Shown here piece by piece: positions 1 through 64,000 of a stretch of 64,000 nucleotides of DNA. The notes below the pieces were generated by a model. That model was not told the origin of the DNA and made no database searches. It worked only from the letters and a program-made list of their open reading frames with translations. Made by a program: the position numbers and the translations under genes. Source of the DNA: Acidimicrobiaceae bacterium (GTDB taxonomy: Bacteria > Actinomycetota > Acidimicrobiia > Acidimicrobiales > RAAP-2); NCBI GenBank assembly GCA_003132305.1, contig PKXJ01000035.1:78992-142991 (forward strand), written 5' to 3'. The number at the start of each line of letters is the position of its first letter. Position 1 is the stretch's first letter.

Positions 1-292
1 GTACTTCGCCATCATCCCGGCGCTCTTCGCGGTCGCGTACCCCCAACTCGAATCGCTCAACATCATGAAGCTGCACAGTCCCCAGAGCGCCGTGTTGTCC
101 GCCGTGATCTTCAACGCCCTCGTCATCATCGCGCTGATTCCCTTGGCGCTGCGAGGCGTTAAGTTCCGCGCGACGGGATCGGCCGCGATCCTTCGACGCA
201 ACGTCTGGATCTACGGCGTGGGCGGGATCATCGTGCCCTTCATCTTCATAAAGCTCATCGACCTCGTGCTCGTCGCGTTGCACGCCTACTAA
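1..292 (+). CDS. kdpB: Potassium-transporting ATPase subunit B, C-terminal end (partial)
   Basis: Only the last ~96 residues of the catalytic P-type ATPase subunit of the KdpFABC potassium pump are present; the gene enters from the left edge in frame 2. The visible part begins [16 protein letters not shown], runs through the [23 protein letters not shown] segment that is highly characteristic of KdpB, and ends with the last two transmembrane helices ([16 protein letters not shown] then [17 protein letters not shown]). All catalytic motifs lie upstream of the window. The stop codon is followed 13 nt later by kdpC, so this is the 3' part of a kdp operon encoding high-affinity ATP-driven K+ import at the cytoplasmic membrane. 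Confidence 0.95.
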
Positions 293-305
293 AGAGAGAT
301 TGCTC

Positions 306-902
306 ATGCTTGTTAACCTTCGTCGCTCACTGGTCATGGCGGTCATCTGCCTGGTCTTCTTTGGCTTCGTTTATGCCTTCGTTGGCACGGGCGTTGGTCA
401 AGTGTTCTTCAAGAATCAGGCCAACGGTTCGCTGACGGCCAACGGTTCGACCCTGATAGGTCAGAACTGGTCAAGTCCCAAGTGGTTTCACGGTCGCCCC
501 GATGACACCGGCCCGTACGCGGCCAACCCTAAAGAGAACATTTCCGGTGGTGACAACCCCCTTGTTGCCAACGGCGCCTCTGGGGAGTCCGGGGCGACCA
601 ACTTGGGACCACGCTCTAAGGTGCTGCTCGCCGACACCATGGAGTTGGTCAAGTACTGGCACAAACTCGGTGTCGACCCCACGCCCGATCTCGTGACGAC
701 CTCGGGCAGCGGCTACGACCCAGACATAACGCCTCAGGACGCCATCGTTCAGATTCCCATGGTCACCAAGGCTACCGGCGTCGCACCCTCAAAACTTCGC
801 GCGCTCATCAAGAGTCAAACCCACGGCGCGCAGTTTGGCTTCCTGGGTTCGAGTTACGTCGACGTTCTGCAGCTCAATGAGGCACTCGCTCGACTGAGTT
901 AG
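306..902 (+). CDS. kdpC: Potassium-transporting ATPase subunit C
   Basis: KdpC is the single-span subunit that stabilises the KdpFABC complex and is thought to raise ATP affinity of KdpB. The 198-residue product has one N-terminal membrane helix (about residues 10-32) and the family signature blocks: GQNWSSPKWFHGRP, a long insert ending in GATNLGPRSKVL, TTSGSGYDPDITPQDA, and FGFLGSSYVDVLQLNEAL at the end. Start choice: the reading frame could open at a TTG at 300, but the purine-rich AGAGAG at 294-299 gives proper spacing only to ATG 306. The loop between GRP and TNLG is Asn/Gly-rich and lacks the usual S-x-Y-x-S pattern in places, otherwise it is of ordinary length. Confidence 0.95.
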   Translation: MLVNLRRSLVMAVICLVFFGFVYAFVGTGVGQVFFKNQANGSLTANGSTLIGQNWSSPKWFHGRPDDTGPYAANPKENISGGDNPLVANGASGESGATNLGPRSKVLLADTMELVKYWHKLGVDPTPDLVTTSGSGYDPDITPQDAIVQIPMVTKATGVAPSKLRALIKSQTHGAQFGFLGSSYVDVLQLNEALARLS

Positions 903-943
903 GCGCGTGAGAGCGTTGAATGAGAAAGGGGGCAGGGGAAGTG

Positions 944-1135
944 ATGGAGTTTCTGCGACGGTACCGTCGGCGTGGCTCGTTCGTCCTCGCCCTCGTGGTG
1001 CCTCTCGGCGTGGCGGCGGTCCTCGTACCGTTTCGAGGAACCTCTGCCACTACCGCGGCCGCCCTGGTCCTGGTCGCGGTGTTGTTGGCGAGTGTGGTCG
1101 GCGCGACACTGGCCAACGAGACTCGAGTGGTCTAG
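944..1135 (+). CDS. Small two-helix membrane protein in the kdp operon
   Basis: A 63-residue protein of unknown function lying between kdpC and kdpD. It starts with a basic stretch (EFLRRYRRRGS) followed by two hydrophobic helices (FVLALVVPLGVAAVLVPF and AAALVLVAVLLASVVGATLA). ATG 944 is preferred over ATG 920 because an AGGGGAA purine tract sits at 934-940. The hydrophobic pattern resembles the first half of the DUF4118 membrane domain of KdpD, so it could be a split-off or partial copy of that domain; this is inference from the look of the sequence, not an established match. Its position inside the operon suggests co-expression with the pump and sensor. Confidence 0.6.
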   Translation: MEFLRRYRRRGSFVLALVVPLGVAAVLVPFRGTSATTAAALVLVAVLLASVVGATLANETRVV

Positions 1136-1219
1136 ATGAATTCGATATTTGGGGATTTTGCGAATATCCCTCGAGTTCCGAGCGTAGTGATGAGCTCGGT
1201 CTCGACGGACAAGAATTAG
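1136..1219 (+). CDS. Possible 27-codon leader ORF before kdpD
   Basis: An ATG directly abuts the stop of the preceding small membrane gene (TAGATG) and opens 27 codons (MNSIFGDFANIPRVPSVV...) that stop 4 nt before the kdpD ATG. The arrangement would allow reinitiation and coupling into kdpD. Base composition at its 5' end is AT-richer than the neighbours. No family is recognisable and the length is easily reached by chance, so it may be untranslated spacer. Confidence 0.25.
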   Translation: MNSIFGDFANIPRVPSVVMSSVSTDKN

Positions 1220-1223
1220 CGCT

Positions 1224-3695
1224 ATGGCACGAGGTCAACTTCGCGTGTATTTGGGCTCGGCGCCGGGCGTCGGCAAGACGTATCGAATGCTGGATGAGGG
1301 CTGGCGCCGCCGCGCACGCGGAACGGACGTCGTTATTGGCTACGTTGAAACACACAATCGACCCTCCACGGACTCCCAGGTGCGCGACCTCGAAGTCGTG
1401 CCCCGCGTCACGCGCGAGTATCGAGGAGCCCAACTCGAAGAGATGAGCCTCGAAGGAATTTTGGCGCGAAAGCCCGAGGTGGCGCTCATCGACGAACTCG
1501 CGCACACCAACGTGCCCGGGAGCACGAACGAGAAGCGTTGGCAGGACGTTGAAGCGATACTCGACGCGGGCATCAACGTCATCACCACGGTGAATATTCA
1601 GCACTTGGAGTCGGTAAACGACGTCGTTGAAAAGATCACGGGCATCACGCAACAAGAGACCGTTCCCGACGCCGAGGTGCGACGCGCCGATCAGATTGAG
1701 TTGGTGGACGTGACGCCTGAGGCGCTGCGACGACGAATGGCGCACGGCAATATCTACGCCGCGGACAAGATCGACGCCTCGCTCTCGAACTACTTCCGGG
1801 TGGGCAATCTCAGTGCGCTTCGAGAACTCGCTCTGTTGTGGCTGGCCGATCGAGTTGAAGACGCACTCCAGCGCTACCAAGATGATCACGATATCAACGA
1901 GACCTGGGAGACGCGCGAGCGACTCATCGTCGCGGTGGCCGGTAACCCCACAGATGAAACTCTCCTCCGTCGGGCCGCCCGGATTGCGTCGCGCACGGGA
2001 GCGCAGATAGTCGCTGTCCACGTCGTGAGCGCTGACGGGTTACTTCGTACCGACGCCGACACCTCGCTCACTCGAGAGTTAGTCGCCGAATTCGAAGGAA
2101 AGTATCAAGAGATTGTCGACGACGACGTCGCGACCGCGCTCGTTGCCTTCGCCCGCTCGGAGCGCGGTACCCAGATCGTTCTCGGCGCGGGTCGGCCGCG
2201 ATCGGTCCTTCGTCCGCTCGGTGGCGTCGTGGAGAAGGTCCTTCGTCAAACGCCCGATCTCGACGTGCACGTCATCGCGGCAGGCGATGAACGCACGAAC
2301 CACGTTCATCAACGTCGACGCCAGAGGCAGTTCTCTTGGCGGCGCAAGGTCCTAGCGCTCGTGCTCACCGCCGCGATGATGCCCCTACTGACGGTGATTA
2401 TGACGCAAGCCCGATCGAGCCTCTCGTTGTCGACTGAGTTTCTCGCGTACCTCGTCGTGGTGTTGGCGCTGACTTCGTGGGGAGGGGCCCTCGTCGGCGT
2501 GGTGGCGGCGCTGGCGGCCTCTGCGTTAGAGAACTTCTACTTCGTGAAGCCGCTTCACACCCTGGCGGTCTCGAGGCCCGACGACGTGGTGTCCCTGTTG
2601 GCCTTTTTGGTGTTCGCAGTAGGGGCCAGCGTCGTCGTGAGCCGATTCGCGCGTCGTTCCTACGAGGCCGAACGAGCCCGCGCCGAAGCGCAAGTCTTAG
2701 TAAAGGTCGTGGCTACGGTGGGGACCTCGCATGAGGATCTGTTGCCGCTGCTCGATTCACTACGAGCCGTGTTTGACGCGTCGAGCGTGGCGATACTCGT
2801 TCGAAGGGACCTCGTGTGGCAGCCGGCCGTCATCAGTGGTGATGAGCTGCACGACGAAGCGTCGACAATCCATTTCGCCATCGACGAGGACCACTCTCTG
2901 GTGCTCGAGGGCGTCTCGCTCGACAACGAGGATCGCCAACTCGTGAGCGCGTTCGCGGGACGCATTGCCGCTGGTTTTCGAGGAGTCAGTAACGTCCAAG
3001 ACGTCGCCCAACTTCGGGTGATCGCCGAAGCGGAAGCGTCGCGTTCGGGACTCCTGCGAGCCGTTTCGCACGACTTAGGCGGGCCGCTGTCGGCGATTCA
3101 GTTCAAGGTCACCTCACTCTTGGACGGAAGCGAGACGGCGCCGGCGAAAGTACAGCGCGAAAGATTGCTGGCCATCGGCACCGAAGTGCAACGGCTTCAA
3201 CGACTCGTCACCAATCTGGTCGACGTGAGCCGTCTCGAAACCGGGAGCATCAAGCCTCGATCTCTGCCGACTTCGATTGACGTGCTATTGGACCAAGCGT
3301 TGGCGACCGTTGACAAGGTCGGTCGAACGGTCGACATTGACGTCGCGCACGACCTTCCTGCGTTCGCGACGGATCCGGAATTGGCGGAACGAGCTATTGG
3401 CATTGTCGTAAGTAACGCGTGTCGGTTCAGTCCAAGCGATCGGCCCGTGCGCATCACGGCTGGCGTAACGGGTGACGCGATCGAACTCCTCGTCATCGAT
3501 CGTGGTCCGGGCATCGCGTTGGCCCGACGAGCAGCGATCCTCGAGCGACGGCAAGGTTTCAGTGAAGAGAGTGGTGCCAACCTGGGTCTGCACGTGGCGT
3601 CGGGTTTCGTGCGACTGCTCGGTGGTGACCTTCGTTTTGAGGACACGCCCGGTGGGGGACTGACCGTCATCCTCGAGTTTCCATCGAACGGTTAG
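1224..3695 (+). CDS. kdpD: Osmosensitive K+ channel histidine kinase
   Basis: Membrane sensor kinase that controls kdp expression through KdpE. Domains in order: N-terminal KdpD domain with Walker A (GSAPGVGKT, residues 11-19) and the IDELAHTN block near residue 90; a universal-stress-like domain about 230-350; a four-helix DUF4118 membrane domain about 375-475; a GAF-like region about 490-600; then DHp and ATPase domains. The phospho-acceptor is His616 in SHDLGGPL, where the usual R-T after HDL is replaced by G-G. N box NACRFSP (Asn731), G1 box DRGPGI and G2 box GANLGL are present. The 823-residue length is slightly short of the E. coli protein (894). It is followed by a short relic and kdpE. 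Confidence 0.93.
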   Translation: MARGQLRVYLGSAPGVGKTYRMLDEGWRRRARGTDVVIGYVETHNRPSTDSQVRDLEVVPRVTREYRGAQLEEMSLEGILARKPEVALIDELAHTNVPGSTNEKRWQDVEAILDAGINVITTVNIQHLESVNDVVEKITGITQQETVPDAEVRRADQIELVDVTPEALRRRMAHGNIYAADKIDASLSNYFRVGNLSALRELALLWLADRVEDALQRYQDDHDINETWETRERLIVAVAGNPTDETLLRRAARIASRTGAQIVAVHVVSADGLLRTDADTSLTRELVAEFEGKYQEIVDDDVATALVAFARSERGTQIVLGAGRPRSVLRPLGGVVEKVLRQTPDLDVHVIAAGDERTNHVHQRRRQRQFSWRRKVLALVLTAAMMPLLTVIMTQARSSLSLSTEFLAYLVVVLALTSWGGALVGVVAALAASALENFYFVKPLHTLAVSRPDDVVSLLAFLVFAVGASVVVSRFARRSYEAERARAEAQVLVKVVATVGTSHEDLLPLLDSLRAVFDASSVAILVRRDLVWQPAVISGDELHDEASTIHFAIDEDHSLVLEGVSLDNEDRQLVSAFAGRIAAGFRGVSNVQDVAQLRVIAEAEASRSGLLRAVSHDLGGPLSAIQFKVTSLLDGSETAPAKVQRERLLAIGTEVQRLQRLVTNLVDVSRLETGSIKPRSLPTSIDVLLDQALATVDKVGRTVDIDVAHDLPAFATDPELAERAIGIVVSNACRFSPSDRPVRITAGVTGDAIELLVIDRGPGIALARRAAILERRQGFSEESGANLGLHVASGFVRLLGGDLRFEDTPGGGLTVILEFPSNG

Positions 3696-3704
3696 TCGTG
3701 CGCG

Positions 3705-3863
3705 GTGAGCCGGGCCCTGATCGAAAAGACGCTCGCTGTCGGTGTTATCGCCGCGGTGGGCGCCGAAGTGCGTGTGGACGAGACGCCCGGCGGCGGAGGC
3801 ACTATGGTCCTCACCATTCCCACTTGCCATGACGAGTCGCGCCCGAGCGAAGCTCTCGGGTGA
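3705..3863 (+). pseudogene. Relic of a second histidine-kinase C-terminus (kdpD-like)
   Basis: A 52-codon GTG-started frame between kdpD and kdpE. It reads SRALIEKT, then LAVGVIAAVGAEVRVDETP, then GGGGTMVLTIP, which matches the last ~45 residues of histidine-kinase ATPase domains. It aligns with the end of KdpD itself (RRAAILERR ... LGLHVASGFVRLLGGDLRFEDTPGGGLTVILEFP), with about ten residues around the G2/F-lid region deleted. The frame ends in GTGA, overlapping the kdpE start by 4 nt, so it may still be translated and coupled to kdpE. Most likely it is a decayed tandem duplicate of the kinase 3' end. It could instead be the surviving end of an older kdpD. The kinase-like match is clear by eye; its origin is inference. 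Confidence 0.7.
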
Positions 3864-4537
3864 CGACGATTCTGGTCGTCGACGACGACCACTCGCTGTG
3901 TCGGGCGCTCTTCAAGGGACTCGGCGCTCACGGGTACGACGTGGTGACGGCAATGACGGGCCACGAAGCGATCACGCTCGCGGCGAAAACGTACCCGGAC
4001 TTGTTATTGGTGGACTTAGGGCTGCCCCAACTCTCGAGCATCGAAGTGATTACGGCCGTTCGAGGCTGGAGTAGCGCGCCGATCATTGTTCTCTCGGCGC
4101 GGCCCGGTGAGGTGGAAAGGGGGGCGGCCCTCAACGCGGGAGCCGACGACTTTCTCGCGAAGCCCTTCGGGATCAACGAGTTGCTCGCGAGAATCGGTGC
4201 GGCCTTGCGGCGAAGCGCTTCCACGGGCGAGGAGAGTGTCATCGTCGCGGGCGATCTCTCCATCGATCTCGGGTCGCGGCGCGTGGAACGTGGCGGCGAA
4301 CAGGTGCGCCTCACTCCACAAGAGTGGGCGACGCTCGCCGTGCTCGTTCGAAATCAGGGAATGCTCGTGACCCAGCAGACACTGCTCGAACAAGTGTGGG
4401 GCCCGGGCTACCAAGAGGAGTCGGAGCATCTGCGAGAACTCGTTTCCGCTCTCTCACGAAAGTTGGAAGGCCATCCTTCAGCGCCGCGACATCTAGTCAC
4501 CGAGCCCGGCGTCGGGTACCGGTTCGAATTCACTTAA
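3860..4537 (+). CDS. kdpE: KDP operon transcriptional response regulator
   Basis: OmpR/PhoB-class response regulator paired with KdpD. Receiver domain about residues 1-115 shows the acidic pocket VVDDDHS, the phospho-acceptor Asp in LLVDLGLP (about residue 53), the Ser of IIVLSAR and Lys of AKPFGINELLARI. The C-terminal winged-helix DNA-binding domain (about 130-225) shows LTPQEWATLAVLVRNQGMLVTQQTLLEQVWG and ends VTEPGVGYRFEFT, typical for the family. Start is GTG 3860, overlapping the stop of the short kinase relic by 4 nt, and the 225-residue length is standard. It is the last gene of the kdp block. Confidence 0.95.
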   Translation: MTTILVVDDDHSLCRALFKGLGAHGYDVVTAMTGHEAITLAAKTYPDLLLVDLGLPQLSSIEVITAVRGWSSAPIIVLSARPGEVERGAALNAGADDFLAKPFGINELLARIGAALRRSASTGEESVIVAGDLSIDLGSRRVERGGEQVRLTPQEWATLAVLVRNQGMLVTQQTLLEQVWGPGYQEESEHLRELVSALSRKLEGHPSAPRHLVTEPGVGYRFEFT

Positions 4538-4614
4538 CCTCGCGCTCCTCCAGTACGGGCTGCTGGGCGCCGAGGAGACCTGCAAATGGTGGGTGGTCCT
4601 GGAATACTACGACC

Positions 4615-5520
4615 ATGGCCGACGAGCAACGTAGAAACGAGGGCGAACTCGTGGTCACGGACGCGCGCGCGACGCACGTGGGCGAGTTCAGCGTGCGTCG
4701 CGCACTACCCACCAGGGGTCGACGAACCGTGGGTCCGTGGTGCTTTGTCGACCACATGGGGCCACAAACGTTCAGTCCAACCAAAAGTTTCGACATCGCG
4801 CCTCATCCTCACCTCGGACTCCAGACCGTGACGTGGCTCTTCGACGGGGAGATCCTGCACCGCGACAGTCTCGGCTCGGAGCAGCTAATTCGCCCCGGCC
4901 AGATGAACCTCATGACGTCGGGCGAAGGGATCGCGCACTCCGAAGAGAACCCCGGCGTGACGTCGGGTCAGCTCCACGGCGTACAGCTCTGGGTGGCGCT
5001 ACCGTCGTCGACGCGCCACGGTGAGTCGGCCTTCGAACACCACGGAGAGTTACCCACGTTCGAAATGCTCAACGGTGAAGGAATCGTGCTGATCGGCCGG
5101 GTGGGCGACGCCGTGTCGAGCGCACGACGTGACAGTGAAATGGTGGGCGTGGAACTGAAACTCCGCCGTGGCGAGCACGTGGTGCCACTGGAGAAGGAGT
5201 TCGAGTACGCCGTGGTCGTGACCAAGGGCGAACTGAGCGTTGACGGAACACTGATCACGCCGGGCCACCTCGCGTACCTCGGACAAGGTCGCGACGAAGT
5301 GCGCTTTTCGACGAGCGAGGAGGCCGTGGCGATGTTGCTCGGGGGCATCCCTTTCGAAGAGACCATCCTGATGTGGTGGAACTTCGTGGCGAGAACCCAA
5401 GATGAGATCTCGAAGGCCTACGAGAGCTGGATGAAGAGCGACGATCGTTTCGGACGCGTCGCGTCCTCCCTACCGAGAATCGAGGTCGGGCCGCCGCCCT
5501 GGTTTCGCTCGAATCGCTGA
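4615..5520 (+). CDS. Pirin family protein
   Basis: Bicupin pirin-like protein of 301 residues. The metal-binding residues are visible: HPH in IAPHPHLGLQTVTWL and the later H-x-E in GEGIAHSEENPG; these correspond to the iron site of human pirin and of YhhW, a quercetinase. The C-terminal cupin follows with VVTKGELSVDGTLITPGHLAYL. The open frame extends upstream into kdpE, but the protein begins at ATG 4615 because the upstream translation is basic and unlike pirins. No convincing Shine-Dalgarno sequence precedes the start; an AT-rich TACTAC lies at 4605-4610. Its biological role cannot be told from context. Confidence 0.9.
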   Translation: MADEQRRNEGELVVTDARATHVGEFSVRRALPTRGRRTVGPWCFVDHMGPQTFSPTKSFDIAPHPHLGLQTVTWLFDGEILHRDSLGSEQLIRPGQMNLMTSGEGIAHSEENPGVTSGQLHGVQLWVALPSSTRHGESAFEHHGELPTFEMLNGEGIVLIGRVGDAVSSARRDSEMVGVELKLRRGEHVVPLEKEFEYAVVVTKGELSVDGTLITPGHLAYLGQGRDEVRFSTSEEAVAMLLGGIPFEETILMWWNFVARTQDEISKAYESWMKSDDRFGRVASSLPRIEVGPPPWFRSNR

Positions 5521-5525
5521 GTCGT

Positions 5526-5699
5526 TCAGGAGAGTGATTCGATCAGCGCCACGAGTTCGTTACGGCGAATGCCTTGGGTCGTCGCGGCGGGTTGTGGGGT
5601 CGCCCAGGCGAGTGAACTGGCGTGGTGGACGTCGGGTAACGCGCACGTCGTGAAGTACGTGCGATTGGCGCTAGCGAGAAGTCCCTTGAAGGTCTGCAC
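5526..5699 (-). pseudogene. Possible gene remnant, minus strand
   Basis: The ~330-nt gap between the pirin gene and the next permease holds no intact gene. On the minus strand a 57-codon frame reads like protein rather than noise (VQTFKGLLASANRTYF, then TTCALPDVHHASSLAWA, ending RRNELVALIESLS), with an in-frame stop shortly upstream and no good start signal. Upstream in another frame the reading continues for a few codons, as expected after a frameshift. I do not recognise the family. The plus-strand frame across the same bases (5569-5754) is considered its shadow. Confidence 0.3.
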
Positions 5700-5841
5700 G
5701 ACGCGCAGCTACTTGACGCTCTACCGGCCCGTGCTGCGCCACGCGAACTCCTGAGAATCTCGTCGAGAGCGAGTCGAGGGGCTACACGATGAGAAACTCT
5801 ATTCGAGTCGCGTAGCGAAGACTCGCCTCGGCAGCGGCCTC

Positions 5842-5847
5842 TAACGT
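5842..5847 (+). promoter_or_regulatory. Leaderless -10 element TAACGT
   Basis: TAACGT lies exactly 6 nt before ATG 5854, so transcription would start at or next to the start codon of the anion permease; no ribosome-binding site is present. Confidence 0.6.
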
Positions 5848-5853
5848 GACACC

Positions 5854-6897
5854 ATGCACGAGTTGGCCCAGACCATCAGCGCGACGTGGTCACCGTTCGT
5901 CCTCGTGGCGGGTCTCCTCCTCATTGGCCACGTCGCCTCGGGAGAAGGTCTCTTTCGACTCGTCGGTGCCGGGTGCGCGAGAGTCCCCGGCGGCGGCGTG
6001 TCGCTCTTCTTCGTGACGATGATCGCCGTCGCTCTCGTCACTGCCGTCCTGAATCTCGACACGTCGGTGGTCTTCATGACGCCCGTCGCCCTGTACGCGG
6101 CGCGAGCGAAGGGAACTGATGAGAAAGCGTTTCTCTACGGGACGATCTTCATGTCGAATTCGGCCTCGCTTTTGCTTCTCGGGTCGAATCTGACCAACCT
6201 GCTCGTTTTCTCCAGAAGGGCCACGCTGGGATCAACCTTTGCTCGCCACATGCTATTGGCCTGGATCGTTGCCGTCATGGTGACGATCGCGGTGGTACTG
6301 GCGTGGCGTTGGCGGGCGCTGCGCCAGGCCGTGCAGACCCCTACGAGAAGCAAGACCGCCTTCGTCTTCGGGCCCGGTGTACTCGCCGTAGGTTTCGCCG
6401 TCATTGCGATGCTGTTTCTCTCGAGGCCCGCGCTCTGGGTTCTCGTCGTGGGCGTCGCGGCCGAACTCTACGAGAGCGTCGCCAAAAAGCGCGTCAAACT
6501 TCATGACGCGCTCTCCGTGACGAATCCCTGGATCCTTTCACTGCTCTTCGTGATCGCGACGGCGGTGGGCTGGTTTGCCCGATACTCCTCGCTGACGACG
6601 CATCTCTTGCGCCACGCGAGTATCGCCGCGACGGTCACGACGTCGGCGCTCGCGTCACTCGTCATCAACAATCTTCCCGCCGCCTCGCTCTTCGCCGCCC
6701 ACGGCGTGGCTCACCCGTACGCGCTGCTCTTAGGCCTCGACCTCGGACCGAACTGTCTCGTCACCGGCGCGCTGTCGTCGCTCTTGTGGATACGCATTGC
6801 GCGACGGCACAAGTTGCAACCTTCGCTGTGGACGTTTTCCGCAGTGGGAACGGTCGTCGCGATCGTGGCCATGGTGTTGGCCGCGCCGCTGTTGTAG
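5854..6897 (+). CDS. ArsB/CitM-family anion permease
   Basis: Integral membrane protein of 347 residues with about ten hydrophobic helices, resembling the ArsB/NhaD (ion transporter) superfamily. The diagnostic repeats are LNLDTSVVFMTPVALYAAR and the later mirror motif SLVINNLPAASLFAAHG, each containing the helix-breaking N-L-D-T / N-N-L-P signature that forms the transport core. The segment SNSASLLLLGSNLTNLLVF is also typical. It is shorter than classical ArsB (about 430 residues), with the second half compact. Substrate could be arsenite or another anion; no arsenic-responsive regulator is adjacent, so arsenic resistance is not claimed. Confidence 0.75.
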   Translation: MHELAQTISATWSPFVLVAGLLLIGHVASGEGLFRLVGAGCARVPGGGVSLFFVTMIAVALVTAVLNLDTSVVFMTPVALYAARAKGTDEKAFLYGTIFMSNSASLLLLGSNLTNLLVFSRRATLGSTFARHMLLAWIVAVMVTIAVVLAWRWRALRQAVQTPTRSKTAFVFGPGVLAVGFAVIAMLFLSRPALWVLVVGVAAELYESVAKKRVKLHDALSVTNPWILSLLFVIATAVGWFARYSSLTTHLLRHASIAATVTTSALASLVINNLPAASLFAAHGVAHPYALLLGLDLGPNCLVTGALSSLLWIRIARRHKLQPSLWTFSAVGTVVAIVAMVLAAPLL

Positions 6898-6915
6898 TGC
6901 TCGTGGCTACGTCGG

Positions 6916-7503
6916 TTACATTGAGGCGTGCGCGTCGAGTGTCCACACACTGGCGTTGACCACTCGGTCCCACGTCATTCCCTCGAGTGGTGTACGCGAC
7001 CAATGGACGCGAAGTGCGCGGATTGTTCCGCCGTGCGTGACCACGAGTAGTCGTTGGCTAGGCCAAAGTACTTTCACTCGTTCGATGAAGAGTCCGGCCC
7101 GCGCGACCACGTCGCGAAAGGATTCGCCGCCCGGCGGTCGGCTGTCCGGATCGACGAGGACGTGGTCGGTGACACCCGTGACGTCGCCCGTGAGACTCTC
7201 GAATGGCCCGCCTTCGAGGGTCCCAAAACAGCGCTCGCGAAGTAGGGCGTCGCTCTCGGGCGTGAGACCGAGTGTCGCACCAATGATCGAAGCGGTCTCG
7301 GCTGCACGATTGAGGTCACTCGACAAAAGGTGGTCAAAACCCGGTTCTCGCAAGGATTGAGCCACCTCGTACGCCTGTTCTTTACCTCGAGCGGTGAGCT
7401 GAGCGGTGTCGTTCTGTCCCTGGACGAGGCGCAGTTCGTTCCAATTGCTTTCGCCGTGACGCACCAGCGTGATGGAGAACTCGTTGCGCGGTGCGGACGT
7501 CAC
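6916..7503 (-). CDS. Histidine phosphatase (phosphoglycerate-mutase-like) family protein
   Basis: A 195-residue member of the histidine phosphatase superfamily. The nucleophilic His is in TLVRHGESNWN and the second catalytic His in VVTHGGTIRAL; the acid loop LRERCFGTLEGGPF is also present. Such proteins dephosphorylate small phosphorylated metabolites (for example GpgP or CobC-type enzymes); the substrate cannot be deduced. The frame extends upstream to 7575, but GTG 7503 is the better start because a TAACCT element sits 7 nt before it and the homologous fold begins at SITLVRHG. It converges on the upstream permease with an 18-nt gap. Confidence 0.85.
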   Translation of the reverse strand: MTSAPRNEFSITLVRHGESNWNELRLVQGQNDTAQLTARGKEQAYEVAQSLREPGFDHLLSSDLNRAAETASIIGATLGLTPESDALLRERCFGTLEGGPFESLTGDVTGVTDHVLVDPDSRPPGGESFRDVVARAGLFIERVKVLWPSQRLLVVTHGGTIRALRVHWSRTPLEGMTWDRVVNASVWTLDAHASM

Positions 7504-7510
7504 GACGTCC

Positions 7511-7516
7511 AGGTTA
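7511..7516 (-). promoter_or_regulatory. Leaderless -10 element TAACCT
   Basis: On the minus strand TAACCT is separated by 7 nt from GTG 7503 of the histidine phosphatase gene; supports that start over upstream in-frame codons. Confidence 0.55.
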
Positions 7517-7700
7517 GTGAAGTCGAGAAGGTACGAGAAAGTGAAGCGCCGCGTCGTTGGAAGTCGAACCGACACGTCAGCGCGTCACGCCGTCAGCGAC
7601 ACGACCAAGCGAGATCCGCGCCTCGCCCGTCGTCGCGAGTCTTCACGCGATGGACCTTACGAGCGTTCGAAGTGATGAATAGCACCGCGACGCCAGCCAA

Positions 7701-7838
7701 ATGAGTGCGTCGATTCTCAGGAGTTTCCAAGAGTGGTCGGCCGACGGCGCGCTCGCGACACAAGTAATTGAAGGGAAGCGGCGAGTTGAGTGGGACCAGT
7801 CGCCCAGAAACGTACGGATTGCCGCAGGTAACATATAG
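7701..7838 (+). CDS. Possible 45-residue ORF upstream of comA-like gene
   Basis: The 337-nt gap 7504-7840 has no recognisable gene. Its last part holds an ATG frame of 45 codons (MSASILRSFQEWSADGALAT, then a basic segment ending NVRIAAGNI) whose stop is 2 nt before the ComA-like gene. It has no obvious ribosome-binding site, and the promoter of the downstream gene overlaps its last codons. It might be a small gene or chance. Confidence 0.2.
   Translation: MSASILRSFQEWSADGALATQVIEGKRRVEWDQSPRNVRIAAGNI
7829..7834 (+). promoter_or_regulatory. Leaderless -10 element TAACAT
   Basis: TAACAT is exactly 6 nt before ATG 7841 of the ComA-like gene and there is no Shine-Dalgarno sequence. Confidence 0.6.
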
Positions 7839-7840
7839 TT

Positions 7841-8617
7841 ATGCCACTTTTGCTGCCACCGAGAGCTTCGAAGCCACGTTCCGTCGGACTCACGATGATT
7901 ATCGACAAGGGTGTGCCGCTCAATCACTTTGTTGACCTCGTCGAAAGTCACGGTGAACACTTTGACTTCGTGAAGTTCGGCTGGGGAACGTCGGTGGTAA
8001 CAAAAAACTTCCAAGTGAAGCTAGACGTCTTAAAAGAGGCGGGCATTGACTTCTACCTCGGCGGCACGCTCTTTGAAAAGTACATCCAGCAGGACCTGTT
8101 CGATGAATTCCGTAGCCTTTGCCTGAGTTACGCCTGCCGTTTTGTTGAGGTTTCCAACGGAACGATCGACATAACGAACGACGACAAGGCGGACTACGTC
8201 AAGCGACTCTCCGATGACTTCCACGTCATCTCCGAGGTTGGTTCGAAGGACCAAGCGAAGTCCGACATGATGGCGCCGGTCAAGTGGATTAGCGACATCC
8301 AGGCCGACGTCGACGCCGGAGCGGTGCTCGTCACCCTCGAGACTCGTGAAGGCGGCAAGGGTGGCATCTGTCGCTCAAACGGAGAGCTTCGCTACGGACT
8401 CATCGAGGAGATATTGGCGGCGAAGATTGACCACGACAAACTTCTTTTCGAAGCTCCCTCGACGGAACTGCAAGCGTACTTCGTCCAGCGCGTGGGACCC
8501 GACGCCAACTTGGGCAACATCTCGGTCTCGGACGTTATCCCGCTCGAGACGATTCGAATGGGACTGCGCAGTGAGACGCTTCTCGCGTTCGAGCCCGGCC
8601 TTCTCGACGCCGACTGA
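7841..8617 (+). CDS. Phosphosulfolactate synthase (ComA) family protein
   Basis: A 258-residue TIM-barrel protein of the ComA/HSA32 family. ComA joins sulfite to phosphoenolpyruvate to give (2R)-phospho-3-sulfolactate, the first step of coenzyme M synthesis in methanogens; plant HSA32 and Bacillus YitD are homologues whose roles differ or are less clear. Visible family features: GLTMIIDKGVPLNHFVDLVESHG at the start, FVKFGWGTS, the FYLGGTLFEKY strand, VEVSNGTIDI, and the Gly-rich LETREGGKGGICRSNGE loop followed by LLFEAPSTELQAYFV. Length is normal. It heads a run of four same-strand genes (VOC protein 6 nt downstream, acyl-CoA ligase, acyltransferase). None of the other coenzyme M genes (comB, comC) is in the window. 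Confidence 0.85.
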   Translation: MPLLLPPRASKPRSVGLTMIIDKGVPLNHFVDLVESHGEHFDFVKFGWGTSVVTKNFQVKLDVLKEAGIDFYLGGTLFEKYIQQDLFDEFRSLCLSYACRFVEVSNGTIDITNDDKADYVKRLSDDFHVISEVGSKDQAKSDMMAPVKWISDIQADVDAGAVLVTLETREGGKGGICRSNGELRYGLIEEILAAKIDHDKLLFEAPSTELQAYFVQRVGPDANLGNISVSDVIPLETIRMGLRSETLLAFEPGLLDAD

Positions 8618-8623
8618 GGACCG

Positions 8624-9037
8624 ATGAGAGAAAGCCGCGACGTTTTTCACCTGGCCATCCCTTCGTTCGACCTCGATGAAACGTTGGAGTTTTACGTGAC
8701 CAAGTTGGGTTGCAAGTTGGCTCGTCGGTACGACGACCGTGTCACGTTGGATTTTTTTGGTGACCAACTAGTCTGCCATCTCACGCCGGCGCCCGAGCAA
8801 CTGACGCCCATGAACGAACTACCCATGTACCCGCGTCACTTTGGCGTGACGTTTCGCGAGCAGAAAGACTTCGACGCTCTCTATCAGCTGTGCAAACAGC
8901 GTGACGTACCTCTCTACAGTGACGTGAGCCTTCGCTTCGAAGGAAGAGTTGAAGTTCATCAGACGTTCGTGGCCTGCGATCCTTCGTCCAACCTGATCGA
9001 ATTCAAGCACTACGTTGACCATCGAATGATGTACTAA
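8624..9037 (+). CDS. VOC-superfamily (glyoxalase/dioxygenase-like) protein
   Basis: A 137-residue vicinal-oxygen-chelate protein with the two beta-alpha-beta-beta-beta modules of the fold. Probable metal ligands are His in DVFHLAIPSFDLDETLEFY, His in YPRHFGVTF and Glu in NLIEFKHYVD. The enzyme class covers glyoxalases, extradiol dioxygenases, epimerases and isomerases, so the reaction is unknown. It starts 6 nt after the ComA-like gene with GAGGA just upstream and is 10 nt before the ligase gene, so the three are almost certainly one transcript. Confidence 0.8.
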   Translation: MRESRDVFHLAIPSFDLDETLEFYVTKLGCKLARRYDDRVTLDFFGDQLVCHLTPAPEQLTPMNELPMYPRHFGVTFREQKDFDALYQLCKQRDVPLYSDVSLRFEGRVEVHQTFVACDPSSNLIEFKHYVDHRMMY

Positions 9038-9047
9038 CGGTTTCTCA

Positions 9048-10595
9048 GTGAAACCTTCTTCGCCCGGCTCGGGTCTCCAACTGTTCGACGCTTTAATTTC
9101 CGCTCAAGCGTCATCGCGTGGGTCGGCGCCGTATCTTCTCGAGGCACGAGGCTCTCGAATCCTGTCGTACGCGGCGTTGCGCGACGAGATCGTCGATCTA
9201 CGGCAACAGCTTCGGGCGTGGGGCGTCGGCCGCGGCGACCGCGTGGGTCTCTTGCTCGGTGATCCGCTGACCTTTTCCTCGTGGTTCTTGGCGGGTCTTA
9301 CGGCGGGTGCGTGGGTGGCGCCCCTCGACCCCACGGTCAGCACTTCCAATCTGATCCACCTCGACGCGCGTGCGCAGAGTCTGGGCCTCGGCACGGTGCT
9401 CAGCGACCGCGACGCGCCCGAGCGGCACTTCGTGCCCTGGCATAACGTCGTCGCGGCGACCCCCGACGTGTCGTCACCCGGCGTTCTCGAAATCTCTGAC
9501 CAAACGTTCAGCCAGGGCGGCGTGCTGCTCTCGTCATCGGGGACCACGGGCACGCCCAAGGTCGTGGCGCTTCCTGCGGCCCAATTGCTCGAGACCGCCG
9601 AGCTGATTGCTCGACACAATCAGCTCGAAGTCGCTGATCGGGGCTTTAATCCCTTGCCGCTCTGGCACATCAACGCCGAAGTAGTGGGGCTGCTCTCGAC
9701 GCTCGTCGCGGGCGCTTCGCTGATCCTCGACGACCGCTTCCATCGAACCGGATTCTGGAAGATCATCGACGACTTCGAGGTCACGTGGATCAACGCGGTA
9801 CCGGTGATTATCTCGCGACTCGCGGTGTTACAGGGTGATGAAGTGCCGCCACGGAGGGTTCGATTCATCCGCTCGGCGTCGGCGCCCCTGGCACCCGCGC
9901 TCTTCGAGCAGTTCGAGGCATCGACGGGGATCCCCATCATTCAGTCCTACGGCATGACCGAAGCCGCGAGCCAGATCTGCGTGAACCCCTTGAAGGGTGT
10001 TCGAAAGTCTGGTTCGGTGGGCGTGGCCGTGGGCGTTGAAGTGCGCGTCGTGGGGACGGAAGATCACGCCCCCTTAACCGAGGCGAACGTCGTTGGTCAC
10101 ATTGAGATAAGGGGTTCGACGGTCATCAAGAGCTACGAGAGTGCCGCCTACGACGACCGTTTTGACGCGGAGGGCTGGCTACGCACGGGAGACCTGGGTT
10201 ACTTTGACGATGACGGCTATCTCTTCATTGTCGGACGAACCGACGACGTCATCAATCGAGGCGGCGAAAAGATCTACCCGCTCGAGATCGAAAACGTGCT
10301 CGCGGCGGTCGAGGGCGTCGCCGCGGTCGCGGTCATCGGTGAGTTCGATGAGGTGTTCGGCCAGATTCCCGTGGCCTACGTGGAACCCGTCGACGTCGCG
10401 GTTCTGAGCTCGCTCGACGAGATGTCGAAGTTGGTCGAGCGGGTACGGATCAGCTCGAACGAGGCATTTTCTAGGGCGTACCGGCCGGCCCTCGTGAAGT
10501 TGGTCCATCACTTTCCCTCGCACGCCACTGGCAAGATTCGTAAGGGGCTGCTGCGTGAGGGTGACGTGGTCGTCGTTCATGAAGAACGCCTCTAG
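9048..10595 (+). CDS. AMP-forming acyl-CoA ligase, AAE3/malonyl-oxalyl type
   Basis: ANL-superfamily adenylating enzyme, 515 residues, GTG start. Core motifs are intact: the P-loop LSSSGTTGTPKVV (A3), the A5 motif IIQSYGMTEAA, WLRTGDLGYFDDDGYL (A7), GRTDDVINRGGEKIYPLEIE (A8) and the catalytic lysine in TGKIRKGLL near the C-terminus (A10). The region NPLPLWHINAEVVGLLSTLVAGASLIL resembles ligases acting on small acids such as oxalate, malonate or short fatty acids. Its position after the ComA-like and VOC genes suggests the substrate may be made by them, for instance a sulfonated or hydroxy acid; that is inference. Confidence 0.85.
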   Translation: MKPSSPGSGLQLFDALISAQASSRGSAPYLLEARGSRILSYAALRDEIVDLRQQLRAWGVGRGDRVGLLLGDPLTFSSWFLAGLTAGAWVAPLDPTVSTSNLIHLDARAQSLGLGTVLSDRDAPERHFVPWHNVVAATPDVSSPGVLEISDQTFSQGGVLLSSSGTTGTPKVVALPAAQLLETAELIARHNQLEVADRGFNPLPLWHINAEVVGLLSTLVAGASLILDDRFHRTGFWKIIDDFEVTWINAVPVIISRLAVLQGDEVPPRRVRFIRSASAPLAPALFEQFEASTGIPIIQSYGMTEAASQICVNPLKGVRKSGSVGVAVGVEVRVVGTEDHAPLTEANVVGHIEIRGSTVIKSYESAAYDDRFDAEGWLRTGDLGYFDDDGYLFIVGRTDDVINRGGEKIYPLEIENVLAAVEGVAAVAVIGEFDEVFGQIPVAYVEPVDVAVLSSLDEMSKLVERVRISSNEAFSRAYRPALVKLVHHFPSHATGKIRKGLLREGDVVVVHEERL

Positions 10596-10631
10596 CAGCG
10601 CTGCCACGTAATAAGTTCGGAGCGAAGTTCG

Positions 10632-11888
10632 ATGACGAGGAAAGTAATGAGCCCACCTGCTGAAGCGTCACCGAGTGGTACGCGCCAACGTCTGGATCAC
10701 GTGGACGCGATGCGTCCGATCAAGCAGTCGGCGGTTATCTCAACGCACGCGCTCATCTACTTTTCGCCCCTGACGACGAGTCTCTTCGCGTCGGGCTTAC
10801 TGACGCTGACGCACTTCTCGCGCGACGCGTTCCTCTTCGTCTCGGCGTGCATGCTGGCCTACAGCTATCGGAACAGCAGCGAAGTGAAACTGGGTCCCTA
10901 CTGGAAGCGCCGCTTCAGGGCGGTGGGTCTCGTCTACCTGGTGTGGACGGTCATCTACTTCCCGGTCGCCGCGGCGAAGGCGTCGGCGACGTTTCCCTAC
11001 TTTCGAATTCCGATGTCGTCGCTGTTCAGTGCCTCGGGCGCCCACAACTTTTTCTTTGCCCTCGCCACGGGGTACTACCACCTGTACTTCCTAGTCGTGC
11101 TCCTGGAGTTCTACGTCGTCTTTCCCTTCCTCTTTAAACTCATTCACCGCTTTCCTAAGTCGCACCTCTACATTCTCATCGGCGCGGTGGTCTGGCAGAT
11201 TCTCTTTCACTACGTGGTGCGCCGCGGCTGGCTCGGCTTCGTCATCTCCACGAAGCTCGAGACGCGCCTCATCTTTTCCTACGCGCTCTACCTGCTCGGT
11301 GGCGTAGTGGCGGCGTTCTATCTTGAGGCGTTTCACGACTGGGTCGTCCGTCACCGGCGAGCGATTCTCGGTTGGACGGTGGTCTGGGGAGCGCTGCCGA
11401 TCCTGCTCGACTACTTCTATCGCCACGGCTACGCCTTGCCCAAGATCATCGTGCCCGGGAGTGATCCCTTCGCCGTCGCCGTCGTTCCTTACGATGTCGG
11501 CGCCATCTTCGCGGTGTACCTGCTCGGGATCTATCTCGTCAGTCCCAAGCGCAGTGCGCGCACGCGCGCGATCACGGCCTCAGGGTCCGAGGCGGCGTAC
11601 GGCATCTACGTCTCGCAGATGCTCTGGATCTTGCTGATGCATCGATGGGCCGTCCAGTCCAATCTCATTCACCGCGTGCCGTGGCTGATCCTGATGCTCT
11701 TCGCCGTCACGGTGGCGTACCTCATGGGATGGCTCTTTAGCGCCGTCTTCGCGCGCACGCCCCTCGCGCGCGGCCTCGTGGGCCGAAGTCAAGTGCCGTG
11801 GAACACGTTGCTACCACGGCGTCGTCAACTCGTGCCCGCGACCCACGACGATTTCGGCGAAGGTCCCATGAATCTCACCGACCAGTAA
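10632..11888 (+). CDS. Acyltransferase-3 family membrane protein
   Basis: A 418-residue protein with about ten membrane helices, matching the acyltransferase-3 family that O-acylates polysaccharides, glycolipids or antibiotics. The entry motif is RLDHVDAMRPIKQSAVISTHAL, with the conserved His of the first helix in THALIYF. The SRDAFLFVSACMLAYSY stretch corresponds to the usual R-x-x-x-F-x-x-S-G-x-x-L block. The C-terminal ~40 residues are a basic and acidic cytosolic tail. It begins 36 nt after the ligase gene on the same strand, so an acyl donor made by that ligase could be its substrate (inference). A 116-nt non-coding gap follows. Confidence 0.8.
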   Translation: MTRKVMSPPAEASPSGTRQRLDHVDAMRPIKQSAVISTHALIYFSPLTTSLFASGLLTLTHFSRDAFLFVSACMLAYSYRNSSEVKLGPYWKRRFRAVGLVYLVWTVIYFPVAAAKASATFPYFRIPMSSLFSASGAHNFFFALATGYYHLYFLVVLLEFYVVFPFLFKLIHRFPKSHLYILIGAVVWQILFHYVVRRGWLGFVISTKLETRLIFSYALYLLGGVVAAFYLEAFHDWVVRHRRAILGWTVVWGALPILLDYFYRHGYALPKIIVPGSDPFAVAVVPYDVGAIFAVYLLGIYLVSPKRSARTRAITASGSEAAYGIYVSQMLWILLMHRWAVQSNLIHRVPWLILMLFAVTVAYLMGWLFSAVFARTPLARGLVGRSQVPWNTLLPRRRQLVPATHDDFGEGPMNLTDQ

Positions 11889-12004
11889 CGCCACCGCGTT
11901 CCCTCGCTGCTCCATGTTCTAGTGACAATGTCGTGAATGGCGCGCCAGCGAAGATCGTGGTGCTCACGACTACGATGGAAGTTCGCTAGCCAAGGTGAAG
12001 ATCC

Positions 12005-13390
12005 GTGCCTAAGTCGAGTGGCGAGAGTGAACGCCAGCGTGTACCGCAACCTCTGATCAAGCGGCGAATCGCCTCCGGTCGGGGTGCGATGGAACAGCCC
12101 AACGTCACCCACGACGGTGACGCTCGCCTCACGCCGAAGTTCTGGCTCGCCGTCGTCTTAACCGGCGTCGCGACCGGTCTTTTCGGGGCCCTCTTGATGT
12201 GGATCTTGACGCTCGTCGAACACGCCGCCTATAACTACCACTCGGGCAGCTATCAGGGTGCCGTGGCGGCGGTGTCGGGAGTTCGTCGCGTGGGATCGCT
12301 CTTCGTTGCGGGCGCGATTGGCGCGGTCTCGTGGTATCTCATTCGTCGCTATCTCAAGAACGAACGCTCCGAGATCGACGAGGCCGTCTGGAGTGGTGAC
12401 GGCGAACTCTCGCCTCGACGGAGTCTTCTCACCTCCGTTGTTTCCGAGGTCGTTATCGGTCTGGGCGCGTCGATCGGCCGTGAAGCCGCGCCCAAGTTGA
12501 TGGGCGGCGCGTCGGGATCGGTCATCTCGCACTGGTTTGACTTGACTCCCGCGCAGAAGCGACTGCTCGTGGCCTGCGGTGGCGGCGCCGGTCTCGCCGC
12601 GGTCTACAACGTGCCCCTCGGGGGTGCCCTCTTTACCGCCGAAGTGCTGTACGGCAGTTTTGCGCTGCCGGTCGTCTTTCCCGCGCTCGCGACGTCGCTC
12701 ATCGCCACTGTCGTCGCGTGGGTCTACCTACCCAATGGTGCCACCTACGCCGATATCCCGAACTATCGATTCAGTTCGTCACTCATGGTGTGGTCGTTGC
12801 TCGCGGGCGTGGTCATGGGCCTTCTCGCCGTCTTCTACGTTCGTCTCATCGGATGGGTGTCATTTCATCGCGCCCGGGGCGCTCATATTTTTTGGGCCAT
12901 GCCGCTGGCGTTTGTCGTGGTAGGCGTTATCGGACTGTGGTACCCGCAGCTCTTTGGTAACGGGAAGGGAATGGCCCACAGCGCCTTTTTGGGACTGGGC
13001 AGCGTCGGGTTACTCTTAGCGCTCTTCGCCCTTAAACCCCTGGTAACCGCCCTTACGCTCGGCAGCGGCGCGTCCGGGGGTGTCTTCACCCCGTTTCTCG
13101 CCACGGGCGCCGTCCTCGGCGGGTTTTTAGGTGCGCTCTGGATCCACCTGTGGCCCGGCACGCCGGTGGGCGCGTTCGCGTTAGTGGGAGCGGCGGCGAT
13201 GGTCGGCGCTGTGATGCAGGCCCCGCTCGTGGGACTCGTGTTGGTGCTGGAACTGACCCACGGGGGATTCAACATCATAATTCCCATTATGGCCGCTACC
13301 ATTATCGCCACGCTCCTCGTGCGTCAGATTGACGGCTACTCCATCTACTCGGCCCGTCTGCCCGGGCGCGAAGCGTCGAGTTCGACGTAA
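12005..13390 (+). CDS. CLC-family chloride channel or transporter
   Basis: A 461-residue membrane protein of the CLC family. The selectivity motifs are recognisable: the helix-N motif GREAAPKLMGG (canonical GREGP, with the gating Glu retained but Gly-Pro replaced by Ala-Ala-Pro), and GASGGVFTPFLATGAVLGG (the G-x-F-x-P loop). The motif AAMVGAVMQAPLVGLVLVLELT is also typical of the helix-O/P region. The N-terminal ~30 residues before the first helix are hydrophilic; ATG 12089 is an alternative start. Whether it is a channel or a Cl-/H+ exchanger cannot be told. Such proteins help acid tolerance in some bacteria. Confidence 0.88.
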   Translation: MPKSSGESERQRVPQPLIKRRIASGRGAMEQPNVTHDGDARLTPKFWLAVVLTGVATGLFGALLMWILTLVEHAAYNYHSGSYQGAVAAVSGVRRVGSLFVAGAIGAVSWYLIRRYLKNERSEIDEAVWSGDGELSPRRSLLTSVVSEVVIGLGASIGREAAPKLMGGASGSVISHWFDLTPAQKRLLVACGGGAGLAAVYNVPLGGALFTAEVLYGSFALPVVFPALATSLIATVVAWVYLPNGATYADIPNYRFSSSLMVWSLLAGVVMGLLAVFYVRLIGWVSFHRARGAHIFWAMPLAFVVVGVIGLWYPQLFGNGKGMAHSAFLGLGSVGLLLALFALKPLVTALTLGSGASGGVFTPFLATGAVLGGFLGALWIHLWPGTPVGAFALVGAAAMVGAVMQAPLVGLVLVLELTHGGFNIIIPIMAATIIATLLVRQIDGYSIYSARLPGREASSST

Positions 13391-13474
13391 CACCAACGCG
13401 ACAATCTTTTGAAGGCTGAGCGCGTGAGACAATGGAGACGTGCAACGAGGCCGTGCGACCGCGACGAGGGCTCG

Positions 13475-13975
13475 ATGAGCGACACGAATCTGGTCGTGCG
13501 CCGTGCCCGAGCAGATGACTGGTTGGCCCTCAAGACCATTCGCCTCGAAGCGCTTCGAGACACGCCCGAGGCCTACGGCTCGACGATCATCACGGCTCTG
13601 ACCTTCTCCGAGGACCGCTGGCGCACGATGACCGCCCAGATGTGTTACTTCCTGGTCGAACGTGGTGGCCAGGTCGTGGGCATGGCCGCGGGCGGACTCA
13701 ACAACGATCACGCGGGCGCTCACTGGCTGTACGGAATGTACGTCACGCCTTCAGCGCGCGGCGGCGCGGCGGCGGTGATGCTGGTCGACGTGGTCGAAGA
13801 GTGGGCGCGCGGTGAGGGCGCCACCGAACTGCATCTGGACGTTACGACGTGCGTGGCGCGCGCGAGTGCCTTCTATCTGAAGTTGGGCTTTCGGCCAACG
13901 GGCGAGCGCCACGCCATGTTTCGTGACCCCACGATGACGTTGGAAACGATGAGGCGGGTCATTGTCGACGCCTGA
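13475..13975 (+). CDS. GNAT family N-acetyltransferase
   Basis: A 166-residue acetyltransferase of the GNAT fold. Motif A with the acetyl-CoA pyrophosphate loop appears as YGMYVTPSARGGAAAVMLVDVVEEWA, followed by motif B ATELHLDVTTCVARASAFYLKLGFRPTGERHAMFRDP. The start codon ATG 13475 is chosen because the upstream in-frame extension (to a TTG at 13409) is basic and atypical. Its coding end overlaps the start of the next GNAT gene by 14 nt. Substrate unknown. Confidence 0.8.
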   Translation: MSDTNLVVRRARADDWLALKTIRLEALRDTPEAYGSTIITALTFSEDRWRTMTAQMCYFLVERGGQVVGMAAGGLNNDHAGAHWLYGMYVTPSARGGAAAVMLVDVVEEWARGEGATELHLDVTTCVARASAFYLKLGFRPTGERHAMFRDPTMTLETMRRVIVDA

Positions 13976-14429
13976 GTTTCGCGTCGAGCGCGTGGAGGCA
14001 CCCGTGCTCCACGAACTACGTCGTCGAGTCCTGCGAGGAAACAATCCCGAATTGAGCGTCGCCGACCCGCGCGACGGCGACGCGACGACACGGCACTTCG
14101 GAGGTTTCGTCGACGATCGCCTCGTCGTGAGCGCGTCGTTCTATCTTGCGAGCGCACCGGTACAAGAACACCTCGTGTCGTACCAACTGCGCTACATGGC
14201 GACGGACTTCGACGTGCAGGGCAGGGGCTACGGCGCGAGCGTCCTAGTGATCGCCTTCGACGAACTGCGCGCGCTCGGCACCGAGCAGGTGTGGGCGTAC
14301 GCCAGGGACACCGCGCTCAACTTCTACGTGGCGACCGGGTGGACCATCGTCGAAGGATCAGAGTTCATCAGTGCCGAAACGCAACTTCCCCACTCGATCA
14401 TCGTGAAACTGCTCGCTGACGCCAAGTAA
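13962..14429 (+). CDS. GNAT family N-acetyltransferase (ElaA-like)
   Basis: A 155-residue GNAT protein. The cofactor-binding segment is LRYMATDFDVQGRGYGASVLVIAFDEL and the C-terminal strand/helix pair NFYVATGWTIVEGSEF is diagnostic. The start LRRRVLRGNNPELSVADPRDGD ... FGGFVDDRLVVSASFY is like small acyltransferases of the ElaA/YitI kind. It starts at TTG 13962 inside the end of the preceding GNAT gene, so the two are translationally linked. Substrate unknown. Confidence 0.75.
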   Translation: MSTPEFRVERVEAPVLHELRRRVLRGNNPELSVADPRDGDATTRHFGGFVDDRLVVSASFYLASAPVQEHLVSYQLRYMATDFDVQGRGYGASVLVIAFDELRALGTEQVWAYARDTALNFYVATGWTIVEGSEFISAETQLPHSIIVKLLADAK

Positions 14430-14457
14430 ATGCCCACTCGCTGCGCGAGCCACTTAC

Positions 14458-14463
14458 TAAGTT
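14458..14463 (+). promoter_or_regulatory. Leaderless -10 element TAAGTT
   Basis: TAAGTT is 6 nt before ATG 14470 of the DUF3048 gene; no ribosome-binding site between them. Confidence 0.55.
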
Positions 14464-14469
14464 TGGTAG

Positions 14470-15471
14470 ATGCGGAAGTATCTCATTCTCCTCGCCGTGC
14501 TCGTTGTCATCGGCGTGGGCGTCGTGGTCTTTCCTCACGCTAAGTCGAAGCCGACCGTCACCACGCCGACGACCAAGCCCGCGCCGCACTATCCAACGGC
14601 ACCATTGACGGGACTCGTCGACCGGTCGGGAACGGCGCTGAAACGTCCCGCCCTCACGATCAAGGTTGAGGACACGCCCGAGGCTCTGCCCCAGTGGGGT
14701 ATCGATCAGGCCGACGTGGTCTACGAGGAGATCGTGAACGGCGGCATTACCCGTCTCGCGGCGATCTTTAACTCCGAGGCGCCCGCGAAGGTGGGGCCGG
14801 TTCGTTCGGTGCGACCGACGGACACCCAGGTCGTGTGGCCCCTCGGCGGGATCTTTGCCTACTCCGGCGGCGCGGCCTACGCCGTGGACAGCATTTCAAC
14901 GGCGCCGGTCAAGTTGGTTGACGAAGACTCGGCCGGAACGGCGATGTTCCGCAATTACTCACTCCAATCGCCCCACAATCTCTTCGCCGTGGCGCCCCTG
15001 CTGTTCGCCCTTAAGGGCACTCCGACGCCGCCGCCAGCGCTCTTTAGCTACCGCAAGAGCGGCCAGAAACCCGTTGGTCCCAAGGTGTCCAGCTTCATCG
15101 TGCCCTTTCCGAGCATGTACCCGGTGACGTGGACGTGGAACCCCACGACGACGTCGTGGGACCGCACGATATTCGCCCAGGCCGACGTCACCGGCACCGG
15201 CGCTCGCGAGTCACCCAAGAACGTCGTCGTCATGTTCGTCACCTACGTGAACGGCATCGGCACCGAAAACTCCTACGCCAATCTCCAGGGCTCGGGCCAG
15301 GTCGCCATCTTTAGTGGCGGACGAGAGGTGCGAGGGACGTGGTCGAGGGGACCCTCGAAGGCCGACATCATTCAGTACAAGACCGCGACGGGCGCGGCCA
15401 TCACGCTCACCCCCGGTCAGACCTGGGTCGAGTTACTCGACACCGGCACCACTCTTACGGTGACGAGGTAA
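14470..15471 (+). CDS. DUF3048 domain cell-envelope protein
   Basis: A 333-residue exported protein related to Bacillus YerB. It has an N-terminal membrane anchor (YLILLAVLVVIGVGVVVF, no lipobox cysteine), a short Thr/Pro-rich spacer, then the DUF3048 domain: PLTGLVDRSG, KVEDTPEALPQWGIDQADVVYEE, GGITRLAAIFNSEAP, VGPVRSVRPTD. The C-terminal half with SKADIIQY and ITLTPGQTWVELL is the conserved second domain. The molecular function is not established; family members sit outside the membrane. Confidence 0.85.
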   Translation: MRKYLILLAVLVVIGVGVVVFPHAKSKPTVTTPTTKPAPHYPTAPLTGLVDRSGTALKRPALTIKVEDTPEALPQWGIDQADVVYEEIVNGGITRLAAIFNSEAPAKVGPVRSVRPTDTQVVWPLGGIFAYSGGAAYAVDSISTAPVKLVDEDSAGTAMFRNYSLQSPHNLFAVAPLLFALKGTPTPPPALFSYRKSGQKPVGPKVSSFIVPFPSMYPVTWTWNPTTTSWDRTIFAQADVTGTGARESPKNVVVMFVTYVNGIGTENSYANLQGSGQVAIFSGGREVRGTWSRGPSKADIIQYKTATGAAITLTPGQTWVELLDTGTTLTVTR

Positions 15472-15892
15472 CGAGCTTCTCGATCCGTTCGAGCGTCTTC
15501 TCCATTGACTGGCGATTCCTTCCGGGAAAGCCCATCAACATCACGAGAAGTCCCGCGGCGTTGTCGTAGGTGAACGACTCGGTGACGACGGTGCCGCCGG
15601 GCACTTCTTCGAGGTCGTAGCGCCACACGCAGCGCGTGAAGTGATGCCACGCAATGGACCGGTTCTCGACGAAGTCGACCACGACGTTGCGCGTGAAGTA
15701 GGGAACACCGATCTTCATACTCATCGCGAAGGTGGATCCTAAGGCGAGGCGATCGGGGCCGTCCTTCACCTCTTGCAGCGAGCCGGATCCGTCGAAGCTG
15801 GCGTGCTGACGGGGATCGGCGAGGAGATTGAAGATAGCCGACGTGGGTGCGTGAATCGTTCGCACGGCGCGGACGCATCGCCTTGGGGTCAT
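15455..15892 (-). CDS. SRPBCC/START-like lipid- or ligand-binding protein
   Basis: A 145-residue protein of the SRPBCC superfamily (polyketide cyclase/dehydrase-like helix-grip fold). It reads RTIHAPTSAIFNLLADPRQHASFDGSG, then WRYDLEEVPGGTVVTESFTYD and the long C-terminal helix MEKTLERIEKLV, all usual for the fold. The minus-strand frame runs on to 16828 across the neighbouring hydrolase, but that extension is antisense artefact; ATG 15892 has a TACGCT element exactly 6 nt upstream. It overlaps the end of the DUF3048 gene by 17 nt tail to tail. Ligand unknown. Confidence 0.8.
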   Translation of the reverse strand: MTPRRCVRAVRTIHAPTSAIFNLLADPRQHASFDGSGSLQEVKDGPDRLALGSTFAMSMKIGVPYFTRNVVVDFVENRSIAWHHFTRCVWRYDLEEVPGGTVVTESFTYDNAAGLLVMLMGFPGRNRQSMEKTLERIEKLVTSSP

Positions 15893-15898
15893 GAGCAA

Positions 15899-15904
15899 AG
15901 CGTA
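15899..15904 (-). promoter_or_regulatory. Leaderless -10 element TACGCT
   Basis: TACGCT, minus strand, 6 nt before ATG 15892 of the SRPBCC gene. This element decides the start within a much longer open frame. Confidence 0.6.
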
Positions 15905-15934
15905 GGGTGATGGAAGCATTTTGATCGGGGGCTC

Positions 15935-16822
15935 ATGGCGTATCGCGAACAACTCATCAACTGCCCTGATGGGCGCGTCCTGGAAGTGGCGACGATGGGT
16001 GATCCTGCGGGTCACACGATCGTCTTTCACCACGGCACGCCGGGTTCGGCCAAGACGATCCTGGCCTTCGAGCCGCTCGTCGTGCGCGGGAAGTTCTTCT
16101 TCGTCACGACGTCGCGCCCGGGTTACGGCGCCTCGGATCGTCTCGAAGGAAGAACCGTCGCCTCGGTCGTCGACGACACGCGCAGCGTGCTCGACGCTCT
16201 CGGACGCGACTCGTACGTGGCGCTCGGCTGGTCCGGTGGCGGGCCGCACGCGCTGGCCTGCGCCGCACTCGACACGCCGCGTTGTCGAAAAGTAGTTTCT
16301 CTGGCTAGCGTCGTTCCCCTCGACGTGGACTTCGACTGGACGGAGGGTATGGGTCCAGAGAACCTCGAGGAGTTCGCGCTCGCGAAAGAGGGCGGTCCCG
16401 CCTACGAGGAGTACATCGCGACCGCGGGCGCCTTCATCGCGGTGATGGACAAGGACAACGTGATCGAGATGTTGAGTGGACTCCTCAGCGAAGCTGACCG
16501 AGATGTCCTCGAGGACGACCGCGCGCGCGAGATTTTCGCATCCGGCATGAGCTACGGCTTCGCGAACGGGTGGTACGGCTACTTCGACGACAACAGCGCG
16601 TTCTACCGACCCTGGGGCTTCGATCCCACGACCATTGACGTGCCGGTCGCTCTCTTCTACGGCGGCGCCGATCTCATGGTGCCGCCCTCGCACGGCGCCT
16701 GGCTTTCCGGTCATCTGCCCAGCGCGACGACGCACCACCATCCGCCCGATGGTCACCTGTCGATCTACGCGCGCCACTTCGACGAGGTGCAGGCCGAACT
16801 CGCGTCGGCGTTCGAGTCGTAG
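15935..16822 (+). CDS. Alpha/beta hydrolase
   Basis: A 295-residue alpha/beta-hydrolase-fold enzyme. The oxyanion-hole stretch is FHHGTPGSAKT, the nucleophile elbow GWSGGGPHALACAA carries the catalytic Ser, the acid is expected near FYGGADLMVPPSHG and the catalytic His near HPPDGHLSIY. The start ATG 15935 follows a GGGGG tract with good spacing. It is divergent from the SRPBCC gene (43-nt gap). Possible substrates are esters, lactones or epoxides; the sequence does not settle which. Confidence 0.85.
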   Translation: MAYREQLINCPDGRVLEVATMGDPAGHTIVFHHGTPGSAKTILAFEPLVVRGKFFFVTTSRPGYGASDRLEGRTVASVVDDTRSVLDALGRDSYVALGWSGGGPHALACAALDTPRCRKVVSLASVVPLDVDFDWTEGMGPENLEEFALAKEGGPAYEEYIATAGAFIAVMDKDNVIEMLSGLLSEADRDVLEDDRAREIFASGMSYGFANGWYGYFDDNSAFYRPWGFDPTTIDVPVALFYGGADLMVPPSHGAWLSGHLPSATTHHHPPDGHLSIYARHFDEVQAELASAFES

Positions 16823-16835
16823 AACCAATGGTTTC

Positions 16836-16841
16836 TAGAAT
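16836..16841 (+). promoter_or_regulatory. -10 element TAGAAT near start
   Basis: TAGAAT ends 8 nt before GTG 16850 of the agmatinase-family gene; spacing is a little longer than in the other leaderless cases here. Confidence 0.4.
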
Positions 16842-16849
16842 CGGATGAC

Positions 16850-17860
16850 GTGACACGAATCGGCAATCTCTACGGCCCCGACGCCACGTTCCTCGGCGTG
16901 CCCGCCGCCGACCCCGACGACGAGGCCCAGTGGTCGAACGCGCGCGCGGTAATTATCGGCGCGCCCTTTGACGGAGGCACGTCGCACCGTCCGGGGTGTC
17001 GTTTTGGGCCCCAAGCCATTCGAACGACCGACTATCTGCCCCACGACGGGCAACGTCCCTCGCTCGCGTTGGGCGTCGATCCCTTGAGGGACCTCGGCGT
17101 GGTGGATCTCGGCGACGTCATGATGCCCTCGGGCGACACGCAACGCTCGTTGGAACTACTCGAAGATCGCGTGAGCACCGTGGCGAACGCCGGCGTCATT
17201 CCGATCATCCTCGGGGGCGATCACACGATCGCGCTGCCCGACGTGACCGGCGTGGCGCGACACGTCGGATGGGGGCGGGTGTCGGTGATTCACTTCGACG
17301 CGCACGCCGACACCGGCCAGAGTCAGATGGGTTCGCTCTACGGTCACGGCACGCCCATGCGCCGGCTCATCGAGTCCGGCGCCTGTCGCGGGGATCGCTT
17401 CTTACAGATTGGCCTTCGCGGCTACTGGCCCGAGCCCGAAACGCTGGACTGGATGGCCGAACAAGGTATGCGTTCCTATGAGATGGGTGAGATCGTCGCG
17501 CGCGGCCTCGACGACGTCCTCGACGAGGCCCTCGACATCGCCATGACCGACTGTGACGCGGTCTTCATGTCGGTGGACGTCGACGTGGTCGATCCCGGGG
17601 CCGCCCCGGGAACGGGCACGCCGGAACCGGGCGGTCTCACCAGTCGTCAGCTCCTCGACGCCGTTCGCCGCGTCGCGATGAGTGTGCCGATTGGGGGCGT
17701 CGACGTCGTGGAGGTCGCGCCGCCCTACGACCACGCAGAGATCACGGCCTACCTCGGCAACCGCATTGTTCTTGAAGCGTTAGGCGGCGTCGCGTGGCGC
17801 CGGCGCGACGAGCGAGGCGAAACGAACCGTCACCCGAGCGATCCCTTGCTGGAGCGTTAG
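16850..17860 (+). CDS. Agmatinase/arginase (ureohydrolase) family protein
   Basis: A 336-residue binuclear manganese ureohydrolase. Metal ligands are visible in GGDHTIALP, VIHFDAHADT and MSVDVDVVDP; the C-terminal GVDVVEVAPPYDHAEIT block and the N-terminal SHRPGCRFGPQAIR block are standard for agmatinases. The family hydrolyses agmatine, guanidinobutyrate, guanidinopropionate or related guanidino compounds to urea and an amine. The gene is convergent with, and shares its stop region with, a PLP-dependent decarboxylase gene, which makes an arginine-to-agmatine-to-putrescine route conceivable. The exact substrate is not determined by what can be seen. Confidence 0.85.
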   Translation: MTRIGNLYGPDATFLGVPAADPDDEAQWSNARAVIIGAPFDGGTSHRPGCRFGPQAIRTTDYLPHDGQRPSLALGVDPLRDLGVVDLGDVMMPSGDTQRSLELLEDRVSTVANAGVIPIILGGDHTIALPDVTGVARHVGWGRVSVIHFDAHADTGQSQMGSLYGHGTPMRRLIESGACRGDRFLQIGLRGYWPEPETLDWMAEQGMRSYEMGEIVARGLDDVLDEALDIAMTDCDAVFMSVDVDVVDPGAAPGTGTPEPGGLTSRQLLDAVRRVAMSVPIGGVDVVEVAPPYDHAEITAYLGNRIVLEALGGVAWRRRDERGETNRHPSDPLLER

Positions 17861-19227
17861 TCGCGCATCGATTCGAGAATCTCGCGCACCATCGATTCCG
17901 TGGTGTTCGGATGCAAGAACGCCATGCGCCCCACTACCTCGCCCTCCCACTTCGTGGGCGTGACGAAGGCGATCTGGCGGCGCAACAGCCCTTCACTCCA
18001 CTGGTGGTAGCGCTCGGCGCCCCAGCCCTTTCGACGAAAGAGCACGATGGAGAGGCTCGAGGGTCGAACCATCTCCACGTAACCGCTCTCGTTGATGAGT
18101 TCTTGGGTGCGTTGCGCGAGGTCGATGGCGCACTGCACGGCCGACTCGTACGCGGCGGAGCCGTTGGTGACGAGCGAGAACCAAAAGGGCAGACCCCGTG
18201 CGCGCCTCGACAGATGGATGCCGAAGTCCGACGGGTTCCACTCGTACTCGTCGTCGGATCCCTCGTGCAAGACGTCTAAGTAGCTCGCCTGTTGGGCGAG
18301 GACCTTTCTCGCCACCGTCGGGTTGCGGTAGATCAACGCGCAACAGTCCAGCGGCGCGAAGAGCCACTTGTGCGGGTCGACGATGAAGCTGTCGGCGTGG
18401 CGAATCCCTTCGAACAGGTGGCGATGCGTGGCCGAGAAGATCGCCGCGCCACCGTACGCGCCGTCGATGTGAAACCAGAGGTCGCTCTCGCGCGCGAAGC
18501 TGCCGAGTCCGTCGAGGTCGTCAACGATGCCCGCGTTGGTGGTGCCGGCCGTGGCGATGATGCCGATGATGTTTTCCGGGTGGGGATCGGCCGCGATCGC
18601 CGCTTCCAAGGCGGCGCGGGTGAAGCGATGATCGTCGGTAGCGACGGTGAGTGTCGCCACGTCCAAGACGTGCAGGGCCTTACCAATGCTCGAGTGTGCG
18701 TCTTCAGAGATGGCGAATCGAATGTCGCGGGGATTCAGGTCGAGATGTTTGGCCCGTCCGACGTCGCGCGCGACCGTCAGGCTCGAGAGGTTGCCAATCG
18801 AACCGCCCGACACGAACGCGCCACCCGAGCCCGCGGGCATGCCGGCGGTGTCGGCGATGAACGTGAGCGCTTGGTTTTCGGCGACGACCACGCCGCTCGA
18901 CTCGAGCCAACTGGTGCCGTTCAACCCCGAACAGGCAACGACCATGTCGAAGAGGAGTGAGTTCTTGGTCGGGGCGTTCGGGATGAAGGCCAAGAAGCCC
19001 GGCGAGTCAATGGAGACGACGGCGGGCGCGAGGGTGGTCTTAAAGAGTTCGAGCACGTCTTGGGCGTTTCGACCCTCGGGGCGGATGAGACCCGCCATCG
19101 ATTCGGGCGGGGGGGCCATGAGGCTGCCGAAGTCCAGTGGCACCGGGTCCATGGCGAGCCGCTCGCGACAGTACTCAAAGACGGCGTCAGTGAGTTCAGG
19201 GTCGAACTCAAACATTTCGTGGCCCAT
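17857..19227 (-). CDS. Group II PLP-dependent amino acid decarboxylase
   Basis: A 456-residue pyridoxal-phosphate enzyme of the aromatic-amino-acid/glutamate/histidine decarboxylase family. The Schiff-base lysine is in DSFIVDPHKWLFAPLDC; the cofactor-stacking and aspartate region is WFHIDGAYGGAAIFS; FVSGGSIGNLSSLTVARD is the phosphate-binding loop, and the N-terminal part SPGFLAFIPNAPTKNSLLFDM lines the substrate pocket in homologues. ATG 19227 has a purine-rich tract upstream. Its stop codon overlaps that of the ureohydrolase gene by 3 nt. Substrate is not deducible; tryptophan, tyrosine, phenylalanine and other acids occur in the family. Confidence 0.85.
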   Translation of the reverse strand: MGHEMFEFDPELTDAVFEYCRERLAMDPVPLDFGSLMAPPPESMAGLIRPEGRNAQDVLELFKTTLAPAVVSIDSPGFLAFIPNAPTKNSLLFDMVVACSGLNGTSWLESSGVVVAENQALTFIADTAGMPAGSGGAFVSGGSIGNLSSLTVARDVGRAKHLDLNPRDIRFAISEDAHSSIGKALHVLDVATLTVATDDHRFTRAALEAAIAADPHPENIIGIIATAGTTNAGIVDDLDGLGSFARESDLWFHIDGAYGGAAIFSATHRHLFEGIRHADSFIVDPHKWLFAPLDCCALIYRNPTVARKVLAQQASYLDVLHEGSDDEYEWNPSDFGIHLSRRARGLPFWFSLVTNGSAAYESAVQCAIDLAQRTQELINESGYVEMVRPSSLSIVLFRRKGWGAERYHQWSEGLLRRQIAFVTPTKWEGEVVGRMAFLHPNTTESMVREILESMRD

Positions 19228-19297
19228 GGCCCACCCTTTCGATTTTGGTCCCTAGCCATCGTACGGCCTCAAACAATGTCCACAAAGTTGAGTCGAA

Positions 19298-19325
19298 TTG
19301 GACGTTTTGGGTGGCGAAGTAACAT
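19298..19325 (+). promoter_or_regulatory. Promoter of pheA with -35 and leaderless -10
   Basis: TTGGAC at 19298-19303 and TAACAT at 19320-19325 are separated by 16 nt, and TAACAT is exactly 6 nt before ATG 19332. This is the clearest complete promoter of the leaderless set in the window. Confidence 0.7.
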
Positions 19326-19331
19326 CCCGAC

Positions 19332-20246
19332 ATGGAAAGCGCCCGCGTTGGCTATCTCGGACCCGAGGGCTCGTTTTCGCACGAGGCCGTCACCACCGTT
19401 GGAAACTCTGAGGCCGTCGCCTACTCGTCGCTCGAAGACCTGCTCGGCGCGGTGGCGGACGGGTCCATCGATCAGGGACTCGTCCCGTTAGAGAACGCGC
19501 TCGAAGGAACGGTATCGGCGACCATTGACGGGCTGGTCTTCAATCACGATCTCGTCATTCTCCAAGAGATCGTGCTGCCCATCCACCTGCACCTGCTGGC
19601 TCGTCCGGGCGTTGGTCTCGGCGACATCACGAGCGTGCGCAGCTACGTGCACGCCCTGGCCCAGGTACGCGACTTCCTTCACTCCAAGGGGCTTTCGAGC
19701 GCGCAGACGACCTCGACGTCGCAGGCCGCGCGCGACGTCGCCGAATCGAACGAGCCGTGGGCGGCCGTGGGATCGGCGCTGGCGGGCGAGCTGTTTGGAC
19801 TCGACGTCGTGGCGGCGGACATTGAAGATCATCCCGACAACGCCACGCGCTTCGTGTTAGTCGGCCGCGATCACGTCGCGGCCCCCACCGGCCACGACCG
19901 CACGACGATCGTCTGCTTCCAAGACGCCGACCGCCCCGGATCGCTGTACGCGATTCTCGGCCGCTTCGCCGCGCGCGATATCAACCTGACGAAACTCGAG
20001 AGCCGACCGACCAAGCGCGGCCTCGGCGACTACTGCTTCGTCATCGAGTTCGAAGGTCACGTGGCCGACGAGGTCGTCGCGGACTGTCTCACCGATCTTC
20101 AAGCGCACCTCGCGCGCGTGAAGTTCCTCGGTTCGTACGCCGTCACCGGCGAGGGCTCGAGTTCTCGGCGCGAAGAGGTGGGCGAGGCTCGCCAAGCCGC
20201 GGCCAAGTGGATGGAGGCCATCCGCGCCCGCGTTCGCCGGTCCTAG
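19332..20246 (+). CDS. pheA: Prephenate dehydratase
   Basis: Monofunctional prephenate dehydratase (prephenate to phenylpyruvate, phenylalanine synthesis), 304 residues. The catalytic domain (about 1-185) starts VGYLGPEGSFSHEA and contains GLVPLENALEGTV, then the STSQAARDVAES block and the catalytic T-R-F in DHPDNATRFVLVG. A regulatory ACT domain (about 200-280) follows with DRPGSLYAILGRFAARDINLTKLESRPTK, the ESRP motif being the phenylalanine-binding signature, so feedback inhibition by Phe is expected. The last ~25 residues are a charged tail. Confidence 0.95.
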   Translation: MESARVGYLGPEGSFSHEAVTTVGNSEAVAYSSLEDLLGAVADGSIDQGLVPLENALEGTVSATIDGLVFNHDLVILQEIVLPIHLHLLARPGVGLGDITSVRSYVHALAQVRDFLHSKGLSSAQTTSTSQAARDVAESNEPWAAVGSALAGELFGLDVVAADIEDHPDNATRFVLVGRDHVAAPTGHDRTTIVCFQDADRPGSLYAILGRFAARDINLTKLESRPTKRGLGDYCFVIEFEGHVADEVVADCLTDLQAHLARVKFLGSYAVTGEGSSSRREEVGEARQAAAKWMEAIRARVRRS

Positions 20247-20392
20247 CGTCCTCGGGGTCCCCGTTCACGTCGCCGTCACCATCGGGTGACGACGAAAAGT
20301 CCCCGGGCGTAGCGCCATCGAAGTGCTTAGGATTACGTTCACCGAGCAACGTCGCGTGCGACGAAGCAGCGAAGGAACCGAGGAGAACGGGC

Positions 20393-20788
20393 GTGACCTA
20401 CAACTTTGAAGTATCGGATCAGATCCCGGCGCCGCCCGATGAAATTTACGCGGCGTGGTTGTCTACAGAGGGACACTCCGCGATGACGGGCGGCGAAGCC
20501 CACGTTGGTCCCTACGTCGGCGACGAATTTGACGCGTGGGACGGTTACATCCACGGAAAGACCCTCGAACTCGAGCCGACGAGCCGTATCGTGCAGTCGT
20601 GGCGATCGGCTCAGTTCACTGATGAGCATGAAGACTCCCAGATCGAAGTCCGGCTCGAGGGCAACGACGAAGGAACCCTCGTCACGGTTCGTCACAGCGA
20701 CGTTCCCGCGGATCAGCGGGGCTACGAAGAAGGCGGCTGGCAACAGAGTTACTTCACGCCGATGAAGGTGTACTTCGCAAGGGACTAA
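20393..20788 (+). CDS. AHSA1/SRPBCC-domain protein
   Basis: A 131-residue START-like protein of the activator-of-Hsp90-ATPase (AHSA1) family. It reads VSDQIPAPPDEIYAAWLSTEGHSAMTGG at the N-terminus, then GKTLELEPTSRIVQSWRSAQF, GTLVTVRHSDVPADQRGYEEGGWQQSYFTPMKVYF, the common family layout. GTG 20393 is chosen because GAGGAG lies at 20380-20385; the in-frame extension to 20207 overlaps the pheA tail and is not homologous-looking. Ligand or partner unknown. Confidence 0.85.
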   Translation: MTYNFEVSDQIPAPPDEIYAAWLSTEGHSAMTGGEAHVGPYVGDEFDAWDGYIHGKTLELEPTSRIVQSWRSAQFTDEHEDSQIEVRLEGNDEGTLVTVRHSDVPADQRGYEEGGWQQSYFTPMKVYFARD

Positions 20789-20825
20789 TCGGGGCCCCGC
20801 GTGCGTAGCGTGTCGTTCCCAACGC

Positions 20826-20975
20826 TGGATAACTATCGTCGAACTCTCGGTCGCCATGGCGGACTACATCGAGAACTCCTACAACCGTGAGCGTCGACGC
20901 AGCTCACTGAATTACCTGACGCCCAACGAGTTTGAAGACCTCCACTTAACCCAAAACCAGACCCAACTCTCATAA
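20826..20975 (+). pseudogene. IS3-family transposase C-terminal relic
   Basis: The stretch after the AHSA1 gene encodes, in one frame, WITIVELSVAMADYIENSYN followed by RERRRSSLNYLTPNEFEDLHL and a stop at 20973-20975. This is the unmistakable C-terminus of IS3-group transposases (integrase core end, Y-I-E-x-x-Y-N-R-x-R-R-H-S-x-L-x-Y-x-T-P-x-E-F/Y). The upstream catalytic DDE part is missing. The fragment lies 35 nt before a tRNA-Ser gene, a common landing zone for mobile DNA. No terminal repeats or flanking duplications were found by eye. Confidence 0.8.
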
Positions 20976-21010
20976 GCGGGGTCTAGCCAATGGGGTCAAG
21001 GACAATTGGC

Positions 21011-21094
21011 GGAGGGAGTGGGATTTGAACCCACGGTGGGCAAGCCCACGCCGGTTTTCAAGACCGGTACATTCGTCCGCTCTGTCATCCCTCC
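21011..21094 (-). tRNA. tRNA-Ser (anticodon TGA)
   Basis: On the minus strand the sequence folds as a class II tRNA: acceptor GGAGGGA/TCCCTCC, anticodon stem CCGGT/ACCGG around loop CTTGAAA (anticodon TGA), a long variable arm GTGGG-CTTG-CCCAC, and T arm GTGGG-TTCAAAT-CCCAC. The 3' CCA is not encoded. It lies between the typA gene and the IS3 relic. Confidence 0.95.
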
Positions 21095-21120
21095 GGGGAC
21101 AACCTTAGTTGAACGGACCT

Positions 21121-22938
21121 CTACGCCTTCTTACGCAGACGATGCCGCGACGCCACGTCGAGCACGACCTTACGCAGTCGCACCGACTTCGGCGTTACTT
21201 CGACGGCCTCGTCGTCGGCGATGAACTCCAGGGCCTGTTCGAGCGAGAAGATCGTCGGCGGCGCGATTTTCTCGGTGTTGTCGCTGCCCGAGGCGCGCAT
21301 GTTCGTGAGTTTCTTCTCTTTGGTGGGATTGACGTTCATCTCATCGGAGCGCGCGTTCTCCCCAACGATCATGCCCTCGTAGACTTCAACGCCCGGTCCC
21401 ACGAAGAGGACGCCTCGTTGTTCGAGGTCGAGAAGCGCGTTCGCCGTGGTGTCGCCACGACGATCGGCCACCAGCGTGCCCTTTTGGCGCAGGCGAATGT
21501 CCCCGTACCACGGGTCGTAACCGTCAAAGGTGGTGTGCATCATGCCCGAGCCGCGTGTTTCGGTCAGGAACTCGGTGCGAATCCCGACCAGGCCGCGCGC
21601 GGGGATGCGCCACTCCATGCGTACCCAACCGGTGCCGTGGTTCACGAGGTCGAGCATCGTGCCCCGGCGCGTGGCGAGCAGCGTGTTGATGGGTCCGACG
21701 AACTCGTCGGGCGCGTCGATCGTGACGTGCTCCATGGGCTCGTGCAGTTTTTCCTTGATGATGCGCGTCACCACCTGGGGCTTACCTACGGTAAGTTCGA
21801 AACCTTCGCGGCGCATCGTCTCGATTAAGACCGCCAGCTGGAGTTCGCCTCGACCTTGGACTTCCCAGGCGTCGGGACGATCGGTGGGCAGGACGCGCAA
21901 CGCCACGTTGCCCACGAGTTCCTTGTCGAGACGGTCCTTCACCATGCGCGCCGTGAGCAGTTTGCCCTCGGTGCCCGCGAGCGGGGACGTGTTGATGCCA
22001 ATGGTCATCGAGAGGCTCGGCTCGTCCACGTGCAGGGGCTCTAGGGGCTCGGGGTTCTCGGCGTCGGCCAAGGTCTCACCGATGGTGATGTCCTCGAAGC
22101 CCGCCACGGCGACGATGTCGCCCGGTCCCGCGCTCTGGGCGGGGATGCGCTCGAGCGCTTCGGTGATAAAGAGTTCGGTGACCTTGGCGTGCTCGACCGT
22201 TCCGTCGATGCGACACCACGCCACGCGCTGACCGCGCTCTAAGTAGCCGTTGATCACGCGACAGAGCGCGAGGCGTCCGAGGTAGGGCGACGCGTCGAGG
22301 TTGCACACGAGGGCCTGGAGTCCGTGGCCCTCTTCGTACTCGGGCGCGGGCACGAAGTCGGCGATGGTCTGAAAGAGCGGGGTGAGGTCGCTCGTCGGAA
22401 CGTCAGGGTCGAGCGAGGCCCAGCCCTGTCGGGCGCTGGCGTAGAGGATGGGAAAGGAGATCTGGTGCTCGTCGGCGTCGAGGTCGAGAAAGAGATTCTC
22501 CACTTCCGCGACGACTTCGCTGACCCGCGCGTCGGGCCGGTCGACCTTGTTGATGACGAGCACGACGGGCAAGCGCTTCTCCAGGGTCTTTCGCAGCACG
22601 AACCGGGTCTGGGGCAGGGGGCCCTCGGCCGCGTCAACGAGGAGGATGACGGCGTCCACCATGGCGAGACCGCGCTCCACTTCGCCGCCAAAGTCGGCGT
22701 GACCGGGGGTGTCGATGATGTTGATCGTGAGGCCGTTCCACTTGACGGCGGTGTTCTTCGCGAGGATGGTGATGCCCTTTTCGCGCTCGAGATCGCCCGA
22801 GTCCATGACCCGATCGGTGATCTCCTCGTGGGCCGTGAAGGAGCCAGTTTGGCGGAGCATTTTGTCCACCAACGTGGTCTTTCCGTGGTCCACGTGAGCG
22901 ATAATGGCAATGTTTCTAAGGGAAGTTCGTAGCGACAT
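21121..22938 (-). CDS. typA: Translational GTPase TypA/BipA
   Basis: Ribosome-associated GTPase of 605 residues involved in ribosome assembly and stress adaptation. The G domain shows G1 AHVDHGKTT, the G2 switch region REKGITI, G3 DTPGHADFGGEV and G4 NKVDRPDAR. Domain II begins near LVCNLDASPYLGRLALCRV; the domain III and V blocks GRGELQLAVLIETMRREGFEL and EPMEHVTIDAPDEFVG are followed by the BipA-specific C-terminal domain including GENARSDEMNVNPTKEKKLTNMRASGSD. On the minus strand TAGCGT lies 9 nt before the ATG, so a near-leaderless mRNA is possible. Confidence 0.97.
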   Translation of the reverse strand: MSLRTSLRNIAIIAHVDHGKTTLVDKMLRQTGSFTAHEEITDRVMDSGDLEREKGITILAKNTAVKWNGLTINIIDTPGHADFGGEVERGLAMVDAVILLVDAAEGPLPQTRFVLRKTLEKRLPVVLVINKVDRPDARVSEVVAEVENLFLDLDADEHQISFPILYASARQGWASLDPDVPTSDLTPLFQTIADFVPAPEYEEGHGLQALVCNLDASPYLGRLALCRVINGYLERGQRVAWCRIDGTVEHAKVTELFITEALERIPAQSAGPGDIVAVAGFEDITIGETLADAENPEPLEPLHVDEPSLSMTIGINTSPLAGTEGKLLTARMVKDRLDKELVGNVALRVLPTDRPDAWEVQGRGELQLAVLIETMRREGFELTVGKPQVVTRIIKEKLHEPMEHVTIDAPDEFVGPINTLLATRRGTMLDLVNHGTGWVRMEWRIPARGLVGIRTEFLTETRGSGMMHTTFDGYDPWYGDIRLRQKGTLVADRRGDTTANALLDLEQRGVLFVGPGVEVYEGMIVGENARSDEMNVNPTKEKKLTNMRASGSDNTEKIAPPTIFSLEQALEFIADDEAVEVTPKSVRLRKVVLDVASRHRLRKKA

Positions 22939-22977
22939 GACTGAACCACGCTAGTAGGCGGGGCCCTTATCTAAAAC

Positions 22978-23784
22978 TCACGCCGCGCGCAGGAGCGTTC
23001 GACGCTGGCTGGCGACGGCCGTGCGCACGAGGTCACGCGCACCGCGGCGCAGATCCTCCATCGTGCCGTCCACGCTCAACACGACGCCCGCCTCGGGCCA
23101 CAGACCGATAACGCGAGCGGCCGCGAGGCCCGTGGGCTCGGCCAACGCGTCAATCGTGAGATCGGCCCTCAGTCCCGGGCCGGCACTCTTTCCCGGCGCG
23201 CCGGCACGAACGCGCAACAAGATCCTCGATAGACCGCGAGGGATGATGAGGTCGCGACGTCCGCGCAGTGTCGTGCGCGCTCTCGCGACGTCGTAGTACG
23301 CGTCACTCGTGGCGACCGACCACGGCGCCGCGATGCTCTCGGCCGCTTCGCCCAGTTGCGTGGTCCAGTTGGCCGCTTCGGCGCTCACGAGACCGAGCAC
23401 CGCGGGCGACGACTGGGCCAAGTAGGAGGCGAGTGAACCGGGTCGGGCGTAGCCCGAGGTGACGCGCAGCAGCTGATCGGTGAGTTCAATGTCGACCGCG
23501 TCGAAGCGCGTGAGCGTGGGATCGTTGATCGAGTGTCGTAGCGCGGCGTTTCCGACCACGCGCTTGGCGGTCGTGGGCGACCAGCGAAAGGCGTCAAAGG
23601 GTTGGCCGGCTCGTTCGACCATCCACGCGTCGAGGCGACGATGTTCGACGCTCGCCACGGCGCGAAAACGAGCGCTCAGTGAACGACGGTGATCGTCCGT
23701 TAAGCACGGTGGATTCGTTGGCGCGTCGTCGATCAAGCGATTGAGGACGTTCCGCGAAAGGCGGCGGTGCGTCAATGTCGTCAC
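22978..23784 (-). CDS. Uncharacterised protein, possible nuclease-like C-terminus
   Basis: A 268-residue protein I do not recognise. It is Arg/Ala-rich without signal peptide or membrane helices. Its start overlaps the end of the preceding gene by 4 nt, so the two form a coupled pair. The C-terminal half (RTTLRGRRDLIIP, then ADLTIDALAEPTG, then a helix DLRRGARDLVRTAVASQRR) loosely recalls the tail of actinobacterial PD-(D/E)XK-nuclease-like hypothetical proteins, but no D-x-E/D-x-K core is intact. Treat as hypothetical. Confidence 0.7.
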   Translation of the reverse strand: MTTLTHRRLSRNVLNRLIDDAPTNPPCLTDDHRRSLSARFRAVASVEHRRLDAWMVERAGQPFDAFRWSPTTAKRVVGNAALRHSINDPTLTRFDAVDIELTDQLLRVTSGYARPGSLASYLAQSSPAVLGLVSAEAANWTTQLGEAAESIAAPWSVATSDAYYDVARARTTLRGRRDLIIPRGLSRILLRVRAGAPGKSAGPGLRADLTIDALAEPTGLAAARVIGLWPEAGVVLSVDGTMEDLRRGARDLVRTAVASQRRTLLRAA

Positions 23785-24578
23785 GCCGGCACTACCATGC
23801 GCGAAACGACCTCGAGCACGTCGGCGACGGACCTCGTGAGCAGTTCGTCGTCCACGTCGATACTCCAGAGCTCACCTGAGGCGGTCGAGAACATCGACGT
23901 GCGCAGGGGCGCGATGGAGGTGCGAAGCGTCTGGACGAGCGCGTGATAGCGCATGATTCGCTCGGCGCCTTCGCCCAGGGGCGACGTCGTCACGTCGAGC
24001 AGCGCCACCGAAGCGACGTCGCTCGTCGTGGTGCCGACCATCAGGTCGATGACGTCGCGCAACACCACGTTGCCCCCAGCCAGTCGTTGGTACGCCCGAA
24101 AGGAGGTCCGTGGGAGCCATCGATTCGAGAGGGGGCCGAGCGATCGCTTCAACGTAACCCCGTGCGCCGTGACGTCGGTGGCGAGTCGAGCTCTTTCGTC
24201 GTCGTCGAGCTGATCGACATAGTTCGTCATCTCGTTCGAGCCCACGTCGGCGCGCCAGGCGAGAAGAGCCTCGCCGTAGACGTCGCTGACGTCGAGTCCC
24301 ACGCTCATGAGTCGAAGCGCCTCGTTGATGAGGATCCCGCGTACTTGAGCCAGGGTGGCGAGTGAGGGGTCATTCACGAAAGGCCCCGGGCGAAGTGACG
24401 AGGCCCGAAGGGTGAGTGGCGTTTCGAGCAGATCAGACCCGAGCAGTTCGAATAGTCCATCTTCGAGCAGCGCTCTCAGTCCCGCCGCGGCCGTGGCGTT
24501 GGCGAGTGGCCTCGTCGCGCGCTCGCCTCGCAGCACGTCCATCACGCTCACGGGCGATTCGTCAAGCAGTGAAGTCAT
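23781..24578 (-). CDS. Uncharacterised protein paired with downstream gene
   Basis: A 265-residue soluble protein of unknown function, first gene of a two-gene unit (4-nt overlap with the next). It begins SLLDESPVSVMDVLRGERATRPLANATAAAGLRALLEDGLFELLG and ends with a segment ALLDVTTSPLGEGAERIMRYHALVQTLRTS, then VADVLEVVSRMVV. That last part has the rhythm of the beta-strand/helix end of restriction-endonuclease-like folds (D-x-K-T... YALL-x-TL), but the lysine is absent. Divergent from a small membrane peptide gene 46 nt away. Confidence 0.7.
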   Translation of the reverse strand: MTSLLDESPVSVMDVLRGERATRPLANATAAAGLRALLEDGLFELLGSDLLETPLTLRASSLRPGPFVNDPSLATLAQVRGILINEALRLMSVGLDVSDVYGEALLAWRADVGSNEMTNYVDQLDDDERARLATDVTAHGVTLKRSLGPLSNRWLPRTSFRAYQRLAGGNVVLRDVIDLMVGTTTSDVASVALLDVTTSPLGEGAERIMRYHALVQTLRTSIAPLRTSMFSTASGELWSIDVDDELLTRSVADVLEVVSRMVVPA

Positions 24579-24611
24579 AAGAAGAGTTTGGCGTCACCCT
24601 GTGACACGACC

Positions 24612-24617
24612 TAGCCT
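24612..24617 (+). promoter_or_regulatory. Leaderless -10 element TAGCCT
   Basis: TAGCCT is exactly 6 nt before GTG 24624 and supports the reality of the 40-residue gene that follows. Confidence 0.55.
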
Positions 24618-24623
24618 CGAAGC

Positions 24624-24746
24624 GTGTTCGTCGCCGTCTTTAGCGTCTTCGTCGTGGCGATCATCGTACTGTGCGTGTTTACACTGCGATGGGCCATCAT
24701 CCGCGACCGCGAGCGGCGCGCCAAGGAGTCAACGAAAGAGACCTAG
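24624..24746 (+). CDS. Small single-span membrane protein, 40 residues
   Basis: A GTG-started 40-codon gene. The product is one hydrophobic helix (FVAVFSVFVVAIIVLCVFTL) followed by a strongly charged cytosolic tail (RWAIIRDRERRAKESTKET). Supporting signs are the promoter element at the canonical leaderless distance, a positive-inside charge pattern and the absence of rare codons. Its stop overlaps the end of the convergent coiled-coil gene by 4 nt. Function unknown. Confidence 0.65.
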   Translation: MFVAVFSVFVVAIIVLCVFTLRWAIIRDRERRAKESTKET

Positions 24747-24976
24747 TCCTTCAGTCGATCTTGGATTTCGTGCACGGTTCGATCGAGGTCGGCAATCGCG
24801 CGCTCGATCACCGAAAGTCGATCCTTTAGGGTCTCGTCCACTCGCTGATCGACGCGCTTGTCGACCTGGGTCGAGAGTCGCGCGTCGAGCGAGTCCACGA
24901 TGGGCTGGGTGATCTGTTTGATGCGGCTCTTGAGGTCCGGAGATTTGTTGGTAGGGGATTCGCCGCTATCGCTCAT
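24743..24976 (-). CDS. Small coiled-coil protein
   Basis: A 77-residue hydrophilic protein. After a disordered Ser/Pro-rich start it forms a continuous amphipathic helix with heptad spacing (IKQITQPIVDSLDARLSTQV ... RLSVIERAIADLDRTVHEIQDRL), so it probably oligomerises. No family recognised. ATG 24976 is placed 6 nt after a minus-strand TAGGCT element, as in other leaderless genes here. Confidence 0.7.
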   Translation of the reverse strand: MSDSGESPTNKSPDLKSRIKQITQPIVDSLDARLSTQVDKRVDQRVDETLKDRLSVIERAIADLDRTVHEIQDRLKD

Positions 24977-24982
24977 GAGTTA

Positions 24983-24988
24983 AGCCTA
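24983..24988 (-). promoter_or_regulatory. Leaderless -10 element TAGGCT
   Basis: TAGGCT on the minus strand, 6 nt before ATG 24976 of the coiled-coil gene. It overlaps the end of the upstream secreted-protein gene. Confidence 0.55.
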
Positions 24989-27136
24989 GGTGGACGGTGG
25001 CGCGCAGTAGACGCCGGCGTTGAACTGCAGCGTGTTGAACTGACCACCCCACGGCGGGTTGAGTAGCGTCGTCGCCTCGCTCTGGAGTTTGGACGCCGGC
25101 GTGCAGACGGCGTCAAAGGAGATGAAGCCTCGAACGTTGCTGCCGCTGGCGCCCGTTACCGGGATGGGGCCACCTCCGCCAAAGGCGATGGCGATGAAGA
25201 CCGGCAACGAGAGGGTGGAGAGTTGGTAGTTGCGATACTCGGACTGCGAGGCGTAGACCCCGGCGTTGAGGTTCGGGTCGACGGAGTTAATGCCCACCTG
25301 CCAACCGTTCACCATCGCACTCCAGAAGGTGGCGTACTTCGCGAGGGTGGCGTTACTCGCGCCGCCGGGCGCGTCGACGCCCGAGTGGTTGTCGGGGTAC
25401 CCCTCGGGATCGAAGATGACCCAATCGGGTTTCAGGCCAACGCCGAGACCCCGGTAGGCGTCGATCTGGGTCGCCACCCACACGCCCGCGGCGAAGCCGT
25501 GGTTGTAGAAGTTCGCGGTCGTCTGGGCTTGACCCGCGAGGGGACCGCTCACGGTCCAAAAGTCCAGCCACGTGACGCGCTTGTGCGCGTTGTAGATCGA
25601 CTGGCCCAAGAGAAAGTCCGGTGAGTAGGCGACGTTCGCCGACCCCGTGAAGCCGACCCACGGAGCCGACCGCGTGCCGAGTCCACCAGTCTCGGAGATG
25701 ATGGGCCAGCCGTCACTGATGGCCTTGGTCCACTTCGTGGTCGGAATGGCGTACACCCCGACACCCTGTCGCGGTGGGGAGTCGAGACCCGCCGCGTAGA
25801 GCGTGAGCTGACCGTTGATCTGTAGACCCGCGACGATGTTCCCGACGGTACGCGCGGAGCTGCCGGCCGTGACCGAGACGTCTGTGGCGCTCCACGTGGA
25901 TGAGCCGGTGACGCTGGTGAGGACGAACAGGTCGCCCCAGTTCGCCGCCTGTCCCGCGACGGCGACTTGGGTCGGGGTCACTTGCACCGAGATCGATCCA
26001 CTGAGGGGCGGCGCGCCCGTGGCGAGACTCGTGAGGTTCTGGACGTTCCAGATGAGGTTCGAGTAGTGCACGACGTGGCTCGAGACGCCCGCGACGAGCG
26101 CGACGTACTGCGTCGTGAAGAGTTCCACGGCGCCACCACTCGACAACGCCGCGAGGTCAATGTTCGACGTGCTCGTTCCTAGCGCGAGCGCGCCCCTCAC
26201 GGTGGGCGACCCCGTCAGCGTGGTCAGGTTCTCCGTCGTCCACGCGCGTATCGACGTGCCCGTGTTGGTGAAGACCACCAGATCGCCGTTGTTGAGGGTC
26301 GCGGCGAAAGTTGGCGTCACGCCGGGCAGCACCACGGGATCACTCGCGAAACCCGTCGCGCTGAGCGGCGTAGTGGAGGTCGTCGTCGCTGGTGGCGCGG
26401 TCGATGTGGTTGACGCTCCTGTGGGCGTGGTGGTCGTGGTCGTCGTTGAGGAGCCCACGTTCGTCACGTTGAAGGCGTTCTGGTCGTAGACCGGAATCGG
26501 TTGTCCCGCCTCGAAGGAGAGCGTGAGTACTTCCGTCGTGTTCCTCTGGGTGCGGTACGCGACGGTGCCCGTCGTTCCCGTGATCTGAATGCTCGGCAGA
26601 CCGTTCGACGCGACGACACCCGTCAGCGCGCTGAGGTCGGTCGTGACGTAGGGACGCCACGGCGTGTCGTAGTGCAAGCGGGCCCAGAGCGCGGTGTCGG
26701 GATCGTTCGCGCTCAACAAGATGGCGTGGCCCGAGTCGTCGACGTAGAGCAGGTCAACGTTGTTGGAGGGATCGAAGAATGGAATGGGATCGGCCGCGGG
26801 CGTGGGCACGTCGTTGAGTGGCGTGTAGTCCATCCACTGCGAGGTGTTGGCCGTGCTCTGGGTGAAGAGCGCGAGGTGACTTTCGTTGGTCCGATACGCG
26901 AGGACACCTTTGGTCGCGCCGGTCGCGCCGTGCGGTCCGCCGAGCATGGTGGTGGTGTTGATTTTGTTCTTCAGCGACACGGCGTTCCAGGGGAGAGGCT
27001 GCACCCCCGTCTCGACGAACTGGTAGAGCGGCAGACCGGCCGGCACCGCGGTCGTGGCGCCGCGTGAAGAACTCTCCGCGAGGAAAGTGCCCGCCAATAA
27101 AATAATGGCCATCAGCGCAGTTCGTCGAATCTTCAC
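24986..27136 (-). CDS. Large secreted protein with Thr/Ser-rich linker
   Basis: A 716-residue exported protein. A signal peptide is clear (KIRRTALMAIILLAGTFLAESSSRGA). The N-terminal ~210 residues and the middle region (about 270-480) look like two related beta-rich modules (repeated patterns such as VLAYRTNESHLALFTQ, NGDLVVFTNTGTSIRAWT, GGAVELFTTQY). They are separated by a linker of almost only Thr, Ser, Pro and Ala around residues 230-265. The C-terminal ~220 residues contain PDWVIFDPEGYPDN and NAGVYASQSEYRNY, reminiscent of a glycoside-hydrolase-like TIM barrel (GH25 or DUF1906 style). The GTG start has GAAGGA just upstream. It lies 114 nt downstream of the S53 protease on the same strand. 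A cell-wall or surface role is inferred only. Confidence 0.75.
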   Translation of the reverse strand: MKIRRTALMAIILLAGTFLAESSSRGATTAVPAGLPLYQFVETGVQPLPWNAVSLKNKINTTTMLGGPHGATGATKGVLAYRTNESHLALFTQSTANTSQWMDYTPLNDVPTPAADPIPFFDPSNNVDLLYVDDSGHAILLSANDPDTALWARLHYDTPWRPYVTTDLSALTGVVASNGLPSIQITGTTGTVAYRTQRNTTEVLTLSFEAGQPIPVYDQNAFNVTNVGSSTTTTTTTPTGASTTSTAPPATTTSTTPLSATGFASDPVVLPGVTPTFAATLNNGDLVVFTNTGTSIRAWTTENLTTLTGSPTVRGALALGTSTSNIDLAALSSGGAVELFTTQYVALVAGVSSHVVHYSNLIWNVQNLTSLATGAPPLSGSISVQVTPTQVAVAGQAANWGDLFVLTSVTGSSTWSATDVSVTAGSSARTVGNIVAGLQINGQLTLYAAGLDSPPRQGVGVYAIPTTKWTKAISDGWPIISETGGLGTRSAPWVGFTGSANVAYSPDFLLGQSIYNAHKRVTWLDFWTVSGPLAGQAQTTANFYNHGFAAGVWVATQIDAYRGLGVGLKPDWVIFDPEGYPDNHSGVDAPGGASNATLAKYATFWSAMVNGWQVGINSVDPNLNAGVYASQSEYRNYQLSTLSLPVFIAIAFGGGGPIPVTGASGSNVRGFISFDAVCTPASKLQSEATTLLNPPWGGQFNTLQFNAGVYCAPPST

Positions 27137-27250
27137 TCACGTCCTTCGGTGGGCGACGCGTCCACTTCGATAGGGACCTTCACCGTGTTCAAGTTTAGGG
27201 GCGAGGCATCCCTCGACCCCAGTCAGAGACCGTGAGGATTCAATAACTTG

Positions 27251-29647
27251 CTACGAACGTGTTACAACTCTTTTCGTGACGGACGATCTGCTCGCACCAA
27301 TTGCGTTGATTGCCCGCGCCTTCACGCCGTACGACTTGCCTTTTGACAACTTCACGACGTTGACGGATGTTCGGCCTCTTCCGAGGGAGATCCACGATTT
27401 TCCACCGTTGATCGAATACTGGTACGTCGTAATCGCGCTGTCACCGGTTTTCGCTGGTGCCCTCAACGTGAGTATGAAGCCCCCCACGAGTGGCGACAAC
27501 TTCGAAATCGTTGGGGGCCCCGGTATCGTTTTTCGTACTGCGCTGGACGCGCTAAAGGTGAGGGTTGTGGTGTAGACGGTCTGTCCGGCGTAGCTCAGCG
27601 TCACGTTGACGCTCTGGGCGATGGAGGACCCGACCGTGAACGTCGCGACACCCGTCGCGTCGCTCGTGACCGTTCCCTTGGCCGTGCCGAGGCCGTCGGT
27701 GTGGTCGACAACGTTGTCGATACTGAGCGATCCACCCGTGGCCGTGGCCAAGACGCTGAGCGCGCCGTTGGCGACGGGAGTGCCGCTGGTGTTACGCAGC
27801 GTCGCCGTGATGGTGGGTCCCGCGTTTGCGGCGGTGCCACTACTACTCGAGAGGGCGAACGAACTCTCGCTCGCTGAAAGTTCCGTCGGACAGAGTCCGT
27901 TGATGAACGTGGCACCGTTGGGACTGCCGAGTCCCGACGCCATGTCGTAACCGGGTCCGGCACTGTACCCACCGACGCCGAAGAGATCGTTGGTGCCGTT
28001 CGTGACGTCGATGAAGTCCGTCGACGCCATGGCGTAGAGCGAAGGATTAATGAAACCCAGGCGACCGCCCGACGTCGTCGTACAGGACTGCGCGGCGACG
28101 GCGACGAGCGCGCTGATGAGCGGCGCCCCGATGGACGTGCCGCCAATGGCGCCCCAGCCCCCCGAGCAGGTGTGATTGCAAAAACCGGTATCGGTACCGG
28201 TGAAGTACTGGATGAATCCCGTCGAGGGGTCGCCCATGACCGAGAGATCAGGCACCATTCGCCGGGTGTCAGCGGTGGCGTTGATCCCGTCGCCCGCTTG
28301 CCACGAAGGGCGACTCCAAAGCGTCGACTCGCCGCCGCCGCCGGCCCCGCAGCCCTGTGACGAGCAGTTGTCGTTCCAGACCTTCTGCTTGAGCGGCGCG
28401 ATCGCCGAGACGGTGAGGCCACCCACGCCCGTGACGTAGGGCTGTGACGCCGGATCGTCGACCGCGAGGCCCTTCGATGGTTGGGGCGTCCCCTCACAGT
28501 CCGACGATCCGGCGTCACCGGCCGCCGCGACGACGGTCTGGCCCTGGGCGGCCATCTCTTCGAAGATCGTCTGTTCGGCGAGTGCCGCGCCGTCGGTCTG
28601 TGATTCGCAGATGCCCCACGACGTCGTAATGATCGTGGCGGAGTTGTCACTGGCCATTTGCGAGTAGATGTCGATGGGTCCGTTACCGTTCTGGGTTCCC
28701 TGGTAGACCTCGATTGCTGCGCCGGGCGCGAGGGCCGAAGACTCTTCGACGTCCAAGGTGGCCTCGTCGGCGGCGTTGTTGGCGTTATCGGCCGACGTGG
28801 GCCCGCCGTCCACGTTGATCTGATTGATCGCGGGCGAGAGCCCGTAACAGTTGAAGAAGGTGTTGACGTCGCCGGCGTCGAAGTTGGCGAGTTCGTAGAC
28901 ACCGATGGTCTGTCCGACGCCCGTGTCGCCCGCGGCCCACGCGGTGCTGAGACCGTAGAGCTCGGACTGTTGCTGCACGGTGTAACCGCCCACGGTGTTG
29001 GGCGTCGTGCCCGAGGAGCTGCCCGCCGACGTGCACGCGCTCGGCGTCGCGACCACGTGCGAGGTTGAGGTGTTCGTTGACTCTGGCTGCACGTTCGATA
29101 GACCCGCGACGGCCGTGACGTCCTTCGCGAGGGACGCGGGCAGCGACGCGACGCTCTTGAAGTGCGCGTCGAGTGATCCGTCGCTGAGACGTACCGTCTC
29201 GACGGGCGCGTTAAAGGCCCGCGCGATGTTGCTCGTGGTGCCGGTGACGTGCAAGATGTTGTGGCCCTTACTGAGGGCTCCGATGTGCAGACCGTAACTC
29301 TTGAAATAACGTCGAATGGCGTTCACTGTTACGGCGGTCGCGCCGTAGCGACTGGCGTACTGGCTGGGCGTGAGGTAGTCGTGAAAGTTCGCCGACGCGG
29401 TATTGGAGAGACTGGCGATGAACGTACTCAGCGCGCGTGGATGGGTCCGGGTGAGAGCGAGATCGAAGGAGGAGGTGATGGACTTGTTGACGACGACGTC
29501 CGTGGTGGGAAGGGGCGTCAGGCCCGCGACGGCGACGCGAGCGTCGCTCGCGCTGGCCGAGAGCGACGTGGCCGGGAGTGCGAGTACCACGAGGGTCGAA
29601 CTGAGCGCGATGAGGCGCCACTTTGAACGCGTTCGAGACCCGGGCAT
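27251..29647 (-). CDS. Secreted S53 (sedolisin/kumamolisin) serine-carboxyl protease
   Basis: A 798-residue exported protease of the S53 family, enzymes usually active at acidic pH. Order: signal peptide (WRLIALSSTLVVLALPATSLSASA); activation prodomain with HPRALSTFIASLSNTAS and FHDYLTPSQYASRYG; catalytic domain with the Glu/Asp pair in DEATLDVEESSALAPGA, the oxyanion Asp in VVAAAGDAGSSDC, and the nucleophile Ser in GGTSIGAPL (usual form SGTSxSxP). The calcium site lies in DFIDVTNGTNDLFG ... GYDMASGLGSPNG. After about residue 590 come an Ig-like module and a fibronectin-III module. The open frame reaches 29752, but ATG 29647 begins the signal peptide and has TAGGCT 7 nt upstream. Confidence 0.92.
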   Translation of the reverse strand: MPGSRTRSKWRLIALSSTLVVLALPATSLSASASDARVAVAGLTPLPTTDVVVNKSITSSFDLALTRTHPRALSTFIASLSNTASANFHDYLTPSQYASRYGATAVTVNAIRRYFKSYGLHIGALSKGHNILHVTGTTSNIARAFNAPVETVRLSDGSLDAHFKSVASLPASLAKDVTAVAGLSNVQPESTNTSTSHVVATPSACTSAGSSSGTTPNTVGGYTVQQQSELYGLSTAWAAGDTGVGQTIGVYELANFDAGDVNTFFNCYGLSPAINQINVDGGPTSADNANNAADEATLDVEESSALAPGAAIEVYQGTQNGNGPIDIYSQMASDNSATIITTSWGICESQTDGAALAEQTIFEEMAAQGQTVVAAAGDAGSSDCEGTPQPSKGLAVDDPASQPYVTGVGGLTVSAIAPLKQKVWNDNCSSQGCGAGGGGESTLWSRPSWQAGDGINATADTRRMVPDLSVMGDPSTGFIQYFTGTDTGFCNHTCSGGWGAIGGTSIGAPLISALVAVAAQSCTTTSGGRLGFINPSLYAMASTDFIDVTNGTNDLFGVGGYSAGPGYDMASGLGSPNGATFINGLCPTELSASESSFALSSSSGTAANAGPTITATLRNTSGTPVANGALSVLATATGGSLSIDNVVDHTDGLGTAKGTVTSDATGVATFTVGSSIAQSVNVTLSYAGQTVYTTTLTFSASSAVRKTIPGPPTISKLSPLVGGFILTLRAPAKTGDSAITTYQYSINGGKSWISLGRGRTSVNVVKLSKGKSYGVKARAINAIGASRSSVTKRVVTRS

Positions 29648-29654
29648 ACACGTC

Positions 29655-29660
29655 AGCCTA
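29655..29660 (-). promoter_or_regulatory. Leaderless -10 element TAGGCT
   Basis: TAGGCT, minus strand, 7 nt before ATG 29647. It fixes the start of the S53 protease against the longer frame. Confidence 0.55.
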
Positions 29661-29711
29661 GGGAAGGACCGACCACCCCAAGTATTCGGCCTTCCCGCTA
29701 ACAGCCAATTC

Positions 29712-30215
29712 TTACTTAACTTCGTAACCAGCACGCCGATAACGAGCAGCAAGATCTCCGCACTCTTCGCAGATTGACGCGGGGATCATCCCGGCGCGAA
29801 TGAGCCAAGCAAAGACGGTGCACCCGAGGCAGTACCCCAGGAATCCCTCGAGCGACGCGGCGCCAATGAGGGGAAGAAGTATCCATCGTGCGTCCAACCA
29901 TCCGGCGCAGAGCCAAGTAATCAGCGCCGCCGAGGAGAAGGCCAGACCCAGGGCCTGCGCGAATCGCTTGGGCGGCCCGGGCACGGATTTTCGCCAACGC
30001 GCGATCCGTGGTCCACTCACGTGCATTGCGAACCACCCGAGGGGAGAGATCTTGGGCCCCGCCGCCACGCGCGCGAGAAATCCGTAGGTCAAGGGAATGA
30101 GAATCCAGCCGCTCCCGGTGACGAAGGCGACGACGGACATCGCCAGCACGCCGAGCGCGACGCTACGCGCCGCGGCGTCGTTGACGGGATTGGGAAAGGA
30201 GAAGAACCGCTTCAC
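29712..30215 (-). CDS. DUF4395 integral membrane protein
   Basis: A 167-residue membrane protein of the DUF4395 family. It has four hydrophobic helices and the family landmarks: N-terminal FPNPVNDAAARSVALGVLA, the GPKISPLGWFAMHV stretch and the cysteine motif GYCLGCTVFAWLI. A further C-E-E-C pair lies near the C-terminus (ASICEECGDLAARY). DUF4395 genes often neighbour thioredoxin or rhodanese-like genes and the C-x-x-C motif hints at redox or metal chemistry; no such neighbour is seen here. GTG 30215 has TAAACT 7 nt upstream. Confidence 0.85.
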   Translation of the reverse strand: MKRFFSFPNPVNDAAARSVALGVLAMSVVAFVTGSGWILIPLTYGFLARVAAGPKISPLGWFAMHVSGPRIARWRKSVPGPPKRFAQALGLAFSSAALITWLCAGWLDARWILLPLIGAASLEGFLGYCLGCTVFAWLIRAGMIPASICEECGDLAARYRRAGYEVK

Positions 30216-30222
30216 TCAACAA

Positions 30223-30228
30223 AGTTTA
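30223..30228 (-). promoter_or_regulatory. Leaderless -10 element TAAACT
   Basis: TAAACT, minus strand, 7 nt before GTG 30215 of the DUF4395 gene. Confidence 0.5.
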
Positions 30229-30561
30229 GAGAGACGGTCAGAAATGTGTCACGAGCTGGTCGAGCTTCACGGTCGTGGTGAAAGTCACCACGTGATCCCA
30301 CGTCACTCGACCCCGCGCCCACCGAGGTCGAGACATCGTCACGGGGTGCTGGTATCGCCCTACCCAACAAGGCGGGAAACGTGATGGTTGTCGCGACGCG
30401 GGCGCCGCCGTGCGCGGTGCCCGCGGGGGCGCCGGCTAAGGGAACGTTCGTGAGGCGCCACCAGCGTGGAAGAGTGCCGACGGACTTCTTCACTACTCTA
30501 CGTACGATGAGTTTTTTGTTATTGGGAACACGTAATCCCCGAGTTTGGTCACGCCTTCATC
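30229..30561. other. 333-nt region without a recognised gene
   Basis: Between the DUF4395 and Nudix promoters. On the minus strand one frame ends with a protein-like stretch (MSRPRWARGRVTWDHVV, then TFTTTVKLDQLVTHF and a stop near 30241). Other frames give Arg/Ala/Gly-rich translations typical of GC-rich non-coding DNA. It may hold a decayed gene; nothing can be named. Confidence 0.4.
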
Positions 30562-30567
30562 TACCGT
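30562..30567 (+). promoter_or_regulatory. Leaderless -10 element TACCGT
   Basis: TACCGT, 7 nt before GTG 30575; selects that codon as start of the Nudix gene over TTG/GTG codons further upstream. Confidence 0.45.
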
Positions 30568-30574
30568 TAGCGAC

Positions 30575-31039
30575 GTGTACCTCTTGAGTGGCGAGCTGAT
30601 TGTCCCCAACGACGTCCCGAACGATCTCATTCGCGCGGCCGGGGGCATCGTGACGCGCTTCGTGCCCGGTGGTCGCGTTGAAGTGGCGTGCATCTACCGC
30701 GAGTCGAGAGGCGACTGGACGTTCCCCAAGGGGAAGATCGAAGAGGGCGAGACCTTCGAGCAGGGCGCGCTTCGTGAAGTCCTCGAAGAGACGGGAATCC
30801 ACTGTCGCGTCGTACAGTTCGTCGGCACGACGAACTACACCCACCGCAAGGGCAGATCGAAGATCGTCGCGTACTACTTGATGAACTCGCTGGACGGCGA
30901 GTTCGCGCCCAACGAAGAAGTCGACGTACTCGTCTGGTTGCCCCTCGAACAGGTGCGCACGCACCTCACGTGGGACCGCGATCAGGAGCTCTTTGATCTG
31001 GTCATGGAGATGCCCGAGATCAGAGCGCTCGCCTCTTAG
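30575..31039 (+). CDS. Nudix hydrolase
   Basis: A 154-residue Nudix protein. The Nudix box is intact: GKIEEGETFEQGALREVLEETGI fits G-x5-E-x7-R-E-U-x-E-E-x-G-U. It is preceded by IRAAGGIVTRFVPGGRVEVACIYRESRGDWTFPKG, which resembles MutT1-type or diadenosine-polyphosphate hydrolases of actinobacteria that clean the nucleotide pool. No C-terminal histidine-phosphatase domain is fused, unlike mycobacterial MutT1. It is convergent with the ABC transporter operon and overlaps its last gene by 4 nt. Confidence 0.88.
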   Translation: MYLLSGELIVPNDVPNDLIRAAGGIVTRFVPGGRVEVACIYRESRGDWTFPKGKIEEGETFEQGALREVLEETGIHCRVVQFVGTTNYTHRKGRSKIVAYYLMNSLDGEFAPNEEVDVLVWLPLEQVRTHLTWDRDQELFDLVMEMPEIRALAS

Positions 31040-31770
31040 CGAACGCGCTCGAGAAAGTTGCGCGTCGACTGGTGTTTCGGGTGGTCGAAGATCTCCTCGG
31101 GTGAACCCTGCTCGACCAGCACGCCGCTATCGAGGTAGACCACCTGATTCGCCACGTCGCGTGCGAAGTTCATCTCGTGCGTGGCGATCAACATGGTCGT
31201 GCCCTGGTGCGCGAGGTCGGTGAGCAGATCGAGCACTTCGCCCACCAGTGTCGGATCGAGCGCGCTCGTGACCTCGTCGAGTAGGAGCAAAGTCGGTCGC
31301 ATGGCGAGTGATCGGGCGATGGCCACGCGCTGTTGTTGACCGCCGGAGAGTCGATCGGGGTAGTCGTCGGCGCGATCGCGAAGTCCAATGCGCTCGAGCA
31401 GCGCCAGCGCTTCTTCGCGAACTTCCGCGCGGCGTCGTTTGAGCGAGTACACCGGTCCGATGAGGATGTTGTTGAGCACGCTGAGATGGGGAAAGAGATT
31501 GAACGATTGAAAGACCATCCCAATGTGGTGACGCACGAGGTCGGGATCGATTCGAGGATCCTGCAGTGATTGACCGAGGAACGAAATGGTGCCCGCGTCA
31601 ATGGTCTCAAGGAGATTCGCGCAGCGCAGCAACGTTGACTTTCCCGAACCCGAGGCCCCGATGAGACAGACCACCTCGTGGCGGTGCAGCGTGATCGACA
31701 CCCCGCGCAGCACTTCGTTCTCGTCGAAGCGTTTGACGACGCCCGCGAGCTCCAGGACGACCTCGGTCAC
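31036..31770 (-). CDS. Polar amino acid ABC transporter, ATP-binding protein
   Basis: ATPase subunit of an importer, 244 residues. Walker A GASGSGKST, Q loop MVFQSFNLFPHLSVLNN, signature LSGGQQQRVAIARSLAM, Walker B LLLLDEVTSALDP and H loop IATHEMNFARDVA are all present; the FPH...NN pattern after the Q loop is typical of GlnQ/HisP-type amino acid importers. GTG 31770 overlaps the permease stop by 4 nt (GTGA), making it the last gene of a binding protein-permease-ATPase operon. The long open frame running on to 32868 across the permease is not coding. Confidence 0.93.
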   Translation of the reverse strand: MTEVVLELAGVVKRFDENEVLRGVSITLHRHEVVCLIGASGSGKSTLLRCANLLETIDAGTISFLGQSLQDPRIDPDLVRHHIGMVFQSFNLFPHLSVLNNILIGPVYSLKRRRAEVREEALALLERIGLRDRADDYPDRLSGGQQQRVAIARSLAMRPTLLLLDEVTSALDPTLVGEVLDLLTDLAHQGTTMLIATHEMNFARDVANQVVYLDSGVLVEQGSPEEIFDHPKHQSTRNFLERVR

Positions 31771-32657
31771 GTACCGGCCAATCGTCGGTTGCGGTCGTGC
31801 GCGATCAGGTGATCGGTGAAACGCGTCATGGGAATGGTGAGCAACAAGAACAAGACCGCGGCCACGGTGTAACCACTGAAGTTGAACACAGTGTCGCCGT
31901 AGATCTGCGCGGCCCGGGTGGCTTCGATGGCGCCGAGCACTGACACCAGCGCGGTGTCTTTTTGCAGCGAGACGAAGTCGTTGAGGAGCGGTGGAATGAC
32001 GGTGCGGACCGCTTGGGGCAAAATGACACGCCGCATGGTGGCGGTGTGGGTCAGTCCGACCGATCGGGCCGCGAGAAGTTGTCCGTGGGGCACCGACAAC
32101 ACGCCGGCGCGGTACACCTCGGCCACGTAGGCGCTGTAGGAGATCGTGAGCACGGCGCACCCGTAGACCGCGGGCGACTGGTTCGAGATGAAACCGAGGT
32201 TGAGTTCGGGCAGTCCGAATCCGACCATGTACATCACCAGCAAGACGGGCACGCCTCGAAAGACGTCGGTGTACATCGTCGCGAGTACGCGAAAGGGAAA
32301 GAGCACGGGGGACTGACTCAGGCGCACCCACGCGATGAGAAGGCCAAGGATGAGCACGAGGACCTCGCTCAACGTGAACATCCAGAGATTGGTGACGAGA
32401 CCCTTGCCGACCGAGAGGAGTCCCTGGTGGGGATCGCCCACGAAGGCCTGCCACATGAGGTGCGGGTTGAAGAAGAAGTAGCGAACGGTCGGACCGCCGG
32501 GCGCGAACCAGAAGATGGCGAAGATCGCGCCCAAAATGATGACGCTCGACAGCGCGCTCGCGACGACGCCGCGACGTCCCACGAAGAGACGCCGGTGACG
32601 AGGAGCGAAGAGTGGTGGTGGAGTTGGCGCCGAGTTCTCGTCGGTCGTCAACGCCAC
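31767..32657 (-). CDS. Polar amino acid ABC transporter, permease
   Basis: A 296-residue membrane subunit with about six hydrophobic helices. The cytoplasmic coupling helix (EAA loop) reads AARSVGLTHTATMRRVILPQAVRTVIPPLLNDFVSLQKDTAL, characteristic of HisM/GlnP-type permeases. PFRVLATMYTDVFRGVPVLLVMYMV is the other conserved block. An unusually long N-terminal part with an extra helix and a periplasmic loop (PGGPTVRYFFFNPHLMW) precedes the core, as in other actinobacterial members. Only one permease gene is present, so it should act as a homodimer. GTG start, 2 nt after the binding-protein stop. Confidence 0.92.
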   Translation of the reverse strand: MALTTDENSAPTPPPLFAPRHRRLFVGRRGVVASALSSVIILGAIFAIFWFAPGGPTVRYFFFNPHLMWQAFVGDPHQGLLSVGKGLVTNLWMFTLSEVLVLILGLLIAWVRLSQSPVLFPFRVLATMYTDVFRGVPVLLVMYMVGFGLPELNLGFISNQSPAVYGCAVLTISYSAYVAEVYRAGVLSVPHGQLLAARSVGLTHTATMRRVILPQAVRTVIPPLLNDFVSLQKDTALVSVLGAIEATRAAQIYGDTVFNFSGYTVAAVLFLLLTIPMTRFTDHLIAHDRNRRLAGT

Positions 32658-32659
32658 GG

Positions 32660-33541
32660 CTAGGGCTTAATGATGGGAACGCCGACGTAGATGCCGAGCC
32701 ACTTGTGCTGCAGCGCCGAGAGTGCGCCGCTCGACGTGAGCGTCGTGATGGCGGTGTTGATACAGCTCGCGAGGGCGTTGCCCTTTTCGAAGAGCAGACC
32801 GTAGTGTTCGCCCACGCTCGGGAACTGGCCGACCTGGGTCGCGACCGTCTTCTTCTGCCGGTTGACAATCTGCGCCGAGGCCATGTACTGGCCCGTGGGC
32901 GTGTCGATCACCAGTGCGTCGATCTGCTTGCTCTGCAGAGCGGCCACCGCTTCGTCGAGCGTGGAGTAGATGCGCGCGGGTCGGGTGGGCTTGATGTGGT
33001 TGTTGATGTAGGCCAGTCCCGTCGTGCCGATCTGATCGCCGAAGAGGTAACTCTTGAGTTCCTGGGACGTGTGCTTGGTCACGATGGGGTTGGTCTTGAG
33101 AGCGATGATGGACTGCTGGACGTCGTAGTAGCTCAACGAGAAGGTGACGGCGTTCGCGCGCGCGGCGGTGTACGAGATTTCGTTGATGTCAAAGTCGAAC
33201 TTTTTCACGCCGGGCACGTAACTGTTGTCGAAGGGCTCGACCACCCACGTCACGTTGGACTTCTTGATCCCTAACTCCTTAGCGATGGCGTACACGACGG
33301 CCGACTCGTACCCCTTGCCGTTCGAGGGTTTGTTGCCAATGAACCACGGCGTGTAGGCGGGCGTGTCCGTCGCGACCGTGAGTTTGCCCTTGGTGTACTC
33401 GTGCGCCGAGACGCTCGTCTGGCACTTGGCGAGCGCGCTCGACGTGCTGGCCGCTTGGGCCGTGACTCCTGACGTCAAGGTGATCGTCGTGAACAGTGAG
33501 GCACCGAGAACTCCGGCGAGGGCGAGTCGAACGCTACGCAT
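32660..33541 (-). CDS. Amino acid ABC transporter substrate-binding protein
   Basis: Exported family-3 solute-binding protein of 293 residues. Signal peptide: RSVRLALAGVLGASLFTTITLTSGVTAQAAS, no lipobox cysteine. The mature part shows KGKLTVATDTPAYTPWFIGN, KGYESAVVYAIAKELGI (the usual G-F/Y-E-x-D-L-A block), SYTAARANAVTFSLSYYDVQQSIIAL and DEAVAALQSKQIDALVIDTPTGQY. The nature of the amino acid cannot be read. ATG 33541 is preferred over ATG 33547 because GAGAAGGG ends 6 nt before it. First gene of the operon. Confidence 0.9.
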   Translation of the reverse strand: MRSVRLALAGVLGASLFTTITLTSGVTAQAASTSSALAKCQTSVSAHEYTKGKLTVATDTPAYTPWFIGNKPSNGKGYESAVVYAIAKELGIKKSNVTWVVEPFDNSYVPGVKKFDFDINEISYTAARANAVTFSLSYYDVQQSIIALKTNPIVTKHTSQELKSYLFGDQIGTTGLAYINNHIKPTRPARIYSTLDEAVAALQSKQIDALVIDTPTGQYMASAQIVNRQKKTVATQVGQFPSVGEHYGLLFEKGNALASCINTAITTLTSSGALSALQHKWLGIYVGVPIIKP

Positions 33542-33566
33542 GGGCATCCCTTCTCGACGCGATTTC

Positions 33567-33606
33567 GCGCCACGGTGCCAGTCAGTGTAACGCTTGACCG
33601 TGGTGC
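33567..33606. promoter_or_regulatory. Inverted repeat around the ABC-operon promoter
   Basis: GCGCCACGGT (33567-33576) and ACCGTGGTGC (33597-33606) form a 10-bp inverted repeat (9 of 10 match) separated by 20 nt. A minus-strand TACACT (33584-33589) lies between the arms and could be the -10 of the amino acid ABC operon. The layout fits an operator for a dimeric repressor, or an mRNA hairpin. Confidence 0.4.
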
Positions 33607-33700
33607 ACTTTCGGGTTCGACCTTCACTCGAAGCGAGGCGGCGAACGTGAGTGCTCCGACGCTATGTGAAGAGTCAGTCTTTAGTAGGCTGGTCCGGTAG

Positions 33701-33794
33701 GGAGAGGTGGGTGAGTCCGGTTTAAACCACATTCCTGCTAAGAATGCGGCCTGCGAAAGTGGGCCCGAGGGTTCAAATCCCTCCCTCTCCGCCA
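33701..33794 (+). tRNA. tRNA-Ser (anticodon GCT)
   Basis: Class II tRNA: acceptor GGAGAGG/CCTCTCC, anticodon stem CATTC/GAATG around loop CTGCTAA (anticodon GCT), long variable arm, T arm GAGGG-TTCAAAT-CCCTC, and an encoded CCA at 33792-33794. A TAGGCT hexamer about 10 nt upstream could be its -10. Confidence 0.95.
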
Positions 33795-33797
33795 CGA

Positions 33798-33824
33798 AAC
33801 ACCGAGCGCGCCGCGCTCGGTGTT
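33798..33824 (+). terminator. Perfect 13-bp hairpin after tRNA-Ser
   Basis: AACACCGAGCGCG and CGCGCTCGGTGTT form a perfect 13-bp stem with a single-base gap, 3 nt after the tRNA CCA. There is no T-tract, so it is a GC-rich actinobacterial-type terminator or a tRNA 3'-processing structure. Confidence 0.65.
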
Positions 33825-33842
33825 GCCACATGAAGGAGTTGT

Positions 33843-35147
33843 GTGCGGTACTGGATCGAGACGCTCGGGTGCCCCAAGAACCTCGTGGACTCCGACAAAT
33901 TGGCGGGACTCTTGGAGTCCCAGGGCTACCTCGTCGCGACGAGCCCCGAGAGGGCCGATCTCGTGGTGGCGAACACCTGCGCCTTTATCGAAGCCGCACG
34001 CGAAGAGTCCATCGAAACCGTGCTGGACCTGGCCGATCGAAAGCGCGAGGGTGCGCGTCTGGTGGTGACCGGCTGCATGGCCGAGCGCTACGGCGACGAA
34101 CTCGCGGCCGCGCTACCCGAGGTGGACCTCGTCGCGGGTTTTGGTGAGAGCCTGACCAGCGTCGTGCCCTCGACGCCGGTCACCCTTCGCCCGCGTCCCG
34201 GTTCGTCGTTCGATCTGTTGAATCTGCCCCGGCCCCAGGCGAAGGCGCCCTGGGCCTACGTGAAGATTGCCGAGGGCTGTGATCGGCGATGTGGCTTCTG
34301 CGCGATCCCGACGTTTCGCGGTGATCAACGCTCTCGCTCGACCGAAGAGATCTTGATCGAAGCGCGCGCCCTCGTCGCGGGCGGCGTGCGCGAGTTGGTG
34401 TTGATCGCGCAGGACCTCGCGAGTTGGGGTCACGACCGGCGTCGGGCCGGGCGCGGTGAGGCGCTCGAAGTGCTCGACGACGGCGGCACGCAGCCGTTGA
34501 TCGAACTCACGAAGACGCTCAGCCGCGAAGTCGAGCGCGTGCGCCTGCTCTATCTCTACCCGTCGGGTCTTACCCCGGGACTGATCGAGACGATCCTTTC
34601 GACGGGCGTGCCGTACTTCGACCTCTCGTTGCAACACGCCTCGAGACCCCTGATGCGAGCGATGCGTCGCTGGGGCGACGGGCCTCGATTCCTCGAGCGC
34701 ATCGCGGCGATTCGCGCCGTGGAACCCGACGCGACGTTTCGCTCCTCGTTCATCTTGGGCTATCCCGGCGAGACCGAAGACGATCAGCGCGCGTTGCTCG
34801 ACTTCATCGAGGCCGCGCAGTTGGACTGGGCCGGGTTCTTCACGTTCTCTTCGGAAGTGGGCACCTACGCGAACGATCTCGACGATCCCGTCGACCACGA
34901 GCTCGCCCTCGAGCGACTGCGCGAGGTCTCCGAACTCCAAGACACCATCACCGCGAAGAAGCGTGACGCCCTGGTGGGTACTCGCCAACGGTTGCTCATC
35001 GATTCAGTTGGTGTTGGTCGAAGTGTCCGCGAGTGCCCGGAGATCGATGGCGTCGTCATGGTCGATCCCTCACTTATCGTGGGTTCGATGGTGGAGTGTG
35101 AAATTGTGGCGAGCCACGGAACGGACCTGGAGGCGGTCGCGCGGTGA
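33843..35147 (+). CDS. rimO: Ribosomal protein S12 methylthiotransferase
   Basis: Radical-SAM enzyme that adds a methylthio group to Asp88 of ribosomal protein S12, 434 residues. N-terminal UPF0004 domain with cysteines in ETLGCPKNLVDSD, VVANTCAFIEAA and VVTGCMAERYG binds one [4Fe-4S] cluster; the radical-SAM motif is EGCDRRCGFCAIPTFRGDQRSR; the TRAM domain is at the C-terminus. GTG 33843 follows AAGGAG with good spacing. The stop overlaps the pgsA start by 4 nt, so rimO-pgsA-cinA is one operon, a common actinobacterial order ahead of recA. Confidence 0.95.
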   Translation: MRYWIETLGCPKNLVDSDKLAGLLESQGYLVATSPERADLVVANTCAFIEAAREESIETVLDLADRKREGARLVVTGCMAERYGDELAAALPEVDLVAGFGESLTSVVPSTPVTLRPRPGSSFDLLNLPRPQAKAPWAYVKIAEGCDRRCGFCAIPTFRGDQRSRSTEEILIEARALVAGGVRELVLIAQDLASWGHDRRRAGRGEALEVLDDGGTQPLIELTKTLSREVERVRLLYLYPSGLTPGLIETILSTGVPYFDLSLQHASRPLMRAMRRWGDGPRFLERIAAIRAVEPDATFRSSFILGYPGETEDDQRALLDFIEAAQLDWAGFFTFSSEVGTYANDLDDPVDHELALERLREVSELQDTITAKKRDALVGTRQRLLIDSVGVGRSVRECPEIDGVVMVDPSLIVGSMVECEIVASHGTDLEAVAR

Positions 35148-35716
35148 GTACCGATCGTACCTACGGCCCGTCGGCGTTGCTCACGCCCGCGAACATGATG
35201 ACGGCCTTTCGCATCGTCGTGGCGCCCTTCTTCATCTACCTGATCGTCTTTCATCGCATCTCGTGGTGGACGACCATCGTGGGACTATCGGTGGCGGCGT
35301 CGGACTTCTTTGACGGGATCGTCGCTCGCCGTCACGGCACGACGACCTCGGGCGCCTTCCTCGACCCCTTCGCCGACAAGGTGATCGTGCTCGGCGGGCT
35401 CTACGCCATGATCGCGTCGCGTCCGCACGGACTGACATTCTTCGTCGTGCCCTCCATCCTCATCACGCTGCGCGAAATCGGGATGAGCGTGTATCGGGCG
35501 CGCGCGGCCAAGCACGGCCTCTCTATTCCCGCGAGTCGACTGGCCAAGTGGAAGACCTTCGTGCAGGACTGGGCCATTGGGTTCTGCGTCTTGCCCCTCA
35601 CCGGTCACCACCCGGCGTTCGCCTTCGTGACGATCTGGTTGGCGGTCGTCCTGACGCTCTACACCGGATGGCAGTACTACGCCGTGGGAAAAAGGGTCGT
35701 CGCGAGTGCGCGTTGA
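35144..35716 (+). CDS. pgsA: CDP-diacylglycerol-glycerol-3-phosphate phosphatidyltransferase
   Basis: Membrane CDP-alcohol phosphatidyltransferase of 190 residues making phosphatidylglycerol phosphate. The family motif D-G-x2-A-R-x8-G-x3-D-x3-D appears as SDFFDGIVARRHGTTTSGAFLDPFADK. About five hydrophobic helices follow. Starts at GTG 35144 inside the rimO stop and overlaps cinA by 11 nt. The gene order supports pgsA rather than other CDP-alcohol transferases. Confidence 0.92.
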   Translation: MSTDRTYGPSALLTPANMMTAFRIVVAPFFIYLIVFHRISWWTTIVGLSVAASDFFDGIVARRHGTTTSGAFLDPFADKVIVLGGLYAMIASRPHGLTFFVVPSILITLREIGMSVYRARAAKHGLSIPASRLAKWKTFVQDWAIGFCVLPLTGHHPAFAFVTIWLAVVLTLYTGWQYYAVGKRVVASAR

Positions 35717-36980
35717 GATCGTCGCGGTGGGTACGGAACTTCTCCTGGGACAGATTCCCGACACCAACTCGCAGTGGCTGGGCGAGCGCTTAGCCGCGAA
35801 CGGTATCTCTTCGTACTTTCACCAACACGTGGGTGACAACCACGAACGCATCGTGCTGGCCTTTCGAACGGCCCTCGCTCGCAGTGACGCGATGATCGTC
35901 TGTGGCGGGCTCGGCCCCACCCAAGACGACATCACGCGCGCCGCCCTCGCCGAAGTGATGAACGTGCCGCTCGATCGCGACGAAGCGTTAGTCGCGACCA
36001 TTCGAGAGATGTTCGACTCACGCGGACGCGTCATGCCCGACAACAACCTGCTCCAGGCCGACGTTCCTCGGGGGGCCACGATTATTCCCCAGACCCGCGG
36101 CACGGCGCCGGGACTCATCTGTCAGGTCGGCTTAAAGGTGGTCTACGCCGTGCCCGGCGTGCCCTACGAGATGAGTGACATGTTCGAGCGGGCCATTCTG
36201 CCCGATCTCTTAGAGCGTCAAAGCGAGTCGGGCGAGACCTCAGTCATTCGCAGTCGAGTGTTGCGCACGTGGGGCGCGAGCGAGTCCGCGCTCGCTGAAT
36301 CCGTGGCCGAGCGCTTCGAGGCGCTCGAACACGGCGGCCAAGTGACCATTGCGTTTCTCGCGTCGGGCATCGAAGGTATCAAGGTTCGCCTCACGGCTCG
36401 TGGCGACAACGACGAAGACGCGTGGTCGCTCCTCCGCGACGAAGAACGAACGGTGCGAGCACTGATCGACGAGAAACTCGGTGACATCATCTTTGGCGTT
36501 GACGACCAGACCATGGAAGACGTGATCGCGGACCAGCTGCTCGCGCGCGGCGCCACACTGGCCGTCGCCGAGTCACTCACGGGGGGGCTTATCGCGAGTC
36601 GTCTCGTGAACGTCGCGGGGGCGTCGAAGTGGTTTCGCGGCGGCGTCGTGAGCTACGCGTCGCAAGTGAAGTTCGACGTGCTGGGTGTGCCCGAAGGACC
36701 CGTCGTGAGCGCCGAGGCCGCCGAGGCGATGGCCGTAGGTGTACGAAAGCTGCTCGGGGCGGACTATGGACTGAGCGTCACCGGCGTCGCCGGACCCGAA
36801 GAACAAGAGGGTCAGCCCGCGGGCACGGTCTTCGTCGGACTCGATCTCGGCGATCAAGTCCACCACGTGGCGCTTCGACTGCCGGGCGATCGGCCACGCG
36901 TGCGCGCCTACAGCGCCATCAGCGCCCTCGACGCGCTTCGTCGAGTGCTCGAACGTCACGAGGTGTCGCCCCCCATGTGA
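35706..36980 (+). CDS. cinA: CinA-like competence/damage-inducible protein
   Basis: Two-domain CinA, 424 residues. The N-terminal MoCF-like domain starts VEIVAVGTELLLGQIPDTNSQWLGE and has VCGGLGPTQDDITR and MPDNNLLQADVPRGA; the C-terminal amidohydrolase domain has LAVAESLTGGLIASRLVNVAGAS, RGGVVSYASQVKFDVLGV and GLSVTGVAGPEEQEGQPAGTVFVG, the signature of nicotinamide-nucleotide amidase. In many bacteria cinA directly precedes recA; here recA is 4 kb downstream with unrelated genes inserted between. Confidence 0.95.
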   Translation: MRVEIVAVGTELLLGQIPDTNSQWLGERLAANGISSYFHQHVGDNHERIVLAFRTALARSDAMIVCGGLGPTQDDITRAALAEVMNVPLDRDEALVATIREMFDSRGRVMPDNNLLQADVPRGATIIPQTRGTAPGLICQVGLKVVYAVPGVPYEMSDMFERAILPDLLERQSESGETSVIRSRVLRTWGASESALAESVAERFEALEHGGQVTIAFLASGIEGIKVRLTARGDNDEDAWSLLRDEERTVRALIDEKLGDIIFGVDDQTMEDVIADQLLARGATLAVAESLTGGLIASRLVNVAGASKWFRGGVVSYASQVKFDVLGVPEGPVVSAEAAEAMAVGVRKLLGADYGLSVTGVAGPEEQEGQPAGTVFVGLDLGDQVHHVALRLPGDRPRVRAYSAISALDALRRVLERHEVSPPM

Positions 36981-37100
36981 TTGAGGGGAGATGAACCTCC
37001 GTTGAGACCAGCGGGCGCGGGCACGATGATGGTCAGCTTGACTCGCAAGGGTCGTACGTATCTGGGACCGCGGTGGGGCGATTGATCTCTCCTCAATCAC
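36977..37100. repeat. 124-bp element bounded by near-perfect 19-bp inverted repeats
   Basis: The left arm (36977-36995, starting GTGATTGAGGGGAG) and the right arm (37082-37100, ending CTCCTCAATCAC) are inverted copies matching at 17 of 19 positions. The 86-nt interior has no clear gene, only a short frame. The left arm overlaps the cinA stop codon. It resembles a MITE-like insertion but could also be a long mRNA stem that stabilises or terminates the cinA transcript. No target duplication is evident. Confidence 0.5.
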
Positions 37101-37152
37101 GTAGTGGCGCCAAGCGGAGCCGTCACAGTTTCTTCTTCAAATCAGTACGGCT

Positions 37153-38037
37153 TTACATGCCGGTGTTCAACGCCATCACGTACGTGGCTCTGTTGGCCGA
37201 CCACGAGAAGGTCACGAAGAGATCATTGTCGCCAATGTTCCAGGCGCCCGGCGAACCGGAGAAGTGAAGATTCATAGACACGAGCAAGGTGAAACTTCGT
37301 TCGCTGGTCCAGGAGAACGGCAGGTAGCTTGTGACATTCCCGCTGTGGAGGCGGATGATAACGCCTCCTTGCTGGCTTGCGGCGAGATACTTCTTTGAGG
37401 CAGCGACCGGACCAAGCGCGTGCCACGCAATGAGGTAGTTCTGTATCTCAGCGACCGCCGCGTGGTAGGTGGCTTGGCGTGCGCGAGCGGTCGAGAGAGA
37501 CTCGATGGGTCCCACGGCGGTGGTCGTGACCTTCGCGCACACCGAAGTGGCACCGCCGCTGATGTGGACGTAGATCGCTCCCGTGCCGCTGGGGGTGAGT
37601 ACGACCCCGTTGGCGGTGGCGGACTCGCAACGACTCTTGGGCCAGTTCGCGGTGTTCATGAACGCGTACTCCAAGTACGCCCGACCGCCGCGCGCCTGAA
37701 GGGTGACGATGATGCGAGGAGGGTGTGCCCGTACCCAGCTCATACTGACCGGGCCGACTGACGCCCTACTCGTTCCAATGACTGGTTGGGCGCGAGGTAC
37801 GCCTGACAACGTGCACGCGGTTGAACCATTGTTGGTCAATCCAATGAGGAAGTTCGACTGGGTGGCGATGCCGTCGAGGCCAAACATCGTCGCCGTGAGG
37901 TGGCTGCGCGCGGTGCAGGGGGGCGTCCGCGAGGTCGACGCGCTCGAGGTGGATTCGAGACTCATGAACCACGTGCTCGACAGAACCAGGAGAAAGGCGA
38001 CAACTACGTCTCGAATCGTTGCGGTGGAGATTCTCAT
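37153..38037 (-). CDS. Secreted protein with DUF4232-like domain
   Basis: A 294-residue exported protein. An N-terminal signal/anchor (TIRDVVVAFLLVLSSTWFMSLEST) is followed by a DUF4232-like beta-sandwich: CTARSHLTATMFGLDG, SNFLIGLTNNGSTACTLSGVPRAQPV, with a matched pair of cysteines. The C-terminal ~130 residues (from about AVGPIESLSTARAR) form a second, unrecognised domain ending GNVTSYLPFSWTSERSFTLL ... NDLFVTFSWSANRATYVMAL. ATG 38037 is chosen because GAGAGGAG ends 6 nt upstream; the frame itself reaches 38127. DUF4232 proteins are typical of actinobacterial cell surfaces; function unknown. Confidence 0.7.
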   Translation of the reverse strand: MRISTATIRDVVVAFLLVLSSTWFMSLESTSSASTSRTPPCTARSHLTATMFGLDGIATQSNFLIGLTNNGSTACTLSGVPRAQPVIGTSRASVGPVSMSWVRAHPPRIIVTLQARGGRAYLEYAFMNTANWPKSRCESATANGVVLTPSGTGAIYVHISGGATSVCAKVTTTAVGPIESLSTARARQATYHAAVAEIQNYLIAWHALGPVAASKKYLAASQQGGVIIRLHSGNVTSYLPFSWTSERSFTLLVSMNLHFSGSPGAWNIGDNDLFVTFSWSANRATYVMALNTGM

Positions 38038-38226
38038 GCGCATCTCCTCTCGAGGGGTGTCAATCAGAGCGATACCACCCCTTACAGTACGGACATTTGG
38101 CCCGATCGCGGGCGGGACCAAAGTCAATTGTTGCCGCCATTTCGAGACGAGCGATGTTGGAGGAAATCGTCAGCAGATATCCTCCGCGCCTCCACGCGAT
38201 TAAGGGAAGACCCACCGGCCCTTACT

Positions 38227-38354
38227 GAGGTGGAGGGGCGCGCCGGGGGTAGACGTCACGTGCCTCTCCGTAATCGGGGGTGGTTTATCCCACCTCCATC
38301 ACACGGTGGAGGCCTCGACGACCTCATCTAATCTCCCTTAGGAAAGAGAGGTGG
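38227..38354 (+). promoter_or_regulatory. Possible base-pairing 5' leader of the serine hydrolase gene
   Basis: The segment CCACCTC (38290-38296) is complementary to GAGGTGG at 38227-38233 and again at 38348-38354, just before ATG 38357, and partly to GGTGGAGG at 38305-38312. Pairing with the last copy would mask the ribosome-binding region, so alternative hairpins could switch translation. The rest of the 319-nt gap 38038-38356 holds no gene. Confidence 0.35.
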
Positions 38355-38356
38355 CC

Positions 38357-39586
38357 ATGTCGTCACTCGAGGTCGAAGTAGACCCGTCGGCTTTTGGGTT
38401 CTCCACGGAGCGTCTGGCGCGCATCAAGCCGGCCTTCGATCGTTACGTCGCGGACCGGCGCCTCGCTGGCTGGCTCGCGACGGTGTCGCGCGGTGGCCAG
38501 CTCGTCTGGAGCGACAAGGGCGGACACCGGAATCGGGAAAAGGAACTCGAGGTCACGGACGACACCATCTGGCGCATCTACTCGATGACCAAACCCATCA
38601 CCGCGATCGCGGTGATGATGCTCTACGAAGAGGGCCACTTCGATCTCACCGACGAGGTCGGCCAGTGGATCGACGCGCTGCAGGAACCTCGCGTGTGGGA
38701 GGGCGGCACGCCGGAACACCCCGTGACCGTGGCGGCCGTCGAACCGGTGCGAGTCCACCACCTCTTGACCCACATGAGTGGACTGACCTACGGCTTTCAC
38801 TATCTCCACCCCGTCGACGCCATCTACCGCGACAAGGGCTACGACTTCGGATTTGCCAAGGGCGCGGATCTCGTCCAAGCCGTCGACGACTGGTGCACGA
38901 GTCCGCTGCTCTTTCAACCGGGCTCGAAGTGGAACTACTCGGTCTCCTTCGACGTGTTGGGCCGCCTTATTGAGATCTGGAGTGGTCAGCCCCTCGACGT
39001 CTTTATGAAGGAGAGGATCTTTGACCCACTGGGCATGAGCGACACCGAGTGGTGGTGTCCGCCGGAAAAGGCGGACCGTCTAGCGACGCTCTACGTGCCC
39101 TCGAACGGCGACTCCTTTCCCTTTGACGACCTGGGCAAGCATTCGCTGCACCCGCCGCGCATCTTCGGCGGAGGTGGAGGGTTGCTCTCCACGGCCTACG
39201 ACTACAACCGCTTCATGACGATGCTGCTTCGCGGTGGCGAACTGGACGGGCAGCGACTGGTGTCGAGTCGCACGCTCGAACTCATGATCGAGAACCACCT
39301 GCCCGGCGACGGCGACCTCGTGGACCTTGCCGAGGACTCGTATTCCGAGGCCGCTTACGCCGGTCAGGGATTCGGCTTTGGCATGTCGGTAATGATCGAC
39401 CGGCGCAAGAACAAGTCACTGGTCACGGAGGGTTCGTTCTTCTGGGGCGGCGCGGCTTCGACGACCTTCTGGGTCGACCCCATCGAAGACCTGGCCGTTG
39501 GGTTCTACACCCAACTCCTGCCGAGTGGGACCTACCCCATTCGACGTGACCTGCAGCGATTCGTCTATCAGGCGTTGGCTGATTAG
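38357..39586 (+). CDS. Serine hydrolase, beta-lactamase/EstB esterase family
   Basis: A 409-residue class-C-beta-lactamase-like enzyme (cytoplasmic, no signal peptide). The nucleophile motif S-x-x-K appears in IYSMTKPITAIAVMML and the Y-x-S motif in KWNYSVSFDVLGRLIE; the third motif region is around FFWGGAASTTFWVDP. LTHMSGLTYGF is the other strongly conserved block. Such proteins are mainly esterases or 1,4-butanediol diacrylate esterases rather than antibiotic-inactivating enzymes. ATG 38357 is favoured over GTG 38351 by spacing to AGAGAGG. Confidence 0.88.
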   Translation: MSSLEVEVDPSAFGFSTERLARIKPAFDRYVADRRLAGWLATVSRGGQLVWSDKGGHRNREKELEVTDDTIWRIYSMTKPITAIAVMMLYEEGHFDLTDEVGQWIDALQEPRVWEGGTPEHPVTVAAVEPVRVHHLLTHMSGLTYGFHYLHPVDAIYRDKGYDFGFAKGADLVQAVDDWCTSPLLFQPGSKWNYSVSFDVLGRLIEIWSGQPLDVFMKERIFDPLGMSDTEWWCPPEKADRLATLYVPSNGDSFPFDDLGKHSLHPPRIFGGGGGLLSTAYDYNRFMTMLLRGGELDGQRLVSSRTLELMIENHLPGDGDLVDLAEDSYSEAAYAGQGFGFGMSVMIDRRKNKSLVTEGSFFWGGAASTTFWVDPIEDLAVGFYTQLLPSGTYPIRRDLQRFVYQALAD

Positions 39587-39649
39587 TGGCTCGCAGCTTC
39601 GAGAAAGGTTTTCTCACGTCAGATCGCGTCTCTCCACTAAACAGAGAGC

Positions 39650-40813
39650 GTGCGCACGACTCGTCTGATTTTTCTGGTGGTGCTGCTCGCGGGCCTGACG
39701 CTGAGCGCGTGCGGACAGAGTTCCAGTAGTCCTCCGGTTAAGCGTGCCCACTCTCGTTGGACGATTCAAACCTCGCTGAAGAGTGGCGCGAGGCTCGTAG
39801 GAATATCGTGCCCTTCGGACACGTTTTGTGTTGCGGGAGACGGGAGCACCGTCAAACAAACGACCGATGGTGGCCAGACGTGGACGGAGGATCGAGCCGC
39901 TGCGTCGTACTCCGTGTACGACGAATCGTGCGCGGCCAATTATGTGTGTCGAGGCATTGGATCTCGAGGCGGGAACTACATCTATTTCATGAGCGAAGTC
40001 TCGGGCTCCACGTGGGTTCCGGTGTCCGGGAAGATTGCCGAGCAGGGCGTTGTGGGAGTCGACGCCATTTCGTGCCCGTCGACCAGCGAATGCGTAGCCG
40101 TCGGCACGGCCGCGCCCGGCGGTAACGCGAATCACTATCCCGTCTGGGTTTCGAGCGACCTCTCGGCGACGGGATCGTCGCGGGCATCTATCTGGAAACG
40201 CTCAGAGATTTCGTTTCCCAACCTCGGAATAACTGGTGGCCTTCAGGCGGTGTCTTGTCCTAGCGCGCGCGTGTGTTACACGGTGTCAGACTTCTACCAA
40301 GACGGCGCCGCCTTCTTCAAGTCATCGTCGGACGGCGCGTCGTGGAGGCCCGTTGCTATGAAGCACGTCGCGAAACTCTCACTGGCCTCTCTGGAATCGT
40401 TGACGTTCAAGAGTGTCTCGTGTCCCACGAGCGAAGCGTGCACTCTCGTTGGACTGACTCGAAGCAACGACCTGTTCATCCTTCAGACGAAAGATGGCGG
40501 CACCAGCTGGCGCTGGACCGTGGAGTTGGGTGCGCGTGGGCCGTCATTCAATGGACGCTCACCGATCGTCTCGTGCGCCAGTGCCGCCGTCTGTGTCGTC
40601 GTTGATGACTACACGACGTTTCTCACGACGAATGCCGGCGTGAAGTGGGTGAACGAGTACGAACCGCGTGCCGACGGGCTCATCGAGTCCCTCAGCTGTC
40701 CGACGTCGCGAGAGTGTTTTGCCACCGCTTCACGCGTGGTCCTCATCAATGACGCGGTCGCCTCGCTCGGGGCCGGCCGCATCCTCACCTTTAGCGAGGT
40801 CCCCTCGCCGTGA
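39650..40813 (+). CDS. Lipoprotein with sialidase/YCF48-like beta-propeller
   Basis: A 387-residue surface lipoprotein: signal LIFLVVLLAGLTLSACG with lipobox LSAC. The mature part is built from repeats of the type xxxISCPSxxxCxAVGxxxxxxxxxDGGxxW (GISCPSDTFCVAGDGSTVKQTTDGGQTW, AISCPSTSECVAVG, AVSCPSARVCYTVS, SVSCPTSEACTLVG, SLSCPTSRECFATA). These match a sialidase-like or YCF48-type propeller, each blade carrying a conserved Cys pair that could form disulfides. GTG start. Function unknown; probably binds a ligand at the cell surface. Confidence 0.8.
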   Translation: MRTTRLIFLVVLLAGLTLSACGQSSSSPPVKRAHSRWTIQTSLKSGARLVGISCPSDTFCVAGDGSTVKQTTDGGQTWTEDRAAASYSVYDESCAANYVCRGIGSRGGNYIYFMSEVSGSTWVPVSGKIAEQGVVGVDAISCPSTSECVAVGTAAPGGNANHYPVWVSSDLSATGSSRASIWKRSEISFPNLGITGGLQAVSCPSARVCYTVSDFYQDGAAFFKSSSDGASWRPVAMKHVAKLSLASLESLTFKSVSCPTSEACTLVGLTRSNDLFILQTKDGGTSWRWTVELGARGPSFNGRSPIVSCASAAVCVVVDDYTTFLTTNAGVKWVNEYEPRADGLIESLSCPTSRECFATASRVVLINDAVASLGAGRILTFSEVPSP

Positions 40814-40933
40814 GCCGCTGACCGAGGAGGGGGATCGCGACGTAGAAATGGCGAAAATCCGCCAATTCTCACCGCTATCGTGGGTTTAGTTCCACGGTGG
40901 GCTGTGCTGAAGAACCGGGAGGTAAATGCCCGT

Positions 40934-40951
40934 TACGAACAAGTGTTCGTA
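40934..40951. promoter_or_regulatory. LexA (SOS) box upstream of recA
   Basis: TACGAAC-AAGT-GTTCGTA is a perfect 18-bp palindrome containing GAAC-N4-GTTC, the LexA-binding pattern of Gram-positive and actinobacterial SOS genes. It is 83 nt before the recA start and just ahead of a TACCCT hexamer (40953-40958) that could be the -10. It implies damage-inducible recA. Confidence 0.85.
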
Positions 40952-41034
40952 GTACCCTAAAACCTAGGCGGACGCCGACCGATGTCACAGGGGTTATCTA
41001 ATTTGCCCCGATGACGAAAAACAAGGAGATGGTA

Positions 41035-43176
41035 ATGGCAACCGATGATCGCGACAAGGCTCTCGAAGCTGCGCTCGGCCAGATAGAAAAGCAGTTCGGC
41101 AAGGGTTCGATCATGCGCATGGGCGAGACCATGAACTTCAACATTGAGTCCATCCCCACCGGCGCCCTTGCGCTCGACATGGCGCTCGGCATTGGCGGAC
41201 TGCCGAGGGGGCGCGTCGTCGAACTCTACGGGCCCGAGTCCTCGGGTAAGTCCACGCTGGCGATGCACGTCGTCGCCGAAGCGCAGCGCAACGGCGGGGT
41301 GTGCGCCTACATCGACGCGGAGCACGCCATGGACCCGGTCTACGCGCGCGCCATTGGTGTGAACGTGGACGATCTCTTGATCAGCCAGCCCGACACTGGT
41401 GAGCAAGCACTCGAGATCGTCGACATGTTGATTCGTTCGGGTGCGCTGGACGTGATCGTTATCGACTCAGTGGCGGCGTTGACGCCGCGCGCGGAGATCG
41501 AAGGCGACATGGGTGACAGCCACGTCGGACTGCAGGCTCGCCTCATGAGTCAGGCGCTTCGTAAGCTGACCGGTGGACTCTCCAAGTCCAACACGGTCGC
41601 GATCTTTATCAACCAGTTGCGGGAAAAAATCGGCGTCATGTATGGATGCTTTCACTATGACGCTCGCGTGGTCCTCGCTGACGGAACGACCGAGATGATC
41701 GGCAGGATTGTCAACCAGAAACTTCCCGTCGAAGTGCTCTCTTTCGACGCCGCGACGGGCGCTGTAGTCCCCAAACGCGTCGTTAATTGGTTCGACAACG
41801 GTAAAACGGAGGAGTTCCTTAACATCACGGTGGCAAAACCAATCAAGGGCGGCCGGGTCGCACTCGCCTGCACTGCTAATCACTTGGTCCGGACGCCGAA
41901 TGGATGGGTCGAAGCCGGCAAGCTAAAGGTTGGCGACCGCGTGCTCGAGGCGCTTCCGCATTACTTATCGGACTTCCAATGGTCGGCGCTGCGCGGCACC
42001 TTGATGGGTGACGGCGCGCTCTCGCCCACTCGTAGCGGTTTCGCGGCTCGCTTCCGCTACTCCCACGGCGGTGCCCAGGCTGAGTATGCCGACTGGAAAG
42101 CCTCACTCTTCGCCAATGTGAGTTCTTCCCGTCACGCGCGACCCGATGGCGTCGTCACGTATGACTTCCAACCGCTGCCGGAGCTCGCAGATCTGCGACA
42201 GAGTGTCTACCTCGAGGGAAAGAAATACCTCGACGACGACTACTTCAAGTCCCTCACTCCACTGTCACTAGCGCTCTGGTACATGGACGACGCACATTTC
42301 GCAGTCAGGTCCAAGGGCGTACAGCAGCGGACCGAAGGACTCTCGGGTCGCGCAACAATCTGTGTTCAGGCGATTGAAGAGGGCACGCGCGATCGCCTTG
42401 TGAGCTACCTCGCCGACACGTGGGGAATTCACGTTACGCTGAGAGCACGCGGAACGCGGAAACAGGCGACGTTGATATTCACCAACGCCGAGACCGTGAA
42501 GTTTCAGGCCCTAATTGCCCCCTTCGTGCACCCGAGTATGGAGTACAAGCTCCTACCTCGATTCCGTGGGCAGTTCGCCGTCGAGCCGGAGTTCGTGCCG
42601 ATGAACTACCAGCTTGTGGCGATGCCGGTGATCGACGTGCGAGTGAAGCCCAAGTCTCGCTCGATGCACCGTTTCGACATCGAAGTGGAGGACAGTCACA
42701 ACTACCTCGTCAACGGAGTCGTGGTGCACAACTCGCCCGAAGTGACCCCGGGTGGACGGGCCCTCAAGTTCTACGCCTCGGTGCGACTCGACATTCGTCG
42801 TATTGAATCCATCAAGGACGGTACGGAGGTTGTCGGAAACCGCACGCGAGTGAAGGTCGTCAAGAACAAGTGCGCCGCGCCCTTTCGCCAAGCCGAGTTC
42901 GACATCATGTACGGCCAAGGCATTAGCCGTGAAGGCTCGGTACTCGACGTCGCCGTGGAGTTGGGCTTCGTGAAGAAGGCCGGTGCCTGGTTCACCTACG
43001 AAGGTGAGCAGATGGGTCAGGGTCGCGAGAACGTCAAGACGTTCCTGCGTGAGAATCCCCAGACCATGGCCGAAATTGACGAGCGCGTGCGGGCGCATCT
43101 GGCGAACGCGCTCGTGCCCGACGTTGTCGGATCCTCCGAGGGTCTCGACATCGACGCGCCCCTCAGCCTCGACTAA
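41035..43176 (+). CDS. recA: Recombinase RecA precursor interrupted by an intein
   Basis: DNA strand-exchange and SOS coprotease. The 713-residue precursor consists of a 204-residue N-extein, a 362-residue intein and a 147-residue C-extein; spliced RecA would be 351 residues, the normal size. The N-extein shows [10 protein letters not shown], Walker [10 protein letters not shown] and the L1 region; the C-extein shows the L2/C-terminal parts [43 protein letters not shown] 41035 is chosen over ATG 41011 and 41029 because AAGGAG ends 6 nt before it. A LexA box precedes the gene. No recX follows; the next gene is on the opposite strand. Confidence 0.97.
41647..42732 (+). mobile_element. RecA intein with LAGLIDADG homing endonuclease
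   Basis: In-frame 362-residue intein inside recA. Splicing motifs: Cys1 in [17 protein letters not shown] (block A), T-A-N-H with Thr76 and His79 (block B), [14 protein letters not shown] (block F), and the terminal VVVHN, i.e. His361-Asn362, followed by Ser as +1 residue (block G). The endonuclease domain keeps both dodecapeptides: [12 protein letters not shown] with Asp122 and [11 protein letters not shown] with Asp214, so it may still cut. Insertion is between Gly204 and Ser of [13 protein letters not shown], the site of the M. leprae RecA intein and not the M. tuberculosis one. Wobble positions look AT-richer than the exteins. Confidence 0.95.
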
Positions 43177-44639
43177 GAGACCTCTGACTCTTTCGACGTC
43201 GAGATCTGGTGGTCTCGGGGATTGAAGTGGCGCGTGGCGCTTCGAAACTTAAAGGTGAAGTCCGGCCAGATCGTGGTGTTGAGCCCGGCGTCGTTCAGGT
43301 ACCAACTCGAACACCCCGTGTCCCAGACCGTCCCGGGCAACTTGGCTTGGAGTTCATGCGTCCAGCGCGCGGCGATGTGCGCCTTGGGTTCGATCAAGGC
43401 GTTATCGTCGAGCGCGACCCTCACCGCTTTCGTGACGTAGTTGAGCTGGCTCTCGAGCATGAAGATGATGGACGAGTGACCGAGCGCGGTGTTGGGCCCG
43501 CCGAGCATGAAGAAGTTCGGAAAGTCCGGAAACGTCGTGCCCTTGTAGTTGGCGAGGTCGCCGAGAAAGGCGTCGGCTAGTTCCTCGCCCTTCGCGCCGT
43601 GGACCTGGGTGGCCATCGGGTTGTCGGTCACGTAGAAGCCCGTCGCGGCGATGAGCACGTCAAACTCGTGCAGTTCGCCGTCGACGGTTCGAACGCCCTT
43701 CGCCTCTATGGACTCAATACCTTCGGTGACCAGCGTGACGTTGTCGCGATTGAACGCGGGGTAGAAGTCGTTGCTGATGAGCACGCGCTTGCAGCCGAGG
43801 CGGTAGCGCGGCGTGAGACGCCCTCGCAGAGATTCGTCCTTGATCTGGCGTTCGAGGTGATCGCGGGACATGGTCTCGGCCTTGGTCAAGCGACTCGGAT
43901 CTTTCACGAAGCCCAGGACCATCAACTCGCGGCGCCAGTAGCCCCAGGCGCGAACGAGGCGCTGCGAGAACGGCAAGGTCGTGAAGATCTGCTTGGTTCT
44001 TTCGATCACCGGTCGGCCGAGGTGCGGCAAGATCCACGAGGGCGTTCGTTGAAAGACTTCGAGCGTGCGCACCAGGGGAGCAATCTGCGGCACCGTCTGA
44101 ATGGCGCTGGCGCCGGTGCCAATGACGCCCACGCGCTGGTCGCGTAGATCAATGGCGTCGTTCCACTGGGCGGTGTGCATGATCGGACCTTGGAACAGAC
44201 TCAGTCCCGCTATGTCGGGCAGGCGCGGCTCGGCGAGACCGCCGGTCGCGAGAATGACGCAACGCGCGTAGTAGTCGCCTTGACTGGTGGTCAGTCGCCA
44301 GGTCTTCGATGGCCCGTCAAAGGAGACGTCGAGCACGTCGTGGTCGTACCTGATGAGTTCGCGCAAATGGAACTGGTCGGCCACGTTCTGTAGGTAGCGC
44401 CAGATCTCGGGCTGGTAGCTGTACGTGTTCGTCCAGGCGGGATTAGGCGCGAAGGAGAAGGAGTAGAGATTGCTCGCCACGTCGCAGCGACATCCGGGGT
44501 AGATGTTGTCGCGCCACGTTCCGCCGAGGTCGCTGGCGCGCTCGAAGATCGCCACGTTGGTGACGCCGGTCTCTTTCAGCCGGATGGCGGCGCCCAGCCC
44601 CCCAAAGCCCGAACCGATCACCGCGACGTCCACCACCAT
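43173..44639 (-). CDS. Flavin-containing (Baeyer-Villiger-type) monooxygenase
   Basis: A 488-residue FAD- and NADPH-dependent monooxygenase. FAD-binding Rossmann motif [15 protein letters not shown] at the N-terminus, NADPH motif [18 protein letters not shown] around residue 170, and between them [11 protein letters not shown], the Baeyer-Villiger fingerprint F-x-G-x3-H-T-x2-[19 protein letters not shown] is the usual Y-P-G-x-x-C/A-D block. Likely substrates are cyclic or aliphatic ketones; the actual one is unknown. ATG 44639 has TAGCGT 6 nt upstream; the gene overlaps the recA stop by 4 nt tail to tail. Confidence 0.92.
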
Positions 44640-44645
44640 GACCCG

Positions 44646-44651
44646 ACGCTA
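44646..44651 (-). promoter_or_regulatory. Leaderless -10 element TAGCGT (monooxygenase)
   Basis: TAGCGT, minus strand, 6 nt before ATG 44639. It faces a matching element for the divergent acyltransferase gene. Confidence 0.6.
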
Positions 44652-44682
44652 CACAGTCTTCGTGGCGTCGCCAACGCGGCGG

Positions 44683-44688
44683 TAGCGT
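44683..44688 (+). promoter_or_regulatory. Leaderless -10 element TAGCGT (acyltransferase)
   Basis: TAGCGT, 7 nt before GTG 44696; mirror partner of the minus-strand TAGCGT at 44646-44651. Confidence 0.5.
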
Positions 44689-44695
44689 GGCCGAG

Positions 44696-45334
44696 GTGAG
44701 TTTGCGTCTTCAATTTCGTCGATTCTTGGGTGCTCGCGTGCGCTGGTGGCGTCGCTACCTCAACGAAGTCGCGATCGTCGGGCCGAGCGACGACTACGCG
44801 AGCGCGTTCTACTACTTCGGCAAAGGCGCGGCCCTCATGGCGCCTCAGGGCGTGATCTACAACGAGCGCTATCTCTCGATTGGTGACGACACGCTGATCG
44901 GTCCGAACGTCTGTCTCACGGCCGGCATCAGCGGCGAACAGGAGATGCTCTGCGCGCCCACCGTCGCCATTGGTCGGCGCTGCGTCATCGGCCGAGGCTC
45001 GCACATCATTGGCCACTGGTCCATCGAACTCGGCGACGAGATACAAACGGGACCCTACGTCTACATCACCGACCAGAATCACTCCTACGACGAGATCGAT
45101 GAACCCGTGGGCTGGCAGCGACCGAGCGAAGCGGCCGTCAAGATCGGCTCGGGCAGTTGGCTGGGCGCGAACGTGGTCATCCTGCCGGGCACGACCCTGG
45201 GCAAGAACACCACCGTCGCCGCCGGCGCGGTCGTGCGTGGGACGTTCGCCGATCACGTGGTGCTCGGCGGCGTGCCCGCGAAGGTGCTGCGCCACTACAG
45301 CCCGAGTGAAGGTTGGCTGGCGGGACCGGCATGA
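44696..45334 (+). CDS. Hexapeptide-repeat (left-handed beta-helix) acyltransferase
   Basis: A 212-residue acyltransferase whose centre is built of hexapeptide turns: LSIGDDTLIGPNVCLTAG, VAIGRRCVIGRGSHIIG, ELGDEIQTGPYVYI, then VKIGSGSWLGANVVILPGTTLGKNTTVAAGAVV and the family ending VVLGGVPAKVLRHY. The catalytic His is probably in TDQNHSYDE. It belongs with WbbJ/maltose-acetyltransferase-like O-acetyltransferases of sugars or cell-surface polymers. GTG 44696 is preferred over GTG 44687 because of the TAGCGT spacing. It overlaps the next gene by ATGA. Confidence 0.88.
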   Translation: MSLRLQFRRFLGARVRWWRRYLNEVAIVGPSDDYASAFYYFGKGAALMAPQGVIYNERYLSIGDDTLIGPNVCLTAGISGEQEMLCAPTVAIGRRCVIGRGSHIIGHWSIELGDEIQTGPYVYITDQNHSYDEIDEPVGWQRPSEAAVKIGSGSWLGANVVILPGTTLGKNTTVAAGAVVRGTFADHVVLGGVPAKVLRHYSPSEGWLAGPA

Positions 45335-46608
45335 GCCAACAGTTTTTTGGCATTGATCTCACGCCCCTTCGTGCCTCGAAGCAGTACCGCCGTCTGTACA
45401 TCGCTGGCTTCGTGACGGCGCTCGGCAGTCAGGCGACCTACGTCGCCGTGCCCTTTCAGTTGAAGCAACTCACGCACTCGACCCTCGCCGTGGGCTCGAT
45501 CGGCCTGGCGGAGCTGGCGCCCCTGGTCTTCTTCGCGCTCTACGGCGGGGTCCTCGCGGACCGTCTCAACCGCCGCCGCCTCATCATTTCCATGGAGCAG
45601 ATATTGATGCTCTCCACGGTGATGCTCTTCGTCAACGCGTTGCTGACCCACCCCTTGGTGTGGATCCTCTACCTCGACGCCGCGATCGCGGCGGCGGCGT
45701 CGAGTCTGCAGCGTCCGAGCATCGAGGCGCTGAACCAACTCTTCGTGTCGCACGAGTTGCAGCGAGCGGCGTCGACACTCGCGAACGTACGCTTCACGAC
45801 CGCCTCGATTATTGGACCGGCCCTCGGGGGACTCGCCGCCCTGGCCTTTGGACCGGCTTCGGTGTACCTGGCGAACATCGTGACCTTTACGTTCTCATTG
45901 ATGCTGCTCTTCACGTTGAAGGCGACGCCGCCAATGCTGCCCTCGAGTAAAGGCGACGTCGCGGCCCTGCGCGCGGGACTTCGTTACGCCCGGAGCCGTC
46001 CCGACATCGTGGGCACCTACGTGATCGATCTGCTCGCGATGGTTCTGGCCTTTCCCGTCGTGATGCTGCCGTTCGTGGCGGCGCGCTTTCACGAGTCCTA
46101 CGCTCTGGCCGTCCTCTACACCGGACTCCCGGTCGGGGCCCTCGTCGCCACCTTGACGTCGCAATGGACCCGCCGAGTCCACCGCTACGGCCGCGCCGTG
46201 GTCTGCTCGGCCGCGCTCTGGGGACTGGGCATCGCGCTCTTCGGCTTCTCGTCGTCGCTGTGGTTGGTGCTGTTGGGGCTCGCCATCGGGGGCGGGGCCG
46301 ACGCCGTGAGCGGCATCTTTCGCACCACCATGTGGAACGAATCGATCCCGCCCGAGGTCCGTGGTCGCATGGCCGGCATCGAGATGATCTCGTACTCGCT
46401 CGGTCCCACGGCCGGACAGTTCCGAGCGGGCGTGATGGCCGCGTGGACGACGCTGCGGTTCTCACTCACCTTCGGGGGGCTCGCGTGCACTGGATCGGTG
46501 GCGGTCGTCACGGCGGCGCTGCCGTCGCTGTGGAGATTCGACGCGCGGACCGACGTGCACGTCGCCGAGGTGCGCGCGCTTCGAGAGTTAGAGGGCAACG
46601 CGGACTAG
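45331..46608 (+). CDS. MFS exporter (EntS-like)
   Basis: A 425-residue major-facilitator protein with twelve hydrophobic helices. The loop 2-3 signature is GVLADRLNRRRLI and the helix-5 region IIGPALGGLAALAFGPASVYLANI is typical of the EntS/DHA3 (MFS_3) group of drug and siderophore exporters. The second half is repeated as expected, with RGRMAGIEMISYSLGPTAGQ. Start ATG 45331 overlaps the acyltransferase stop. The pairing suggests that the exporter may handle a product modified by the acyltransferase; this is inference. Confidence 0.88.
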   Translation: MSQQFFGIDLTPLRASKQYRRLYIAGFVTALGSQATYVAVPFQLKQLTHSTLAVGSIGLAELAPLVFFALYGGVLADRLNRRRLIISMEQILMLSTVMLFVNALLTHPLVWILYLDAAIAAAASSLQRPSIEALNQLFVSHELQRAASTLANVRFTTASIIGPALGGLAALAFGPASVYLANIVTFTFSLMLLFTLKATPPMLPSSKGDVAALRAGLRYARSRPDIVGTYVIDLLAMVLAFPVVMLPFVAARFHESYALAVLYTGLPVGALVATLTSQWTRRVHRYGRAVVCSAALWGLGIALFGFSSSLWLVLLGLAIGGGADAVSGIFRTTMWNESIPPEVRGRMAGIEMISYSLGPTAGQFRAGVMAAWTTLRFSLTFGGLACTGSVAVVTAALPSLWRFDARTDVHVAEVRALRELEGNAD

Positions 46609-46626
46609 AGAGTCGTTCGAAGCCCC

Positions 46627-46632
46627 TACGCT
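46627..46632 (+). promoter_or_regulatory. Leaderless -10 element TACGCT
   Basis: TACGCT, exactly 6 nt before ATG 46639 of serB. Confidence 0.6.
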
Positions 46633-46638
46633 CTATCC

Positions 46639-47817
46639 ATGTCGCGTTCAACGTTTCTCGTCACGGTGAGTGGGCCCGATCGAATTGGCGTGGGCGCGGA
46701 ACTCTTTAACGCGCTGCACTCCCTCGAGGGCGAGGACGTGCGTCTGATGGACGTCGCCCAGATCACCATTCGCGGCACGCTGGTGCTCTGTTGCGAAGTC
46801 AGTGCCGACGCACTGACCCACGACTCCTTGATGGCCACACTGCACGAACGAAGCATCGAGGGTGAGGGGATCACGGTGCACGTGCAAGAAGTGACCCCGA
46901 AGGACGAGGTCGACGGTCGACGACTTCTGGTGACGTTGTTGGCGCCGGTGATCGCGGCCGGCCAGCTCGAGAGCGTCTTTCACGCCATCGCTTCGAGTGG
47001 CGCAACGTGCGAGCGCATTGTGCACTTAGCCAGTTACCCCGTCGACTGCTACGAACTCATCGTCATCGGGCCCGACCACGCGGTGTTGCGTGAGTCGCTC
47101 ACGCTGGTGGCTAAAGAGAGCGGACTGGACCTCGCGGTGCAGCGCGCGGGACTGCACCGTCGCGCCAAGCACCTCGTGGTGATGGACGCCGACTCGACCT
47201 TGTTGCAAGACGAAGTCATTGACCTGCTCGGCGAGGCCTCCGGGCGCGCCGCGGACGTGTCCGCGATCACCAAGTCCGCGATGAATGGCGAGATTGACTT
47301 CGCCGAAGCGCTCCGACGTCGAGTGGCACTCCTAGCGGGACTTCCGGCGAGTGTCCTCGAGGACGTGCGCGCGAAGTTGCGCCTCACGCCGGGAGCGCGC
47401 ACGCTGGTGCGCACGCTCCAACGCCTCGGCTACGTGCCGGCCGTGGTGTCGGGCGGCTTCGTGGAAGTGCTCGGGCCCCTGCTCGTCGAACTCGGCGTCA
47501 CGCACTTTGAAGCCAATCAGCTGGAAATTGTTGACGGCGTGCTCACCGGGCGCGTCGTCGGTGAGATTCTCGACCGCGCGGGCAAGGCCCGCGCGCTTCG
47601 CCACTTCGCCGACGTCGTCGGCGTGCCCCTCGAACAGACCGTCGCCGTGGGTGACGGCGCGAACGACATTGACATGCTTTCGGTCGCGGGACTCGGCATC
47701 GCCTTTAACGCGAAGGCCCTGGTTCAAGAGCACGCCGACACCGCGCTCTCGGTGCCCTACCTCGACGCCGTGCTCTACTTTCTGGGCATCACTCGCGAAG
47801 AGATTGAGACCGTCTAA
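46639..47817 (+). CDS. serB: Phosphoserine phosphatase with ACT domains
   Basis: Last enzyme of serine synthesis (phosphoserine to serine), 392 residues. Two N-terminal ACT-like domains (FLVTVSGPDRIGVGAELFNAL... and LLVTLLAPVIAAGQLESVFHAI...) precede the HAD phosphatase: motif I VVMDADSTLLQDEVID with the nucleophilic Asp, motif II region VPAVVSGGFVEVLGP, and motif IV AVGDGANDIDMLSVAGLGIAFNAK. The ACT domains, as in mycobacterial SerB2, suggest allosteric control by serine or other amino acids. Confidence 0.95.
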   Translation: MSRSTFLVTVSGPDRIGVGAELFNALHSLEGEDVRLMDVAQITIRGTLVLCCEVSADALTHDSLMATLHERSIEGEGITVHVQEVTPKDEVDGRRLLVTLLAPVIAAGQLESVFHAIASSGATCERIVHLASYPVDCYELIVIGPDHAVLRESLTLVAKESGLDLAVQRAGLHRRAKHLVVMDADSTLLQDEVIDLLGEASGRAADVSAITKSAMNGEIDFAEALRRRVALLAGLPASVLEDVRAKLRLTPGARTLVRTLQRLGYVPAVVSGGFVEVLGPLLVELGVTHFEANQLEIVDGVLTGRVVGEILDRAGKARALRHFADVVGVPLEQTVAVGDGANDIDMLSVAGLGIAFNAKALVQEHADTALSVPYLDAVLYFLGITREEIETV

Positions 47818-47888
47818 GTGCGCGATGTGTGGGTCGTACGGCCGTGACCAGGTAGTAGGGTCTGCGTTAGTTCGACAGTGGGGGAACC

Positions 47889-48089
47889 GTGAAGGTAGTC
47901 ATTGACGCCGAACTCTGTCAGGGACAAGGGCGTTGCTTCTCCATCGCGCCGAGCATCTTTGACTTCGATGATCTCGGCAGTGGTTTCGTTATCGGCGACG
48001 GCACGCTCAGCCCCGAGACGATGGATCTCGCGCGTTTGGCGCAAGCGAACTGCCCCGAGCACGCCATCTTCATCGAAGAGTCACCGTGA
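47889..48089 (+). CDS. [3Fe-4S] ferredoxin, P450 partner
   Basis: A 66-residue ferredoxin with three cluster cysteines: C-x5-C in ELCQGQGRCFS and the distant Cys in NCPEHAIFIE. The residue usually providing a fourth ligand is absent, typical of actinobacterial [3Fe-4S] ferredoxins that feed electrons to cytochromes P450. GTG start with GGGGGAA upstream. Its stop overlaps the start of the first P450 gene by 4 nt. The reductase is not encoded nearby. Confidence 0.92.
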   Translation: MKVVIDAELCQGQGRCFSIAPSIFDFDDLGSGFVIGDGTLSPETMDLARLAQANCPEHAIFIEESP

Positions 48090-49294
48090 CCGATAAGCCC
48101 CCCGTCCTCGACTTCGCCACCGACTTCGACCACACCGACCCCGAGTGGGTGAGCGATCCGTACACCATCTGGGAGGACCTTCGTCAGCGCTGTCCCGTCG
48201 CGCACACCGATCGATACGGCGGCGCCTGGTTTCCCGCCACGCACGCCGGCGTTTCGGCGATCGCGAAGGACACCGTGAACTTCACGAGCCGCGACGTCAT
48301 TGTCCACGAGGGCCGACCCACCGAGGAGGACCTGCCGTCGCCCATCGGCGTCGCGCCGCCCATCACCTCGGACCCGCCCTTTCACAAGGTGGCACGAAGG
48401 TTGATCCTGCCGGCCTTCTCGCCGGCCGTCGTGAACGCGCTCGAGCCCCAGATACGAGCGCTCTGTGCCACGTTGCTCGACGACATCATCTTTGAAGGCG
48501 TCGTCAACGCTTCGATGGACTACGCGCGACTCATTCCGCCGTCGGTCATTCGCCAGATGCTGGGCTTTCCCGAAGAGGACACCGAGATGTTCATTAAGGC
48601 CGTCCACCTCATCACCGAGAACGTGGACCGGCCCCAAGAAGAGCGCATTGAACTCTTCGAGCCCGTGGAGGCGTACTTCACGCGTCAGATCGAAGATCAC
48701 CAGGAGAATCCCCGTGACGACCTGACGACGTTTCTCCTGAACGCCGAGATCGGCGGCGAAAAGCTCGCCCTCGAGCACGTCTTTGGCACGATGATCCTGA
48801 TCCTCGTCGCGGGCATCGACACCACGTGGTCCGCGATCGGCGCCGCACTGTGGCACTTGGCGCGCAACCCCGAGGATCTCGCGCGTCTGGTAAATGAACC
48901 TGAGCTCATGCCGGTCGCGGTCGAGGAGTTCCTGCGCTACTACGCGCCGGTCACCATGGCGCGTCTCGTGAACGCCGACATGGAGTACTTGGGCTGTCCA
49001 ATGAAAGAGTACGACTGGATCCTGCTGGGCTTTCCGGCGGCGAATCGCGATCCGACGGTCTTTAAGGACGCGGACAAGTTCATTATCGATCGCGCGGAGA
49101 ATCGCCACGTGGCCTTTGGTCTCGGGATTCATCGCTGCGTTGGATCGAACTTGGCGCGCATGGAACTGCAAGTAGCCCTCGAAGAGTTCATCAAGCGCTA
49201 CCCCAGGTTCGAACTGGCGAACGAGGACAACGTCACCTGGGCCCAGGGCCAGATTCGTGGTCCGAGGAATCTACCGTTGCGAATCTTGCGCTAA
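48086..49294 (+). CDS. Cytochrome P450 (first of tandem pair)
   Basis: Soluble bacterial P450 of 402 residues. Heme-binding loop FGLGIHRCVGSNLARME with Cys351 as the iron ligand; I-helix oxygen-binding motif LVAGIDTTWSAIG; the ExxR motif VEEFLRYYAPVTMAR. Fed by the ferredoxin just upstream (4-nt overlap). Sequence is closely similar to the next gene along its entire length, a tandem duplication. The substrate is unknown; hydrophobic or terpenoid substrates are common for P450s in such clusters. Confidence 0.93.
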   Translation: MTDKPPVLDFATDFDHTDPEWVSDPYTIWEDLRQRCPVAHTDRYGGAWFPATHAGVSAIAKDTVNFTSRDVIVHEGRPTEEDLPSPIGVAPPITSDPPFHKVARRLILPAFSPAVVNALEPQIRALCATLLDDIIFEGVVNASMDYARLIPPSVIRQMLGFPEEDTEMFIKAVHLITENVDRPQEERIELFEPVEAYFTRQIEDHQENPRDDLTTFLLNAEIGGEKLALEHVFGTMILILVAGIDTTWSAIGAALWHLARNPEDLARLVNEPELMPVAVEEFLRYYAPVTMARLVNADMEYLGCPMKEYDWILLGFPAANRDPTVFKDADKFIIDRAENRHVAFGLGIHRCVGSNLARMELQVALEEFIKRYPRFELANEDNVTWAQGQIRGPRNLPLRILR

Positions 49295-49297
49295 GTC

Positions 49298-50518
49298 GTG
49301 TCCACCGAGGCCGAGGCCAAGCGAGCGGTCGTTGACTTTGCCACGGACTGGGATCACACCGACCCGACGTGGGTCCACGACCCCTACCCGATCTGGGAGG
49401 ATCTGCGCGAGCGCTGCCCCGTGGCGCACACCGATCGCTACGCCGGCGGCTGGTTTCCCACGACCCACGAGATGGTCTCGGAGATCGCGAACGACACCGA
49501 GCACTTCACGAGCCGTATGGTGGTCGTCACCAACAACAAGTTCCCGCCGAACGCCCCGCCAGCGCCGATGGGGGGAGCGCCGCCCATTACGTCGGATCCG
49601 CCCTTTCACCGGTTCGCGCGCCGCTTGATCCTGCCGGCCTTCGCGCCGGGACCCGTGAACGCCCTCGAGGGCCAAGTGCGAGCGCTCTGCACCAAGCACC
49701 TCGACGCGCTCGGCGACGCGAAAGAGTTCGACGCGGGCTCGAAGTACGCGCAGTACATTTCGCCGGGCGTCATCGCCAAGATGCTGGGCTTTCCCGAGGC
49801 CGACGAGGATCTCTTTCGTGACTTCGTCCACCTGGTGCTCGACCTTGTGGACCTAGCGCCCGAAGAGCGCGGACCGCTGTTCCTGCCGATGGCCGAGTAC
49901 TTCAACGCCCAGATCGAAGAGCACGTCGCGCGCCCGCGCGAGGACTTCACGAGCTACTTATTGAACGTCGAGATCGACGGTAAGAAGTTGTCGCTCGAGC
50001 ACGTGCGCGGCACGATGGTCTTGACGCTGGTGGCGGGCATCGACACCACGTGGTCGGCGATCGGCTCGGCGATCTGGCACTTGGCGCAACACCCCGAGGA
50101 CCGCGCGCGCCTCGTCCACGAACCCGAGCTGCTGCCCGTAGCGATCGAGGAGTTCTTGCGCTACTACGCCCCGGTCACGATGGCGCGTCTGGTGAAAGAG
50201 GACCTCGACTTTCACGGCTGTTCCATGAAGAAGGACGACTGGGTGCTGGTGGGCTTTCCGGCGGCGAATCGTGACCCGATGGTCTTTAAGGACGCGGACA
50301 AGTTCATCATCGATCGGGCCGTCAATCGACACGCGGCCTTCGGGCTCGGAATTCACCGCTGCGTGGGATCCAACCTCGCGCGCATGGAACTGCGAGTGGC
50401 GGTCGAAGAGTTCATCCAGCGCTACCCCCAGTTCGAACTGGCCGATCCGAGTGGCGTCACGTGGGCGCCGGGACAGGTGCGCGGGCCGCGCGCCATCCCA
50501 CTGCGGGTCCTTGCGTAG
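49298..50518 (+). CDS. Cytochrome P450 (second of tandem pair)
   Basis: A 406-residue P450 paralogous to the upstream gene. Identical landmarks occur at the heme loop (FGLGIHRCVG, Cys355), I helix (LVAGIDTTWSAIG) and ExxR region (IEEFLRYYAPVTMARLV). The main differences fall in the B-C loop region around residues 70-95 (VVVTNNKFPPNAPPAPMGG versus VIVHEGRPTEEDLPSPIGV), a substrate-recognition site, so the two enzymes probably differ in specificity. GTG start 3 nt after the previous stop, so both are likely on one transcript with the ferredoxin. Convergent with aminopeptidase P. Confidence 0.93.
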   Translation: MSTEAEAKRAVVDFATDWDHTDPTWVHDPYPIWEDLRERCPVAHTDRYAGGWFPTTHEMVSEIANDTEHFTSRMVVVTNNKFPPNAPPAPMGGAPPITSDPPFHRFARRLILPAFAPGPVNALEGQVRALCTKHLDALGDAKEFDAGSKYAQYISPGVIAKMLGFPEADEDLFRDFVHLVLDLVDLAPEERGPLFLPMAEYFNAQIEEHVARPREDFTSYLLNVEIDGKKLSLEHVRGTMVLTLVAGIDTTWSAIGSAIWHLAQHPEDRARLVHEPELLPVAIEEFLRYYAPVTMARLVKEDLDFHGCSMKKDDWVLVGFPAANRDPMVFKDADKFIIDRAVNRHAAFGLGIHRCVGSNLARMELRVAVEEFIQRYPQFELADPSGVTWAPGQVRGPRAIPLRVLA

Positions 50519-50520
50519 CG

Positions 50521-52011
50521 TCAGAGTCCGAGATTGGGGGAACTCTTCTCCCACAGACTCGCCATCCACGCTTCGACGTCGTCGGCGGCTCGCGGCAAAG
50601 CCTCCGAGAGGTTCTTCGCGCCCGTTGACGTCACGAGAATGTCGTCTTCGATGCGCACGCCAATCCCGCGGTACTCTTCGGGCACGGTGAGGTCGTTGGC
50701 CTGAAAGTAGAGGCCGGGCTCGACCGTCAAGACGTAGCCCTCGGCCAGGTCGCCCCAGTAGGACTCGTTTCGCGCGTTCGCGCAGTCGTGCACGTCGATG
50801 CCCAGCATGTGGCTCGTGCCGTGCAGCGTGTAGCGACGATAGAGCTGGCGGTCCTTGCGCAGCGCCAGCGCCGGCTCTTCTTTCAAGATGCCCATCTCGT
50901 GGAGTCCCTCGGCGAGTACCGCCATCGCGGCGTCGTGCGGCGCCATGAAGTTGGCGCCCGGCTTCACCGCGGCAATGCCCGCCGTCTGCGCGGCCAACAC
51001 CAGTTCGTAGACGCGGCGCTGGGCCGCAGAGAACGTGCCACTGATGGGCATCGTGCGCGTGACGTCGGCGGTGTAGAGGTTGTGACACTCGACGCCCGCG
51101 TCGAGCAACAACAGGTCGCCCCGTCGAACCGGGCCGTTGTTGGAAGTCCAGTGCAGGGTCGTCGCGTGCGAGCCGCTCGCGGCGATGGTGTCGTAGCCCA
51201 CGTCGTTGCCTTCGACACGCGCGCGCAGATTGAAGACGCCTTCGATGACGCGTTCGCCGCGACCCTCGGCGCTGGGCAGTGCTCGCACCACGTCCTCGAA
51301 GCCCTTCACCGTGAAGTCAATGGCCAGCTGGAGTTGGGCTACTTCGAAGTCGTCCTTCACGAGGCGAAGTTCGCTTAGGGCGCTGGCGAGCTCCTCGTCC
51401 GAATCGGTGGTTTCGTGCAGGGTGTCGACGGCGGCGTCAAAGCCCCGCAACGTCGCGACGTCCGCGCCGCCAAGTGCCACCAGGTCCTTTTCGAGGTTTT
51501 CGAGCGGCGCCGTCTCGATGTCGTAGTAGATCGCCGCTTCGTCGACCCCGCGGCGCGGGCCGACCCACAGTTCGCCGTAGCGCGAGTCGGTGTAGAACTC
51601 GTGCGTGGACGCGTCGCGACGATGCGGGATGTAGAGCGTGGCGTTCGTTTCGGCGCCACGCGGCGAGATCACGAGTGCCGCGTCGGGCTCTTCACAGCCC
51701 GTGAGATAGAAGAAGTCGGTGCCGGCGCGAAAGCGGTAGTCGGTATCGTTGGCGCGCGTTTTGAAGTTGCCCGTCGGGACGACGAGAGTCTTGCCGGCGA
51801 ACTTACTGGCTAGGCGCTGGCGTCGCGCTGCGGAGTAGATGGTGGCGGGATGCCTGTCGTGCGAGATGTTCGCGGCTTCCCAGTTGGCGGTCATGTGGTC
51901 AAAGAGAATTCGAGGACTCGGGGGACGGTGCGGTCCCACCCACACCCAGTCGTCGGAAACGGGGTGTTCTTCCGAGACGTCGGGTTCAGATATTTTTTCT
52001 ACTTCGCTCAT
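50521..52011 (-). CDS. pepP: Xaa-Pro aminopeptidase (aminopeptidase P)
   Basis: Metallopeptidase of the M24B family, 496 residues, cleaving N-terminal residues before proline. N-terminal creatinase-like domain (FFYLTGCEEPDAALVISPRG) and C-terminal pita-bread domain with the dinuclear metal ligands: Asp in LLLDAGVE, Asp in YTADVTRTMPISG, His in HGTSHMLGIDVHD, Glu in LTVEPGLYF and Glu in GIGVRIEDDILVT. The first ~45 acidic residues precede the fold. ATG 52011 has TAAGTT 6 nt upstream. Confidence 0.93.
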   Translation of the reverse strand: MSEVEKISEPDVSEEHPVSDDWVWVGPHRPPSPRILFDHMTANWEAANISHDRHPATIYSAARRQRLASKFAGKTLVVPTGNFKTRANDTDYRFRAGTDFFYLTGCEEPDAALVISPRGAETNATLYIPHRRDASTHEFYTDSRYGELWVGPRRGVDEAAIYYDIETAPLENLEKDLVALGGADVATLRGFDAAVDTLHETTDSDEELASALSELRLVKDDFEVAQLQLAIDFTVKGFEDVVRALPSAEGRGERVIEGVFNLRARVEGNDVGYDTIAASGSHATTLHWTSNNGPVRRGDLLLLDAGVECHNLYTADVTRTMPISGTFSAAQRRVYELVLAAQTAGIAAVKPGANFMAPHDAAMAVLAEGLHEMGILKEEPALALRKDRQLYRRYTLHGTSHMLGIDVHDCANARNESYWGDLAEGYVLTVEPGLYFQANDLTVPEEYRGIGVRIEDDILVTSTGAKNLSEALPRAADDVEAWMASLWEKSSPNLGL

Positions 52012-52017
52012 GGTCCC

Positions 52018-52023
52018 AACTTA
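52018..52023 (-). promoter_or_regulatory. Leaderless -10 element TAAGTT (aminopeptidase P)
   Basis: TAAGTT, minus strand, 6 nt before ATG 52011. Confidence 0.6.
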
Positions 52024-52044
52024 CAACTGAGCAATTGCCCTGCG

Positions 52045-52050
52045 TATGCT
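52045..52050 (+). promoter_or_regulatory. Leaderless -10 element TATGCT (enoyl-CoA hydratase)
   Basis: TATGCT, 6 nt before ATG 52057; with the facing element at 52018-52023 it makes a divergent promoter pair only 45 nt wide. Confidence 0.6.
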
Positions 52051-52056
52051 CGCCCT

Positions 52057-52719
52057 ATGGACATCTCGCTACGTCACGAAGGTTCGGTCGCGGTCCTCAC
52101 CTGGAACGATGGTGAAAATCGCATAAACGCTGACTCCCTGGAGCGACTGAACGCGCTGCTCGACGAACTTCAAGCGACCAGTGGTCCTCTTGCGGTCGTG
52201 CTGACTGGCACGGGCAAATTCTTCTCCAACGGCCTGGACCTCGGGCGGTTCGGCGCCAACCCGGCCGAGTTCACCGCGACCCTCGAAGAGCTAGAGCGCA
52301 CGATCGCGCGTCTCTTCCTTTTCCCCGCCTACACCGTTGCGGCCCTTAACGGTCACGCGTTCGCCGGTGGCGCGTTACTAAGTTGCGCCTTTGACTACCG
52401 GGTGATGCGCGCGGACCGGGGCTATTGGTGCATGAACGAAGCCGAGATTGGCCTCGCGCTCGACGAGAAGCTGTGGTCCATAATGAGCCACCGGATTCCT
52501 CGGGCGACGGCCATCGTCGCCGCCACGACCGCGAAGAGGTTCAACGGTCCCGACGCCCTAGCTGCAGGCATTGTCGAAGCGACCGCGCGCGAGGACGACG
52601 TACTGCGCCACGCGATTGACGTCGCCGCGCAGCACGCGACGCTGGATCGCACGACCTTGTCGAAGCACAAGTACTTGGCGCACGGCGGCGAAGCTAAGTT
52701 CTTGGGCTGGAAGAAGTAG
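52057..52719 (+). CDS. Enoyl-CoA hydratase/isomerase family protein
   Basis: A 220-residue crotonase-fold protein. The CoA/oxyanion motifs are FFSNGLDLGRFGANP and ALNGHAFAGGALLSCAFDYRVM; the Glu position after this (WCMNEAEIGLAL) holds the residue used by several isomerases. It is on the short side, like plant and animal delta3,delta2-enoyl-CoA isomerase (ECI) relatives. The open frame starts at 51850, but ATG 52057 is right because of the TATGCT spacing and fold start. Precise reaction uncertain. Confidence 0.88.
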   Translation: MDISLRHEGSVAVLTWNDGENRINADSLERLNALLDELQATSGPLAVVLTGTGKFFSNGLDLGRFGANPAEFTATLEELERTIARLFLFPAYTVAALNGHAFAGGALLSCAFDYRVMRADRGYWCMNEAEIGLALDEKLWSIMSHRIPRATAIVAATTAKRFNGPDALAAGIVEATAREDDVLRHAIDVAAQHATLDRTTLSKHKYLAHGGEAKFLGWKK

Positions 52720-52838
52720 CGCTCTGGTGTGGCCGAATCTCGCTTCTTCTACTTCGGTGAGTTCTCTTCCATTGACACGTCCGCTCCCTTCGGCCGTCTT
52801 CGGAGGGCAGCGCAGTCGTACGAAGCGGGAGCATTGAA

Positions 52839-53276
52839 ATGGCTAAGGGCACGGACAGGGTCCGCGCAGCGACGACGTCCGACCTCGAATCGGTGCTGAA
52901 GATCGCCAAACTCGCGTCACCGAGTAGCGAGCGAGATTCGTGGCTGACACTTCGCGTCGAGTCCGGCGAGTGCTTGGTGAGCGAAGGTCAAAGTCGCGTC
53001 GTGGGGTTCGTCACCTTGGCGCGACGCTCGTTCTTCGGGCGCGACTTCATTGAGTTGCTGGCAGTCGACCCTGATTGTCGGCGGAAAGGAGTCGGGGGTG
53101 CTCTCCTTCGTCGCTGCGTCAACGAGGCGACAACATCAGCGATATTCGTCTCGGCGAACCGATCCAACCACACGATGCTCAATTTGTTGCGTAAAGAGCG
53201 ATGGCAGTTCAGCGGCGAACTGGAGGGGCTGGACGAGGGCGACCCCGAACTTGTCTTCTACCGCAGCACGGACTAA
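52839..53276 (+). CDS. GNAT family N-acetyltransferase
   Basis: A 145-residue acetyltransferase. Motif A reads FIELLAVDPDCRRKGVGGALLRRCVNEA, with the R-x-x-G-x-G acetyl-CoA loop, followed by NHTMLNLLRKERWQFSGEL. GGGAG lies upstream of ATG 52839. Context (after an enoyl-CoA hydratase, before rmlA on the other strand) gives no hint of substrate. The 119-nt gap before it is without a convincing gene. Confidence 0.85.
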   Translation: MAKGTDRVRAATTSDLESVLKIAKLASPSSERDSWLTLRVESGECLVSEGQSRVVGFVTLARRSFFGRDFIELLAVDPDCRRKGVGGALLRRCVNEATTSAIFVSANRSNHTMLNLLRKERWQFSGELEGLDEGDPELVFYRSTD

Positions 53277-53360
53277 TGGCTATCGCTGCTCGTCACGTCT
53301 AAGTGGTCGCGATAAGTCAGTGGGCGACGTGACTCGGGCGTGCTGAGTATCCGCGAGTGA

Positions 53361-54143
53361 CTAGATCCAACCCTGATCGCGCGCAATCTGTTCGACGTCG
53401 CCAATACGCATACCGGTTCGATGTTGCAAGGTGCGAATGAGCCCGCCCGCTTCGTAGAGCGACTCGTGGGTGCCAGTGTCGAGCCACGTCGTCGCGCGAG
53501 AGAGCACTTCGACGCGGAGTTCGCCTCGTTCGAGGTAGGCGTTGTTGAGCGCGGTGATTTCGAGCTCGCCGCGCTCACTCGGCGTCAGGTGTCGCGCGAA
53601 CTCCGAGGCCCGCTCGTCATAGAAGTAGATGCCGGGCACCGCGTAACTACTCTTCGGGTTGGCGGGCTTTTCTTCAATGGAGAGCACCTGACCGTTGTCG
53701 TTGAACTCGACGACGCCGTAGACCGAGGGATTCGAGACCTGGTAGGCGAAGATGAGGGCGCCCTGCACGCTGGTGTTCTGTTGGAGGTGCGTCCCGAGGC
53801 CCGGACCGTAGAAGAGGTTGTCGCCCAAAATGAGTGCGCACTTCTCGCCGTCGAGAAACTTCTCTCCCAACATCAGCGCCTCGGCGAGTCCGTTCGGTTG
53901 GTCCTGGACGACGTAGGAGAGCTTTATGCCCAACGTCGAACCGTCACCGAGTAAACGAAAGAACGCGTCTTGATCGTGCGGCGTGGTGATGAGAAGAATT
54001 TCACGAAGTCCACTCAGCATGAGCGTGCTCAACGGATAGAAAATCATGGGCTTGTCGTAGATCGGCAGTAGTTGCTTGGAGACCGCGCGAGTAATGGGAT
54101 GCAGGCGCGTTCCGGTGCCGCCAGCCAAAATGATTCCCTTCAC
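53361..54143 (-). CDS. rmlA: Glucose-1-phosphate thymidylyltransferase (short form)
   Basis: Makes dTDP-glucose from dTTP and glucose-1-phosphate. Nucleotide-binding motif LAGGTGTRLHPITRAVSKQLLPIYDKPM, catalytic LILGDNLFYG, and ITEEKP-like block VLSIEEKPANPKSSYAVPGIYFYD are intact, as is the sugar-binding RGELEITALNN. The product is 260 residues and ends shortly after MRIGDVEQIARDQGWI. It thus lacks the ~30-residue C-terminal helix pair of the E. coli-type enzyme, which takes part in the allosteric dTDP-rhamnose site. GTG 54143 has TATACT 6 nt upstream. Divergent from rmlB by 50 nt. Confidence 0.93.
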   Translation of the reverse strand: MKGIILAGGTGTRLHPITRAVSKQLLPIYDKPMIFYPLSTLMLSGLREILLITTPHDQDAFFRLLGDGSTLGIKLSYVVQDQPNGLAEALMLGEKFLDGEKCALILGDNLFYGPGLGTHLQQNTSVQGALIFAYQVSNPSVYGVVEFNDNGQVLSIEEKPANPKSSYAVPGIYFYDERASEFARHLTPSERGELEITALNNAYLERGELRVEVLSRATTWLDTGTHESLYEAGGLIRTLQHRTGMRIGDVEQIARDQGWI

Positions 54144-54149
54144 TCCATT

Positions 54150-54155
54150 AGTATA
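54150..54155 (-). promoter_or_regulatory. Leaderless -10 element TATACT
   Basis: TATACT, minus strand, 6 nt before GTG 54143 of rmlA; the best match to a canonical -10 in the set. Confidence 0.65.
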
Positions 54156-54193
54156 GAAGTGCTCTAGCCCCCATCTAAAGGCCGAGGTACTTC

Positions 54194-55171
54194 ATGCGCG
54201 TGGTGATTACTGGGGCGGCTGGATTCATTGGGTCGCGACTAAGTGAAGTGCTAGTGGCTCAGGCCGAGCGACTCGGCTACGACGACGTCGTTCTCTTTGA
54301 CGCGTTGACGTACTCGGGACGACTAGAAAACCTCGAGGTCGTGCTGCGCGACTCGCGCGTCACGTTCATCAAGGGCTCGATCACCGACGAGCTGGTGACC
54401 GACGAAGTGTTGAGCGGTGCGCACGCCGTGTTGCACCTCGCCGCCGAGAGTCACGTGGACCGCTCGATCACCGGGGCCCGACTCTTCTACGAGACCAACG
54501 TCATGGGTACGCATCAACTACTCGAGAGCGCGCGTCGAACGGGCGTCGAGCGCTTCGTACACGTCTCCACCGACGAGGTCTACGGGTCGATCGACGAAGG
54601 TGCCTGGCGCGAGGACCACCTCCTCGAACCGAACTCGCCGTACTCGTCGAGCAAGGCCGGCTCGGACTTGGCGGCGCTGGCGTACCAGCGCACGTACGGA
54701 CTGAACGTCATGGTGACGCGCTGCTCGAACAACTACGGTCCGCGCCAGTTTCCCGAAAAACTCATTCCTCTCTTTGTCACGAATCTCTTTGACGGCGTCA
54801 AGGTCCCGCTCTACGGCGACGGACAGAACATTCGAGACTGGCTCTTCGTCGACGACCACTGTCGGGGGATTCTTCAGGTGCTCGAGGGTGGTCGCGCGGG
54901 AGAGATCTACAACATCGGTGGTGGCACCGAGTTAACGAACCTCGCCATTACCAACCTGCTCTTGGAGCTCTGTGGAGCCGACGAGTCCATGATCGAACCG
55001 GTCGCCGATCGCCTCGGCCACGACCGGCGTTACAGCGTGGACTGGACGAAGATCCACGACGAGCTCGGCTACCAGCCCGAGGTCGACTTCGAAGAGGGAC
55101 TCGCGCGCACCGTGAAGTGGTACCGCGAGAACGAACCGTGGTGGCGACCCCTGAAGGAGCGTGGGTCGTGA
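54194..55171 (+). CDS. rmlB: dTDP-glucose 4,6-dehydratase
   Basis: Short-chain dehydrogenase, 325 residues, turning dTDP-glucose into dTDP-4-keto-6-deoxyglucose. NAD motif ITGAAGFIGSRL; HLAAESHVDRSI with the conserved E-S-H-V-D-R-S; catalytic FVHVSTDEVYGS (S/T-D-E) and Y-x-x-x-K in PYSSSKAGSD; CSNNYGPRQFPEKLIPL. GAGG lies just before ATG 54194. Coupled to rmlC by a 4-nt overlap. Confidence 0.96.
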   Translation: MRVVITGAAGFIGSRLSEVLVAQAERLGYDDVVLFDALTYSGRLENLEVVLRDSRVTFIKGSITDELVTDEVLSGAHAVLHLAAESHVDRSITGARLFYETNVMGTHQLLESARRTGVERFVHVSTDEVYGSIDEGAWREDHLLEPNSPYSSSKAGSDLAALAYQRTYGLNVMVTRCSNNYGPRQFPEKLIPLFVTNLFDGVKVPLYGDGQNIRDWLFVDDHCRGILQVLEGGRAGEIYNIGGGTELTNLAITNLLLELCGADESMIEPVADRLGHDRRYSVDWTKIHDELGYQPEVDFEEGLARTVKWYRENEPWWRPLKERGS

Positions 55172-55743
55172 AGTTGACCGAGCTCGCGATCCCCGGCGCG
55201 TACGTCGTGGAGTCGACGGTCTGGGGTGACGATCGGGGCTTTTTTCGTGAGTGGTTTAAGCGCGCCGACTTCGAAGAGATCGGTGTCAACTTTCCGATTC
55301 ACCAGGCCAATCTTTCGATGTCCAAGCGTGGCGTGGTGCGCGGACTGCACTACTCGATCGCGCCCGAGGGCCAGGCGAAACTCGTGACCTGCGCGTACGG
55401 GGAGCTCGACGACGTCATCGTGGACATTCGCGTGAGTTCTCCGACGTACGGCCTGGTCGAGGTGGTTCACTTGGCGGCCGATAAGGAACGATCGGTGCTA
55501 GTGCCCGGTGGCGCGGCGCACGGTTTTTGCGTGACGAGCGAACTAGGTGCGCTCTCCTACCTCTTGTCGTCGCCGTTCAACCCGGAAAAGGAATTGGAGA
55601 TCAATCCCTTCGATCAGGTGCTCAACATTCCCTGGCCGCTGTCGGGCGGGGCCCTCACCAGCGAGAAGGACGCTCGAGCGCCGACACTGATGCAGCGCCT
55701 GTGGGCGGGTCAACTGCCGCACTACGTCGAGGGATCGCTTTAG
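55168..55743 (+). CDS. rmlC: dTDP-4-dehydrorhamnose 3,5-epimerase
   Basis: Cupin-fold epimerase of 191 residues, third step of dTDP-rhamnose synthesis. DDRGFFREWFKRADF, the catalytic-His segment VVRGLHYSIAPEGQAKLVTCAYGELDDVIVDIR and VLVPGGAAHGFCVTSE are all standard. GTG 55168 overlaps the rmlB stop; AAGGAG upstream. rmlD is not in the window, so either it lies elsewhere or the keto-sugar feeds another deoxysugar. The sugars probably decorate the cell envelope. Confidence 0.95.
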   Translation: MKLTELAIPGAYVVESTVWGDDRGFFREWFKRADFEEIGVNFPIHQANLSMSKRGVVRGLHYSIAPEGQAKLVTCAYGELDDVIVDIRVSSPTYGLVEVVHLAADKERSVLVPGGAAHGFCVTSELGALSYLLSSPFNPEKELEINPFDQVLNIPWPLSGGALTSEKDARAPTLMQRLWAGQLPHYVEGSL

Positions 55744-55764
55744 GTGGAATTGACGCTCGATTGC

Positions 55765-55770
55765 TAGCGT
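55765..55770 (+). promoter_or_regulatory. Leaderless -10 element TAGCGT
   Basis: TAGCGT, 7 nt before GTG 55778; selects that GTG over the in-frame GTG 55769 as deoC start and marks the promoter of the nucleoside operon. Confidence 0.5.
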
Positions 55771-55777
55771 GAGACGG

Positions 55778-56770
55778 GTGAGTACGTCTCCGCTTCGCTT
55801 AGTAACGAGTGACGCGCGTGAGGTGCAGTTACCCAGTGGCTCGACGTTGCCGGCTGTCGAGTCCGAGTCCCAGCTTCGAGGGTTGCTCGCGGGTCTCTCG
55901 GGCGTCGACGCGGTCGGCGCCGAAGCTCGAGCCGCCAAGCTCGCGACGCGTTCTCTGAAGAAAACGACGAAGCTCGCCGCGTTGGATCTCGCCATTTCCA
56001 TGGTGGACCTCACGACGCTGGAGGGTGCCGACACCCCGGGGCGCGTCACGTCGCTCTGTACGAAGGCTCTACATCCCGATCCGAGTGACGCGAGCGTGCC
56101 CAGTGTGGCGGCGGTGTGCGTCTATCCCGACCTCGTCGCGCACGCCCGCCACGTCTTGGGTACGTCGAGCGTCAAGGTGGCGGCGGTGGCGACCTCGTTT
56201 CCCTCCGGTCGCGCGTCGCTCAACGTCAAACTGCTCGACGTGCGCGAAGCCGTCACTGCGGGCGCCGACGAAATTGACATGGTGATCGATCGAGGCGCCT
56301 TCCTCTCGGGTCGACTCGGCCAAGTCTTCGACGAAGTCGTCGCGGTGAAGGAAGCCTGTGACGGGGCACCCCTCAAGGTCATCCTCGAGACCGGCGAACT
56401 CGTGACGTACGACAACGTGCGACGCGCCAGTTGGATCGCCATGCTCGCAGGCGCCGACTTCATTAAGACCTCGACGGGAAAGGTGAGTGTCTCTTCGACG
56501 TTGCCCGCGGCACTGGTGATGCTCGAAGCCGTGCGCGACTTCGCGGAGGCGACGGGCGCACTCGTTGGTGTCAAAGTGGCCGGCGGCATCAGGAGTTCGA
56601 AGGACGCCCTGCGGTATCTCGTCGTCGTCAACGAAACGACCGGTTCGGCGTGGCTGACCCCGGATCGTTTTCGTTTCGGCGCGTCGTCACTGCTGAACGA
56701 TCTCTTGATGCAACGATTGAAGCAGCGCAGTGGCGCGTACGTGCGCGCCGATGAGTTCAGCGGCGACTGA
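55778..56770 (+). CDS. deoC: Deoxyribose-phosphate aldolase
   Basis: Class I aldolase cleaving 2-deoxyribose-5-phosphate to glyceraldehyde-3-phosphate and acetaldehyde, 330 residues. AVCVYPDLVAHAR, VATSFPSGRASLNVKLLDVREAVTAGADEIDMVIDRGAFLSG, the Schiff-base Lys in FIKTSTGK and the second Lys in VGVKVAGGIRS are all present. The first ~70 residues before the barrel are an actinobacterial extension. It begins an operon in which every gene overlaps or touches the next. Stop/start overlap with the aldehyde dehydrogenase is 1 nt (TGATG). Confidence 0.95.
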   Translation: MSTSPLRLVTSDAREVQLPSGSTLPAVESESQLRGLLAGLSGVDAVGAEARAAKLATRSLKKTTKLAALDLAISMVDLTTLEGADTPGRVTSLCTKALHPDPSDASVPSVAAVCVYPDLVAHARHVLGTSSVKVAAVATSFPSGRASLNVKLLDVREAVTAGADEIDMVIDRGAFLSGRLGQVFDEVVAVKEACDGAPLKVILETGELVTYDNVRRASWIAMLAGADFIKTSTGKVSVSSTLPAALVMLEAVRDFAEATGALVGVKVAGGIRSSKDALRYLVVVNETTGSAWLTPDRFRFGASSLLNDLLMQRLKQRSGAYVRADEFSGD

Positions 56771-58233
56771 TGAGCGACGAACTGACGAACTCGCGCCTCG
56801 GTGAAATGGCGTACGACCCGGCGCCCGAGTCGGCCGCGATCGCGCGCCTAAAGCCCAGTTACGGTCTCTTCATCGACGGCGAGTTCACCGATCCTTCGTC
56901 GCACGCCGCGTTCGTCACGCTCAATCCCGCCAACGAAGAGCCCCTCGCGAGCGTGGCCCAGGCCTCGAGCGCCGACGTCGACCAGGCCGTCGCCGCGGCT
57001 CGTCGCGCCTACGACACCGTCTGGTCCAAGACCACGGGCGCCGAGCGTTCGAAGTACCTCTTTCGCATTGCCCGTCTCATCCAGGAGCGTTCGCGAGAGT
57101 TGGCCGTGGTCGAAACGCTCGACAACGGCAAGCCCATCCGAGAGTCTCGCGACATCGACATCCCCTTGGCCGCGGCGCACTTCTTCTACTACGCCGGCTG
57201 GGCCGACAAGCTCGACTACGCGGGCTACGGCCCGGACCCGAAGCCGCTCGGCGTCGCGGGACAGATCATCCCTTGGAACTTTCCCCTGCTGATGGCCGCG
57301 TGGAAGTTGGCGCCGGCCCTCGCGGCGGGCAACACCTGTGTCCTCAAGCCCGCCGAGACGACGCCGCTCTCGGCGCTAGTGCTGGCGGAGATTCTCCAAC
57401 AGGCGGAACTGCCGCCGGGTGTCGTGAACATCGTCACCGGCGACGGCACGACGGGCGCCGCGTTGGTCGATCACCCCGGCGTCGACAAGATCGCCTTCAC
57501 CGGTTCGACCGAGGTCGGGCGACGCATTCAACAGCGCGTGGCCACGAGCCACAAACATTTGACCCTGGAACTCGGCGGCAAGGGCGCGAACATTGTCTTC
57601 GAGGACGCGCCGATCGACGAGATGATCGAGGGCATCATTGACGGCATCTTCTTCAACCAAGGTCATGTCTGTTGTGCCGGATCACGACTCTTGGTCCAAG
57701 AGTCCGTCGCGGACGACGTCCTGCGTCGTCTCATCCGTCGCGTCGATCAACTGCGCGTCGGCGATCCCCTCGATAAGAACACCGACGTGGGCGCCATTAA
57801 CTCGGCCGCGCAACTCGCGCGCATCAAAGAGCTCACCGCCTACGGCGAGGAGGAGGGCGCGACGCGCTACACGAGTACGTGTGCGCTGCCCGACAAGGGC
57901 TACTGGTTCGCGCCCACGGTCTTTGCCGACGTGGCCCAGTCGCACCGGATAGCGCGCGAGGAGATTTTCGGCCCCGTCCTCTCGGTGCTGACCTTTCGCA
58001 CGCCCGAAGAGGCTGTCGCCAAGGCCAACAACACCAACTACGGCTTGGCCTGTGGCGTATGGAGCGAAAAGGGTTCGCGCACGCTCTGGGTTGCCGAGCG
58101 TCTTCGCGCGGGGGTCATCTGGGCGAACACCTACAACCGATTCGACCCGACGAGTCCCTTTGGTGGCGTCCGCGAATCGGGCTTCGGTCGCGAGGGCGGG
58201 CGTCACGGCTTGGAGGCGTACCTCAATGTCTGA
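56770..58233 (+). CDS. Aldehyde dehydrogenase
   Basis: NAD(P)-dependent aldehyde dehydrogenase of 487 residues. The general base is Glu267 in LELGGKGANIVF and the nucleophile Cys301 in FFNQGHVCCAGSRL; PWNFPLLMAAWKLAPALAAGNTCVLKPAE and IAFTGSTEVGR are the cofactor motifs. Position after deoC in a nucleoside-degradation operon suggests it oxidises the acetaldehyde released by DeoC; this is inference supported by conserved actinobacterial gene order. Followed by a truncated paralogue that overlaps by 8 nt. Confidence 0.93.
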   Translation: MSDELTNSRLGEMAYDPAPESAAIARLKPSYGLFIDGEFTDPSSHAAFVTLNPANEEPLASVAQASSADVDQAVAAARRAYDTVWSKTTGAERSKYLFRIARLIQERSRELAVVETLDNGKPIRESRDIDIPLAAAHFFYYAGWADKLDYAGYGPDPKPLGVAGQIIPWNFPLLMAAWKLAPALAAGNTCVLKPAETTPLSALVLAEILQQAELPPGVVNIVTGDGTTGAALVDHPGVDKIAFTGSTEVGRRIQQRVATSHKHLTLELGGKGANIVFEDAPIDEMIEGIIDGIFFNQGHVCCAGSRLLVQESVADDVLRRLIRRVDQLRVGDPLDKNTDVGAINSAAQLARIKELTAYGEEEGATRYTSTCALPDKGYWFAPTVFADVAQSHRIAREEIFGPVLSVLTFRTPEEAVAKANNTNYGLACGVWSEKGSRTLWVAERLRAGVIWANTYNRFDPTSPFGGVRESGFGREGGRHGLEAYLNV

Positions 58234-59080
58234 GGACCGCCTCGACGTTCGTAAGACCTACAAACTCCTCATCAACGGCGCCTTCCCGCGTTCGGAGTCC
58301 GGACGGAGCTACGAGGTCACCACGACGAAGGGTGAGTTCGTCGCCAACGTCGCGCAGGGTTCACGCAAGGACGTGCGCGACGCGGTCGTCGCCGCGCGCG
58401 CCGCGCAGGCGAAGTGGTGGGCGCAGAGTGCGTACGGCCGCGGCCAGGTGATCTACCGACTCGCGGAGATGGCCGAGTCGCGGCGCGACGAACTGGCCGA
58501 GCACGTGCGACTCTGCGAAGGTCTTTCGCCGAAAAAGGCGCAGGCGCGCGTGTCGAGAGCGATCGACCGGGTGGTCTGGTACGCGGGCTGGACGGACAAG
58601 ATCGCCCAGATTCTGGGTTCGTCGAACCCCGTCGCCGGTCCCTTCTTCAACTTTTCGGTACCCGTGCCCAGTGGCGTCGTGGGCGTCGTGGCCGACCAGG
58701 ACTCTTCGCTCGAGGCTTTCGTGGACGCCGTGCTCGCGCCCATCGCCGTCGGCAACACCGTCGTGGCGATTGCCAGCGAGAAGCGACCCACGCCCGCCGC
58801 GCTGCTCGGCGAGATGACCGCGACCTCGGACTTTCCCGGGGGCGTGCTCAACATCGTCACGGGCTTCACGGGCGAGGTGGCGCCCACGCTCGCGGCGCAC
58901 GAAGACGTTGACGGGATCGATCTCGGTGGCGTCGACGAAGACTTCGCGAACGACCTCGCGCACAGTGCGGCCGGTTCAATTAAGCGCGTCCTTCGACCGA
59001 GTCCAACGGACGAAGCGTCACTTCGACGACTTCGTGCCTTCGTCGAGACCTCAACCGTGTGGCACACGATCGGACAGTAA
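58226..59080 (+). CDS. Truncated aldehyde dehydrogenase-like protein without active site
   Basis: A 284-residue protein homologous to the first ~260 residues of aldehyde dehydrogenases. It keeps the family layout YKLLINGAFPRSESGRSYEV, WYAGWTDKIAQILGSSNPV, PSGVVGVVADQDSSLEAFVDAVLAPIAVGNTVVAI and FPGGVLNIVTGF. It has lost the E-L-G-G-K base (here IDLGGVDEDF) and the whole C-terminal domain carrying the catalytic Cys. Codon use and reading frame are intact, and stop/start signals fit the operon (8-nt overlap with the upstream gene, TAATG into the next), so it looks like a maintained pseudoenzyme rather than debris. It may pair with the complete paralogue. Confidence 0.88.
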   Translation: MSEDRLDVRKTYKLLINGAFPRSESGRSYEVTTTKGEFVANVAQGSRKDVRDAVVAARAAQAKWWAQSAYGRGQVIYRLAEMAESRRDELAEHVRLCEGLSPKKAQARVSRAIDRVVWYAGWTDKIAQILGSSNPVAGPFFNFSVPVPSGVVGVVADQDSSLEAFVDAVLAPIAVGNTVVAIASEKRPTPAALLGEMTATSDFPGGVLNIVTGFTGEVAPTLAAHEDVDGIDLGGVDEDFANDLAHSAAGSIKRVLRPSPTDEASLRRLRAFVETSTVWHTIGQ

Positions 59081-59898
59081 TGACCAATCCCTACGAACTC
59101 GCCCAACTCGCCGCGAACGAACTTCGAGAAAAGAGTGGCGTGGACCGCTACGACGTCGCCGTGGTGTTGGGCTCTGGTTGGAGGGAGGGCGCCGCCGCGC
59201 TCGGCACTCCCGCGAGCGTCGTGCCGACGACCTCACTGAGTGGTTTCGTAGCCCCGACGGTCGCCGGTCACAGCGGTCAGATTCTCTCTCTTAACTTGGG
59301 CGGTCTTCTGATCGGCCTCGTCGCGGGACGCGTGCACCTCTACGAGGGAAACACGGCCGACCAGGTGGTCCATCCCGTTCGAACGATGATCTTGGCGGGC
59401 GCGAAGAAGGTGGTTCTCACGAACGCCTGTGGCGGGCTCGATCTAGTCATCAGGCCTGGCAACGTCGCTCTCATCCGTGACCACCTCAACTTGACCGCGA
59501 CCTCGCCCCTGGAGGGCGCCGCGCCGCCCGAGGGTTTCGCTTCGCGGTTCGTCGATCTCACCGATCTCTACAGCGCACGCCTGCGCGGTGCGGTGCACGC
59601 CGCGGTACCTGATCTGCACGAGGGTGTCTACGCCGGTTTTCGTGGACCGCACTACGAAACGCCCGCCGAGATCGAGATGGCGCGCGCCATGGGCGCCACG
59701 CTCGTGGGCATGTCCACCGTGCTCGAAGCCATCGCCGCGCGACATCTTGAGGCCGAGGTCCTGGGACTTAGTTTGGTCTCGAACTTTGCGGCGGGCGTGT
59801 CGACGAGTCCCTTGAATCATCTCGAGGTGCTCGAGGCCGGTCAGTCCGCCGCCGCGTCTTTGGGGGCGTTGTTGGCGCACGTCCTTTCGGTCCTGTGA
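59080..59898 (+). CDS. Purine-nucleoside phosphorylase
   Basis: Trimeric-type PNP, 272 residues, splitting purine (deoxy)nucleosides with phosphate into base and (deoxy)ribose-1-phosphate. Motifs: VVLGSGWREGAAAL, VAGHSGQILSL, GRVHLYEG, TNACGGLDLVIRPGNVALIRDHLNLT, YAGFRGPHYETPAEIEMARAMGATLVGMSTVLEAIAARH and the base-binding SNFAAGVS. ATG 59080 overlaps the preceding stop; GTG of the next gene overlaps its stop by 4 nt. Its products feed the mutase and DeoC of the same operon. Confidence 0.95.
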   Translation: MTNPYELAQLAANELREKSGVDRYDVAVVLGSGWREGAAALGTPASVVPTTSLSGFVAPTVAGHSGQILSLNLGGLLIGLVAGRVHLYEGNTADQVVHPVRTMILAGAKKVVLTNACGGLDLVIRPGNVALIRDHLNLTATSPLEGAAPPEGFASRFVDLTDLYSARLRGAVHAAVPDLHEGVYAGFRGPHYETPAEIEMARAMGATLVGMSTVLEAIAARHLEAEVLGLSLVSNFAAGVSTSPLNHLEVLEAGQSAAASLGALLAHVLSVL

Positions 59899-61547
59899 AC
59901 TCGTCCCTGCGCGACGAAGTCATCGCGTGGATCGCGCTCGACCCTGACGAAAATGATCGTCACACGTTGCAGGTTTTGCTCGACGCGGACGACGAGGCCG
60001 AGCTCGAACGCAGATTCGCCACGCCCTTGACCTTTGGCACGGCCGGTCTTCGTGGCCCCGAGATGGCCGGGCCGGCCGGCATGAATCGCGCGACCGTGCG
60101 CCGGGCCACCCAGGGTGTTCTCGCGTGGCTCGACCAGATCGGTGTGGATGCGACGAAGGGTGTGGTCGTCGGGCGAGACGCTCGACGCGGCTCGGAGGCC
60201 TTCAACGACGAAGTGGTTCAGGTTCTTCTCGGCGCCGGCGCCGTCGTTTTCGAGTTGCCGTCGCCGCTTCCGACACCTTTTGTGCCCTACTGCGTGAAGG
60301 CGCTCGGCGCGGCCGCGGGCATCATGATCACCGCGAGTCACAACCCGCCCGAGGACAACGGCTACAAGCTCTACGCGCGCGACGGGGCGCAGATCATTCC
60401 CCCCGACGACGAGACCGTCGAGCGTTTCGCGAGGAACGCCGGTCCGGCGATCTTGGCCGATCGCTCGGCGCCGGGACACGTCACCGTGTCGCCCGAGCTG
60501 CTCGAAGAGTACCGTTCGCACTTTCTCGATCGCTTTCAGCTCGACGAGGAGAGCGACCTTCGTATCACCTACACGCCACTGCACGGCGTGGGCGGCGAAA
60601 CGATGATGAACCTGTTTAGCGACGCGCTCTACAAGTACGTGGCGCCGGTCGCGCTGCAGTTCAAGCCCGACGGATCCTTTCCAACCCTGCCGTTCCCTAA
60701 TCCCGAAGAGCCCGGCGCGCTCGACCTCGCGATCGAAACCGCCAACGAAACGAACTCGACTCTCATCATCGCCAACGACCCCGACGCCGATCGCCTCGGC
60801 GCCGCGGCGAAGGACCGAAACGGCTGGCACTTGCTGCGAGGTGACGAGATCGGTTGGCTCTTGGCCTCGGCCCTGCTCGAAGAGATCGGCGCTGCTGGCC
60901 AGATGGTCGCCACCACCATCGTGTCGTCCACGATGCTCGCAAAGATGGCGCAGGCGTCGGGCGTCTCGTTCGCCACGACGTTGACGGGCTTTAAGTGGAT
61001 CGCCCGGGCCGCCGGTAGTGGCGTGTTGGGTTTTGGCTATGAGGAGGCGTTGGGCTTTGCGGTCGACGCGCGCGTCGCCGACAAGGACGGACTGTCCGCG
61101 GCGCTCGCGCTGTCACGACTGGCGCACGAACTCTCGCTAGCGGGTCAAACGTTGTTCGATCGACTCGATGAACTCGAAACTCGCTTTGGTGTCCACTCGA
61201 CGTCGCAGTTCGCCCTGCGTGCGGAGGGACCCGAGGCCGTAGCAACCATTCGCGGGGTCGTGGCGAAACTTGCCGCCGCGCCGCCGACGATGCTCGGGAC
61301 GCTCGCGGTCGCCGAGGTGGTTGACCTCAACGACGGGTGGCTCGGTCTGCCGCCGACCGAGGGACTCGCGCTCGTGCTCGGCTCGATGGGTCGCGTCATC
61401 GTGCGTCCGTCGGGTACCGAACCCAAGGTGAAGGCCTACGTGGAAGTAACGCCGCCGAGGGAGGGCTCGTTAGCCGATCAGCGCGCGCTCGCCGCCGAGT
61501 TAATTCGCGGCGTGCTCGAGAGCCTGGCTGCCCTACTGCGCTTTTAA
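59895..61547 (+). CDS. Phosphohexomutase/phosphopentomutase (PMM/PGM family)
   Basis: Alpha-D-phosphohexomutase superfamily protein, 550 residues. The phosphoserine loop is MITASHNPPEDNGYKLY, the metal-binding loop ANDPDADRLG, the sugar-binding loop GYEEALGFAVD and the phosphate-binding loop VRPSGTEPKVKAYVEV. The long form with FGTAGLRGPEMAGPAGMN at the start matches phosphoglucomutase/phosphopentomutase-type PGM2 proteins, which interconvert ribose-1- and -5-phosphate. In this operon, after PNP and with DeoC, phosphopentomutase activity is the sensible assignment (inference). It overlaps the convergent adenosine deaminase gene by 15 nt. Confidence 0.92.
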   Translation: MNSSLRDEVIAWIALDPDENDRHTLQVLLDADDEAELERRFATPLTFGTAGLRGPEMAGPAGMNRATVRRATQGVLAWLDQIGVDATKGVVVGRDARRGSEAFNDEVVQVLLGAGAVVFELPSPLPTPFVPYCVKALGAAAGIMITASHNPPEDNGYKLYARDGAQIIPPDDETVERFARNAGPAILADRSAPGHVTVSPELLEEYRSHFLDRFQLDEESDLRITYTPLHGVGGETMMNLFSDALYKYVAPVALQFKPDGSFPTLPFPNPEEPGALDLAIETANETNSTLIIANDPDADRLGAAAKDRNGWHLLRGDEIGWLLASALLEEIGAAGQMVATTIVSSTMLAKMAQASGVSFATTLTGFKWIARAAGSGVLGFGYEEALGFAVDARVADKDGLSAALALSRLAHELSLAGQTLFDRLDELETRFGVHSTSQFALRAEGPEAVATIRGVVAKLAAAPPTMLGTLAVAEVVDLNDGWLGLPPTEGLALVLGSMGRVIVRPSGTEPKVKAYVEVTPPREGSLADQRALAAELIRGVLESLAALLRF

Positions 61548-62633
61548 AGATCGAAGCGCGGCGTAGCCGGGTTTGATCACGTTGTTGATCATCGCGAGGC
61601 GCTGATCGAACTCGTAGAAGGTGCTCTTCGCCGCGTTGAGGGTCAGCCACTCCATGTCGGCCAGCGTCCAGCCAAAGGTGCTCGCGCATGTTTCGAACTC
61701 GCTGCTGAGCGTGATGCCGCTCATCAGGCGATTGTCCGTGTTGAGCGTGACGCGAAAGCGCAGTCGTTTCAAGAGATCGATGGGATGGGTGGCGATCGAC
61801 GTCGCGGCACCGGTGTGGACGTTCGAGGTCGGACAGACCTCGAGGGGGATCCGGCGGTCGCGCACGTAGTTCGCGAGGCGTCCGAGTTCGTGGTGCCCGT
61901 TGACCTCGTGGATGTCGTCCACGATGCGCACGCCGTGACCGAGTCGCTCCGCGTTGCAGAACTGGACCGCTTCCCAGATTGAGGGGAGTCCGAAGGCTTC
62001 GCCGGCGTGAATCGTCAGGTGAAAGTCCTCTCGCTGGATGAGGTGAAAGGCGCGCAGGTGTTGAGTCGGGCGAAAGCCGTCTTCCGGTCCGGCGATGTCA
62101 AAGCCGCAGACGCCCTCGTCGCGGAAGTTCACCGCAAGATCGGCGATGGTCTCACTGAGACTGGCCTGGCGCATCGCCGAGAGAATGGCGCGAACGACGA
62201 TGCGATGGCCTTCGTTCGCGGCCTCTTTGGTGCCGAGGGCGATGCCGTCGAGGACGGCTTGGACGACTTCGTGCAACGTGAGTCCGGCGTTGAGGTGCAA
62301 CTCGGGTGCGAAGCGCACCTCGGCGTAGATAACGCCGTCACGGGCGAGGTCGATCGTGCTCTCGGCGGCGACGCGCTCTAACTGGTCTCGCGTCTGCATC
62401 ACCGACGTCGTGTGAATGAAGCCTTCGAGGTAGCGAACGAGGTCGCTGCCCGGGGCGTCAACGATGAACCACTGTTGTAGTTCGTGGGGGTCGTTCGTCG
62501 GCAGACCTTGGTAGTTGACCTCGCGCGCGAGTTCGAGGATGGTTTCGGGCCGAAGGCCGCCGTCGAGATGTTCGTGCAGGAGTACCTTCGGAGCTCGCTT
62601 GATGGTCGCGAGGGTTAAATCGGTACTTGCCAT
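61533..62633 (-). CDS. add: Adenosine deaminase
   Basis: Zinc-dependent adenosine/deoxyadenosine deaminase, 366 residues, producing inosine for PNP. Zinc and catalytic residues: H-x-H in LLHEHLDGGLRPETI, His in LTIHAGEAFGLPSIWEAV, ERLGHGVRI, and Asp-Asp-type region TLNTDNRLMSGITLSSEF. LEVCPTSNVHTGA is also diagnostic. ATG 62633 (not TTG 62636) has TAGCCT 6 nt upstream. Runs against the phosphomutase, as part of the same nucleoside-salvage neighbourhood. Confidence 0.95.
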   Translation of the reverse strand: MASTDLTLATIKRAPKVLLHEHLDGGLRPETILELAREVNYQGLPTNDPHELQQWFIVDAPGSDLVRYLEGFIHTTSVMQTRDQLERVAAESTIDLARDGVIYAEVRFAPELHLNAGLTLHEVVQAVLDGIALGTKEAANEGHRIVVRAILSAMRQASLSETIADLAVNFRDEGVCGFDIAGPEDGFRPTQHLRAFHLIQREDFHLTIHAGEAFGLPSIWEAVQFCNAERLGHGVRIVDDIHEVNGHHELGRLANYVRDRRIPLEVCPTSNVHTGAATSIATHPIDLLKRLRFRVTLNTDNRLMSGITLSSEFETCASTFGWTLADMEWLTLNAAKSTFYEFDQRLAMINNVIKPGYAALRSLKAQ

Positions 62634-62639
62634 CAAGTA

Positions 62640-62645
62640 AGGCTA
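62640..62645 (-). promoter_or_regulatory. Leaderless -10 element TAGCCT
   Basis: TAGCCT, minus strand, 6 nt before ATG 62633 of add. Confidence 0.6.
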
Positions 62646-62751
62646 GCCAGCGTGGACGAATACGCAAGGGTCGACGAGCCCGAATCCGGGCCGTTCTCTC
62701 TCGCCACGCTGGTCACATTCATTTCGTGAAACAACTCACTACACTTCTGGC

Positions 62752-62791
62752 GATCGCGCGATCGCAAGATCGCACGATCGCACGATCGTCC
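62752..62791. repeat. Five tandem 8-bp units based on GATCGCAC
   Basis: Consecutive octamers GATCGCGC, GATCGCAA, GATCGCAC, GATCGCAC and GATCGTCC. They sit between the add promoter and the ribosome-binding site (AAAGGAGGA, 62792-62800) of the next gene. Each unit begins GATCG and the first junctions create GCGATCGC palindromes. Confidence 0.8.
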
Positions 62792-62805
62792 AAAGGAGGA
62801 CTGGC

Positions 62806-63309
62806 GTGGACACTCCGAAGACCACCCTGTACGCGAAGTTCAGCGACCCCGGCGCCGTCGCGACGAAGTGGAAAGTAACCCTTCACGTGCTGCAGTTGGC
62901 GGAGTTGTTTTGGATCACTACGGTTCGCGCCGACGATTGCCCTCACGTCACGCCACTGGTCGCCGTCTGGCTCGACGACGCGCTGCACTTTTGCACCGGC
63001 GTCGATGAGCAAAAGGCGATCAACATTCGCGACAACGCGCACGTCACCCTGACGACGGGCCGCAACAGCTGGGACCGAGGCCTCGACGTCGTGCTCGAGG
63101 GCGACGCTCTTCGAGTCAGCGACGACGCTCTGCTGAAACGTCTTAGTAGAGCGTGGACCACGAAGTGGGACGCTCGATGGCGCTACGAAGTGCGAGACGG
63201 CTACTTCCACCAAGACGGCGCCGGGCCGGTCATCGTCTTTTCGGTAAAGCCTTCGAGGATCACGGCCTTCGCCAAGGGCGACTTCAGTGTCACGCGATAC
63301 AACTTCTGA
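62806..63309 (+). CDS. Pyridoxamine 5'-phosphate oxidase-like FMN/F420-binding protein
   Basis: A 167-residue split-barrel flavoprotein. Typical segments are FWITTVRADDCPHVTPLVAVWLDDALHFCTG, QKAINIRDNAHVTLTTG and DVVLEGDALRVSDDALLKRL, followed by the C-terminal strand PVIVFSVKPSRITAFAKGDFSVTRYNF. Members use FMN or deazaflavin F420 in oxidations or reductions; actinobacteria have many. GTG 62806 follows the strong AAAGGAGGA. Immediately upstream is the octamer tandem repeat. Substrate unknown. Confidence 0.88.
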   Translation: MDTPKTTLYAKFSDPGAVATKWKVTLHVLQLAELFWITTVRADDCPHVTPLVAVWLDDALHFCTGVDEQKAINIRDNAHVTLTTGRNSWDRGLDVVLEGDALRVSDDALLKRLSRAWTTKWDARWRYEVRDGYFHQDGAGPVIVFSVKPSRITAFAKGDFSVTRYNF

Positions 63310-63341
63310 CCTTCGACTTCATCGCAACGAAGCAAGCCGAC

Positions 63342-64000
63342 CTACTCGTCGATGAGGTCGAGTAAGAGTGTCGCCGCCGCACGCGGCGCGCTGCCCAGTA
63401 CCACCGCGTGCGCGATCGTGACGCGACCGGTCGCGAGGTGGGCTTCGTCGTCGGCGTGCAACTCGAGTAGTGGTTGGCCCTTTGAAACCTTGTCGCCCTC
63501 TCGCACGAGACACCTCACCCCGGCGGTCGCGCTGACGGGGTCTTCCTTACGGGCCCGACCCGCGCCCAGACGCCACGCCGTGACGCCCACGGCCAGTGCG
63601 TCAATCGACTCGACGACACCGTCGTGGGCGGCGACGACGTCCTCGCGAAGGGCCGCCAAGGGCATGGTCGCGTCCGGGTCGCCACCTTGGGCGTGAATCA
63701 TCCGTTCGTAGACTTCGTACGCTGACCCGTCGTCGAGCCTGTCACTCGGGTTCACGTCGATACCTACGAGCTCGGTCATGAGCTTCGCCAGCGCGATCGT
63801 GAGTTCGCGAACGTCGCTCGGGCCGCCCCCGCGCAGCACCTCTACCGCTTCGGTGACTTCGAGGGCGTTGCCCACGGCCCGGCCCAACGGTGCGTCCATC
63901 GCCGTCAGTTGGGCCACGGTCTTCACGCCGTGGGCGCGACCGAGCCCCACCATGGTGACGGCGAGTTCCTTCGCGCGTTCGACACTCTTGATAAAGGCGC
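63342..64000 (-). CDS. deoA: Thymidine phosphorylase, C-terminal part (partial)
   Basis: The last ~219 residues of a pyrimidine-nucleoside phosphorylase; the gene continues beyond the right edge. Visible: KELAVTMVGLGRAHGVKTVAQLTAMDAPLGRAVGNALEVTEAVEVLRG, the typical central block of DeoA/Pdp, then GGDPDATMPLA and the C-terminal hammerhead domain VGVTAWRLGAGRARKEDPVSATAGVRCLVREGDKVSKGQPLLELH. It supplies deoxyribose-1-phosphate from thymidine and complements the purine branch encoded next door. The product is truncated by the window only. Confidence 0.93.
   Translation of the reverse strand, partial: AFIKSVERAKELAVTMVGLGRAHGVKTVAQLTAMDAPLGRAVGNALEVTEAVEVLRGGGPSDVRELTIALAKLMTELVGIDVNPSDRLDDGSAYEVYERMIHAQGGDPDATMPLAALREDVVAAHDGVVESIDALAVGVTAWRLGAGRARKEDPVSATAGVRCLVREGDKVSKGQPLLELHADDEAHLATGRVTIAHAVVLGSAPRAAATLLLDLIDE

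Follow-up and report, generated by a model that had tools for sequence, protein, structure and literature searches.

Two described systems employ phosphosulfolactate synthases of the ComA family. In Bacillus subtilis the yitCD genes, which encode ComB and ComA, are the genes of spore sulfolactate; YitD is the nearest ComA of solved structure to the protein discussed here and a phosphatase partner is found in both cases, but we know of no link of yitCD to a VOC protein, a ligase or an acyltransferase-3 (AT3) protein. In the bacterial coenzyme M pathway of the Xanthobacter type ComA takes the first step, which it would have in common with the locus described below. AT3 proteins, in turn, are known to add anionic succinyl groups to glycans (PMC9558356). 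Succinylation by OpgC, ExoH and IcaC is an anionic decoration of this kind; these proteins share the R-X10-H type of AT3 with our locus, for which an anionic acyl group is likewise proposed, but there the donor would come from an operon-borne ligase together with a sulfonate synthase.

The window analyzed here, a stretch of 64,000 nucleotides from an Acidimicrobiaceae bacterium, contains the genes of Table 1. The original prediction placed a ComA homologue, a VOC enzyme, an AMP-forming ligase and an AT3 protein in one run, and the open reading frames confirm these positions; their coordinates, all on the plus strand, leave gaps of 6, 10 and 36 nt, and the Pfam scores of all four proteins lie above the cut-offs. 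The extent of four genes was too narrow, since a fifth, divergently oriented gene for a histidine phosphatase (HisPhos) recurs with the set. No sulfite source was found among the annotated neighbor genes. At a distance of 6 kb from the module, the window also encodes a PLP decarboxylase (PF00282; 17857-19227, minus strand) beside an arginase-family gene; the PF00282 family includes glutamate and cysteine-sulfinate decarboxylases.

Table 1. Genes of the module and its flanks, in coordinates of the window.
Feature	Position	Strand	Family match or remark
CitMHS-like transporter, flank	5854-6897		kept mainly in near relatives; not counted as part
Histidine phosphatase (His_Phos_1)	6916-7575	-	PF00300, 156.6 bits; divergent from ComA
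ComA-family phosphosulfolactate synthase, YitD-like	7841-8617	+	PF02679, 264 bits (cut-off 25.2)
VOC protein, FosA-like fold	8624-9037	+	PF00903 (Glyoxalase), 44.4 bits
AMP-forming acyl-CoA ligase	9048-10595	+	PF00501 (AMP-binding), 154.8 bits; PF13193 (AMP-binding_C), 38.2 bits
Acyltransferase-3 (AT3) membrane protein	10632-11888	+	PF01757 (Acyl_transf_3), 83.7 bits
ClC channel, flank	12005-13390		kept mainly in near relatives; not counted as part

Do these genes belong together? ComA occurs in 13 of the 198 genomes of the window's order and is a single-copy gene in the window's genome. When the best first-look candidates of each genome were scored, the VOC protein reached at least 218 bits in eight of the 198 genomes, all of which belong to the 13 with ComA, and the next best score in any genome was 82 bits. 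As the VOC profile was built from those eight genomes, only the absence of the VOC protein elsewhere counts as independent evidence; weaker matches in 32 further genomes of the 198 (at most 82 bits) were taken to be other VOC enzymes. A search with the window's ligase alone as query, in which the best seven first-look candidates per genome were scored, returned at least 272 bits in the same eight genomes, each time on the contig of ComA, and 214 bits for the next best. AT3 is found at the module locus in all eight (the window and seven others), albeit cut by the contig end in G193. Among the genomes drawn, the link between ligase, VOC protein and ComA is strict in this order. Within the genus of the window, two of the six genomes drawn are devoid of both ComA and the VOC protein, and among 296 genomes drawn from the phylum four contained the VOC protein (E<=1e-25), all with ComA, and 32 contained ComA. 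The gene set is more than a chance arrangement; it is a real, conserved module.

With the VOC alignment as query, GTDB genomes yielded 427 relatives, and the best 80 loci were kept. Within the stretches fetched, many of them on cut contigs, these 80 loci contain ComA in 75, the ligase in 59, AT3 in 55, HisPhos in 42, a GDSL/SGNH protein in 20 and ComB in four cases. The module is distributed over Actinomycetota and Bacillota in these best 80 of 427 loci, the hosts according to the records being Acidimicrobiaceae, Trebonia, Frankia, Nocardia, Actinomycetospora, Streptomyces physcomitrii and Alicyclobacillus, and some titles of metagenome-assembled genomes (MAGs) name other phyla. Order and strand of the genes vary among the 80 loci: in Nocardia (L096, L100) ligase and AT3 precede ComA, and HisPhos is found upstream or downstream. 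The GDSL cluster is the next widest after the five families (11 of the 57 loci left after 23 were removed), and apart from GDSL and MFS the other neighbors, as far as the recurring clusters were annotated by Pfam, mostly reflect local synteny (proteases, menaquinone genes, a spore permease, ribosomal proteins). Twelve of the 80 loci, some on short contigs, consist of ComA and VOC genes without the other module genes. ComA is not in view in five (L075, L093, L098, L101, L104); in L101 the VOC gene stands at the contig end, and L098 lies near a 2-hydroxyacid dehydrogenase, members of whose cluster are also found in L066 and L104. In L075, from Alicyclobacillus suci, there is no ComA beside the VOC gene and inspection by eye indicates two ComA fragments (L075:7691-8020), with VOC, GDSL, AT3 and ligase genes still present; genome G498 of the Alicyclobacillus order shows the same pattern and has another ComA elsewhere.

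The nearest entry to the window's ComA in the PDB is 1u83 (260.4 bits), which we take to be B. subtilis YitD. All 44 family-invariant positions are retained in the window's protein, invariant meaning conserved to at least 97% over 57 module and nine coenzyme-M-like rows, with the same residue in each PDB row covering the position; three sites common to both PDB rows and the coenzyme M rows differ (V to A at 222, L to I at 238 and D to E at 245). The original prediction named confinement of the gene order to a single genome and loss of residues relative to known ComA as what would speak against it; since the gene set recurs in relatives and in two phyla and the ComA residues are kept, it has withstood both. 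Against the archaeal equivalog TIGR03849 the window's ComA scores 222.5 bits, below the cut-off of 280. In quick trees, for which, as for the ligase, rows were thinned by hand and near copies and spans under a set length were left out, eight of the nine coenzyme-M-like ComA rows form a clade (SH-aLRT 99; L164 lies outside), the window's ComA stands outside this clade, and the module rows group with YitD at a support of only 80, which is not starred.

Several other ComA branches came into view. L158, L161 and L162 form a divergent ComA-like branch with KFAGG replacing KFGWG and adjoin an MmgE/PrpD-type gene (called by Pfam for L158, by BLAST cluster for L161 and L162). L154, L155 and L157 have a LysR-type regulator upstream of ComA and a protein of about 650 amino acids nearby, and in L154 and L155 a FAD_binding_2-type gene is also located upstream (Pfam on cluster representatives). 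Two genomes of one family each contain two ComA genes (L168, L169, L170, L171), the second of which is without a VOC gene yet groups with module ComA.

Could the locus simply serve coenzyme M synthesis? The enzyme family is the same, and bacterial coenzyme M clusters contain ComA (PMC11507031). In each of the five remaining ComA genomes of the order at least two of Lyase_1, PALP and DUF7714 are found nearby (shown by BLAST clusters in every case and by Pfam for four loci), neighbors that match the bacterial coenzyme M set (PMC11507031). However, the ComA proteins of these five genomes fall into the separate clade (SH-aLRT 99), and these partners are missing from the window: tblastn of the window with four coenzyme M locus proteins of the order and one ComB gave no match at E<=1e-3, which bears out the earlier statement that no coenzyme M genes are in view. 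The bacterial coenzyme M pathway was rejected on both grounds, and it is highly improbable that ComA makes coenzyme M here among incidental neighbors.

For the product of ComA to become sulfolactate a phosphatase is needed in the proposed scheme, and in some loci another enzyme stands at the ComB position. ComB lies directly upstream of ComA-VOC in L083, L089, L091 and L102 (called by Pfam in L089, by a PF04029 match at this site for the genomes of L083, L089 and L091, and by BLAST in L102), of which the first three are Bacillota, while the record of L102 names a Sulfurimonas MAG. The place directly upstream of ComA is taken by HisPhos, encoded on the strand of ComA, in L066, L068, L087 and L106. 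The RHG motif is kept in 45 of 45 HisPhos rows, and by profile and motif the protein belongs to branch 1 of the histidine phosphatases. HisPhos is also found beside ComA in L156 and L160, which have no VOC gene and adjoin polysaccharide genes (both have Polysacc_synt_2, L156 also DegT and DUF354, and L160 also LytR_C), the HisPhos of L156 being a BLAST match at the contig end. This placement, at the site of ComB and again beside ComA in L156 and L160, suggests that HisPhos likely stands in for ComB as phosphosulfolactate phosphatase. Against a replacement speaks that one remote ComB-family match (64.3 bits, contig C11) exists in the window's genome, alone among the eight module genomes of the order, and that a module-bearing Frankia genome (G203) has such a match too. 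HisPhos was not seen in two of the eight module genomes of the order (G193, where the contig is cut, and G021), and in Alicyclobacillus mali (G198) there is neither a ComB match in the genome nor HisPhos in the ComA-VOC locus. The C3 sulfonate that the original prediction expected from ComA gains support from the retained family residues and from the phosphatase partner, be it ComB or HisPhos, in the best 80 loci.

The VOC protein matches 3rri in the PDB (1.3e-56), and its structure model has a pLDDT of 95.3. In the list of similar folds 3rri (Z 21.8) is followed by FosA and FosB rows at Z 13-14 (Z 12-14 for the FosA, FosB and FosX enzymes together), and Foldseek also ranks FosA next, albeit TioX and an integron cassette protein lie within 1 Z of the Fos rows. 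FosA-type enzymes act on a small phosphonate. The fosfomycin enzymes FosA, FosB and FosX have the VOC fold in common with the module protein but are only 10-22% identical to it and are linked to resistance, whereas the module protein is linked to sulfonate synthesis. Nine residues are identical in 86 of 86 VOC rows (His9, Gln48, His52, His72, Arg104, His112, Glu126, Lys128 and Tyr130). Of these, His9, His72 and Glu126 may, given the fold match, correspond to the His, His, Glu metal site of FosA-type enzymes, and the conserved His52 is extra in the module protein; by alignment to glyoxalase I we assume His9, His52, His72 and Glu126 to be candidate metal ligands, with His52 as the fourth. The many invariant basic residues would fit a polyanionic substrate.

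The module ligases group into a single clade across both phyla (SH-aLRT 98, or 96 with further rows), sister to oxalate-CoA ligase, of which one was in the set, and a paralogue in the window's genome. The top solved match is the oxalate-CoA ligase AtAAE3 (5ie0), with which the module ligase has Arg275-Ser276 in common, but where AtAAE3 has His at 209 and 308 the module ligase has Asn209 (67 of 67) and Ser or Gly308. With its own sister clade and both histidines replaced, assignment as an oxalate-CoA ligase was rejected. His207, Asn209, Arg275 and Ser276 are found in 71 of 71 rows. A second ligase of the window's genome (L172:4616-5989) groups with the plant oxalate-CoA ligase.

AT3 proteins have an R-X10-H motif in the first transmembrane helix and an RXXR motif (PMC9833829). 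Arg28 and His39 of the first motif (R28-X10-H39) are present in 64 of 64 rows, the second is R93-X2-R96 in the window's protein, and by both motifs the protein is an acyltransferase-3. Its AlphaFold2 model (pLDDT 84.0) is all-helical; no PDB entry matched it at E<=0.001 and HGSNAT came first at 0.23, so the fold tells little for AT3.

In Bacillota the module comes apart. Nine genomes with a ComA-VOC locus devoid of the ligase encode a module-type ligase elsewhere (399-524 bits), adjoined by AT3 in seven of them; in G486 and G199 ligase and AT3 stand at the ends of different contigs. In the order of Alicyclobacillus mali, presumably Alicyclobacillales, 28 of 59 genomes contain the VOC protein, 44 ComA and 45 the ligase. 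ComA is located within 1.5 kb of the VOC gene in 27 of the 28 VOC genomes, and a second ComA away from it is found in many genomes of this order. The ligase is present in 27 of the 28 VOC genomes and in 18 of the 31 VOC-less ones (Fisher p 0.0005). The latter distribution is the main objection to sulfolactate as the acid of the ligase, and to this extent the control in this order spoke against the joint reading. Ten of these 18 genomes have no ComA at all, and near the ligase AT3 is encoded in 18 of 18, MFS in 17 and GDSL in 14. Ligases from genomes with and without the VOC protein are intermixed on the tree, and their pocket residues are common also to the Actinomycetota ligases, with Ser276 replaced by Thr in two of the 18 from VOC-less genomes; consequently, the common acid may not be sulfolactate. 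In Bacillota the pair of ligase and AT3 resembles a cassette for decoration with small acids in general, to which ComA-VOC may either provide the acid or run in parallel. The best-supported case for a joint module is that of the Actinomycetota; the two halves can be separated in Bacillota.

How might the five proteins act together? We infer the reactions, the acceptor and the order of steps from the gene families, retained residues, co-conservation and clades. ComA would form (R)-phosphosulfolactate from PEP and sulfite, and the histidine phosphatase, or ComB in some other loci, would take off the phosphate to give sulfolactate. The VOC protein would take up this small polyanion in a metal site of the His3-Glu type and alter it; that the change is an inversion or enolization at C2 is a guess, and rather an improbable one. 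The ligase would convert the acid to its CoA thioester, and AT3 would transfer the activated sulfolactate to a surface acceptor. That a small sulfonate is produced by these five genes and becomes attached to the cell surface has about an even chance of being right. The fuller version, in which PEP and sulfite lead to a sulfolactyl-CoA donor for AT3 at the surface, with tailoring by a FosA-like VOC protein and HisPhos in place of ComB, is held more tentatively and falls somewhat short of even. Of the joint pathway predicted originally, the common module has gained support from its occurrence in two phyla, the co-occurrence over genomes and the several gene orders, and the activation and transfer of a sulfolactyl group stay conditional.

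It could be imagined that the locus combines two half-systems, ComA, VOC protein and phosphatase producing free sulfolactate that serves as an osmolyte or as a solute for charge balance, and ligase and AT3 decorating the surface with another acid such as malonate, malate or lactate. The ligase-AT3 pairs of VOC-less genomes, more than half of them without ComA, the ComA-VOC loci standing alone and the common pocket residues would all agree with such a division, and free sulfolactate has a parallel in B. subtilis spores, which contain it at 5% of dry weight (PMC517825). However, no genome drawn from the window's order has the ligase (at least 272 bits) without ComA-VOC (eight of eight), even in the Alicyclobacillus order a single VOC genome is without it, and the set recurs in many actinobacterial loci, so that we consider the division possible but doubtful. 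Less probable still, and indeed unlikely, is that the ligase activates an acyl group which AT3 then places on the hydroxyl of sulfolactate or of a sulfolactate lipid, the product being a sulfonated lipid or a secreted metabolite. The same genes would fit and the MFS genes of the Bacillota cassette could be accommodated, but of the rows tested a small-diacid ligase comes closest to that of the module, and the AT3 review describes these proteins as modifying sugar structures outside the cytoplasm (PMC9558356). Finally, the order might be kept by descent only, without joint function, as close relatives also retain the CitMHS-like and ClC flanks; yet farther relatives are without these flanks and the set persists, rearranged, in two phyla, which leaves this explanation with hardly any probability. 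The transfer of a sulfolactyl group to the surface remains the reading that we prefer.

In the open-access literature, subscription papers being mostly outside the search, neither the gene set nor sulfolactyl groups were found described, and the module is apparently undescribed. A paper on Alicyclobacillus notes comA as present, its role not being tested there (PMC10562698), and in Corynebacterium the ComA cg2797, which may belong to another ComA branch, is 3.2-fold up at pH 6 compared to pH 7 (PMC2627906). A link of the hosts to acid habitats may exist, an impression gained from record titles.

Sulfolactate is on record as a spore component and as an intermediate of coenzyme M synthesis, and if the proposed pathway is true, a surface group would be its third use. 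A VOC family with a crystal structure (3rri) that carries a generic name would then gain an assignment, and since Alicyclobacillus, Nocardia, Frankia, Trebonia and Actinomycetospora are among the named hosts, the module is testable now. Acid-dwelling cells, if the proposal holds, may gain a surface charge that does not protonate.
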